From Deltaproteobacteria bacterium GWC2_65_14 (GTDB lineage: Bacteria > Desulfobacterota > Deferrimicrobia > Deferrimicrobiales > Deferrimicrobiaceae): a stretch of DNA of 32,751 bases. The translations under genes and the position numbers were made by a program. The notes under the pieces are model-generated. The model was given only the letters and a program-made list of their open reading frames with translations, had not been told where the DNA came from and made no database searches. Shown piece after piece: positions 1 through 32,751 of the stretch; the first letter of the stretch is position 1, and every line of letters starts with the position of its first letter. The stretch spans positions 23,040 through 55,790 of the forward strand of contig MGPV01000020.1 in the NCBI GenBank assembly GCA_001797615.1. The letters are read 5' to 3'.

Positions 1-1
1 T

Positions 2-580
2 GCGCTGCAGCGCGCAAGGGCGCTCGAGCTCGACCTCGTCGAGGTGGCCCCGAAGGCGGACCCGCCGGTCTGCAGGATCATGGATTACGGGAAGTTCAAG
101 TACATGCAGAGCAAGCGGGAGCAGGAGGCACGCAAGAAGCAGACGATCATCCAGGTCAAGGAGATCAAGGTCCGGCCCAAGACCGACGAGCACGATATGA
201 ACGTGAAGATCCGCCACATCCGGAGATTCCTCGAGGACGGCGACAAGGTGAAGGTGACCGTCCGCTTCCGGGGCCGGGAGATGTCCTACGCGTCGAAGAG
301 CGGATTCGAGATGCTCCAGCATATCGTCTCCACGGTGTCGGACCTTTCGAAGGTGGAGAGCCCCCCCCGGATGGAGGGGAGGACGATGATGGCGATCGTC
401 ACGCCGCTCGCGCAGAAGAGGAAATCTGCCGAAAAGAAGGAAGCGGCCGCCGAGAAGAAGCCGGCGCGGGGAACGGCGAAGAGCGGCAAGGGAAAAGAAG
501 GCGACAAGACGGAAGGGAAGGTTCCGGCCGGCACGGCGGCGCGGCCTGCCGACCCGACGGAGACACAGGAGGAACGGTAA
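2..580 (+). CDS. infC: translation initiation factor IF-3 (5'-truncated by window edge)
   Basis: IF-3 binds the 30S subunit and checks initiator tRNA and start codon. The reading frame is open from base 2, so the N-terminal part of the N-domain lies outside the window; the GTG at 44 is internal (V of the VEVAP motif), not a start. The family hallmarks DPPVCRIMDYGKFKY and the C-domain (VKEIKVRP, then the RFRGRE segment) are present. About 50 residues rich in Lys, Ala and Glu follow the C-domain, longer than the usual IF-3 end. The stop overlaps the rpmI start (TAATG), so translation is probably coupled. It is the first visible gene of the conserved IF3-L35-L20 operon; the leader is not visible. 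Confidence 0.97.
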   Translation, partial: ALQRARALELDLVEVAPKADPPVCRIMDYGKFKYMQSKREQEARKKQTIIQVKEIKVRPKTDEHDMNVKIRHIRRFLEDGDKVKVTVRFRGREMSYASKSGFEMLQHIVSTVSDLSKVESPPRMEGRTMMAIVTPLAQKRKSAEKKEAAAEKKPARGTAKSGKGKEGDKTEGKVPAGTAARPADPTETQEER

Positions 581-777
581 TGCCGAAGATGAAGAGCAAC
601 CGGGGAGCGAGCAAACGGTTCTCCGCCACCGGTCGGGGAGGCATCAAGCGCGCGAAGCAGGGGAAGAGCCACATCCTGACCGGGAAGACGAAGAAGCGGA
701 AGCGGAACCTGCGGAAGTCCGCGCTGGTCCACCCGACGAACGAAAAATCCATCCGGCGCCTGCTTCCGTACCTGTAG
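580..777 (+). CDS. rpmI: 50S ribosomal protein L35
   Basis: A 65-residue basic protein starting MPKMKSNRGASKRF, with the L35 signature around HILTGKTKKRKRNLRK and the terminal RLLPYL. Length is normal for the family. It is a structural component of the large ribosomal subunit. The ATG shares one base with the infC stop; the GGAGGAACGG stretch just before it supplies the ribosome binding site. In many bacteria this operon is repressed by L20 binding its mRNA; the regulatory leader would lie upstream of the window. Confidence 0.97.
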   Translation: MPKMKSNRGASKRFSATGRGGIKRAKQGKSHILTGKTKKRKRNLRKSALVHPTNEKSIRRLLPYL

Positions 778-801
778 GCGGCGGCCGAGCGAGGGAATGA
801 A

Positions 802-1158
802 ATGCCACGCGTGAAACGAGCGGTCCATTCGCACAAGAAACGAAGGAAGGTCCTCAAGGCGGCCAAGGGATACCGGGGCGGGAGAAGCCGTCTGCTCCGG
901 ACGGCCAAGGAGACGGTCGCCCGGGCGCTCCAGTACGCCTACCGGGACCGGCGGACGAAGAAGCGGGAGTTCCGGTCGCTCTGGATCATCCGGATCAACG
1001 CGGCCGCCCGGGAGAACGGCCTCTCCTACAGCCAGATGATCTACGGCCTGACGAAGGCCGGGGTCGAGGTGGACCGGAAAATGCTCGCCGACATCGCCGT
1101 GAGCGACGCGGACGGGTTCCGCACCCTGGCGGAGAAGGCCAGGGCGGCGATCGGGTAG
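802..1158 (+). CDS. rplT: 50S ribosomal protein L20
   Basis: A 118-residue basic protein with the L20 pattern HKKVLK-like (here [14 protein letters not shown]), the long helical RNA-binding part, and the C-terminal globular domain with [27 protein letters not shown]20 binds 23S rRNA early in 50S assembly and is the usual autorepressor of the infC operon. It starts with ATG 24 bp after rpmI and ends 12 bp before pheS, consistent with one transcript through pheST. Nothing unusual in length or composition. Confidence 0.97.
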
Positions 1159-1170
1159 GGGCGCGTCCCG

Positions 1171-2205
1171 TTGTCCGATCGGTCCGGTCGGATCGAGGAA
1201 CTCGCCGAGGAGGGGCTGCGCGCCCTGGAGGCGGCGGAGACCGAGAGCGCTCTCCTCGAGATCAAGGGGCGATACTTCGGGAAGAAGGGTGCGCTTACCG
1301 AGCACCTGAAAGGGGTGTCGGCCCTTCCCCCGGAGGCGCGGAAGACCCTCGGAGCGGCGGTGAACGCCGCCCGGGGGAGGCTCGAGACCGACTTCGATCG
1401 GCGGCTGGCCGGGATCCGGGAGCGCGAACGGATCGCCCGCGAGGGGCGGGACCGCGTGGATGTGACGCTCCCCGGACGAGCCGCGCCGATCGGCCACCGG
1501 CACCCCGTCGCCCGGACGATGGCGGAGATCACCGCCGTATTCCAGCGCCTGGGCTTCTCCGTCCGCTGCGGTCCCGACATCGAGACGGACTACTACAACT
1601 TCGAGGCGCTGAACATCCCGAAGGAGCACCCCGCGCGGGAGATGCAGGACACCTTCTACCTGGAATGGCCCGGGGGAGACCTCGTCCTGCGGACCCACAC
1701 CTCTCCCATCCAGATCCGGACGATGGAGACGATGCGCCCCCCCGTCCGGGTGATCGCTCCGGGTGCCGTGTACCGGTGCGACTCGGACATCACCCACAGC
1801 CCGATGTTCCACCAGGTGGAAGGGCTCGCGGTGGACCGGGGCACGACGATGGCCGACCTGAAGGGGATGCTGACCGAGTTCTGCCGGATGATGTTCGGCC
1901 CCGGGAAACCGCTCCGGTTCCGACCGAGCTTCTTCCCCTTCACGGAGCCCTCCGCGGAGGTCGACATCCGGTGCGTCATCTGCGGCGGCTCCGGGTGCCG
2001 CGTCTGCAAGAATTCGGGATGGCTGGAAATTCTCGGATGCGGAATGGTCGACCCGGCCGTGTTCGGGTTCGTGGGATACGATCCGGAAGAGTACACCGGC
2101 TTCGCGTTCGGGATGGGAGTGGAGCGGATCGCCATGCTCCGGCACGGGATCGCCGACATCCGCCTCCTGTTCGAGAACGACATCCGGTTTCTCTCGCAGT
2201 TCTAG
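1171..2205 (+). CDS. pheS: phenylalanine--tRNA ligase alpha subunit
   Basis: The 344-residue catalytic subunit of the (alpha-beta)2 class II synthetase charging tRNA-Phe. An N-terminal coiled coil (about 1-90) is followed by the catalytic core. The core contains GHRHPV near 110, the THTSPIQIR motif 2 region, the cysteine-rich CVICGGSGCRVC segment with GWLEILGCGMV, and motif 3 (GFAFGMGVERIAMLRHGI) ending in FENDIRFLSQF, all typical of bacterial PheS. The start is a TTG at 1171, nine bases after TAGGGG; no better start fits the normal N-terminus. pheT begins 28 bp downstream. Confidence 0.97.
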   Translation: MSDRSGRIEELAEEGLRALEAAETESALLEIKGRYFGKKGALTEHLKGVSALPPEARKTLGAAVNAARGRLETDFDRRLAGIRERERIAREGRDRVDVTLPGRAAPIGHRHPVARTMAEITAVFQRLGFSVRCGPDIETDYYNFEALNIPKEHPAREMQDTFYLEWPGGDLVLRTHTSPIQIRTMETMRPPVRVIAPGAVYRCDSDITHSPMFHQVEGLAVDRGTTMADLKGMLTEFCRMMFGPGKPLRFRPSFFPFTEPSAEVDIRCVICGGSGCRVCKNSGWLEILGCGMVDPAVFGFVGYDPEEYTGFAFGMGVERIAMLRHGIADIRLLFENDIRFLSQF

Positions 2206-2233
2206 CCGGGCCCGGACCAGGGAGCGAACCTCC

Positions 2234-4639
2234 GTGAAGATCCTCCATTCCTGGCTCAAGGAATTCGTGGACAGCCGGCTTTCCCCCCGGGAGCTCCAGG
2301 ATGCGCTCACCATGGCCGGCATCGAGGTTTCCTCCTGCCGTTTCCTCGGGGAGGGGATGGAGCAGGTCGTCACGGCGAGGATCCGAACCCTTTCCCCCCA
2401 TCCGAACGCGGACAAGCTCTCCCTCTGCAAGGTGACGGACGGTTCCCGGGAATACGACATCGTCTGCGGGGCGAGGAACATGCAGGCGGGGGACATGGTG
2501 GCGCTCGCGCGCCCCGGGGCGAAACTTCCGAGCGGGATGGAGATCGGGAAAGCGAAGATCCGGGGGCAGTCCTCCGAGGGGATGCTCTGCTCCGAGCAGG
2601 AGCTCGGGATGGCCGAGGAGTCGCCCGGGATCCTGATCCTTCCCGGGGATACGCCGCCCGGGGTTCCGCTGGCCGGAGCGATCGGGATGGACGACTGGCT
2701 GCTCGAGGTCGAGGTCACACCGAACCGCGGGGACTGCCTGAGCGTCCTGGGGACGGCCCGCGAGGTCGCCGCGATCACGGGAGAGAAGGTGGTCCTCCCC
2801 GACGCGCGGGTGCGGGAAGAGGGGCCGTCGATACGCGACCTGGCCTCCGTCGTGGTGACCGACACGGACCTCTGCCCCCGCTATTCCGCCCGGGTGATCA
2901 CCGGCGTGAGGGTGGGGCCGTCGCCCCTCCCGGTCCAGAGGCGGCTCGCGTTGTGCGGGGTCCGTCCGATCAACAACATCGTGGATGTCACGAACTACCT
3001 CCTGCTGGAGACGGGACAGCCGATGCACGCCTTCGACCTGGACCGCCTCGGGGAGTTCCGGATCGACGTGCGGCGGTCGGGGGAGCCCCGCAGGTTCACC
3101 ACGCTGGACGGGGTCTCCCGGGAGATCCGCCCGGAGATGCTGCTGATCTGGGACGGGAAGGGTCCGGTCGCGGTGGCGGGGGTGATGGGAGGGGAGAACA
3201 CGGAGGTGCTCCCGGAAACCCGCCGCGTCCTCTTCGAAAGCGCCCATTTTTCCCCCGCGTCGATCCGTTCGACCTCCCGGAAGCTTTCGCTTTCCAGCGA
3301 ATCCTCCTACCGGTTCGAGCGGGGGGTGGACCCGGCGGGAACCCTCTACGCCGCGGACCGGGCGATCTTCCTGCTCGCGGAATCGGCCTCGTTCTCCGTC
3401 GCCGCCGGCGCCTTCGACGTGGGCGGGAGCGGCGATTTTTCCCGGAAGGTGCCGTTCCGTCCCCTCCGCGCGCGCCGGATCGTCGGGAAGGACTATTCCC
3501 TCCAGGAGTGCGCGGCGGTCTTCGAGCGGCTCGGTTTCCGGGTCGAGGGGAAGGAGGGAGATCGCTGGAGCGTCGACGTTCCGCCGCACCGCTTCGACAT
3601 CGAGAGGGAGATCGACCTGGTCGAGGAGGTGGCGAGGCTATCCGGGTACGATTCCATTCCCACGACCTACCCGGAATCGGATGCGCCGGAATTCTCGAAG
3701 GACGACCGCCTGGTCGAGGAGGTCGAGAAGGTCTCCGAGTACCTGCGCACGGCCGGGTTCTGCCAGGCGATCAACTTCTCCTTCGTTTCCGGGAAGGAAT
3801 GGGAGAAGCATGCCGCACGGCTCGCGTTCGACCCGGCCGACGCGATGCGGCTGTCCAACCCGATCTCGGAGGAGATGACGATCATGCGGCCTCACCTCCT
3901 GACCGGGATGCTGCGGAACGTCGGGACGAACCTGCGGCGGTTCCAGGAGGAGATCCGGCTGTTCGAGGTCGGGAAGGCGTACGGAAAATCGATGACCGAG
4001 GGGCATTTCGAGGAGCATCGGATCGGGATCGCCCTCCACGGGCGGCGAACTCCCTGGGCATGGAAGGGGGGAGGGGAACCGCTCGATTTCCACGACGTCA
4101 AGGGGATCGCGGAATCGGTCCTCCGCCTGCTCGGAAACGGCCCTCTCCATTTCGTTCCCGCTGCGGACCGGCCGTATCTCGAGCCCGGCAGGTCGGCCGA
4201 AATCCTCTTGGAGGGCAAGGGGATCGGATGGCTCGGCGCGGTGCACCGCGAGCTGCTCGACGCGGTGGAGATCCCGGGGACGGTCTGGTACGCGGAGCTT
4301 CGGCTCCTGGCGGCGATCGCCGCTCCGCGCGTCCCGACCTTCCGGCCGATCCCGAAGTTCCCGCCGGTTTCCCGGGATTACGCCTGCATCTTCCCATTCG
4401 ACATCCCGGTGGGAGACGTCCTGGCGATGGTGCGCGAGCTCTCACACGAGATCGAAGAGGTTTCGGTATTCGACCTGTACACCGGGGAAAAGATCGGCGC
4501 GGGGAACAAAAGCGTCGCATTCCGGGTCCGGATCCAGCCATCGGACAGAACCTTGACGGACGTCGAAGTCCATAGTATACATACCAAAATAGTAAAATTG
4601 CTGGAGAATCGGTTCGGCGGTAAGATTCGCACCTCGTAA
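2234..4639 (+). CDS. pheT: phenylalanine--tRNA ligase beta subunit
   Basis: The 801-residue beta subunit has the full bacterial architecture. A tRNA-binding EMAP/OB domain lies at about 40-150 (HPNADKLSLCKV and a CGARN-type motif). The B3/B4 editing domain is at about 210-390 (NNIVDVTNYLLLETGQPMHAFD and VAGVMGGE), followed by B5 and the catalytic-like core. The C-terminal FDX-ACB domain is at about 708-801 (PPVSRDYACIF). GTG start at 2234 with GGGAG upstream. The last 35 codons switch to AT-rich codons (ATA, AAA, AGT), unlike the rest of the gene; this coincides with the predicted ihfA promoter. Confidence 0.97.
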   Translation: MKILHSWLKEFVDSRLSPRELQDALTMAGIEVSSCRFLGEGMEQVVTARIRTLSPHPNADKLSLCKVTDGSREYDIVCGARNMQAGDMVALARPGAKLPSGMEIGKAKIRGQSSEGMLCSEQELGMAEESPGILILPGDTPPGVPLAGAIGMDDWLLEVEVTPNRGDCLSVLGTAREVAAITGEKVVLPDARVREEGPSIRDLASVVVTDTDLCPRYSARVITGVRVGPSPLPVQRRLALCGVRPINNIVDVTNYLLLETGQPMHAFDLDRLGEFRIDVRRSGEPRRFTTLDGVSREIRPEMLLIWDGKGPVAVAGVMGGENTEVLPETRRVLFESAHFSPASIRSTSRKLSLSSESSYRFERGVDPAGTLYAADRAIFLLAESASFSVAAGAFDVGGSGDFSRKVPFRPLRARRIVGKDYSLQECAAVFERLGFRVEGKEGDRWSVDVPPHRFDIEREIDLVEEVARLSGYDSIPTTYPESDAPEFSKDDRLVEEVEKVSEYLRTAGFCQAINFSFVSGKEWEKHAARLAFDPADAMRLSNPISEEMTIMRPHLLTGMLRNVGTNLRRFQEEIRLFEVGKAYGKSMTEGHFEEHRIGIALHGRRTPWAWKGGGEPLDFHDVKGIAESVLRLLGNGPLHFVPAADRPYLEPGRSAEILLEGKGIGWLGAVHRELLDAVEIPGTVWYAELRLLAAIAAPRVPTFRPIPKFPPVSRDYACIFPFDIPVGDVLAMVRELSHEIEEVSVFDLYTGEKIGAGNKSVAFRVRIQPSDRTLTDVEVHSIHTKIVKLLENRFGGKIRTS
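4553..4581 (+). promoter_or_regulatory. putative sigma-70 promoter for ihfA inside pheT
   Basis: TTGACG at 4553-4558 (5 of 6 to consensus), exactly 17 bases, then TATACA at 4576-4581. The predicted transcript start is near 4588, about 75 bases before the ihfA ATG. The surrounding pheT codons are unusually AT-rich, suggesting selection on the DNA. E. coli is known to have an ihfA promoter inside pheT, so the arrangement has precedent. This is a prediction from sequence only. Confidence 0.5.
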
Positions 4640-4662
4640 GTACAGACATAAGGGGGGATGGG

Positions 4663-4950
4663 ATGACGAAGGCTGACCTGGTCGAGATCGTGTACGAAAA
4701 GGTGGGCGGCCTCTCGAAGAAGGAGTCGCAGGACATCGTGGAGGCGATCTTCGATACGATGAAGGGTGTCCTGAAGAGCGGAGAAAAGATCAAGATTTCC
4801 GGCTTCGGGAACTTCATTCTCCGCGACAAGCGGCCGCGAAAGGGACGCAACCCGCAGACCGGGGACGACATCCAGATCACGGCGCGGCGCGTGCTCACCT
4901 TCCGGCCGAGCCAGATCCTGAAGGCGTACATCAACCAGGACAAGGCGTAG
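4663..4950 (+). CDS. ihfA: integration host factor subunit alpha
   Basis: A 95-residue HU/IHF-family DNA-bending protein. It starts MTKADLVEIVYEKV and carries the family core SGFGNFILRDKRPRKGRNPQTGDDI with the beta-arm region, then ARRVLTFRPSQILKAYIN. The position right after pheT is the classic one for the alpha subunit and supports IHF-alpha over HU. Its partner would be IHF-beta, not in this window. AAGGGGGG lies five bases before the ATG; a nearer upstream ATG at 4658 runs into a stop after two codons. Confidence 0.92.
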   Translation: MTKADLVEIVYEKVGGLSKKESQDIVEAIFDTMKGVLKSGEKIKISGFGNFILRDKRPRKGRNPQTGDDIQITARRVLTFRPSQILKAYINQDKA

Positions 4951-4969
4951 AATCCCTCCGGGGGAAGGT

Positions 4970-5326
4970 GTGGCGGTACCCGAGATCCCGGACAAGTTCT
5001 ATTTCAAAATTGGAGAGGTATCCTCCATCCTGGGCGTGAAGCCCTACGTCGTACGCTTCTGGGAATCGGAATTCCGCATCTCCCCCTCGAAAAACCGTTC
5101 CCGTCACCGCATCTACAAGCGGCAGGAAGTGGAGACGCTCCTCGAGATCCGGCGGCTTCTCTACGACGAGCGGTTCACGATCGAGGGGGCGCAGAAAAAG
5201 CTCAGGGAACGGATGAAGGATAGAAGCAAACAGCTCGATCTGGGGCTGGAAGAGAAACAGTACCGGACGGTCCTGAAAAAGGTGAAGAAGGAGCTGGCCG
5301 GGATCCGGGAGATGCTGAAACGATGA
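4970..5326 (+). CDS. MerR-family transcriptional regulator
   Basis: A 118-residue protein. The N-terminal winged-helix MerR domain (about 10-80) shows FKIGEVSSILGVKPYVVRFWE, then the RIYKRQEVETLLEIRRLLYDERFTIEGA segment typical of MerR wing and helix. A charged coiled-coil tail (about 80-118) would dimerise. There is no C-terminal ligand domain, so the signal is unknown. GTG start at 4970, 19 bp after ihfA. This small MerR type directly after ihfA is a recurring deltaproteobacterial arrangement. The stop overlaps the next start by four bases (ATGA). Confidence 0.88.
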   Translation: MAVPEIPDKFYFKIGEVSSILGVKPYVVRFWESEFRISPSKNRSRHRIYKRQEVETLLEIRRLLYDERFTIEGAQKKLRERMKDRSKQLDLGLEEKQYRTVLKKVKKELAGIREMLKR

Positions 5327-5697
5327 CCCTCGACGAGCTTGCGCAAAGCTGGGCCGGCGAAAAAGGGGAACGGCCCTGGGGGTACTACCTGGTCCTCCTC
5401 GAAGCGGAAGGATTCAAGGTCAAGCAGTTCGCCGTCCGGCCGGGGAAGCGGCTCAGCCTGCAGCGGCATCGGCACCGGGCGGAGCATTGGGTTCTCGTCC
5501 GGGGAGAGGCGCTGGTCACACTCGACGGACGGAAGGTCCGGATGGCCGCGGGCGGGTCGATCGACATCCCTCTCGGGGCGGTCCACCGGATCGAGAACAC
5601 CGGGGAGGAGACGGTCGTCGTGACCGAGGTGCAGCAGGGGGAGTATCTCGGCGAGGACGATATCGAGCGACTCGAGGATGACTTCGGCCGGGCCTGA
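5323..5697 (+). CDS. cupin, mannose-6-phosphate isomerase type II-like
   Basis: A 124-residue single-domain cupin matching the C-terminal isomerase domain of bifunctional ManC-type proteins. Motifs are RPWGYY, FKVKQFAVRPGKRLSLQRHRHRAEHWVLVRG (metal-binding His/Glu set), IPLGAVHRIENTG, and the end QQGEYLGEDDIERLEDDFGR. The GDP-mannose pyrophosphorylase half is absent, so this is a stand-alone domain. The likely role is sugar-phosphate isomerisation for cell-surface polysaccharide, but a stand-alone cupin could do something else. Translationally coupled to the MerR gene through the ATGA overlap. Confidence 0.82.
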   Translation: MTLDELAQSWAGEKGERPWGYYLVLLEAEGFKVKQFAVRPGKRLSLQRHRHRAEHWVLVRGEALVTLDGRKVRMAAGGSIDIPLGAVHRIENTGEETVVVTEVQQGEYLGEDDIERLEDDFGRA

Positions 5698-5727
5698 AGG
5701 GCGCATTCCCGCGGACTCTTTTTCCCG

Positions 5728-5756
5728 ATGACATTCCCGCCCGGGAAGGGTACCAT
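5728..5756 (+). promoter_or_regulatory. putative promoter for tRNA-Pro
   Basis: ATGACA at 5728-5733 (5 of 6 to TTGACA), a 17-base spacer, and TACCAT at 5751-5756 (4 of 6). The first tRNA base is 14 bases beyond the -10, leaving room for a short 5' leader. It sits in the 72-bp gap between the cupin gene and the tRNA. Confidence 0.4.
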
Positions 5757-5768
5757 GAATCCTTCAGG

Positions 5769-5846
<78 letters not shown>

Positions 5847-5873
5847 TTTTCTTTTCAAAGCAGCCGGTCGAGC

Positions 5874-6632
5874 GTGACGAATCCATCTCCCATCATCCTC
5901 GTGTGCAACGATGACGGCTACCGGTCCGAGGGGATCCTCGCCCTGGCGGAGGCGTTGCGCGCCCTGGGGACCGTCTACGTCGTCGCGCCGGACCGCGAGA
6001 GGAGCGCGGCGGGCCATTCCCTCACCCTCTCCCACCCGCTGCGGGTGGAGAAGGTGGGGACCCGGGCCTACGCCGTCGACGGCACCCCGACCGACTGCGT
6101 GAACCTCGCCGTGAACGGGATCCTTCGGGGAAAGAAGATCGCCCTGGTCGCCTCCGGGATCAACAAGGGGGCGAACATGGGGGACGATATCACCTACTCG
6201 GGGACCGTGGCCGGCGCGATGGAGGGGACGCTGCTGGGGATCCCGTCGATCGCGGTCTCCCTCGCGTCGCGGAACCATTTCCGCTTCGAGGCGTCGGCGA
6301 AGTTCACCCACGAGGTGGCCAGGAAGGTCCTCCGCCACAAGATCCCGAAGGATACCCTGCTGAACATCAATCTCCCGAACGTCCCGCCGGAGGAGATCCG
6401 GGGGGTCCGGGTGACGCGGCAGGGAAAGCGGATCTACGGGGACGCGATCGTCGAGAAGCGGGACCCGAGGGGAAGGAAGTATTACTGGATCGGCGGCGAT
6501 TCCCTCGAGCGGGAGGATATCCCCGGATCCGATCTCGAGGCGGTCGAGGAGGGATACATCTCCGTGACCCCCCTCCATCTCGACATGACCGACTACGCGT
6601 CCCTGCGCGCGATCCGCCGGTGGAAGTGGTAG
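5874..6632 (+). CDS. surE: 5'/3'-nucleotidase SurE
   Basis: A 252-residue stationary-phase survival nucleotidase/phosphatase. The metal site is visible: LVCNDDGY (N12, D13, D14), the RSAAGHS serine, and SGINKGANMG with its Asn. The later YSGTVAGAMEG and PSIAVSL segments are also typical. I place the start at the GTG at 5874 because the frame further upstream runs back into tRNA-Pro and MTNPSPIILVCNDDG gives the normal short N-terminus. It is first in a surE-pcm-nlpD-like cluster dealing with nucleotide turnover, protein repair and envelope maintenance. Confidence 0.95.
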   Translation: MTNPSPIILVCNDDGYRSEGILALAEALRALGTVYVVAPDRERSAAGHSLTLSHPLRVEKVGTRAYAVDGTPTDCVNLAVNGILRGKKIALVASGINKGANMGDDITYSGTVAGAMEGTLLGIPSIAVSLASRNHFRFEASAKFTHEVARKVLRHKIPKDTLLNINLPNVPPEEIRGVRVTRQGKRIYGDAIVEKRDPRGRKYYWIGGDSLEREDIPGSDLEAVEEGYISVTPLHLDMTDYASLRAIRRWKW

Positions 6633-6645
6633 CGGGGATCGGGCC

Positions 6646-7326
6646 GTGCTGGACCGGCACAGGCCGAAGGACGGGCCCTCCGAGGAGGAGCTGGCCCGCC
6701 TGAGAGAGCGGATGGTCGCCGAGCAGATCGCTTCCCGCCGGATCCGCGATCCGCGGGTGCTCGAGATCATGCGGGAACTTCCCCGGCACCGGTTCGTCCC
6801 CGCCTCGCTCGCCCGCCGCGCCTACGAGGACGCCCCCTTGCCCATCGGCGAGGGGCAGACGATTTCCCAGCCCTACATCGTGGCCGAGATGACCGAAGCC
6901 CTCTCGCTCGAGGGGACGGAGCGGGTGCTCGAGATCGGGACCGGCTCGGGGTACCAGACGGCGATCCTCTGCCGGCTTGCCCGCGAGGTGGTGACGACGG
7001 AGCGGATCGATTCGCTTTTCCTGTCGGCCCGGACGATCCTCCGCGAGCTCGGCATTTCGAATGTGCGCTTCCGCAAGGGGGACGGAACGCTGGGGTCTCC
7101 CGGAGACTCCCCGTTCGACGCGATTCTCGTCACCGCGGCGGCTCCGGACATCCCCGCTCCGCTGTTCGAGCAGCTGGCCGAGGGGGGGATCATGGTGATC
7201 CCGGTCGGAGGGCGCTGGGAGCAGGATCTCGTCCGGATCCGGAAGGAGGGCGGGAAGCCGCGGCGCGAGTACCTGGGCGGCTGCCGGTTCGTCCCGCTCC
7301 TGGGGAAGCACGGATTTTCGTCGTGA
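6646..7326 (+). CDS. pcm: protein-L-isoaspartate O-methyltransferase
   Basis: A 226-residue repair methyltransferase that uses S-adenosylmethionine to methylate isoaspartyl residues. It shows the PCMT hallmarks: PRHRFVP, AYEDAPLPIGEGQTISQPYIVAEM, and SAM motif I VLEIGTGSGYQTAIL. The later segments FDAILVTAAAPDIP and PLFEQLAEGGIMVIPVG are also present. GTG start at 6646, 13 bp after surE; the first 20 residues are less conserved, so a slightly later start is possible. Its TGA overlaps the GTG of the next gene (GTGA). The surE-pcm pairing is widespread in proteobacteria. Confidence 0.95.
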   Translation: MLDRHRPKDGPSEEELARLRERMVAEQIASRRIRDPRVLEIMRELPRHRFVPASLARRAYEDAPLPIGEGQTISQPYIVAEMTEALSLEGTERVLEIGTGSGYQTAILCRLAREVVTTERIDSLFLSARTILRELGISNVRFRKGDGTLGSPGDSPFDAILVTAAAPDIPAPLFEQLAEGGIMVIPVGGRWEQDLVRIRKEGGKPRREYLGGCRFVPLLGKHGFSS

Positions 7327-7970
7327 TCCCCCGGCTCGCCGCCGCGTGCGTCGCGGCAGCGCTGCTGGCCGCCTGTTCCGGGAGAGTGGGGATCTATCAC
7401 AAGGTGGAGCCGGGACAGACTTTCTATAGAATTGCCCGCGCATACGGGGTGGAGATCCGGGATCTCATGGCGCACAACGGGATCGAGGACCCGCGGACGC
7501 TGCGGACCGGGGAGCTCCTGTGGATCCCCGGCGCCTCCCGCACGGTCCGGGTCCCTCCCTACGAGGGGTCCATGGCCGGCGTCGCCGTCCCCCCCTTTTC
7601 CGGGAAACGCTTCGTGTGGCCGTTGCATGGATCGGTTTCCTCCGGTTTCGGGAACAGAGGAGGGCGGCTCCACGACGGGATCGACATCCTCGCGCCCGAG
7701 GGAACGAAGGTCCGCGCCGCCGCATACGGAGTGGTGATCTACGCGGGCGACGGGATGAAGGGGTACGGGAACGCCATCGTGATCGACCACGGGGAGGGGG
7801 TCACGACACTCTACGCACATTTGCGGGAAATTCGGATAGAATCGGGCGATGCCGTGGCGGAAGGGGAACCGATCGGCACGGTGGGAATTACGGGAAACGC
7901 GACCACCCCTCACCTCCACTTCGAGCTTCGCGTGGGGGACCAGGCGGTCGACCCGGAACGATACCTGTAG
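7323..7970 (+). CDS. LysM/M23 peptidase-domain lipoprotein (NlpD-like)
   Basis: A 215-residue envelope protein. The lipoprotein signal peptide ends in the lipobox LLAAC (Cys18). A LysM peptidoglycan-binding domain follows at about 25-70 ([19 protein letters not shown] to GELLWIP). The C-terminal LytM/M23 domain spans about 95-215. Zn-ligand positions H117 and D121 (HDGID) and the HLH at 197-199 are present, so a hydrolase is possible, unlike the degenerate E. coli NlpD. Placement after surE-pcm fits nlpD, which acts in daughter-cell separation. rpoS, the usual next gene, is absent. Confidence 0.9.
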
Positions 7971-7986
7971 CGCGGAGGGGAGAGCG

Positions 7987-8508
7987 ATGAACAGGCTGAA
8001 GCGGCGGATCCGCAACATCCCCGACTTCCCGATCAAGGGGATCCAGTTCAAGGACATCACGACGCTTCTGGCCGACCCCGCCTCGTACCAGAGAGCCATC
8101 GACCTTTTGGCGCACCGGCATTTCGACAAGAGGATCGAGGCGGTCGTCGGGATCGAGGCGAGGGGATTCGTGATGGGGGCGGCGCTGGCCTACAAGCTGG
8201 GCGTCGGCGTCATCCTGGTCCGGAAGGCGGGAAAGCTCCCGTACAAGACGGTCTCGGCCTCCTACGACCTCGAGTACGGGAAGGACCGCCTGGAGATCCA
8301 CGCGGACGCGATCCGCCCCGGGATGAAGGTCGTGATCGCGGACGACGTGCTCGCGACCGGGGGCACGGTGGCGGCGGTGGTGGATTTGCTGACCCGGCTG
8401 CAGGCGGATATTGTAGAATGTTGCTTCCTCGCGGAATTGACGGATCTGAACGGACGGGGAAAGCTCAAGGGGAAAAAAGTGTTTTCCCTGATCAAATTTT
8501 CGGAATAG
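7987..8508 (+). CDS. apt: adenine phosphoribosyltransferase
   Basis: A 173-residue purine salvage enzyme converting adenine and PRPP to AMP. It begins with the family pattern [21 protein letters not shown] and contains [29 protein letters not shown], and the PRPP loop [13 protein letters not shown]. Length is normal. ATG at 7987 follows GGAGGGGAGAGCG. It occupies the slot after the NlpD-like gene where rpoS commonly stands, and may be co-transcribed with tRNA-Arg 33 bp downstream, since no clear separate tRNA promoter is visible. Confidence 0.95.
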
Positions 8509-8541
8509 GCGGTGGGCCGGGAGAGTCGACGCCGGGGAAGT

Positions 8542-8618
8542 GCCCCCGTAGCTCAGGCGGATAGAGCAACGGTTTCCTAAACCGTTTGCCGGGTGTTCGA
8601 GTCACCCCGGGGGCGCCA
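8542..8618 (+). tRNA. tRNA-Arg (anticodon CCT)
   Basis: A 77-nt cloverleaf with encoded CCA. The acceptor is GCCCCCG/CGGGGGC, the D stem GCTC/GAGC and the anticodon stem ACGGT/ACCGT. The loop TTCCTAA places CCT at 34-36. The T arm is GGGTG-TTCGAGT-CACCC. It reads AGG codons. Its last 17 bases overlap the 3' end of the convergent HTH gene. Confidence 0.97.
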
Positions 8619-8835
8619 TCTTTCTTCCCTCCCTGCCGAGGTATCTCTCGATGTCCTTCCGGCGGAATCGCCATTGGTTGCCGCTTTTGTACCCCTTGAC
8701 GATCCCCTTGCGGGCCAGATCGTTGACGGCATCGGGGCTCATGTCGAGCAGAACGGCCAGGTCGCGCGTCTTCAGGATATTAGGAAGGTTGTCCACTCGG
8801 CTGGAAACCTTTCCGGTTTTCGTTTTCTGCGGCAT
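8602..8835 (-). CDS. small excisionase-family helix-turn-helix protein
   Basis: A 77-residue protein. A MerR-like/excisionase HTH spans about 18-67: ILKTRDLAVLLDMSPDAVNDLARKG, then the wing with NQWRFRRKDIERYL. Such proteins bind short DNA repeats; the partner is unknown. I chose the ATG at 8835 because the predicted -10 lies at 8860-8865, leaving upstream ATGs at or before the transcript start. The final codons and the stop come from the tRNA-Arg 3' end read antisense, so the C-terminal MAPPG is tRNA-derived. No integrase or phage gene is nearby. It could be a relic of tRNA-targeted integration or a stand-alone regulator. Confidence 0.75.
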   Translation of the reverse strand: MPQKTKTGKVSSRVDNLPNILKTRDLAVLLDMSPDAVNDLARKGIVKGYKSGNQWRFRRKDIERYLGREGRKMAPPG

Positions 8836-8859
8836 CTTCGATAAAAGAAATAACATACC

Positions 8860-8887
8860 GTTATACCCTTGTAAACCAGTTTGTAAT
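8860..8887 (-). promoter_or_regulatory. putative promoter of the HTH gene
   Basis: Read on the minus strand: ATTACA (8887-8882, 4 of 6 to TTGACA), a 16-base spacer, TATAAC (8865-8860, 5 of 6). The predicted transcript start is near 8853, about 18 bases before the ATG. No clear Shine-Dalgarno sequence is visible. It lies in an AT-rich pocket within GC-rich DNA. Confidence 0.45.
8869..8886. repeat. direct repeat TTGTAA x2 overlapping the HTH promoter
   Basis: TTGTAA occurs at 8869-8874 and 8881-8886, 12 bases apart start to start, inside the predicted -35/-10 spacer and -35 of the HTH gene. Paired short repeats at this spacing are a plausible operator for a dimeric excisionase/MerR-like protein, so autoregulation is possible. 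Function is inference. Confidence 0.35.
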
Positions 8888-8952
8888 GCCACACGGGCCG
8901 GGATGCCCGGATCCGGAATAGAATACGGTTTCTGTTATTTCCGGGAGATCCG

Positions 8953-9624
8953 GTGAGGGTTTTCCTCTTTACGATCGTGGGAATCCCGCTCCTCCTGGCC
9001 GACGGGATCCTTCTCTACACCTTCCCCTCACAGGCGGGAAGGATCGTTTCGCCGGAGGAGGGATGGCTGATCCTCTGCGGGGCGTCTGTCTACCTGCTCT
9101 TCCATTTCCTGTTGCGGAAGCCGGAGCGGTTCTACCTGTGGGGGCACGAATTCTCCCACCTGGTCGTGGCGAAGCTCTTCTTCCGAAGGATTCACCAGTT
9201 CCAGATCTCCACGAGGACCGGCGGAAAGGTGGTGATGGACCGGACGAACGTGATGATCGACCTGGCTCCCTACACCGTTCCCCTCTACTGCCTGGCCGCA
9301 GCAGCCTCCGCCCAGATCTTCCGCAACGCCTCTACCTGGGTTCCGGACATCTACCTGGTCTTCGCGGCGTTTCTCTTCACGATGCACCTGGTGTTTTCGG
9401 CGGAAGGGTTTTTCCACGCGCAGCCGGACCTCACGCGGAGCGGAAGGATCTTCTCCGCGGGGGTGATCCTGCTCTTTCTTCTGCTCTGGATTCCCTGCCT
9501 GCTCGCCCCCGGGGCCTCGAAAGGGTGGCGGGGCGCGGCGGATGCCTACCTCGGATGGAAGGCTTCGGGGATCGTCGCCGCGCGGAGCCTGGCCGCCTAC
9601 TTCCGGGGGCTGCTGCTCACCTGA
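8953..9624 (+). CDS. M50-type membrane metalloprotease-like protein
   Basis: A 223-residue polytopic membrane protein. Hydrophobic segments lie at about 3-22, 37-55, 105-125, 132-150 and 168-187. The loop WGHEFSHLVVAKLFF contains HExxH (H65, E66, H69), the zinc motif of intramembrane M50 proteases. A classical NPxxDG third-ligand motif is not obvious; DLAPYTVPLYC at about 100 occupies its place. GTG at 8953 preceded by GGGAG. Candidate roles are site-2-type proteolysis of a membrane protein, but no anti-sigma factor or substrate gene is adjacent. A non-peptidase HExxH membrane protein cannot be excluded. Confidence 0.7.
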   Translation: MRVFLFTIVGIPLLLADGILLYTFPSQAGRIVSPEEGWLILCGASVYLLFHFLLRKPERFYLWGHEFSHLVVAKLFFRRIHQFQISTRTGGKVVMDRTNVMIDLAPYTVPLYCLAAAASAQIFRNASTWVPDIYLVFAAFLFTMHLVFSAEGFFHAQPDLTRSGRIFSAGVILLFLLLWIPCLLAPGASKGWRGAADAYLGWKASGIVAARSLAAYFRGLLLT

Positions 9625-9644
9625 TCGAAATTCCGGCACGAAGG

Positions 9645-9685
9645 AGCGGTTTTTTTCCCGAAAAGGCAACCGCTTTCTAAACTTT
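9645..9685 (+). terminator. putative intrinsic terminator after the M50-like gene
   Basis: Seven perfect base pairs, AGCGGTT (9645-9651) with AACCGCT (9668-9674). An inner TTTT/AAAA stem closes a CCCG loop, and TTCTAAACTTTT follows. The U-tract is interrupted, so efficiency is uncertain. It lies 20 bp after the M50 stop and before the diguanylate cyclase gene. Confidence 0.5.
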
Positions 9686-9745
9686 TCGGCTCCGATGGCG
9701 TAAAGTATTAAGGGAGTGAGACGATTCCGAAAAGGGGAGTCCGGA

Positions 9746-11296
9746 GTGGGGAACCGCGGCTTCGGCCGGGACGAGAAAAGCCTTCTCTGGGGCGGGGTCG
9801 TGCTGCTCGCAGCCTCCGCGGGGATGGGGGTCGTGGCTGCGTCGGGAACCGGATCCGTGGCGCTGCGCCTTGCGGTCGCCCTCTTCGGGGCAGGCACCGG
9901 GGTCCTCCTCCTCCTGCTCCGGTCCCACCTCCTCGTCACCGTTCGTGCCGCCAGGATGCTCTCCGATTCGGTGAAGGCCCACGTGGAAGGATCTCCGGAA
10001 ACGATTTCCCTCCAGGCAGCGGCAATGGCCGCCTCGGAGCTGCTTCACCGGCATCGGGAGGAGAGAGTTGGGAGCGGGTCGGAGGCGGTTTCCGTCGACT
10101 CCCTCCGGGAGGAGATCCGGATAGCCACCGAAGCCCATCAGGATCTTCTCACACACCACCGGGTCACGAAGCGGATGCTCCAGTCGCTTCGCCATGATGA
10201 GGTGCTCGATGCGCTCGTATTGGGGATCCGGAACGGCCTCGGCTTCCCCGGGACGATCCTGGGGATCCGGGACCCGGGAGGAAACCTCTTCTTCCGGGGA
10301 GACTCCGCCCGGGGCGGGGGAGAGCAGGTGTCCATCCCCTGCTGGGACGAGGACTCCCTTCTGGCGCGTACCCTGTGGAGCGGAACCCCGCTCCTGGTCT
10401 CCTCGCTCGGGGAGCACCGGCATACCGATCAAGATCGGAGAGTGCTGGGGGAAGGATCCTCTCTTCTCGTTCCCGTGTTCCGGAAGGGGATCCGGAAAAG
10501 TTCGGAGGGAAAGAGTTTCAACAGCCTCCAGTGTTCCGCATACCTGGTGGAAAAGCCGCGCTGCTGGATCGAGGGAGGTCCGCGTCAGGCGGCCCGGGAT
10601 CCGGAAGCGCTGGACAATCAGAGACGGCAGTGCGCACGGTGCGAGATGTTCGCCGTCCCCGCGATCGTGGTGGCCAGGGAAAGCAACGGCTCCCGCCCCA
10701 TCGGTCTCGAGGCGACCGCATCCATCGTCTCCCTTGTGGACGAGGCGGCGCTGGCGCTCGACATCGCGGAGTTGTATGAAACTACACGGATCATGTCGGT
10801 GACGGACGGGCTTACCGGCCTGACGAACCACCGGGAGTTCTATGCAGCCCTCCGGAGGGAGCTGGAACGGGCGCGACGCTATTCCCACGCCGTTTCCCTT
10901 CTCATGATCGACGTCGACGACTTCAAGCGGTTCAACGACCTGCACGGTCACATGGCCGGGGACCGGGCGTTGAGGACGATCGCGGGCCTCCTGATTCAGT
11001 GCGTCCGGGCCACCGACATCGTGGCGAGGTACGGAGGGGAGGAGTTCGGGATCATCCTTCCGGAGTCGTCTCCCGTCGGAGCCCAGATGCTGGCCGAGCG
11101 GATCAAGACCGAGGTTGCGTCGCACGTTTTCCTGCAGAACGGGCGGGAAGCGGTCCACCTGACGGTGAGCATCGGCATCTACACCTCGGATGCGGGAGCC
11201 GCCTCCGAGGACCTCATGGTGGGGTACGCCGACGAGGCGGCCTTCCTGGCGAAACATTCCGGAAAAAACCGGGTTGTCGTGAAGGCGCATGCTTGA
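9746..11296 (+). CDS. membrane diguanylate cyclase with GAF-like sensor and four-cysteine insert
   Basis: A 516-residue protein making c-di-GMP. Two N-terminal membrane helices lie at about 14-34 and 42-62, then a linker helix and a GAF-like region at about 135-345. The GGDEF domain is at about 350-516 with DGLTGLTNHREF, the metal motif MIDVDDFKRFND, and an intact GGEEF at 430-434. The I-site RATD (421-424) sits five residues before it, predicting product inhibition. C263, C273, C296 and C299 form a Cys cluster inside the sensor. I prefer the GTG at 9746 (GGGGAG six bases upstream) over the GTG at 9716, whose AGGGA is too close. Its end overlaps the dGTPase gene by eight bases. Confidence 0.88.
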   Translation: MGNRGFGRDEKSLLWGGVVLLAASAGMGVVAASGTGSVALRLAVALFGAGTGVLLLLLRSHLLVTVRAARMLSDSVKAHVEGSPETISLQAAAMAASELLHRHREERVGSGSEAVSVDSLREEIRIATEAHQDLLTHHRVTKRMLQSLRHDEVLDALVLGIRNGLGFPGTILGIRDPGGNLFFRGDSARGGGEQVSIPCWDEDSLLARTLWSGTPLLVSSLGEHRHTDQDRRVLGEGSSLLVPVFRKGIRKSSEGKSFNSLQCSAYLVEKPRCWIEGGPRQAARDPEALDNQRRQCARCEMFAVPAIVVARESNGSRPIGLEATASIVSLVDEAALALDIAELYETTRIMSVTDGLTGLTNHREFYAALRRELERARRYSHAVSLLMIDVDDFKRFNDLHGHMAGDRALRTIAGLLIQCVRATDIVARYGGEEFGIILPESSPVGAQMLAERIKTEVASHVFLQNGREAVHLTVSIGIYTSDAGAASEDLMVGYADEAAFLAKHSGKNRVVVKAHA

Positions 11297-12443
11297 CCGG
11301 GCGGAATTCGAGCGCCAGGAGGCTGCGCGACTGGCTCCCTATGCCGTGAAGAGCTGCGAGACGAGGGGGAGGAGACACCCTGAGCCGGAGGATCCTTTCC
11401 GGTCCGTCTTCCAGCGGGACAGGGACCGCGTCATCCACTCGGCTGCCTTCCGACGGCTGGAGTACAAGACCCAGGTGTTCGTGAACCACGAAGGGGACCA
11501 TTACCGGACCCGGCTCACGCACACGATCGAGGTCTCCCAGATCGCCCGGTCGATCTCCCGCGCCCTCCGCCTGAACGAGGATCTCACGGAGGCGATCGTG
11601 CTGGCCCACGACCTCGGCCACACCCCCTTCGGGCACGCGGGAGAGCGGAGAATGGCCGAGTTGATGGAAGGGGAGGGGGGGTTCGAGCACAACCTCCAGA
11701 GTCTCCGGGTGGTCGACCTGCTCGAGAAGCGGTATCCCGATTTCGACGGGCTGAATCTCACATTTGAGGTCCGCGAGGGAATCTGCAAGCACAGCTCCCA
11801 GTACGACGATCCTCCCTCCGTGGATGAGTTCGACTCTCCCGGGTTTCCCACCCTGGAAGCGCAGGTCGCCGATATCTCCGACGAGATCGCCTACAGCAAC
11901 CATGACGTCGACGACGGGATCCGTTCCGGAATGCTCTCGGTTTCCGGGATGGAATCGGTTCCGCTCTGGAAGGAAGCGGTCCGGTTCGTTCGGAATGAAT
12001 ATACTGCAATAGATGAGGATATATTACGTTCCCGCTCGATATCATTCATGATATCCGCCCTATCCCGCAACCTGATTCATGCCACGGACGAGCGACTGAA
12101 GCGGGAGGGGATCCAGTCGGTCGAGGATGGGAGGAATTGCAGGAATAAGTGTGTTTCCTTTGATGAGAACATGAAGGATAAGAACATGGAATTAAAGAAA
12201 TACCTATTGGAGAACATGTACGGGAATTACCGGGTGATGCGGATGGAGCAGAAGGCTCGAAGAATCCTCGGCGAGCTGTTTCAGACATACTGCGAACGTC
12301 CGCAGCAGCTTCCCCCCCACATCTTTGCCAGGATGAACCAGGAAGGAAAGAAGCGGGTGGTGTGCGACTATATCGCGGGGATGACGGATCGGTATGTCCT
12401 GGAGGAATACCGGAAGCTCTTTGATCCGATGGAGAAAGTATAG
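11289..12443 (+). CDS. dgt: dGTPase-like HD-domain triphosphohydrolase
   Basis: A 384-residue protein of the deoxyguanosinetriphosphate triphosphohydrolase-like family, hydrolysing dNTP to nucleoside and tripolyphosphate. It shows DPFRSVFQRDRDRVIHSAAFRRLEYKTQVF, then the HD metal site: H78 (THTIEVSQ), H107-D108 (LAHDLGHTPFGHAGE) and the later Asp in ADISDEIAYSNHD. It ends with the usual PPHIF and YIAGMTDRYVLEEY. The ATG overlaps the diguanylate cyclase stop by eight bases, implying coupled translation. Codons around 12000-12050 and 12140-12230 are AT-richer than the flanks. Confidence 0.93.
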   Translation: MLDRAEFERQEAARLAPYAVKSCETRGRRHPEPEDPFRSVFQRDRDRVIHSAAFRRLEYKTQVFVNHEGDHYRTRLTHTIEVSQIARSISRALRLNEDLTEAIVLAHDLGHTPFGHAGERRMAELMEGEGGFEHNLQSLRVVDLLEKRYPDFDGLNLTFEVREGICKHSSQYDDPPSVDEFDSPGFPTLEAQVADISDEIAYSNHDVDDGIRSGMLSVSGMESVPLWKEAVRFVRNEYTAIDEDILRSRSISFMISALSRNLIHATDERLKREGIQSVEDGRNCRNKCVSFDENMKDKNMELKKYLLENMYGNYRVMRMEQKARRILGELFQTYCERPQQLPPHIFARMNQEGKKRVVCDYIAGMTDRYVLEEYRKLFDPMEKV

Positions 12444-12452
12444 GGATATCTA

Positions 12453-13259
12453 TTGGGAAAACAAAATGATTTCAAAAGTCGGTTCAAGAAGGCGGTAGAG
12501 CGGAATTTTGATCAGAGCGCCCCGATCTACGATACGTTCGAGGCGAAGCATCGTCTGTTCGAAACGCTCACGAAGAAGCTGTGCGAGCTGAACGCCCCTT
12601 TTTCCCCGTGCAGGGTACTCGACGTGGGGTGCGGGACGGGGATCTCCACGATATCGATCCACAACTCTTTCGAGTCGCCGCCGGTCATCTACGGGATCGA
12701 CATCTCCGGGTCGATGCTGCTCAAGGCGAGGGAGCGGTGCAAAGGGCAGGAAAAGATCTACTTCGTCCGGGGCGACGCAGAGCGTCTATCCGAGTATTTC
12801 CACGAGGCGTTCGACGCCGTCTTCTATACCGCCTCCATTTTTCTTCTCCCGAATTTTCAGGAGTCGATTTCGCAGGCCAGCCGGCTGATCGTTCCGGGCG
12901 GATGCCTTGCGATCAGCTATTACGACGGCCTGTTCGACGGAAAGGGGAGAGATGCCGTGGAAGTCGCCTACCCGGGAGGTTCCTACCGGTATGGAGCGGT
13001 TTCCTACCCGGAACTGATGGACTGCCTGAAGGCACAGAAGGGGTTCAAGTCCTCGGAATTCGATTATCGGTTTGAAATCGCAGAGGAATTTCTGTTCGAT
13101 TTCCTGAGCATCCCGGCCCAGTCCGCAGGAATATTTCCGAAGGTTTCCTATATCGAGCGGATTCCTCTCGTACGGGAATGGAGCCGGAATCTCGTGAAGA
13201 AGGTGAGTCCACTGTTTATGGGATGGAAATTCGTCCTTGCGAGAAAGAACGGAAAGTAG
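12453..13259 (+). CDS. class I SAM-dependent methyltransferase, substrate unknown
   Basis: A 268-residue methyltransferase. N-terminal helical residues (RNFDQSAPIYDTFEAKH) resemble BioC/UbiE-type enzymes. Motif I is CRVLDVGCGTGIST at about 50-62, the acidic residue at the end of strand 2 is in YGIDISGSML, and FVRGDAERL and FDAVFYTASIFLL give motifs II-III. The C-terminal half (SYRYGAVSYPELMDCL onward) may hold the substrate site and is not recognised. TTG start at 12453, six bases after AGGGA and nine after the dgt stop, so probably the last gene of that operon. It ends convergently against the GH57 gene. Confidence 0.82.
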   Translation: MGKQNDFKSRFKKAVERNFDQSAPIYDTFEAKHRLFETLTKKLCELNAPFSPCRVLDVGCGTGISTISIHNSFESPPVIYGIDISGSMLLKARERCKGQEKIYFVRGDAERLSEYFHEAFDAVFYTASIFLLPNFQESISQASRLIVPGGCLAISYYDGLFDGKGRDAVEVAYPGGSYRYGAVSYPELMDCLKAQKGFKSSEFDYRFEIAEEFLFDFLSIPAQSAGIFPKVSYIERIPLVREWSRNLVKKVSPLFMGWKFVLARKNGK

Positions 13260-13301
13260 CCGCTCCGACCTCTTATTTGACATAATATACATTATCAGAC
13301 G

Positions 13302-15557
13302 TTAAACCTCCCACATCCGCTCCTCGAAATCGCTCCCCGGGAGATCCGCCGTGAACTGCCCGTAGGTCGGGTATCTCTCTCCTACCGACCCCTGCGGGCG
13401 GATCGTGAGAAAGAACCCGATCTGGTTCTCCCCCTCGCATCCCAGCTCCCGGAACGGAATTCCCAGCTCCAGCACCTTGTGAAAGGCGGCCTTGAACGCG
13501 TCCGGCATCGTTGGGGCAGGTTTTTCGGACAGGACCTCTCCGATCGCCCCGATGGCACACCGGACTGCCTTCTCCGCGGGATACAGCAGGAGGTGGACTT
13601 TCCGGTTCTTCCCCGGGAACAGGAACTCCAGCTCCACGGGATTTGCGGGCGGCTCGAAGATGCGATGGTGCAGATCGATCCGCAAATACAGGGTCGACTC
13701 GTCGAATCCGTAATGGAGACAGGTCATCGCGGCGGTTCCGGACCTGTGCATCGTCCCGAACTCGGGAGCCGGAACATATCGGGTCGCAATGCTCCATTCG
13801 AAATAGGAGGTGAGCTTCCCGTTGATCCGCGGCCGGATATATCCCCTGGGACTGGGAAGAAAATTCTTCACGGAGGGGATCTTGTCCGGGCGCACGATCG
13901 GGATGTCGAGCGAATCCGGCGCAGTTTCGCCCAGCTCCCGGTATGCCGCCTTGATCCGTTTCCGGAAGAGACGGTCGAATTCCGGTCCGTGCGGGGTGAA
14001 ATGCTCCTCCCCGTACCACCAGCACCAGTCCGACCCTTCCGCCACGAGCAGATGTTCGCGCGCCGCGGCGAGCGACTCCGGCAGCTCGATCCCGGACCGC
14101 TTCGCCTTTTCGTAGTGCCGCTGCCAGAGGGCCCGGGCCCGGGAAAGCATGTCCCAGGCCTCATGGTCCTCCCGGTGGCCGATCCAGATGGAGAAAGTCC
14201 CGTCGATCCAGGACCCGGTCGGAATCCCGGGAAGCGGCTCCGGCTCGCCGCTCCGCTCGATCGCCTCCGTCACGGGGATGCACTCGATGGCCGGCGAAAG
14301 GGATCCGAGGCGGTCCATCAGCGCCGAGAGGAACGCCTCCCCGGAGTCCGGGAAATACTCCCAGGCATTCTCCCCGTCCAGGATGACCGGCACGACGTAG
14401 GACTCCTTGCGGGAAGCATAATCGATGGATGATAATTTACTATATATCTTGCTGATTATGTTGACGAAATTGTTTGCTGCGTCCACCGGGCCCCAGCGGG
14501 AATACTCGAACCCGATCAGGTCGGAGAGGTGGTGGTCGCGAAACAGGAGCGAAATCTCCCCCGACGGCGTGGAGGCGGCGTAGGGCCGGTAGAGCCAACC
14601 CGGATCCTGGGGAACTCCATCGAAATCGCGGTACACCGCTTTTCCTGTCGCCTTCGCCAGCAGGATCTCATCCGTCGCCGCCCACCGGTATCCCATGCCG
14701 GCCGCCAGTTCCATCGCCGCCGGATTGATCGACCCTTCCGGCGGCCACAGCCCGGCCGGGTCGCGCCCGAAGAAGCCGCGGAACACCTCCCTCCCCTTCC
14801 GTAACTGCTCCAGCGCATCCTCGGGGTAGGAAAACGGGAGGGAAGGAAGCTGCGCCCCGGGAAGCGCGTCCTGCGCCGCCCTGCTGTCGATCAGCAGGGG
14901 AAGGATCGGGTGATACATGGGGGAAGAGGAAAGTTCGCCGCCGTCCTGCCCGACCAGCCGCCGGTATTCCGGGATGACCGACCCCATGATCTCGATCTGC
15001 CGGTCGAGCACAAGGGTCTTCTCCCTCTCGGTGAACCCTCCTTCTTTCCGGTAGAGGCGTGCAAGCTCCCCGTCCTCCTCCCGATGGAGCGGGTGGATCC
15101 AGGCCAGGTTGAACAGTGTCGCAAGGTCCGTGTATTCCGACGCCCCGAACCCTCCGGGGGTGGCCCCCCTCCCGACCGCGCGTATCGCCGCATCCCGCCG
15201 GTTAAACAGCTCGGCGTACCGGGGATGGGGAAGGATCATGGTTCCCGGGTTTGCGGAGAAGAAGTTTCTCAACAGAAACAACTCCTCTTCGCGTGTCAGG
15301 TCGAGGGCGTTTTTCCGGGAAACGGACAGGAAGAGGTCCTCGGCCCCATGCTCCACGTAATCGCGCACCTGCACGAGCAGGGACGGGACGAGGTTGAAGG
15401 TGTGCCGGACCTTCGGAAATCTCCGGAAGATCCTCGGGAGGGCGACGTAATCCTTGACCGCATGGAGGCGGACCCAGGGGAGGATGTAGGCGTCCGTCTC
15501 CGGGTCCTTGTAGTACGGCTGGTGCATGTGCCAGAGAAAGCAGAGACGGAGCTTCAC
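13302..15557 (-). CDS. glycoside hydrolase family 57 protein
   Basis: A 751-residue alpha-glucan-active enzyme of family GH57 (amylopullulanase/alpha-amylase type). The N-terminal barrel starts with HMHQPYY (H10, H12, Q13). The nucleophile motif is GLWPPEGS (E274), region TDE is at 295-297, and the acid/base motif is ILDGENAWEYF (D394). These are all conserved, so it should be catalytic. No signal peptide is present, which fits cytoplasmic glycogen or maltodextrin turnover. The region after about 560 looks like a beta-sandwich accessory domain. A short AT-rich patch (14425-14475) interrupts otherwise GC-rich codons. It lies 18 bp downstream of the TPR gene. Confidence 0.9.
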   Translation of the reverse strand: MKLRLCFLWHMHQPYYKDPETDAYILPWVRLHAVKDYVALPRIFRRFPKVRHTFNLVPSLLVQVRDYVEHGAEDLFLSVSRKNALDLTREEELFLLRNFFSANPGTMILPHPRYAELFNRRDAAIRAVGRGATPGGFGASEYTDLATLFNLAWIHPLHREEDGELARLYRKEGGFTEREKTLVLDRQIEIMGSVIPEYRRLVGQDGGELSSSPMYHPILPLLIDSRAAQDALPGAQLPSLPFSYPEDALEQLRKGREVFRGFFGRDPAGLWPPEGSINPAAMELAAGMGYRWAATDEILLAKATGKAVYRDFDGVPQDPGWLYRPYAASTPSGEISLLFRDHHLSDLIGFEYSRWGPVDAANNFVNIISKIYSKLSSIDYASRKESYVVPVILDGENAWEYFPDSGEAFLSALMDRLGSLSPAIECIPVTEAIERSGEPEPLPGIPTGSWIDGTFSIWIGHREDHEAWDMLSRARALWQRHYEKAKRSGIELPESLAAAREHLLVAEGSDWCWWYGEEHFTPHGPEFDRLFRKRIKAAYRELGETAPDSLDIPIVRPDKIPSVKNFLPSPRGYIRPRINGKLTSYFEWSIATRYVPAPEFGTMHRSGTAAMTCLHYGFDESTLYLRIDLHHRIFEPPANPVELEFLFPGKNRKVHLLLYPAEKAVRCAIGAIGEVLSEKPAPTMPDAFKAAFHKVLELGIPFRELGCEGENQIGFFLTIRPQGSVGERYPTYGQFTADLPGSDFEERMWEV

Positions 15558-15575
15558 CTGCAGCCCTTCCGTCCG

Positions 15576-16277
15576 CTACCCGGCCTGGGAAAGTCGGACC
15601 TCGATATACTCCCGCATGGGGGAATCCGGGTTCTCCTGGAGGATCCGGCGTAATACCTCGGCGGCTTCCGCCTTCTTCCCCATGCCGGCCAGCATGCGAG
15701 CCTCCCCCATCCATGGCTGGGTCCGAAGCTCCCCCTTCGCGTGGGAGGCGGCGTCCCGGTAGGCGGCGAGCGCACCGTGGATGTCCCCCTTCGCCTCGAG
15801 AGCCTGGGCCAACCCTTCCCGCGCCAGGAATTCCATCACGGTGTCCTGTTTCTGATAAAGGCCGATGGCGGACCGGAACTGCGCGGCGCTCACCTCGTAC
15901 TCCCCGCGGAGGTAGGCGATGCTCCCGAGGTAGTAGCGTGCGAAGACGGTGGTCTTGGCTCCGGGGTGCATGTTGACGTAACCATTCAGGAATTGCTCGA
16001 GGCGGATCAGCTTCTCCGGGTCCACCTCCCGCGGGTTCTGCACCAGCTCTCTCGCCCGGTTCAGGTGGGGCCAAAGGTCCTTGGCCGCCTTCTGGTCCTG
16101 CCAGAGGAGGTAGGCGCGGGTGCCGAGTACACCCGCGAGGGCCAGCACGACGACGACGACCGCGGCGACCATCTTCCCCCGGTTCTCGCGGGCCCATGCG
16201 GTGCCCTTTCCCAGGGTCGAGATGAACTCGTCGGGCCCCTTCAGGTCCTTCCGGGTGTACCTGATCTTTTCGGCCAT
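15576..16277 (-). CDS. single-pass membrane TPR protein
   Basis: A 233-residue protein. A basic cytoplasmic N-terminus (1-35) is followed by one strong membrane helix at about 36-58 (MVAAVVVVVLALAG). The rest is helical, with tetratricopeptide-like repeats (ARYYLGSIAYLRGEYEVSAAQF, AREGLAQALEAKGDIHGALAAY, GEARMLAGMGKKAEAAEVLRR). The layout resembles YfgM-type ancillary proteins that expose TPRs outside the inner membrane, but sequence similarity cannot be asserted here. The signal anchor lacks a cleavage site. It is first in a two-gene unit with GH57, though a functional link between them is unclear. Confidence 0.75.
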   Translation of the reverse strand: MAEKIRYTRKDLKGPDEFISTLGKGTAWARENRGKMVAAVVVVVLALAGVLGTRAYLLWQDQKAAKDLWPHLNRARELVQNPREVDPEKLIRLEQFLNGYVNMHPGAKTTVFARYYLGSIAYLRGEYEVSAAQFRSAIGLYQKQDTVMEFLAREGLAQALEAKGDIHGALAAYRDAASHAKGELRTQPWMGEARMLAGMGKKAEAAEVLRRILQENPDSPMREYIEVRLSQAG

Positions 16278-16324
16278 CCGGTCCGGCCTCCCTCGGTCGC
16301 GTTCGTGTGCGAGTGCGATCGGGT

Positions 16325-16353
16325 ATTGTATCCCAGCGGAGTGTCCCGATCTA
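16325..16353 (-). promoter_or_regulatory. putative promoter of the TPR-GH57 unit
   Basis: Minus strand: TAGATC (16353-16348, 3 of 6), a 17-base spacer, TACAAT (16330-16325, 5 of 6). The predicted start is near 16318, a 40-base leader before the TPR ATG at 16277. It lies in the 120-bp gap after the receiver/DUF4388 gene, the largest gap in this part of the minus strand. No clear terminator for the upstream gene is visible. Confidence 0.4.
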
Positions 16354-16397
16354 TATGGAAAGCGAATTCCTGAAGTGGGGGGGCCGCAGCCGCGGAA

Positions 16398-17954
16398 TCA
16401 GCCCCGGAGATCCCCGAGCGACTGCCGGACGACCTGGCCCAGCGACTCCCGGATCTCCGCCGCCGAGAGCTGTTCCATCTCCTGGACCTTCAGGTCGCAG
16501 CCGAGCGCCTCGACCCTTTTCTGGAAAAGCCGGAAGGTGTTCTCCCCCAGCCCGAAATTCGTGAAGGTCTTCCCCATGATGGCCAGGACCACGCGGGCCT
16601 CCGCCCCCCGGGTGTAGTCGGAGACGGCGAGCAGCCCCTCGAGGGAGCTGGAAACCTCGTCCTTGAGGAACGCGATGATTCCGATCGGCCTCGGGGCGAG
16701 GGCGTACCAGAGCGGAGAGGTGGACCGGATGTAGGGAAACGCGTAGAGGCGGAGGCTGGAGCCCTCCCCGATCTTGAGCTTGCCGAACATTCCGATCGGA
16801 GCCCCCTCCTTCCGCCGCAGGGAGAAGAACGTCGTGTCGACCTCGAACTCCCGGAACTGCCCCAACGCGAGAACGACCCCCTCCAGGAGCGCCGGGTCGG
16901 GGAGGAAGAACACGACGCGCCCGACATGGCTCTCGGAAAATCCCCCCCTCTCCTCCATCCGGGTCCGCAGGCGGGCCAGGTCGTCCGGCGGCAGGAACTC
17001 GCTCTTGGGCGGGAGGGCCTCGAAGGGCCCGATCCGCAGTACGCCCCGCTTTTTCAGGTCGAGCAGCGTCTCGTAGACCACGAGGTCCGGGTAGCTGCAG
17101 TTGTTCACGATATCCCCGACCCGGGTGCAGAACTCCGCGAGGAGAAGCACCTCCCGCACGGCGCCGACCCCTCCGGATACCTCGCGGACGTTCGGGACCA
17201 GCAGGACCGAATCGTTCGGGGAGGGAAGTTCGGCGCTCAGGTTCCGGATCTCGTCGAAGTGCCGCAGCCCCTCCATGATCGCCTGCTGGCTCGAGGTGTG
17301 GATCGTCCTGCGGATCTCCACCGTTCCCGGAACGAACCGGAACTTCCCCTCCTTCAGGGAGATCAGGCGGTAGAGGGCCTTCTCTCCGAAGATGTTCTGG
17401 GTCACCGCCGAGACGATCTCCCCCCGCTCGATGTAGACCGATCCGGCCATCCCCTCCCCTTCCACCTGGATCACGCCGCTTTTCACGTTCAGCGAGAGCA
17501 TCTGCCAGAGGTCGGGGAGGAAGATCTGAGAGAGGCTCCCGCTGATCTCCGAGTCGCCCGCGAAGGGGTCCTCGGTGGCGTCCCGGTAGAGGGCACGCTG
17601 GATCCGGAGGATCACCTCTTCGCCGTGGAAGGGCCTGCGGATGAAATCGTCCGTCCCGGCCCGGAAGCCGGGGATGCTCTTTTCCGTGTCGCTGATGAAA
17701 AAGATGGGGATCGCCTTCGTGTTCGGGTTCGTGCGCAGGATCTGGACGAGCCGCTCCGGGCCCAGCACGGGGAGGCCCATGTCGACGAGGAGGATGTCGG
17801 GCTTCCGCAGGAGCGTCTCGGCCAGCGCCTTGCTCCCGTCGCCCGCTTCGACCACCTCGAACCCCTTCTCCCGGAGCAGCGCGGCCAGGTATTTCCGGGA
17901 GGAATCTCCCGGGTCGGCCAGCAGCACCTGCTTCGTCGCCGTGGTCACCTGCAT
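16398..17954 (-). CDS. receiver-DUF4388-degenerate small-GTPase-like fusion protein
   Basis: 518 residues. Residues 8-125 form a response-regulator receiver with phospho-acceptor D58 (LLVDMGLP) but only one clear acidic-pocket Asp (D14). Arg107 stands where the invariant Lys should be (RRPF). Residues about 138-300 match DUF4388/PATAN (GSLSQIFLPDLWQMLSLNVKSGVIQV and the GEKALYRLISLKEGKFRF segment). Residues about 343-505 resemble COG2229/MglA-like GTPases: GKLKIGEGSSLRLYAFP, LWYALAPRPIGIIAFL. The P-loop GxxxxGK(S/T) is missing (LPDPALLEGV instead). I chose ATG 17954, eight bases after GAGGGG, over GTG 17972. It is the last gene of the miaB unit and its role is unknown. Confidence 0.8.
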   Translation of the reverse strand: MQVTTATKQVLLADPGDSSRKYLAALLREKGFEVVEAGDGSKALAETLLRKPDILLVDMGLPVLGPERLVQILRTNPNTKAIPIFFISDTEKSIPGFRAGTDDFIRRPFHGEEVILRIQRALYRDATEDPFAGDSEISGSLSQIFLPDLWQMLSLNVKSGVIQVEGEGMAGSVYIERGEIVSAVTQNIFGEKALYRLISLKEGKFRFVPGTVEIRRTIHTSSQQAIMEGLRHFDEIRNLSAELPSPNDSVLLVPNVREVSGGVGAVREVLLLAEFCTRVGDIVNNCSYPDLVVYETLLDLKKRGVLRIGPFEALPPKSEFLPPDDLARLRTRMEERGGFSESHVGRVVFFLPDPALLEGVVLALGQFREFEVDTTFFSLRRKEGAPIGMFGKLKIGEGSSLRLYAFPYIRSTSPLWYALAPRPIGIIAFLKDEVSSSLEGLLAVSDYTRGAEARVVLAIMGKTFTNFGLGENTFRLFQKRVEALGCDLKVQEMEQLSAAEIRESLGQVVRQSLGDLRG

Positions 17955-17993
17955 CCGGTTTTCCCCTCGCACCGTGGCTGTCCCCGGGGGCGC

Positions 17994-19856
17994 CTAGAAG
18001 TTTCCCTGGAGGTGGTAGAGAGTCTGGACCTTCTCCATCATCGAGTCGACCAGGACCTCGTCGGTCGTGTTGAATCCGAAGACCTCGTCGCCGTGCTCCT
18101 CCGTGAAAAGCCCGTAGGAGCCGTTCTCCTTCAGGAACAGGAGGATCGACCGGGCGGTCAGACGGTCGTCCTCCGCCGTCACGTAGAGGAGATTCTTCGC
18201 GTCGAACCGGGTGCTTCCTCCCCGCCCCACGATGTAGATGTTCCTCCCCGGCCCTCCCTGTGTTCCGAAGGAGAAGAAGATCTGCTTGTAGATCTCGGGG
18301 CGAGGCCCCGCCGCGATGACGAGCCCCCGGCTGCCGTTCAGAAACGCCATGTCCTGCGCAATCGACTCCAGCATGCGGAGGTAGGTCAGCCGGTCGAGAA
18401 AGAGGTGCCCGTTCCGTCCCAGGAGCCGGCGGATCCTCGCGAAGTAGGGAACCTCCTTCCCCTTCCGGAGCAGGTCGTAGTACTCCCGCTTCCCCACGAG
18501 TGCGTCGAAGGAGTTCCACAGCGATTTTTCCGCCAGGTGCATCCGGTGGTAGGGACTCTTCCGCTGCTGCTGATATTTCTCCTCGCAGCAGCGCCACAGC
18601 TCCCGGAGCTCCTTTCCGTCCCTCGGAAAGGTCGCGGTCATGAAGAACGGCTCGAAGGCGTAGTCGGCCCCGTGGTGCTGGATCCTCCCCTTCTCCCGGA
18701 TCGCCCTCCGGAGCCGGCGGGCCGCCAGCAGCGCTCCGAAGGAGTCGGTCTCCGGAAGGACCACGCAGAACCGGTTCGCCTCCACGCGGGCGATCAGGTC
18801 GGAATCCCGCAGCACCTTGCCGGCCGCGGCGACCATCTCGGTCAGCCCCGCGGCGACCATGCTCTCCCGGGTCTGCTCCATGAGAGCGGAGTAGTTCTCC
18901 AGGACGATGAAGACCAGGGAGAGCGGCCGGCGGAACCTCCCCGCCTTGTACCGCTCCTTCTGGAAATAGTCGGTGAGAAAGGCCATCGAGTAGGCCCGCG
19001 TCTCCGGGTCCCTCAGGGAAACCTTCTCCATCCGGGTCAGCCGGTGCACGTTCCTCCAGGAGGCGGCGGCGTACCCCCCGATGATCTTCGAGACGTAGAG
19101 ATCCCGCTCCCGGAACGACTTCCGGTCGGTTTTCGCGCCCAGCTTCACCATTCCGATCGGCTTCTCGCGGTGCATCAGCGGAACGTAGAGATGCTGCTCC
19201 GTCCTCGATCCGGTCCGGCTGTTCCCGGCAACCTGCGCATCCTCGAAGAACGGGTCGCCCAGCAGCGCCTTTTCCGCGAACCCGCTCTGGGACAGGAAGA
19301 AGCGCGATCCTTCCCGGTCGATGGCGATCAGCCCCCGCACGGAGGCGATCATCATCTCGTCTGAGTCCGTGGAGGAGGCGAGCCAGATGACGCAGCTCTC
19401 CACTCCCAGCTCGTGGGAAAAGGTCTCCGTGATGTGGGATAACAGCTTCTCCTCGTCCTGGGAGGACATGATCTTCAGGCATTGCTGGTAGAGGGAGGCC
19501 AGCGAGTAGTACTCGACGCTCTCGGAGAGAAGGCGGACCGTGACGGCCGGGTCCTCCCCCTCCTGGGATTTGGTCCAGGCCACCCATCGGGCCACCTCCT
19601 GGAGAGGCGGCTCCGACCGGAAGAGGAACACGGGGGGGGACGACTCCGACTTCCCGCGGATCGATTCGATCAGCGCGCGTTGCTCGCAGTCGAGGGAGGC
19701 CACGACGGCGTCGTACCGCGACAGGTCGGCCTGATCCGAGCAGATCTGGCCGGAGGTGCGGAACTCGAACTCCACGGGGTTCCCGAATGCCATGAGGCGC
19801 AGCTCCCGGGAGGGATCCGCCTCCTCCTGGACGACCAGTATCCGGGAAACGTCCAC
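17994..19856 (-). CDS. pseudo-receiver/GAF/degenerate GGDEF signalling protein
   Basis: 620 residues. Residues 1-105 have a receiver-like alternation (RILVVQEE, DAVVASLD) without the acidic pocket. GAF-like sensor at about 120-275 (LGVESCVIWLAS, LYVPLMHREKPIGMVKLG). A GGDEF-fold segment at about 283-430 (LRDPETRAYSMAFLTDYF, PLSLVFIVLE, ARVEANRFCVVLPETD) lacks catalysis: the signature is EANRF (359-363) and the metal Asp position is V/L. The last 170 residues are unrecognised (RNIYIVGRGG and a LTAEEH-like acidic end). GTG start at 19856, ten bases after DUF151. Probably a non-enzymatic sensor or scaffold acting with the next gene. Confidence 0.75.
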   Translation of the reverse strand: MDVSRILVVQEEADPSRELRLMAFGNPVEFEFRTSGQICSDQADLSRYDAVVASLDCEQRALIESIRGKSESSPPVFLFRSEPPLQEVARWVAWTKSQEGEDPAVTVRLLSESVEYYSLASLYQQCLKIMSSQDEEKLLSHITETFSHELGVESCVIWLASSTDSDEMMIASVRGLIAIDREGSRFFLSQSGFAEKALLGDPFFEDAQVAGNSRTGSRTEQHLYVPLMHREKPIGMVKLGAKTDRKSFRERDLYVSKIIGGYAAASWRNVHRLTRMEKVSLRDPETRAYSMAFLTDYFQKERYKAGRFRRPLSLVFIVLENYSALMEQTRESMVAAGLTEMVAAAGKVLRDSDLIARVEANRFCVVLPETDSFGALLAARRLRRAIREKGRIQHHGADYAFEPFFMTATFPRDGKELRELWRCCEEKYQQQRKSPYHRMHLAEKSLWNSFDALVGKREYYDLLRKGKEVPYFARIRRLLGRNGHLFLDRLTYLRMLESIAQDMAFLNGSRGLVIAAGPRPEIYKQIFFSFGTQGGPGRNIYIVGRGGSTRFDAKNLLYVTAEDDRLTARSILLFLKENGSYGLFTEEHGDEVFGFNTTDEVLVDSMMEKVQTLYHLQGNF

Positions 19857-19866
19857 GGCTGGCCGC

Positions 19867-20355
19867 TCACATCTTGTACTTGCTGTAGTCTTCCGGGTCC
19901 ATCTTCTCCAGCAGCTCCGACCACTTGTCCTTTTCCCCCTCGGCCCCCGCCGGGGAGTCCGTCTTCAGCGCCTTCTCGAGCACCTGGTCCCGGACCATGA
20001 TCGGGACCCCCATCCGCACGGCGATCGCGATCGCGTCGCTGGGCCGGGAATCGACGACGACCGGCTTCCCCCCCGCCTCCATGTGGAGGGCGGCGTAGTA
20101 GGTGTTCTCCCGGATGTCGGTGACCTCGATCCGGAGCAGGCGCACCCCGATCTGCTCGAGCAGATTCTTGAACAGGTCGTGGGTCATCGGGCGGGGGAAG
20201 GAAAGCTTCTCGAGGGCGACTGCGATCGAGTTCGCCTCGAGGATCCCGATCCAGATCGGGAGAGTGTTCAGGTTCTCCTTGTCCCTCAGAATCACGATCG
20301 GAGACTGGGTGACCGGGTCGATCGTGATCCCGATGACGCGCATTTCCCTAACCAT
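19867..20355 (-). CDS. DUF151 bifunctional nuclease-family protein
   Basis: A 162-residue DUF151 protein. Family features are RVIGITIDPVTQSPIVILRD, LPIWIGILEANSIAVALE, RPMTHDLFKNLLEQIG, and VVVDSRPSDAIAIAVRMGVPIMV. The family is named from a plant protein reported to have RNase and DNase activity; the bacterial function is not settled. The C-terminal tail (KDKWSELLEKMDPEDYSKYKM) is typical of deltaproteobacterial members. The start at 20355 has AGGAGG five bases upstream, lying within miaB coding sequence; the genes overlap by eight bases. The miaB-DUF151 pairing recurs in related bacteria. Confidence 0.9.
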   Translation of the reverse strand: MVREMRVIGITIDPVTQSPIVILRDKENLNTLPIWIGILEANSIAVALEKLSFPRPMTHDLFKNLLEQIGVRLLRIEVTDIRENTYYAALHMEAGGKPVVVDSRPSDAIAIAVRMGVPIMVRDQVLEKALKTDSPAGAEGEKDKWSELLEKMDPEDYSKYKM

Positions 20356-21670
20356 ATGCGCCTCCTTCCACTCCCGAAAGGGTGTGGGTTCCGGCGCTCC
20401 GAATCTCGACGCGGCGGAACAGCCCGTTCCCCCCGGGATCCGGGGTGAAGTTCACGGTCTTGTAGCAGGATGTGCGGCCGCAGAGGCGGGAAGGATCCTT
20501 CGCGCTGTTCCCCTCCACGAGCACTTCCGTTACCGTCCCCACGACCCGACCGAGGCGCTCCCGGGTGTGTCTCGCCTGGAGTTCCTGGAGCCTGTTCAGC
20601 CGCTCCCCCGCCATGGCGGCCGTTGCGGCCCCGTCCATCCGCGCCGCCCGTGTCCCGGGGCGGGGTGAAAACCGGAAGGAAAAGGCGGAATCGTACCGGA
20701 CCTCCTCCATCGCTTCGAGGGTCCGGGCGAAATCCTCCTCGGTCTCGCCGGGGAACCCCACGATGAAATCGGACGAGAAGGCGATCCCGGGTCTGGCCAT
20801 GCGCAGGGCGTCGATCTTCCCGAGGTACTCCTTCCGCGTGTATCCCCTTCCCATGCCGGCGAGAACACGGTCCGACCCCGACTGGAGGGGGAGGTGGACA
20901 TGCGGGCAAAGGGCCTCGATCTCCGAGAAAAGCCCGATCGTCTCCGCATCGAGGTCCCGGGGGTGGGACGTGATGAACCGGATTCTGCGGACACCGGGAA
21001 CCCGGGAGATCCTCCGGAGCAGTTCCGGGAAGCCGACCCCCCCTTCCTTCCTTCCGTAGGAGTTCACGTTCTGCCCCAGCAGCAGCACCTCGGGAATCCC
21101 CCGCTCCGCCAGTTTTCCCACTTCCGCGAGCACGTCGGCCGGGGGGCGGCTGATCTCCGGACCTCGCACGAAGGGAACGATGCAGTATGCGCAGTAGTTT
21201 TCGCACCCCTGCATGATGGTCACCATGGCGCTCGCGGTCCCTTTCGCGTGGTACGGAAGGACCTCCCAGTGCCCGGTGTCTCCGGTAAGATCCACCGCCA
21301 CGGGAGATTCCCGCCGTTCGGCCGAACGGACCAGTTCGGGCAGCCGGGCGATATTGTGCGTCCCGAATACTATATCGACATGCGGAGCCTTTTCCTTGAG
21401 GGTTTTCCCTTCCTGCTGGGCCAGACAGCCCCCCACGGCGATCAGGCGTCCGGGACGGCTCCCCTTCCAACGGCGAAGCCGGCCGAGTGCGCTGTAGATC
21501 TTCCGGTCCGCCTTCTCCCGGATGCTGCAGCTGTTCAGCAGCACGAGGTCGGCTTCGGAAAGGACCCGGGTGGCCTCGTATTTCTCCGCAATCATGAGGG
21601 AAACGATGCGGGCCGAATCGACCTCGTTCATCTGGCAGCCGAAGGTTTCGATGTAGACTTTCCGGGACAT
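20348..21670 (-). CDS. miaB: tRNA-2-methylthio-N6-dimethylallyladenosine synthase MiaB
   Basis: A 440-residue radical-SAM methylthiotransferase modifying A37 of tRNAs. The N-terminal UPF0004 domain has C12 (ETFGCQMNE), C48 (LLNSCSIREKA) and C82 (GGCLAQQEG) for the auxiliary cluster. The radical-SAM triad is C156, C160, C163 (QGCENYCAYCIVPF). SGSDRVLAGMGRGYTRKEY and DFIVGFPGETEEDF follow, and a C-terminal TRAM domain (LVEGNSAK, GRTSCYKTVNF) closes the protein. The ATG at 21670 fits the conserved N-terminus. Only a weak GGA precedes it, and the predicted -10 ends nine bases upstream. Confidence 0.96.
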   Translation of the reverse strand: MSRKVYIETFGCQMNEVDSARIVSLMIAEKYEATRVLSEADLVLLNSCSIREKADRKIYSALGRLRRWKGSRPGRLIAVGGCLAQQEGKTLKEKAPHVDIVFGTHNIARLPELVRSAERRESPVAVDLTGDTGHWEVLPYHAKGTASAMVTIMQGCENYCAYCIVPFVRGPEISRPPADVLAEVGKLAERGIPEVLLLGQNVNSYGRKEGGVGFPELLRRISRVPGVRRIRFITSHPRDLDAETIGLFSEIEALCPHVHLPLQSGSDRVLAGMGRGYTRKEYLGKIDALRMARPGIAFSSDFIVGFPGETEEDFARTLEAMEEVRYDSAFSFRFSPRPGTRAARMDGAATAAMAGERLNRLQELQARHTRERLGRVVGTVTEVLVEGNSAKDPSRLCGRTSCYKTVNFTPDPGGNGLFRRVEIRSAGTHTLSGVEGGAYG

Positions 21671-21678
21671 GGCATTCC

Positions 21679-21706
21679 ATTATAGCATCGGCCCGGCCGG
21701 TGGGAA
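21679..21706 (-). promoter_or_regulatory. putative extended -10 promoter for miaB
   Basis: Minus strand: TTCCCA (21706-21701, 4 of 6), 16-base spacer, perfect TATAAT (21684-21679) preceded by TGC, an extended -10 motif. With +1 seven bases beyond the -10, the mRNA would begin about two bases before the miaB ATG, so it would be nearly leaderless. It lies in the 69-bp gap after the CoA-transferase operon and would separate miaB expression from it. Confidence 0.55.
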
Positions 21707-21739
21707 GCCGGCGGAAAGCAGTCCGCCCGGAGACGCCGT

Positions 21740-22546
21740 TCAGACGGCGGCGGTCATCCTCTCTCCCCGGATGACGACCCGGGAAGGGTCGATCTCCTCC
21801 CGGAGGAGCCGAAGCTCCTCCTCCGTGGGAGGCGGGATTTCCAGAACATCCGGGGAGATCCGGGGGGCGAAGCCCATGTCGCGGGTCACCTCCTCGACCG
21901 GAATCCCCCGAAGAACGCCGAGCAGGGTCATCTCGCAGGAATCCTTGTCGAAGCCGAAGAGCGCCTTGGAGGTGACGACCCGGTAGGGGCCGGTTTCCGC
22001 GGGAAGCCCCGCCTTCTCCCTGGCGCCCGGCCCGGTGAGGTACCCCGGGGAGGTCAGGAACTCCACCCGGGGAACGAACCGGCGCCCCTCGTGCTTGATG
22101 ACGATGATCGTTCTCCAGCAGTGGGAAGCGACCTGGTTTCCCCCCCCGCTTCCGGCGAACCGCCGGTGCGGTCTTTCGTAGGAGCCGCCGAGGTAGGTGG
22201 AATTGATGTTCCCGTAGGGGTCGACCTGGAGCGCGCCCAGCATCCCGTAGTCCATGTAGCCGGACGCGGAGTAGGCGAAGGCCCAGTTCATGTTCAGCCA
22301 TTGCAGCGACCGGTAGGTGTTCTGGGGCCCCCCCATCGTTCCCCGGACGAACGGAAGGATCGACTGCGGCCCGATCGCCCCGAACTCGAAGAGCTGGATC
22401 ACGTTGGGGACGTAGAGCTTCTGGGCGAGGATCGCCACGATCTGCGGGATCCCCCAGCCGACGAAGAACGACTTCCCGTCCTCGAGGAGCCTCGCCCCCT
22501 GCGCGATCATGAACTCCGTGTCGGTGAACTCTACCGTCCGCGCCAT
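21740..22546 (-). CDS. CoA-transferase subunit B (glutaconate CoA-transferase type)
   Basis: A 268-residue beta subunit of a family I CoA-transferase. It contains FFVGWGIPQIVAILAQKLYVPN, then QLFEFGAIG; the Glu54 there aligns with the catalytic glutamate of GctB. GNINSTYLGG, GSGGGNQVASHCWRTIIVIKHEGRRFV and FLTSPGYLTGPGAREKAGL follow, all typical. I chose ATG 22546 (GGAGG six bases upstream) over the adjacent GTG at 22549. Subunit A lies 172 bp upstream, an unusually long gap. It probably activates a dicarboxylic or branched acid by exchanging CoA; IpdAB-type ring-cleaving hydrolases share this fold and remain an alternative. Confidence 0.85.
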   Translation of the reverse strand: MARTVEFTDTEFMIAQGARLLEDGKSFFVGWGIPQIVAILAQKLYVPNVIQLFEFGAIGPQSILPFVRGTMGGPQNTYRSLQWLNMNWAFAYSASGYMDYGMLGALQVDPYGNINSTYLGGSYERPHRRFAGSGGGNQVASHCWRTIIVIKHEGRRFVPRVEFLTSPGYLTGPGAREKAGLPAETGPYRVVTSKALFGFDKDSCEMTLLGVLRGIPVEEVTRDMGFAPRISPDVLEIPPPTEEELRLLREEIDPSRVVIRGERMTAAV

Positions 22547-22666
22547 CACCGCCCTCCTCTCATTCCCCCCGCATCGCCGCGGGTCCCCGCTGGCCGGGGC
22601 CGCGGTCGACGGCGCAGCAGCCGCAGGAGGGGGGATGAGCGGAGATAAAAAGAATGATCCGCGGGC

Positions 22667-22695
22667 GGAGGGCGGGCGAAGCGAAGCCCCCCTCC
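22667..22695 (-). promoter_or_regulatory. strong hairpin between CoA-transferase subunit genes
   Basis: The minus-strand transcript of 22695-22667 forms a ten-pair GC stem (GGAGGGGGGC with its complement) with one bulged base and an eight-base loop. A T-rich run (22653-22647) follows about 13 bases later, too far for a textbook terminator. It may act as an attenuator or an mRNA-stability element within the 172-bp gap. The rest of the gap holds no gene. Confidence 0.45.
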
Positions 22696-22721
22696 GAGGC
22701 GGCGAAGCCGGCGGCTGGGGC

Positions 22722-23690
22722 TCACCGGTACCCCTCGACGATGGTGGCGGCTTCCCGGAGCTCCCGCATCCGCGCCGCCCCGACGCGCTTGTCGAGGAAC
22801 TCGTCGTGGTCGGCGACGCTGTAGACGCACTCCTCGAGGTAGGCCTGCATCTGCTCCTCGGTGCGGATCCCGTTCAGCCGGTCGACGTGGGGGAGGTCGA
22901 TCTCGTACCGGGCCGGCATCGCCCCCGGGTAGGCGCCGAAGGGGGCGTGGACGACCGCGTCCACGAGGAAGTAGGGGATGGTGGTCCGCATCGGGTCCTT
23001 CCGGAACTCGTCGGGATCGACGATCTCCTCCGCGGAGACGATGACCCGTTTCGACGCCATTGCCGCCTCGAGGGCGAACAGGTTCGTACCGAAGATCCGG
23101 CAGTCGCCGAACCGGTCGGCCTGGTGCGCATGGAGAAAGGCGACGTCGGGGTTGAGCGCCGGAACCAGCGCGACCGGAAGCCCGGTATAGGGGTCCTCGA
23201 TGACTTTCGCGGCCGAGACGGCCAGGTTGTCCGAGCCAAGCAGGTCCCGGGTCGGAAGGAACGGCACCCCGCGTGCCCCCGCGAGGATCCGCAGGGCGAG
23301 GCCGCCGTTGGTCCAGTCGTAGACCTTGAGCCGGCCGTCGCAGACCGCCTGTCCGATGTAGCTCCCGTACCCGAGGAACCCGACGTCGATCCGGGTCGCG
23401 CATCCCGCGCCGGTCAGCAGGGCCGACTCGTGGAGGGTGAACTCCGCCCCGATCCAGAGATCCCTCTTCCGCTGCCGGATCACCTCCCGGATCAGCGACT
23501 GGGGGCCCCGGGTCAGGCTGGAGAAGTCGTACACGATGTAGTCGCCGTCCGCCACGAATTCGGAGACCGCCTCCCGGGCCGTGCGGAGCTTCGGCTCCGG
23601 CTTCCGGCTCCTTCGGTCGCGGACATGCCTGCGGAAATCGTCCGGGTGCTCGAACCGGTACTCGACCTCTCCCTCCCTCCGGATCCTCAC
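22722..23690 (-). CDS. CoA-transferase subunit A (glutaconate CoA-transferase type)
   Basis: A 322-residue alpha subunit. About 40 charged residues precede the family core. ADGDYIVYDFSSLTRGPQSLIREVIRQRKRDLW marks the start of the fold, followed by AGCATRIDVGFLGYG, GVPFLPTRDLLGSD, ALNPDVAFLHAHQADRFGDCRIFG and IVDPDEFRKDP, which match GctA-type subunits. GTG start at 23690 overlaps the meaB stop (GTGA), so it is coupled to the mutase accessory gene. The pair with subunit B would form an (alpha-beta)2 enzyme. The substrate is not readable from sequence; the operon suggests a branched or dicarboxylic acid. Confidence 0.86.
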   Translation of the reverse strand: MRIRREGEVEYRFEHPDDFRRHVRDRRSRKPEPKLRTAREAVSEFVADGDYIVYDFSSLTRGPQSLIREVIRQRKRDLWIGAEFTLHESALLTGAGCATRIDVGFLGYGSYIGQAVCDGRLKVYDWTNGGLALRILAGARGVPFLPTRDLLGSDNLAVSAAKVIEDPYTGLPVALVPALNPDVAFLHAHQADRFGDCRIFGTNLFALEAAMASKRVIVSAEEIVDPDEFRKDPMRTTIPYFLVDAVVHAPFGAYPGAMPARYEIDLPHVDRLNGIRTEEQMQAYLEECVYSVADHDEFLDKRVGAARMRELREAATIVEGYR

Positions 23691-24685
23691 TTCCCCCTCC
23701 CCCGCTTCCCCGACCCTTTCGATTCCGCCTCGAGGAAACGGTGCTCGAACCGGTGGTCGATCACCTTCTCGGCGACCGTGTAGGGATCCCGCTTCTTCTC
23801 GGCGATGTCCCGGACGAGCGACTCGAGGAGGCCGTGGCCGCGCAGATCCGCGACCGCCTTCTCGAACAGCTTCTTCCGGAGGATCTCGTGGAGCTCCACC
23901 TCCGCCTTCCCGAGACGGTAGCGGGACAGGTTCTCCTCGCGGGAGACATGGTTCCGGTGACGCTCCACCTCCTCCATGAGCGCCTCCACCCCGATCCCCT
24001 CCGGGGCGACGGTCGGCAGGACCGTCGGCCTCCAGTCCCCCTCCCCGTAGTCGTTCATGGAGACCATCGTCTCGAGCTCCCGGCGCGTCTTGTCGGCCCC
24101 GTCGCGGTCGGCCTTGTTCACGACGAAGATGTCCGCGATCTCGAGGATCCCCGCCTTCATCGCCTGGATGTCGTCGCCCAGCCCCGGGACCACCAGGACC
24201 AGGTTCGTGTGCGCCACCTTGACGATCTCGACCTCGTCCTGCCCCACCCCCACCGTCTCGATGAGGATGACCTCCTTGCCCATCGCGTCCATCACGTTCA
24301 CGATGTCGATGGTGGACTTGGAGAGGCCGCCCATGTGGCCCCGCGTGGCGAGGCTCCGGATGAAGACGTCGTCGTCGAGCGCGTGCTTCTGCATCCGGAT
24401 CCGGTCGCCCAGGATCGCGCCCCCGGTGAAGGGGCTCGTCGGGTCGATCGCGACGATCCCGATCGTCTTCCCCTGCTGCCGGAAGTGCCCGGCGAGGCAG
24501 TCGACCAGGGTCGATTTCCCTGCGCCCGGCGCCCCGGTGACTCCCAGGATGTAGGCCCTTCCCGTGTGGCGGTAGAGCCGCTTCAGGGCGCGGTGGGCGG
24601 CGGGGATCTCGTCGTCGAGATCCCGCATCAGGCGGGCGGCCGCCTGGACGTTCCCTGCGAGGATCTCCTTCACCGCGACGGTCAT
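23687..24685 (-). CDS. meaB: MeaB-type G3E GTPase, B12 mutase chaperone
   Basis: A 332-residue GTPase that gates adenosylcobalamin delivery to, and protects, B12-dependent acyl-CoA mutases. Walker A is GVTGAPGAGKST (51-58), followed by the MeaB signature IDPTSPFTGGAILGDRIRM and RSLATRGHMGGLS. The Walker B/switch region is IETVGVGQDEVE, and the base motif NKAD is at 190-193. The C-terminal dimerisation region is helical and ends in a Lys/Arg-rich tail. It is separate from the mutase rather than fused as in IcmF. ATG at 24685, seven bases after the acyl-CoA dehydrogenase. Confidence 0.95.
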   Translation of the reverse strand: MTVAVKEILAGNVQAAARLMRDLDDEIPAAHRALKRLYRHTGRAYILGVTGAPGAGKSTLVDCLAGHFRQQGKTIGIVAIDPTSPFTGGAILGDRIRMQKHALDDDVFIRSLATRGHMGGLSKSTIDIVNVMDAMGKEVILIETVGVGQDEVEIVKVAHTNLVLVVPGLGDDIQAMKAGILEIADIFVVNKADRDGADKTRRELETMVSMNDYGEGDWRPTVLPTVAPEGIGVEALMEEVERHRNHVSREENLSRYRLGKAEVELHEILRKKLFEKAVADLRGHGLLESLVRDIAEKKRDPYTVAEKVIDHRFEHRFLEAESKGSGKRGRGK

Positions 24686-24692
24686 CGGCCGA

Positions 24693-25835
24693 CTATCCCC
24701 GGATGAGGCGCCGCGCGATGATCAGCCGCTGCACCTCGGAGGTTCCCTCCCCGATCTCGCAAAGCTTCGCGTCCCGCATGTAGCGCTCGACGGGGTATTC
24801 CCGGGTGTACCCGTATCCCCCGAAGATCTGCACCGCCTTGATCGTCGCCCGCATCGCCGCCTCCGATGCGAAGAGCTTGGCCATGGCCGCCTCCTGGGCG
24901 TAAGGCTTCCCCCGGTCCTTCAGGTAGGCCGCCCGCATCGTCATCAGGTCGGCAGCCTCCAGCTCGGTGACCGCGTCCGCGACCATCCACTGGATCGCCT
25001 GGAAGCTTGCGATCGGCTGGCCGAACTGCTGCCGCTCCTTCGCGTAGGCGATCGCCTCCTCCATCGCCCCGAGCCCGATCCCCGCGGCGAGCGCGGCGAT
25101 CGAGATCCGCCCCCCCGCGAGGTTGCGCATCGTGTCCCGGAATCCGGAGTTCACCTCTCCGATCACGCTCCCGGGCCGGACCTCGAGATCCTCGAAGACC
25201 AGCTCCGCGGTGTCCGACGAGCGCATCCCCAGCTTGTGGAGCGTCTTCCCCGTGGAGAGCCCCGGGGTTCCCGCCTCCACGAGGAAGGCGGTGACCCCGT
25301 CCCGTCCCTTTCCCTTGTCGGTCACCGCCAGGATCACATAGACGCTGCCGACTTTTCCATGGGTAATGAACATCTTGCTGCCGTGGATCACCCACCGGTC
25401 GCCTTTCCACTCCGCGCGGGTCCGCATGTTCAGGGAATCGGACCCGGACCCGGGCTCGGTGAGCGCCCAGGCCCCGAGCATCCTGCCGGAAGCCAGCTCC
25501 GGGAGGTACTTCTTCCGGATCGCCTCCGAGCCGAAGGAGAGGATGTGGGCGGTGCAGAGGGAGTTGTGGGCGGCGACGGTGAGCCCCAGGGAGCCGTCCC
25601 CCTTGCCGATCTCCTCCACCGCGATCGAGTAGCTGATCGTGTCCATCCCGGACCCGCCGTACTCCTCGGGGACCATGACCCCCAGGAGCCCCAGCTCCCC
25701 GAGCCGGGCCACCGTGGCGGACGGGAACTCCCCCTCCTCGTCCCACCGGCGGGCATGGGGGCGGACCTCCTTCTCGACGAAGGATCGGACCGTCTCCCGG
25801 AGCGCCCGGTGCTCCGGTTTCAGCTCGAAATCCAT
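24693..25835 (-). CDS. acyl-CoA dehydrogenase (first of three paralogues by coordinate)
   Basis: A 380-residue flavoprotein oxidising an acyl-CoA to the 2,3-enoyl-CoA. The three family domains are visible: the N-terminal helices, the middle beta domain with [10 protein letters not shown] and KMFITHG, and the C-terminal helices with [38 protein letters not shown] and the catalytic-base motif EGTSEVQR (Glu363) follow. Isovaleryl-CoA dehydrogenases lack Glu at this site, so it is not of that type. It has IGEGTSE where its two upstream paralogues have IYEGTSE, suggesting a different substrate. The DUF35 gene ends 12 bp upstream. Confidence 0.92.
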
Positions 25836-25847
25836 GGGTCCCCTGCG

Positions 25848-26405
25848 TCAGGCCGGCACGAAGTAGACGTCGGTCGGTTTGAGTTGCGAGTTCCGGCGGA
25901 ACTTCGCCCGGATCTTCATCCCGATCCTGATGTCCTCCGGGTTCTCGACCCCGATCAGGCGGGCGAGGAGCAGCGTGTCGGCGCCGTCGAACTCCACCAG
26001 GACCAGGTGGAACGGGGTCTCCTTCAGGAATGCCTCGCTGCCGAAGAAGCAGGTGGTGAAGGTGTGGACCCTCCCCTCCTGGGGAAGCTCCACCCAGTCG
26101 GTCTCCTTGCCGCAGTTCGCGCAGTGGAGCCGGGGGGTGGCGTAGGTGTACCGGCAGCCGCCGCAGCGGGTGCCCAGGAGCCTCTTGTTCGCGAGTCCCG
26201 CGAAGAAGGGGGAGTCCTGGCCGTACGAGTGGAGGTACTCGACGGTATACGGATGCTTGATCACGATCGGGGACATCTTCTTCAGGTCGGAGAGATCCCT
26301 CGGGAAGGGGACGTTGAAGACCGTCGTTCCCGTCATCACCTCCTCGATCTTCGCGTTCCGGTCGTAGGACGGCGTCCTTCCCGGATTCTTCGTCTTCCTG
26401 GCCAT
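25848..26405 (-). CDS. DUF35 Zn-ribbon/OB-fold partner of thiolase-fold protein
   Basis: A 185-residue protein. About 65 N-terminal residues precede a rubredoxin-like zinc ribbon (C81, C84, C95, C98) and an OB-fold (GRVHTFTTCFFGSEAF, PFHLVLVEFDGADTLLLARL, MKIRAKFRR). DUF35 proteins form obligate complexes with thiolase-superfamily enzymes: archaeal acetoacetyl-CoA thiolase, benzoylsuccinyl-CoA thiolase BbsAB, steroid aldolase Ltp2-ChsH2. They place or channel the acyl-CoA. The ATG at 26405 lies two bases after the thiolase stop; the frame remains open further upstream only as a shadow of the thiolase gene. Confidence 0.88.
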   Translation of the reverse strand: MARKTKNPGRTPSYDRNAKIEEVMTGTTVFNVPFPRDLSDLKKMSPIVIKHPYTVEYLHSYGQDSPFFAGLANKRLLGTRCGGCRYTYATPRLHCANCGKETDWVELPQEGRVHTFTTCFFGSEAFLKETPFHLVLVEFDGADTLLLARLIGVENPEDIRIGMKIRAKFRRNSQLKPTDVYFVPA

Positions 26406-26407
26406 CT

Positions 26408-27694
26408 CTACCACCCCCGTTCCAGGATCGACACGGTGACGTAGGTCCCCGTGCCGGCATGGCTGTGGATCAGACCGCGATCCGCCTTTTTCAACTGCAG
26501 TTCCCCCGAGCCGAAGTGCTGCCGGATCCTCCCCTGGATCTGCCAGAAGGCGAACACGGCCTGCATGAGCCCGGTCGCCCCCACGGGGTGCCCGCAGGCG
26601 ATCAGCCCCCCGGAGGGGTTGATCGGGATCGTCCCCTTCTTCTTCAGCTTCAGGCCGTAGTCGATCTGCGGCAGGAAGGGATGCCCCTCCTCGACGAACG
26701 TTCCGCCGTCTCCGTACTTGCAGAGCGCCAGGTCCTCGTAGGTCTGGATCTCCGACGAGGTGTAGGCGTCGTGCAGCTCGATGAAGTCGATCTCCCGGAT
26801 CGGGTCCTTGATGCCGGCCATCTTGTAGGCCTGCAGCCCCGCGGATCGCCCCGCCCGGAAGGAGTGGACGCCGGGGTACTTCAGCTTCCCGTAGTCGCTC
26901 TCCTTTTCGTTGGGCGCCAGGATGACCTTCCCGTGCGGACGGTCGGCGAAGCGCATGAAATCGGTCCCCGTGCCGACCCCGCTGATCCGGACCGGCTTGT
27001 CGGTGAGCTTGAAGGCCGTCTCCTCGTCGGTCAGGATGCAGACCGCCGCCCCGTCCGACATCACGCAGATGTCCAGCAGCGTCAGCGGGTAGGCGACCAT
27101 CTGGGAGTCGCGCACATCCTGGATCGTGAGCTTCCGCCGCTTCTGGGCGTACGGGTTGTAGCAGGCGTTCCTGTGATTCTTCACCGACACCATCGCCATC
27201 TGCTCTACCGTGGTGCCGAACTCGTGCATGTGCCGGTTCACCATCATCGCGTAGTACCCCGAGTAGAAACCGCCGACGGGGTAGTCGAAGTTCGTGTCCG
27301 AGGCGTGCGCGATGAACTCGTTCCCCTTCCAGGTCTGGACCCGGGACATCGTCTCGAATCCGAAGACCACGCAGCAGTTCATCCGTCCCGAGGCCACCGC
27401 CTCCCACCCCGACTGGAAGGACAGCCCCCCGGTGGCGCCGCCGCCTTCCACCCGCTTGTTCGGCTTGGGGCAGAGACCGAGGTAGTCGGTCGCCATGATC
27501 CCCGCCATCAGCTGCCGAGTGAAGTGATCCGAGAAGTAGGAGGCGACCGAGCCGTCGATCGTCTCCCGCTTGAGCTTCGGAAGGTCGCCGTAGGCGTAGT
27601 CGAACGCCTCCTTGACCATCTTCTGGAAGGTCGCGTCCGGACGCGCCTTCTCGAACTTGCTGACTCCGCCCGATACCATGTAGACCGGTCTCAC
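26408..27694 (-). CDS. thiolase-superfamily protein lacking the nucleophilic Cys
   Basis: A 428-residue thiolase-fold protein. It keeps the second-half motifs IELHDAYTSSEI (H308) and NPSGGLIACGHPVGATG (H369), and ends with HSHAGTGTY instead of the CxG motif. The nucleophile region reads RVEGGGATGG where the family has VEAACASG, so Gly86 replaces the acyl-accepting Cys. It therefore probably does not perform ordinary thiolysis. A Claisen-independent retro-aldol, as in the DUF35-partnered aldolase Ltp2, is one candidate, although Ltp2 has also lost the histidines kept here. GTG start at 27694. The DUF35 partner follows at two bases. Confidence 0.82.
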   Translation of the reverse strand: MRPVYMVSGGVSKFEKARPDATFQKMVKEAFDYAYGDLPKLKRETIDGSVASYFSDHFTRQLMAGIMATDYLGLCPKPNKRVEGGGATGGLSFQSGWEAVASGRMNCCVVFGFETMSRVQTWKGNEFIAHASDTNFDYPVGGFYSGYYAMMVNRHMHEFGTTVEQMAMVSVKNHRNACYNPYAQKRRKLTIQDVRDSQMVAYPLTLLDICVMSDGAAVCILTDEETAFKLTDKPVRISGVGTGTDFMRFADRPHGKVILAPNEKESDYGKLKYPGVHSFRAGRSAGLQAYKMAGIKDPIREIDFIELHDAYTSSEIQTYEDLALCKYGDGGTFVEEGHPFLPQIDYGLKLKKKGTIPINPSGGLIACGHPVGATGLMQAVFAFWQIQGRIRQHFGSGELQLKKADRGLIHSHAGTGTYVTVSILERGW

Positions 27695-27741
27695 GATACC
27701 CTCCCCCGCTGATGTGGTGTCCGCATCCCGAACCCTTCCCG

Positions 27742-28185
27742 TCAGGCCCTCGGCCGGACCTTGTCGTTTACGTACGAAATGATCTCCGACAGGGGGGTCC
27801 CCGGCGTGAACACCCGGTCCACCCCCTTCTTCCGCAGACCCGGGATGTCGTCGTCGGGGATGATCCCTCCGCCGAAGACCACGACGTTTCTCATCTTCTT
27901 TTCCCGGAGCAGCTCCACCACCTTCGGGAAGAGGTAGTTGTGGGCACCGGAAAGGATCGACAGCCCGATCGCATCCACATCCTCCTGCACGGCGGCGTTC
28001 ACGATCATCTCCGGCGTCTGGTGGAGTCCCGTGTAGATCACCTCGAACCCGGCGTCGCGCAGCGCCCGTGCGATGATCTTCGCCCCCCGGTCGTGACCGT
28101 CCAGCCCCGGCTTTCCGACCAGGATCCGCACCTTCCGTTTCGGTTTTCCGCTTCCCCTCTTCGTCCGCGTGAGAGCGCTCGCCAT
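27742..28185 (-). CDS. B12-binding small subunit of acyl-CoA mutase
   Basis: A 147-residue cobalamin-binding domain. It has [15 protein letters not shown] with DxHxxG (D29, H31, G34), whose His ligates cobalt. The [14 protein letters not shown] loop and [13 protein letters not shown] at the nucleotide tail follow, then the [11 protein letters not shown] helix. It pairs with the large subunit encoded 20 bp upstream to make a split mutase, as in isobutyryl- and 2-hydroxyisobutyryl-CoA mutases and many archaeal and deltaproteobacterial methylmalonyl-CoA mutases. ATG at 28185 with AGGGGGG five bases upstream. A basic 18-residue N-terminal tail precedes the domain. Confidence 0.93.
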
Positions 28186-28205
28186 GGTTTCCCCCCTGGT
28201 TTGGA

Positions 28206-29885
28206 TCAGAACATCGCCGGGTCGGAATAGGTCCCCAGGGTCTCCCGGAACGCGTCGCAGATCTCCCCCAGGGTCACGTATTCCCGCACGGCTTCCAGAA
28301 TCACCGGCATCAGGTTCTCCGTGGAGCGGGATGCGTCCTTCAGCCGATCCAGGCACTGTCCGGCACGCTTCCCGTTTCGTTTCCTTCGGACCTCCCGCGT
28401 GCGGGCCACCTGCTTCCGTTCGACCTCCGGGTCGATCTTGAGCAGGGGGATGGGAGTCTCTCCTTCCATCGTGTAGCAGTTGACCCCCACGACCTTCTTC
28501 TCCCCCTTTTCCAGGAGCCGCTGGTAGTGGTAGGAGGCGTCGATGATCTCCCGCTGGGGGTACCCCTTCTTGACCGCCTCGACCATCCCCCCGAGATCGT
28601 CGATCTTTTGGATGTAGGCCATCGCTTTCTCTTCCATCCCGTTCGTGAGCCTCTCGACCAGGAAGGAGCCCCCGAGGGGGTCGATCGCGTTCGCCACCCC
28701 GGACTCCTCGGCCAGGATCTGCTGGGTCCGCAGGGCGATCGTCACCGCCTGCTCCGACGGAAGCGCCAGCGTCTCGTCCATCGAGTTCGTGTGGAGCGAC
28801 TGGGTCCCTCCGAGCACGCCCATCAGCCCCTGCAGCGCAACCCGGACGACGTTGTTGAAGGGCTGCTGGGCGGTCAGCGTCACCCCGGCGGTCTGGGTGT
28901 GGAACCTGAGCTTCCAGGAGTTCTCGTCCTTCGCCCGGAACCGCTCCCGCATGATCCTCGCCCACATCCGGCGCGCCGCGCGGTACTTCGCGATCTCCTC
29001 GAAGAAGTCCATGTGGGCGTTGAAGAAATAGGAAAGCCGGGGAGCGAACTTGTCCACGGGGATTCCGGCTTCGATCCCCGCCTGCACGTAGGCGATCCCG
29101 TCGGCGATCGTGAAGGCCAGCTCCTGGACGGCGGTGGATCCCGCCTCGCGGATGTGGTAGCCGCTGATGCTGATGGTGTTCCAGCGGGGGACGTGATCGG
29201 CGCAGTAGGCCATGATGTCGGTGATGATCCGCATCGAGGGATCGGGGGGGAAGATCCAGGAGTGCTGGGCGATATACTCCTTCAGGATGTCGTTCTGGAT
29301 CGTCCCGCCGATCTTCTTGGGGGAGACCCCCTGCTTCTCGGCCACCGCGATGTACATCGCCAGGAGGATCGCGGCGGGGGCGTTGATCGTCATCGAGGTG
29401 GTGACCCGGTCCAGCGGGATCCGGTGGAAGAGGATCTCCATGTCCTTCAGGGAATCGACCGCCACGCCGCAGACGCCGACCTCTCCGCGGGCCCGCGGAT
29501 GATCCGAGTCGTACCCCATCAGCGTGGGGAAGTGGAAGGCGGTGGAGAGCCCGGTCTGCCCTTCCTTCAGAAGGTAGCGGAATCTCGCGTTGGTGTCCTC
29601 GGCGGATCCGTAGCCTGCGAACTGCCGCATGGTCCAGAGGCGCCCGCGGTACATGGAGGGCTGGACCCCCCGGGTGTACGGGTACTCCCCGGGGAAGGAC
29701 AGATCCTTCAGGTAGTCGAAGGTCCCGAGGTCGTCCGGGCCGTACAGCGGTGCGATCTCCTCGTCGGAGACGGTGGAAAATCTCGAAAGGCGCTCCGGGG
29801 ATTTTCCCAGAACGGGGGAGAGCGTCTCCTTCTCCCACCGCTTCCGCCGCTGTGATGCGCTCCCCATCTTCTTCCGGTCGTACAC
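28206..29885 (-). CDS. methylmalonyl-CoA mutase family large subunit, isobutyryl-CoA mutase-type active site
   Basis: A 559-residue substrate-binding TIM-barrel subunit of an adenosylcobalamin mutase. The numbering coincides with P. shermanii methylmalonyl-CoA mutase: T85, R87, S114, S164, T166, T195, Q197, N236, Y243, H244, R283, S285 and F287 are all conserved. Substrate-selecting Tyr89 and Arg207 are instead Phe89 (TMRQFAGYG) and Gln207 (EYIAQHSW), the isobutyryl-CoA mutase pair. FDLP is changed to FHFP (H118). GTG start at 29885, eight bases after GGAGG. The small subunit, MeaB and adenosyltransferase are in the same operon. No epimerase is nearby. Confidence 0.93.
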
Positions 29886-29898
29886 GGCATCCCCCTCC

Positions 29899-30438
29899 TT
29901 ATCGCTCCACCCCTACGCGGGCGTCGACTCCCTTCGCGTAGTAGTGCTTCACTTCCCGCATCTCCGTGACCAGGTCGGCCAGCTCCAGGAACTCGGGGGG
30001 CGCCCCCCTTCCGGTCAGCAGGATCTCCATCCCTTCCGGCTTCCTCCGCAGCAGGTCGACGACCTCCCCGACGGGAAGGAGCCCGAAATCGACCGCGCAG
30101 TTGATCTCGTCGAGGACCACGATGTCGGCGCGCTTCCCGAGGATCGCCTGCCTGGCGAGCTCCCATCCCTCCCGGGCCAGGCGGACATCCTCCGGGTCCG
30201 GGTTTCCGCGGTTGACGAAGGTGTCCCTCCCCGCCTGGTGGATCTCGACGTAGGGGGAAAGCATCTCCACCCCTTTGAGCTCTCCGTAGTCGATCCACCC
30301 TTTCATGAACTGGATGATGACGGTCCTGAGGCCGTGCCCGGCGGCCCTCAGGGAGAGCCCCAGCGCGGCGGTCGTCTTCCCCTTGCCGTTCCCGGTGTAG
30401 ACCTGGATGTACCCTTTGCCGATGGCGCCCGCGGTCAT
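29899..30438 (-). CDS. CobO/BtuR-type corrinoid adenosyltransferase
   Basis: A 179-residue ATP:cob(I)alamin adenosyltransferase making the adenosylcobalamin cofactor. The P-loop is [14 protein letters not shown] (16-23), followed by [11 protein letters not shown], then [18 protein letters not shown] and [22 protein letters not shown], all standard for the CobA/BtuR family. It lies 13 bp before the mutase gene and its ATG overlaps the upstream acyl-CoA dehydrogenase stop (ATGA). With no cobalamin biosynthesis genes nearby, it probably supplies or regenerates cofactor for this mutase. Confidence 0.94.
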
Positions 30439-31583
30439 GCGCCGTGTCTCCCCAGCAGGTCCCGCGCGACGACGATCCGCTGGATCTCGGAGGTCCCCTC
30501 GTAGATGGTAGCCACCTTGATGTCCCGCAGGTGACGCTCCAACGGGTAATCCCGGATATACCCGTATCCGCCCAGGATCTGGACCGCCTTGTGGCATGCC
30601 CGGTTCCCCGCCTCCGTGGCGAAGACCTTCGCCATCGAGGCCTCCCGGCCGAACGGCTGCCCCCGCTCCTTCCTGTAGGCCGCACGGCAGATCAACAGCC
30701 ACGAGGCGTCGACCTCCGTGGCGGAATCGGCGAGCATGAACTGGATCGCCTGGAACTCCGAGATCGGCTGCCCGAACTGCTTCCGCTCCTTCGCATAGGC
30801 CGCCGCCGAATCGAGCGCGGCGCGGGCGATTCCGACGGCCTGGGCGGCGATCCCGATCCGGCCGCCGTCGAGCGCGCTCATCGCGATCCGGAACCCCTCC
30901 CCCGGGCTTCCCAGCATGGCCTTGTCCGGCACCCGGCAATCCTCCAGGGCAAGCGACACGGTGGCGGAGCCTTTCAGCCCCATCTTCCGCTCCGGCTTGC
31001 CGACGGTCAGCCCCTTCGCTCCCCCCTCCACGAGGAAGGCGCTGATCTCCTTCCGGTCCCCCTTCCCGGTCACCGCCATGACGATCGTCACGGCCGCCCG
31101 GTCCCCGTTCGTGATGAAGACCTTGTTCCCGTTCAGCACGAAGGAGTCTCCGTCCCGCACCGCCGTCGTGGAGATCGCCTGCGCGTCGGACCCGGCCTCC
31201 GGCTCGGTCAGCGCGAAGGCGCCGATTCCGTCCGTCGCGGAGGCAAGCGCCGGGAGATATCGATTCCGCTGCTCCTCGTTCCCGAACCGCCAGATCGTCT
31301 CCCCCACCATGCTGCTGACCGCCAGGATGACCGCCGTGGAGGCGCAGCCGGAGGCGATCTCCGACAGCGCCAGGCTGTAGGCCACGGCGCCGGTCTCCGA
31401 TCCACCGTACTCCGCGGGGAAGAGCATCCCCATCAGCCCGAGCTCGGCCAGCTTCCGGATGTTCTCTTCCGGGAACCGCGCCGACTCGTCGACTTCCGCC
31501 GCCCCGGGGGCGAACTCCTTCCGGGCGAGGGACCGGACCATTTCCCGGATCTGGGACTGCTCTTCCGTCAGGGTGAAGTCCAC
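30435..31583 (-). CDS. acyl-CoA dehydrogenase (second paralogue)
   Basis: 382 residues with the full three-domain fold: EYGGSETGAVAYSLALSEIA, FALTEPEAGSDA, NKVFITNGD, and KERKQFGQPISEFQAIQFML. GGYGYIRDYPLERHLRDIK follows, with the catalytic Glu362 in IYEGTSEIQR, the short-chain/butyryl-type arrangement. It is most similar by eye to the gene just upstream (both share GGRIGIAAQAVGIAR), suggesting tandem duplication. Residues such as RKERGQPFGREASM differ from it, so substrates may have diverged. Seven bases separate it from that paralogue, and the stop overlaps the adenosyltransferase start. Confidence 0.92.
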   Translation of the reverse strand: MDFTLTEEQSQIREMVRSLARKEFAPGAAEVDESARFPEENIRKLAELGLMGMLFPAEYGGSETGAVAYSLALSEIASGCASTAVILAVSSMVGETIWRFGNEEQRNRYLPALASATDGIGAFALTEPEAGSDAQAISTTAVRDGDSFVLNGNKVFITNGDRAAVTIVMAVTGKGDRKEISAFLVEGGAKGLTVGKPERKMGLKGSATVSLALEDCRVPDKAMLGSPGEGFRIAMSALDGGRIGIAAQAVGIARAALDSAAAYAKERKQFGQPISEFQAIQFMLADSATEVDASWLLICRAAYRKERGQPFGREASMAKVFATEAGNRACHKAVQILGGYGYIRDYPLERHLRDIKVATIYEGTSEIQRIVVARDLLGRHGA

Positions 31584-31590
31584 GGCATCC

Positions 31591-32733
31591 TCAGTCCTTC
31601 AGCAGCGCGGAGGCGATCACCATCCGCTGCACCTCGGAGGTCCCCTCGTAGATCTCGGTGATCTTCGCGTCCCGGAAGTGCCTCTCCGCGGGGTATTCCT
31701 TGATGTACCCGTACCCCCCGTGGATCTGGATCCCCTTGACGCCCGCGCGCATGGCCGTCTCGGAGGCGTAGAGCTTCGCCATGGAGGACTCCTTCGAATG
31801 GCGGGCCTTCCGGTCCTTGAGCCACGCGGCGCGGTAGATCAGCATCCTCGCCGCCTCGATCTCGGTGGCCATGTCGGCGAGCATCCACTGGATCGCCTGG
31901 AAGTTCGCGATCGGCTGTCCGAACTGCTTCCGCTCCTTTGCGTAGGCGAGCGCATCCTCCAGGGAAGCGCGGGCGATCCCGACCGCCTGGGCGGCGATCC
32001 CGATCCGCCCTCCGTCCAGGGTGTGCATGGCGACCTTGAACCCGTCCCCATCCTGCCCCAGCCGGTTCTCCACCGGGATCTTCACGTCCTCGAGGATGAT
32101 CGAGGCGGTAGCCGATGCGTTAATTCCCATTTTTTTCTCATTTTTTCCAACGGTTACACCCTCGTATTTCATGTCCAGGATGAAGGCTGTGATCCCTTTG
32201 TGTTTCTTCTCCCGGTCGGTCATCGCGAAGAGGACGCAGCTGTCGGCCTGGGGGGCGTTCGTGATGAAGTTCTTGGTTCCGTTCACCACGTAGTGCTCGC
32301 CGTTGCGGACGGCGGTCGTCTTCTGGGACCCGGCGTCGGACCCGGCGCCGGGCTCCGTCAGGCCGAAGCATCCCAGCTTCTTCCCCGAGGCAAGAGGTGT
32401 GAGGTACTTCTCCTTCTGCTCCTCGGTGCCGAACCTGAGGATCGGGTCGCAGGCCAGGGAGTTGTTCACCGACAGGATCACGCCGGTCGAGGCGCAGGCT
32501 CTCGAGATCTCCTCCATCGCGATGGCGTAGCAGATATTGTCCATCCCCGCGCCGCCGTACTCCTCCGGCACGGCGACCCCCATCAGCCCGAGCTCCGCCA
32601 TCTGGCGGACAAGCTCCTCGGGGTAGCGGCCGGTCTCGTCGAGTTCGGCGGCCTTCGGCAGGACCTCCTTCTGCGCGAAGGTCCGCGCCATGTCCTGGAT
32701 CATCTGCTGTTCTTCGGTCAGGTCGAAGACCAT
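31591..32733 (-). CDS. acyl-CoA dehydrogenase (third paralogue, first transcribed in window)
   Basis: 380 residues, complete. It shows EYGGAGMDNICYAIAMEEIS, FGLTEPGAGSDAGS, NGTKNFITNAP, KERKQFGQPIANFQAIQWML, and GGYGYIKEYPAERHFRDAK. The catalytic Glu363 lies in [10 protein letters not shown]; this pattern is typical of short-chain acyl-CoA (butyryl-CoA) dehydrogenases. ATG at 32733 follows ATGGGGG; only 18 bases remain to the window edge, so promoter and any earlier operon genes are outside. A short AT-rich stretch at 32110-32160 uses AAA-rich codons (KKM near residue 200). No electron-transfer flavoprotein genes are in view. Confidence 0.93.
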   Translation of the reverse strand: MVFDLTEEQQMIQDMARTFAQKEVLPKAAELDETGRYPEELVRQMAELGLMGVAVPEEYGGAGMDNICYAIAMEEISRACASTGVILSVNNSLACDPILRFGTEEQKEKYLTPLASGKKLGCFGLTEPGAGSDAGSQKTTAVRNGEHYVVNGTKNFITNAPQADSCVLFAMTDREKKHKGITAFILDMKYEGVTVGKNEKKMGINASATASIILEDVKIPVENRLGQDGDGFKVAMHTLDGGRIGIAAQAVGIARASLEDALAYAKERKQFGQPIANFQAIQWMLADMATEIEAARMLIYRAAWLKDRKARHSKESSMAKLYASETAMRAGVKGIQIHGGYGYIKEYPAERHFRDAKITEIYEGTSEVQRMVIASALLKD

Positions 32734-32751
32734 GGTTCCCCCATCCTTCGA

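Follow-up and report, generated by a model that had tools for sequence, protein, structure and literature searches.

The window, a stretch of 32,751 nucleotides, encodes on its minus strand a thiolase-fold protein of 428 residues in which glycine replaces the nucleophilic cysteine. Together with the DUF35 protein encoded directly downstream, it is read here, with a probability of roughly 0.45, as a putative cysteine-independent C–C lyase that would act via a CoA-thioester enolate. Retro-aldol cleavage of a short branched 3-hydroxyacyl-CoA would be its likeliest activity, with branched-chain amino-acid or fatty-acid catabolism as the most likely setting. The missing thiolase nucleophile, the retained oxyanion-hole histidines, the DUF35 pairing and the acyl-CoA catabolism setting make such a lyase the most economical reading. 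Databases label the protein 'thiolase' or 'acetyl-CoA acetyltransferase', although it is incapable of covalent thiolase chemistry and probably splits C–C bonds through some other chemistry. Its conservation extends over Nitrospirae, anammox bacteria, Geobacteraceae, NC10, Bacillota, Chloroflexi and archaea, with branched-chain acid breakdown genes as neighbours, and the textbook enzymes of leucine breakdown (HMG-CoA lyase and methylcrotonyl-CoA carboxylase) are mostly missing from its host genomes. If it is a lyase, it would fill a gap in anaerobic branched-chain catabolism and show a Cys-free outcome of the thiolase fold whose residues differ from those of Ltp2 and Sal.

The cysteine-free active site and its clade

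The gene has a GTG start, with a GGGGGAGGG stretch just 5′ of it, and a TAG stop; the earlier note had given no strand. The gene and its key codons are:

26408..27694, minus strand: Cys-free thiolase-fold protein, 428 aa; Thiolase_N and Thiolase_C_1 both over cut-off
27524..27526, minus strand: His57 codon (SDHF motif, clade-specific); His in 98/99, in none of the Cys paralogues
27437..27439, minus strand: Gly86 codon (thiolase nucleophile position); Gly in 99/99 clade members, Cys in 13/13 paralogues
27263..27265, minus strand: Tyr144 codon (clade-specific, candidate catalytic residue); Tyr in 98/99, Phe/Met/Ala in the Cys paralogues
26771..26773, minus strand: His308 codon, HDAY motif (oxyanion hole I); aligns with Tyr294 of TcLtp2 and Tyr302 of CtSal
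26765..26767, minus strand: Ala310 codon, HDCF cysteine position of most relatives; Ala in 99/99, Cys in 12/13 paralogues
26588..26590, minus strand: His369 codon, GHP motif (oxyanion hole I); aligns with Tyr344 of TcLtp2 by alignment end points
26459..26461, minus strand: His412 codon (clade-specific; canonical CxG/oxyanion-hole-II position), candidate general base; His in 98/99, in none of the Cys paralogues

The replacement of the nucleophile by Gly86, claimed in the earlier note, is borne out by translation and alignment: residues 81–90 read RVEGGGATGG, and Gly86 falls on the nucleophilic cysteine of an acetoacetyl-CoA thiolase (6esq, RVEAACASG) and of a Pyrococcus thiolase (7yvy, KIEAACASGG). 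His308 (in HDAY) and His369 (in GHPVGATG), reported there as kept, stand at those numbers in the translation; the oxyanion-hole residues (HDxF/Y, GHP) are present, as is the thiolase fold. The second catalytic cysteine of thiolases, that of HDCF or of the C-terminal CxG, is missing, with Ala310 and His410-Ser-His412 found instead. The motif HSHAGTG (from His410) does occur in the C-terminal CxG region as the note had said, but it is more than a degenerate CxG, since His412 aligns with Val/Ile/Leu in relatives. By motif alignment, residue 412 presumably takes the place of the CxG glycine, the backbone of which, next to the nucleophile, forms part of the lining of oxyanion hole II, while residue 144 is taken to be the loop position before the substrate-contacting Met157 of the Zoogloea thiolase; we infer from these correspondences that His412 and Tyr144 lie close to the substrate.

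An AlphaFold2 model (34-sequence alignment) reached a pLDDT of 91.5 and a pTM of 0.94, and its best PDB match is the archaeal acetoacetyl-CoA thiolase 6et9_C (TM 0.85/0.93), followed by other top matches to SCP2-thiolase, 7yvy, 4yzo and BbsB. The solved thiolase-like protein 4yzo (Sulfolobus tokodaii ST0096), with an aligned motif VDNTSGSGG and serine at the nucleophile position, is another Cys-free relative in the PDB. Against the NF004982 (PRK06365) profile, the window protein gives a full-length match of 684.3 bits, below the curated cut-off of 695; its orthologues score 681–698 bits, astride this value, which makes the group a borderline sister group of PRK06365.

Homologues were drawn from relatives, from 297 genomes of the phylum and from a scan of GTDB species genomes, and the glycine site recurs in all three. 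The GTDB scan returned 247 confirmed relatives, the best 80 of which share 68–93% identity with the window protein; orthologues this similar in many phyla argue for a selected function. Among the bacterial matches are Deltaproteobacteria, Nitrospirae, Scalindua, Anammoxibacter, NC10, Geobacteraceae, Chloroflexi, Bacillota, Thermoleophilia and Terriglobia, and archaeal matches come from two groups, Undinarchaeales and Heimdallarchaeota; the source genome carries a single copy. Another cysteine in the nucleophile slot, a possibility that the earlier note had raised against its own reading, was sought and not found: position 86 in 112 distinct aligned homologues is Gly in 99 and Cys in 13, and the substitution is neither a sequence error nor an isolated case. 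In maximum-likelihood trees, which hold 13 Cys sequences only, are arbitrarily rooted and leave out Ltp2 and Sal, the Gly proteins form one side of a single branch separating them from the Cys paralogues (support 100/99), and the invariance of Gly86 across so many phyla is beyond chance.

Four residues are newly fixed in the Gly clade and occur in none of the Cys paralogues, namely His57, Tyr144 and His412 (98/99 each) and Ser411 (99/99). Ala310 is found throughout the clade and in one of the 13 Cys paralogues, the other 12 having Cys, and the oxyanion-hole histidines are retained (His308 in 98/99, with Tyr in the remaining member, and His369 in 99/99). The loss of Cys86 and of the HDCF cysteine alongside the gain of these four residues is what would be expected of a re-tooled active site. 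The lone exception (L074, the same as L028; L074:8243-9454) is the first branch within the clade and has Gly86 and Ala310 but lacks Tyr144 and His412. Its branching order, which involves one long branch only, would fit cysteine loss preceding the gain of the new residues; this protein possibly represents an earlier stage or has another function.

Operon and gene neighbourhoods

The thiolase-fold gene lies among the following genes of the window:

21740..22549, minus strand: CoA-transferase subunit B; Pfam CoA_trans, nearest solved relative glutaconate CoA-transferase B (1poi_B, E 1.5e-41)
22722..23690, minus strand: CoA-transferase subunit A; Pfam CoA_trans
23687..24685, minus strand: MeaB GTPase (B12-mutase chaperone); TIGR00750, 321 bits versus a cut-off of 241
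24693..25835, minus strand: acyl-CoA dehydrogenase ACAD1 (EIGEGTSE type); closest to true isovaleryl-CoA dehydrogenase in the source genome
25848..26405, minus strand: DUF35 partner (zf-ChsH2 and OB_ChsH2_C), 185 aa; both Pfam domains over cut-off, zinc ribbon C-x2-C-x10-C-x2-C
27742..28185, minus strand: B12-binding small subunit of acyl-CoA mutase, assigned by position
28206..29885, minus strand: isobutyryl-CoA-mutase-type large subunit; Phe for MCM Tyr89, Gln for MCM Arg207, no HCM Asp117
29899..30438, minus strand: ATP:corrinoid adenosyltransferase (BtuR/CobO); NF004637/TIGR00708 over cut-off
30435..31583, minus strand: acyl-CoA dehydrogenase ACAD2
31591..32733, minus strand: acyl-CoA dehydrogenase ACAD3

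The DUF35 pairing proposed from the sequence at the outset holds: the gene running from 26405 to 25848 directly follows the thiolase-fold gene and encodes both ChsH2 Pfam domains. The linked mutase carries the isobutyryl-CoA mutase signature (RQFAGYG, IAQHSWIF), and a canonical MCM (RQYAGF/IARGTYIYP) is encoded separately, beside a carboxylase, elsewhere in the source genome. The Phe/Gln signature and this separate MCM rule out methylmalonyl-CoA mutase for the operon enzyme, and the lack of Ile90 and Asp117 rules out 2-hydroxyisobutyryl-CoA mutase. ACAD1 is the best match to isovaleryl-CoA dehydrogenase in the source genome (42% identity), but with Ile at the Glu254 position and Glu at the 376 position it is not a true IVD. 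The CoA-transferase pair was considered as IpdAB and rejected, the nearest solved relative of subunit B being glutaconate CoA-transferase and not IpdB. A dGTP triphosphohydrolase gene on the plus strand at 11289-12443 of the window (NF002326, 522 bits versus a cut-off of 390) bears no relation to the operon, and a masked-base stretch adjoins the last acyl-CoA dehydrogenase gene just past the window end (L173:772-1758, G000:C20).

In close relatives the gene order is MerR, canonical thiolase, 3-hydroxybutyryl-CoA dehydrogenase, enoyl-CoA hydratase, two acyl-CoA dehydrogenases, BtuR, mutase large and small subunits, thiolase-fold protein, DUF35, ACAD1, MeaB and CoA-transferase A and B. Neighbours were counted in 80 scan loci, the best 80 of the 247 relatives, many of them on short contigs, so the counts are lower bounds. 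DUF35 is present in at least 68 of the 80 and directly next downstream of the thiolase-fold gene in 66/77; an ACAD occurs in at least 45, the mutase or its B12 small subunit in at least 43 (a small-subunit homologue lies directly upstream in 37/79), a 2-oxoacid dehydrogenase or VOR in at least 22, a canonical Cys thiolase in 25 and an acetoacetate-CoA-ligase-cluster protein in at least 12. After DUF35 and ACAD, it is the isobutyryl-type mutase and not a leucine gene that recurs most tightly, a point against the reading favoured below. As a control, a mutase subunit within 1.5 kb was found in 0/12 loci of Cys-type paralogues, versus 14/14 in the window clade and 6/24 in other Gly clades. At the positions of MCM Tyr89 and Arg207, the mutases of the examined loci carry Phe and Gln, the isobutyryl-type pattern, the exception being a second, canonical MCM in L069. 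An MBL-fold hydrolase recurs in at least 23 of the same 80 loci; it is YtnP/lactonase-like at about 200 bits, under the cut-off (L104:8713-9594, L127:6873-7787 and 22 further loci), and in Nitrospirae such a gene stands between the large and small mutase genes. Two DUF35-like matches (68% and 56%) follow the thiolase-fold gene in a Thermoleophilia locus (L154:11000-11300), where the DUF35 gene may be split or its frame broken.

Many loci have the thiolase-fold gene without a mutase, and one genome shows the reverse. In G005 (L171, G005:C5, 1823-12410), the genes from the canonical thiolase through the isobutyryl-type mutase are kept, as is MeaB, while two blocks flanking MeaB are missing, the thiolase-fold, DUF35 and ACAD1 genes to one side of it and the CoA-transferase pair to the other. 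This single case, a draft genome of 96% completeness from the same genus group as the positive genomes G012 and G017, suggests by the joint absence of these genes that the thiolase-fold protein, DUF35, ACAD1 and the CoA-transferase may act together, apart from the mutase, as a separable module. No publication on this gene cluster was found in the literature searched; the closest paper describes an isobutyryl-CoA mutase cluster in a syntroph, and the word 'thiolase' is absent from its text (PMC5017805).

Mechanism, substrate and rival explanations

The retention of the enolate-stabilizing histidine pair, the loss of both cysteines and the gain of an invariant histidine and tyrosine are best read as enolate chemistry without an acyl-enzyme. 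Activity, direction, substrate and the roles of His412 and Tyr144 are all putative. In the proposed mechanism, His308 and His369 would stabilize the acyl-CoA enolate, as in thiolase; without a cysteine no acyl-enzyme would form, and a base would be needed where the thiolate was. His412, in the space freed by the Cys86-to-Gly change, would take the proton from the 3-hydroxyl, with or without Tyr144, and the C2–C3 bond would break to give an aldehyde or ketone and an acyl-CoA. Such a retro-aldol cleavage would be the direct analogue of thiolysis, the same enolate leaving from an electrophilic carbon that bears a hydroxyl group rather than a ketone, and DUF35 would close and shape the pocket, as in BbsAB, Ltp2–ChsH2 and Sal–Shy. 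The favoured candidate substrates would be tertiary β-hydroxy thioesters, for which oxidation to the 3-ketone that a normal thiolase needs is not possible: either 3-hydroxyisovaleryl-CoA, which would yield acetone and acetyl-CoA, or HMG-CoA, which would yield acetoacetate and acetyl-CoA. The lyase would then lie on the leucine/isovalerate side and the mutase of the cluster on the isobutyrate/valine side.

The genomic evidence picks out no single substrate. Branched-chain acids are indicated by the VOR or 2-oxoacid dehydrogenase genes nearby, with a VorB over the cut-off that adjoins the thiolase-fold gene in L098 and VorB on the same contig, some 10–14 kb away, in five related genomes (G004, G008, G009, G017 and G024); the models for 2-oxoacid dehydrogenases do not separate branched-chain from pyruvate types. 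Leucine is indicated by a true isovaleryl-CoA dehydrogenase beside the gene pair in L122 (624 bits to 4kto) and L071, and by ACAD1 as the source genome's best match to that enzyme. No HMG-CoA lyase (NF004283 at E 1e-30) was found in the source genome, which is among the 15/16 genomes of the family, class and phylum without one, nor in 18/20 diverse positive genomes; this absence is also common in genomes without the thiolase-fold/DUF35 pair, and is therefore no more than consistent with the leucine reading. Acetoacetate is indicated by an acetoacetate-CoA ligase beside the pair in L131 and L153 (TIGR01217, 919 and 937 bits versus 521) and, unrelated to this ligase system, by a 3-oxoacid CoA-transferase in L124; a member of the same ligase cluster in L151 is instead of the acetate-CoA-ligase type, and acetoacetate activation in the same operon could merely serve the canonical thiolase. 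The acetone carboxylase γ subunit was found in 2/31 genomes and neither in the source genome nor in the others (29/31), which would make acetone a dead end in most hosts and leaves a route through acetone and acetone carboxylase unsupported. An MCC-like carboxyltransferase was found in 2/20 diverse positive genomes and not in the source genome; the idea that the protein replaces HMG-CoA lyase everywhere is weakened accordingly, and the origin of HMG-CoA, were this the substrate, is unexplained without MCC. Such a replacement still fits the Undinarchaeales locus L127 (2080-9803), where an MCC-like biotin carboxylase/carboxyltransferase pair, hydratases, one of them methylglutaconyl-CoA-hydratase-like, and a thiolase lie beside the gene pair, and no HMG-CoA lyase was found in that genome. 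A bolder version, held to be rather improbable, would have leucine and isovalerate broken down without methylcrotonyl-CoA carboxylase or HMG-CoA lyase across many bacterial phyla and some archaea. On this route the Cys-free thiolase-fold/DUF35 lyase would split a tertiary β-hydroxyacyl-CoA with a new His/Tyr catalytic set, beside the valine-branch B12 mutase.

Other functions were weighed against retro-aldol cleavage. A thiolase or acyltransferase working without a covalent intermediate, with CoA attacking a 3-keto thioester directly and His412 as its base, would suit the otherwise intact thiolase site and the best fold match to an acetoacetyl-CoA thiolase, but the CoA tunnel would already be occupied by the substrate's own CoA, a canonical Cys thiolase is present in many of the same operons (25/80 of the best loci) and we know of no precedent for non-covalent thiolysis in the family; little probability is assigned to it. 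Decarboxylation, in which the enolate would arise by CO2 loss from a malonyl-type or β-keto acid thioester, has a model in the KSQ domains, which decarboxylate malonyl groups with the nucleophile replaced. In its favour, oxyanion hole I is kept, and TbSLP, a Cys-free SCP2-thiolase-like protein, slowly decarboxylates malonyl-CoA; on the other hand, Sal did not do so (PMC12329534), the linked mutase, isobutyryl-type by its signature, makes no malonyl thioester and most loci have no linked carboxylase or malonyl gene, which renders a decarboxylase distinctly improbable.

The loss of both cysteines of the thiolase machinery could instead mean that the fold is degenerate and that, with DUF35, it serves as a scaffold for CoA thioesters, or channels them, on their way between the acyl-CoA dehydrogenase and the B12 mutase, which its gene often adjoins; in an archaeal complex, DUF35 forms the bridge from thiolase to HMG-CoA synthase (PMC12329534). 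Such a non-catalytic role is considered unlikely, as the oxyanion-hole histidines stay in place and 98–99/99 sequences share four newly fixed polar residues, unlike in a decaying site, and as the mutase with MeaB and the thiolase-fold gene each occur without the other. Different enolate chemistry on a branched acyl-CoA, in which His412/Tyr144 and His308/His369 would serve as the two bases of an α-epimerase, isomerase or (de)hydratase, would also make use of the fixed residues, as they would be suitable for moving a proton at C2 between two bases. An epimerase is often required by B12 mutases, which are stereospecific, but isobutyryl-CoA lacks a stereocentre at C2, many clusters already contain enoyl-CoA hydratases and, to our knowledge, all characterized DUF35-partnered thiolase-fold enzymes make or break C–C bonds, so that this possibility appears slim.

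Comparison with Ltp2, Sal and other thiolase-fold systems

CtSal, with its DUF35 partner Shy (PDB 9myr), has glycine where SCP2-thiolases have the nucleophile, and an equivalent glycine is mentioned for TcLtp2 (PMC12329534); the substitution alone is therefore not new, and Sal, a proven aldolase with this glycine, counts in favour of the lyase reading. The window protein shares the thiolase fold, the DUF35 partner and the glycine with both CtSal and TcLtp2–ChsH2 (PDB 6ok1), as well as a presumed acyl-CoA substrate with Sal, whose own acyl-CoA substrate is a steroid. In the Foldseek list of the window model, CtSal stands at rank 35 (23% identity) and TcLtp2 at rank 46 (22% identity). An annotated 'lipid-transfer protein' on a Rhodococcus plasmid, considered as an Ltp2 candidate, turned out to be SCP2-thiolase-like.

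The window protein may work like Ltp2 and Sal, in which catalysis relies on the tyrosine of YDHF/YDCY together with Tyr344 (Ltp2) or Cys304 (Sal) (PMC12329534). Their defining motif Tyr-Asp-x-Phe/Tyr is, however, missing, HDAY being found instead (HDAY/HDAF in the clade), and so is their catalytic acid, with His369 and Ala310 at the respective positions. TcLtp2 has Tyr294 and Tyr344 where the window protein has His308 and His369, the latter placed by phmmer end points (window 84-379 versus 6ok1 82-354), and CtSal has the dyad Tyr302/Cys304 (YDCY) and, by an inferred position, Gln352 for the GHP histidine. With histidine in place of the base tyrosine and alanine in place of the essential cysteine of Sal, the mechanism would not be theirs.

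The archaeal acetoacetyl-CoA thiolase of the HMG-CoA synthase complex (6esq/6et9) has the closest fold, a separate DUF35 protein and the HD-x-F/Y and GH motifs, but is a working thiolase with a nucleophilic cysteine (VEAACASG) and HDCF. The benzoylsuccinyl-CoA thiolase BbsAB (PDB 7pxp) likewise has a DUF35 partner and a role in acyl-CoA catabolism, and its HDA-F/Y motif lacks the HDCF cysteine, but the nucleophile is kept (QSACSAG). Members of NF004982/PRK06365 ('thiolase domain-containing protein') that score over the cut-off (L031-L033) share the glycine site, HDAF and SHAG and differ in having KTGGATGG and MHAVGATG, compared with EGGGATGG and GHPVGATG in the window protein. HMG-CoA lyase (NF004283), by contrast, is a TIM barrel. 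The type intermediate between thiolase and Ltp2 envisaged in the earlier note is apt at the level of residues, a Sal-like glycine being combined with thiolase histidines at the Tyr294 and Tyr344 positions of Ltp2, but finds no support as an account of evolution: Ltp2 and Sal are more distant from the protein, in sequence and in fold, than are archaeal acetoacetyl-CoA thiolase, SCP2-thiolase and BbsB.

Follow-up and report, generated by a model that had tools for sequence, protein, structure and literature searches.

The stretch of DNA analysed here (the window; 32,751 nucleotides from Deltaproteobacteria bacterium GWC2_65_14) encodes the two subunits of a B12-dependent acyl-CoA mutase, which raises the question of which acyl-CoA this enzyme rearranges. 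The gene for the large subunit has the sequence AAGGAGG just 5' of its GTG start, and in its translated ORF TMRQF forms residues 85-89 and EYIAQHSW residues 203-210, so that the initial annotation had correctly read Phe89 and Gln207. HMMER alignments of the protein to the methylmalonyl-CoA mutases (MCMs) of P. shermanii (1req, 5req) and human and to 4r3u were free of gaps from about residue 66 to 311. Because of this, positions 89 and 207 correspond to Tyr89 and Arg207 of MCM, and T85, R87, S114, Q197, Y243, H244 and R283 pair with identical residues in the references, in agreement with the MCM register claimed earlier. The AlphaFold model has the expected barrel (pLDDT 85, pTM 0.89), and its best PDB matches in Foldseek are 4r3u (TM 0.93) and MCMs (TM 0.84-0.90). 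With the ungapped alignments and a model closest to these structures, the fold and register of the window mutase are not in doubt.

Profile searches gave the enzyme a different name. It matched PF01642 with 750 bits, and both PF01642 and TIGR00641, generic models named methylmalonyl-CoA mutase, were above cut-off, consistent with the MCM label that the initial annotation had expected from automatic pipelines. The MCM equivalog PRK09426 was not passed (656 bits vs cut-off 876), a model that discriminates weakly, as a paralogue with Tyr89/Arg207 (Y/R) in the same genome also falls below its cut-off (667). The model for fused IcmF, NF045497, was not passed either (356 bits vs cut-off 1500).

Homologues were gathered from whole genomes, named genome contigs and plasmids, and their states were read on one alignment with solved-structure references. 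Alongside this alignment, we take Tyr/Arg to denote MCM, Phe/Gln (F/Q) isobutyryl-CoA mutase and Ile/Gln (I/Q) 2-hydroxyisobutyryl-CoA mutase (HCM). Among the 135 aligned sequences, 91 are F/Q and 35 Y/R, and chance or sequence error was rejected as the source of Phe89/Gln207 on account of this frequency. The MCMs of human, P. shermanii, Ilyobacter and Sinorhizobium are Y/R, with epimerase and sodium-pump decarboxylase genes also present at the Ilyobacter locus; the solved HCM 4r3u and one Agrobacterium plasmid protein carry I/Q together with Asp116; F/Q is also the state of the fused IcmF proteins, one of which exceeds the cut-off of the curated IcmF model (1873 vs 1500). In a tree of 127 sequences (quick search, SH-aLRT support only) in which fused IcmF and HCM were the only characterised non-MCM anchors, the split F/Q mutases formed a single clade (90 rows, SH-aLRT 99) sister to the split Y/R MCMs, with IcmF and HCM falling outside it. 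The window mutase belongs to a clade of 16 rows from the same family, with a support of 100, and the nearest named relative of this lineage is Deltaproteobacteria bacterium CSP1-8. The structure-referenced alignment and the tree, which the initial annotation had proposed as a check, thus keep Phe89/Gln207 in register and group the window mutase with the F/Q clade, apart from the Y/R MCMs.

The closest solved structure, 4r3u, is that of HcmA, which shares 48% identity, Gln207 and split subunits with the window mutase and could suggest a 2-hydroxyisobutyryl-CoA mutase. However, HcmA has Ile89 and Asp116 in place of Phe89 and Ala116, and HCM and its plasmid homologue occupy a branch of their own, which leaves this activity a practically negligible probability. 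IcmF (PDB 4xc6, 5cjt-5cjw) resembles the window mutase in Phe/Gln at both selectivity positions and in Ala116, but is a single fusion of about 1100 aa comprising a B12 domain, a GTPase and a mutase, shows 34-36% identity by structure alignment and has Asn at position 283. Split MCMs (Ilyobacter polytropus and the copy in the same genome) have the same fold and about 61-64% identity to the window mutase, but differ in Tyr89/Arg207 and in their carboxylase neighbours.

The genome encodes exactly two mutase large subunits. The second, on contig 23, reads TMRQY...LKEYIARGTYI, i.e. Tyr89/Arg207, and is 64% identical to the window protein. The ORFs upstream of it were annotated by eye as carboxyltransferase, biotin carboxylase and biotin carrier genes. 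The contig 23 copy is therefore likely to be the real MCM of this genome, which leaves the window copy free for another job.

We compared gene neighbourhoods at loci with at least 8 kb of sequence (57 F/Q and 14 Y/R). A short-chain acyl-CoA dehydrogenase (SCAD) gene lay near the mutase at 36/57 F/Q loci and 0/14 Y/R loci (Fisher 1e-5), whereas the methylmalonyl-CoA epimerase gene mce was found near 0/57 F/Q and 11/14 Y/R mutases (Fisher 1e-10), both P values ignoring kinship although each type is nearly one clade. Likewise, 3-hydroxybutyryl-CoA dehydrogenase (HBD) and CobA genes adjoined 19/57 and 27/57 F/Q mutases, respectively, and neither was near any of the 14 Y/R mutases, while the carboxylase beta subunit showed the opposite distribution (3/57 vs 12/14). 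The case that the residues at 89 and 207 mark different reactions rests most strongly on this contrast. That the window enzyme is an MCM despite its residues, as the Pfam and TIGR names and its identity to the Y/R paralogue might imply, is highly improbable: it has neither Tyr89 nor Arg207, a separate Y/R copy adjoins the carboxylase genes, and no epimerase lies near any tested F/Q gene. The residues, tree, neighbourhood and separate Tyr/Arg MCM hence bear out the initial claim that the enzyme is not an MCM. On two Chloroflexota contigs (L058, L059), a Y/R and an F/Q large-subunit gene flank CobA at a distance of 3-4 kb from each other.

Table 1 Genes of the mutase operon in the window, listed in operon order.
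Feature	Position	Strand	Observations
Acyl-CoA dehydrogenase (ACAD)	31591..32733	(-)	nearest butyryl-/short-chain ACADs; PDB sequence search, best 5ol2_C, 1jqi SCAD; final gene before scaffold gap
Second ACAD, short-chain type	30435..31583	(-)	4-base overlap with adenosyltransferase gene
CobA-type cob(I)alamin adenosyltransferase	29899..30438	(-)	NF004637 and TIGR00708 over cut-off; predicted to supply AdoCbl
Acyl-CoA mutase large subunit (isobutyryl-CoA mutase type)	28206..29885	(-)	559 aa; GTG start; F89, A116, H118, Q207
B12-binding small subunit	27742..28185	(-)	147 aa; TIGR00640 172 bits vs cut-off 57; PF02310; DGHDRG, SIL, GGG motifs
SCP2-type thiolase homologue	26408..27694	(-)	nucleophilic Cys replaced by Gly (EGGGATGG)
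DUF35/ChsH2-like partner of thiolase homologue	25848..26405	(-)	PF01796 and PF12172 over cut-off
Third ACAD	24693..25835	(-)	
MeaB, mutase-associated GTPase chaperone	23687..24685	(-)	TIGR00750 321 bits vs cut-off 241
Class I CoA-transferase subunit A (glutaconate CoA-transferase-like)	22722..23690	(-)	PF01144; 1poi_A E=2.8e-31
Class I CoA-transferase subunit B	21740..22546	(-)	PF01144

The operon (Table 1) is compact: between the first ACAD and CoA-transferase subunit A the intergenic distances are -4 to 47 bases, and subunit B follows after a further 172 bases. The small subunit is encoded separately and has the DxHxxG motif as GLDGHDRG. An Rfam search of the window for a cobalamin riboswitch found none, only two tRNAs. 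Between the start of the first ACAD and the window edge upstream of it lie 18 bases; there the sequence runs into 266 Ns representing a scaffold gap (L150 792-1057). In the relatives' loci L035, L037 and L039, genes for MerR, ACAT, HBD and a short-chain enoyl-CoA hydratase (crotonase) precede the first ACAD, and L040 has the same 5' set without a MerR match, so that ACAT-HBD-crotonase-ACAD-ACAD-CobA-mutase stand in one run in all four. By their annotations, the genes of the relatives' operons make up a predicted complete route from butyryl-CoA to acetyl-CoA. Orthologues of the relatives' HBD and crotonase were sought elsewhere in the genome and not found, the best candidates being only 44% and 40% identical, respectively. 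These upstream oxidation genes may lie within the 266-N gap or be absent from the genome. The butyryl-CoA oxidation gene copies on contig 40 were rejected as the missing operon genes, being non-orthologous and located within an aromatic-acid-like cluster. That cluster (L149 1-12000) encodes a phenylacetate-CoA-ligase-like protein, a 3-hydroxyacyl-CoA dehydrogenase, crotonases, a benzoyl-CoA-reductase-like subunit with its activator and an indolepyruvate-oxidoreductase-like pair, and reads as anaerobic aromatic-acid degradation. Past the gap, the opposite strand carries genes for what look like a multihaem c-type cytochrome and an outer-membrane barrel of the MtrB/PioB type, which suggests extracellular electron transfer in an apparently metal-respiring bacterium.

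Taken together, we consider it probable (about 0.82) that the two mutase genes encode an AdoCbl-dependent isobutyryl-CoA mutase within an isobutyrate-oxidising operon. We infer the substrate and direction of the enzyme from the observed residues, fold, tree position, operon content and neighbourhood contrast. In the proposed pathway, the CoA-transferase would probably activate isobutyrate, and the CobA-type adenosyltransferase and MeaB would make and load the cofactor. The large subunit would bind the acyl-CoA and the small subunit would carry B12. According to the chemistry of the family, homolysis of the Co-C bond of AdoCbl would yield a deoxyadenosyl radical that abstracts hydrogen from a methyl group, after which the CoA-carbonyl group would migrate to the adjacent carbon, so that isobutyryl-CoA and n-butyryl-CoA are interconverted, and AdoCbl would be re-formed. 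The Tyr/Arg pair of MCM holds the substrate carboxylate; from what is known of the family, Phe89 and Gln207 would instead form an uncharged pocket into which the methyl groups of isobutyryl-CoA fit. The ACADs, together with the thiolase, HBD and crotonase whose genes immediately precede them in relatives, would then convert butyryl-CoA to acetyl-CoA. A CoA-transferase adjoining a butyryl/isobutyryl mutase also figures in the discussion of how clostridia isomerise n- and isobutyrate (PMC7764203).

The same uncharged pocket could accommodate a C5 substrate, in which case the enzyme would be a pivalyl-CoA/isovaleryl-CoA mutase and the operon would degrade isovaleryl-CoA. Indeed, IcmF, with which the window mutase has the F/Q pair in common, has been crystallised with isovaleryl-, pivalyl-, isobutyryl- and n-butyryl-CoA (PDB titles) and interconverts isovaleryl- and pivalyl-CoA (PMC10481361). 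However, the conserved neighbours are genes of butyryl-CoA oxidation, and none of the annotated operon genes was recognised as belonging to the leucine branch (biotin-dependent methylcrotonyl-CoA carboxylase, HMG-CoA lyase), making a C5 substrate quite improbable. The uncharged branched acyl-CoA proposed in the initial annotation is thus supported, and because the operon content is that of butyryl-CoA oxidation, the prediction narrows to isobutyryl-/n-butyryl-CoA over pivalyl-CoA.

Two features set the window mutase and its operon apart. The first is His118, at a position that follows barrel strand 2 at the active-site end of the AlphaFold model; almost all other homologues have Asp there. Not only the clade of the window mutase but also several further F/Q lineages carry His118 (L021, L024, L025, L030, L050, L056, L060, L061, L079). 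On the starred branches of the tree, the F/Q-His118 label must have changed no fewer than four times, although F/R and incomplete rows may account for one of these changes. Arg283 is replaced by Met in L030, L060 and L061 and by His in L050 and L079. The second is the thiolase homologue, whose nucleophilic Cys is replaced by Gly; all close relatives checked share this replacement. Downstream of F/Q mutases elsewhere, a thiolase homologue is also present in L042, where it was seen alone, and a thiolase homologue with DUF35 in L082. The Cys-less thiolase and its DUF35 partner presumably resemble the Ltp2-ChsH2 aldolase; together with the third dehydrogenase, they fit no clear role in an isobutyrate pathway.

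These features admit two further readings. The mutase might act on another alpha-methyl-branched acyl-CoA (2-methylbutyryl-CoA or longer), in which case both His118 and the thiolase/DUF35 pair would be adaptations; the repeated origin of His118 inside the F/Q clade and the presence of three ACADs and an additional thiolase homologue in the operon accord with this idea. Alternatively, Asp118->His might mark an F/Q sub-family with a shifted substrate (e.g. 2-methylbutyryl- or pivalyl-CoA), with the thiolase/DUF35 pair processing the product as an aldolase of the Ltp2-ChsH2 kind; the operon would then be a new branched-acid pathway rather than one for isobutyrate oxidation. However, His118 and the thiolase module are uncoupled, as L042 and L082 combine the thiolase homologue with Asp118 and L038 and L040 have His118 without it, and a link between the two was rejected. 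Moreover, the His118 mutases of L050 and L079 adjoin the same HBD and ACAD genes as Asp118 mutases, and a search for positions covarying with His118 found none that changes together with it. Since no position covaries and the carriers keep the same neighbours, a substrate shift through His118 seems possible but is not favoured. We therefore regard the sub-family with its own branched-acid pathway as unlikely and an adaptation to other alpha-methyl-branched substrates as distinctly unlikely, and retain isobutyryl-CoA as the predicted substrate.

A further variant was found at L040 (7604-9280; genome G005, the same genome as L008), whose mutase, closely related to that of the window, combines Phe89 with Arg207, the only such case in a pattern scan of 297 genomes of the phylum. 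Its operon is without the genes for the thiolase, DUF35, third dehydrogenase and CoA-transferase. This hybrid may be an assembly error, since a single base change would suffice to produce it. A second candidate from the scan, in G227, was rejected because it reads like a chance match.

The initial annotation overrated how surprising an F/Q signature is in such a mutase: among anaerobes, split mutases with Phe/Gln occur commonly, and a cluster of this kind has already been published. In the isobutyrate-degrading Syntrophothermus lipocalidus, the putative isobutyryl-CoA mutase cluster Slip_0757-0760 comprises the N and C parts of the mutase, an adenosyltransferase and MeaB, and isomerisation of isobutyrate to butyrate by a split mutase before beta-oxidation has been proposed for this species and its relatives (PMC5017805). 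Similar genes have also been noted in Syntrophomonas BUT1 (PMC6687939), and IcmF-type mutases are known to have been misannotated as methylmalonyl-CoA mutase (PMC7764203). Set against the published description, in which the beta-oxidation genes of S. lipocalidus are listed as separate clusters, the window differs in having ACADs in the mutase operon, and its relatives in having the whole butyryl-CoA oxidation set there. The two-subunit architecture is also that of IcmA/IcmB from Streptomyces cinnamonensis, which presumably has the Phe/Gln pair too; the two systems are likened by description, and that of S. cinnamonensis has another physiological setting (polyketide precursors). IcmA/IcmB is a split isobutyryl-CoA mutase, EC 5.4.99.13 (PMC2847961). 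The window gene is therefore of a type already known and widespread in anaerobes, and what is new here is His118 in place of a near-invariant Asp, the one Phe/Arg hybrid and the operon's thiolase/DUF35 pair without the nucleophilic Cys.

The window enzyme very probably lets this uncultured bacterium turn isobutyrate into butyrate and oxidise it. In many uncultured anaerobes, two residues and a clean neighbourhood contrast separate isobutyryl- from methylmalonyl-type split mutases, whereas generic annotations do not. Metabolic reconstructions change accordingly, with oxidation of isobutyrate (from valine breakdown) via butyrate predicted instead of a second propionate pathway. In addition, what determines substrate choice among these enzymes could be tested on two naturally occurring variants, the His118 switch and the Phe/Arg hybrid.
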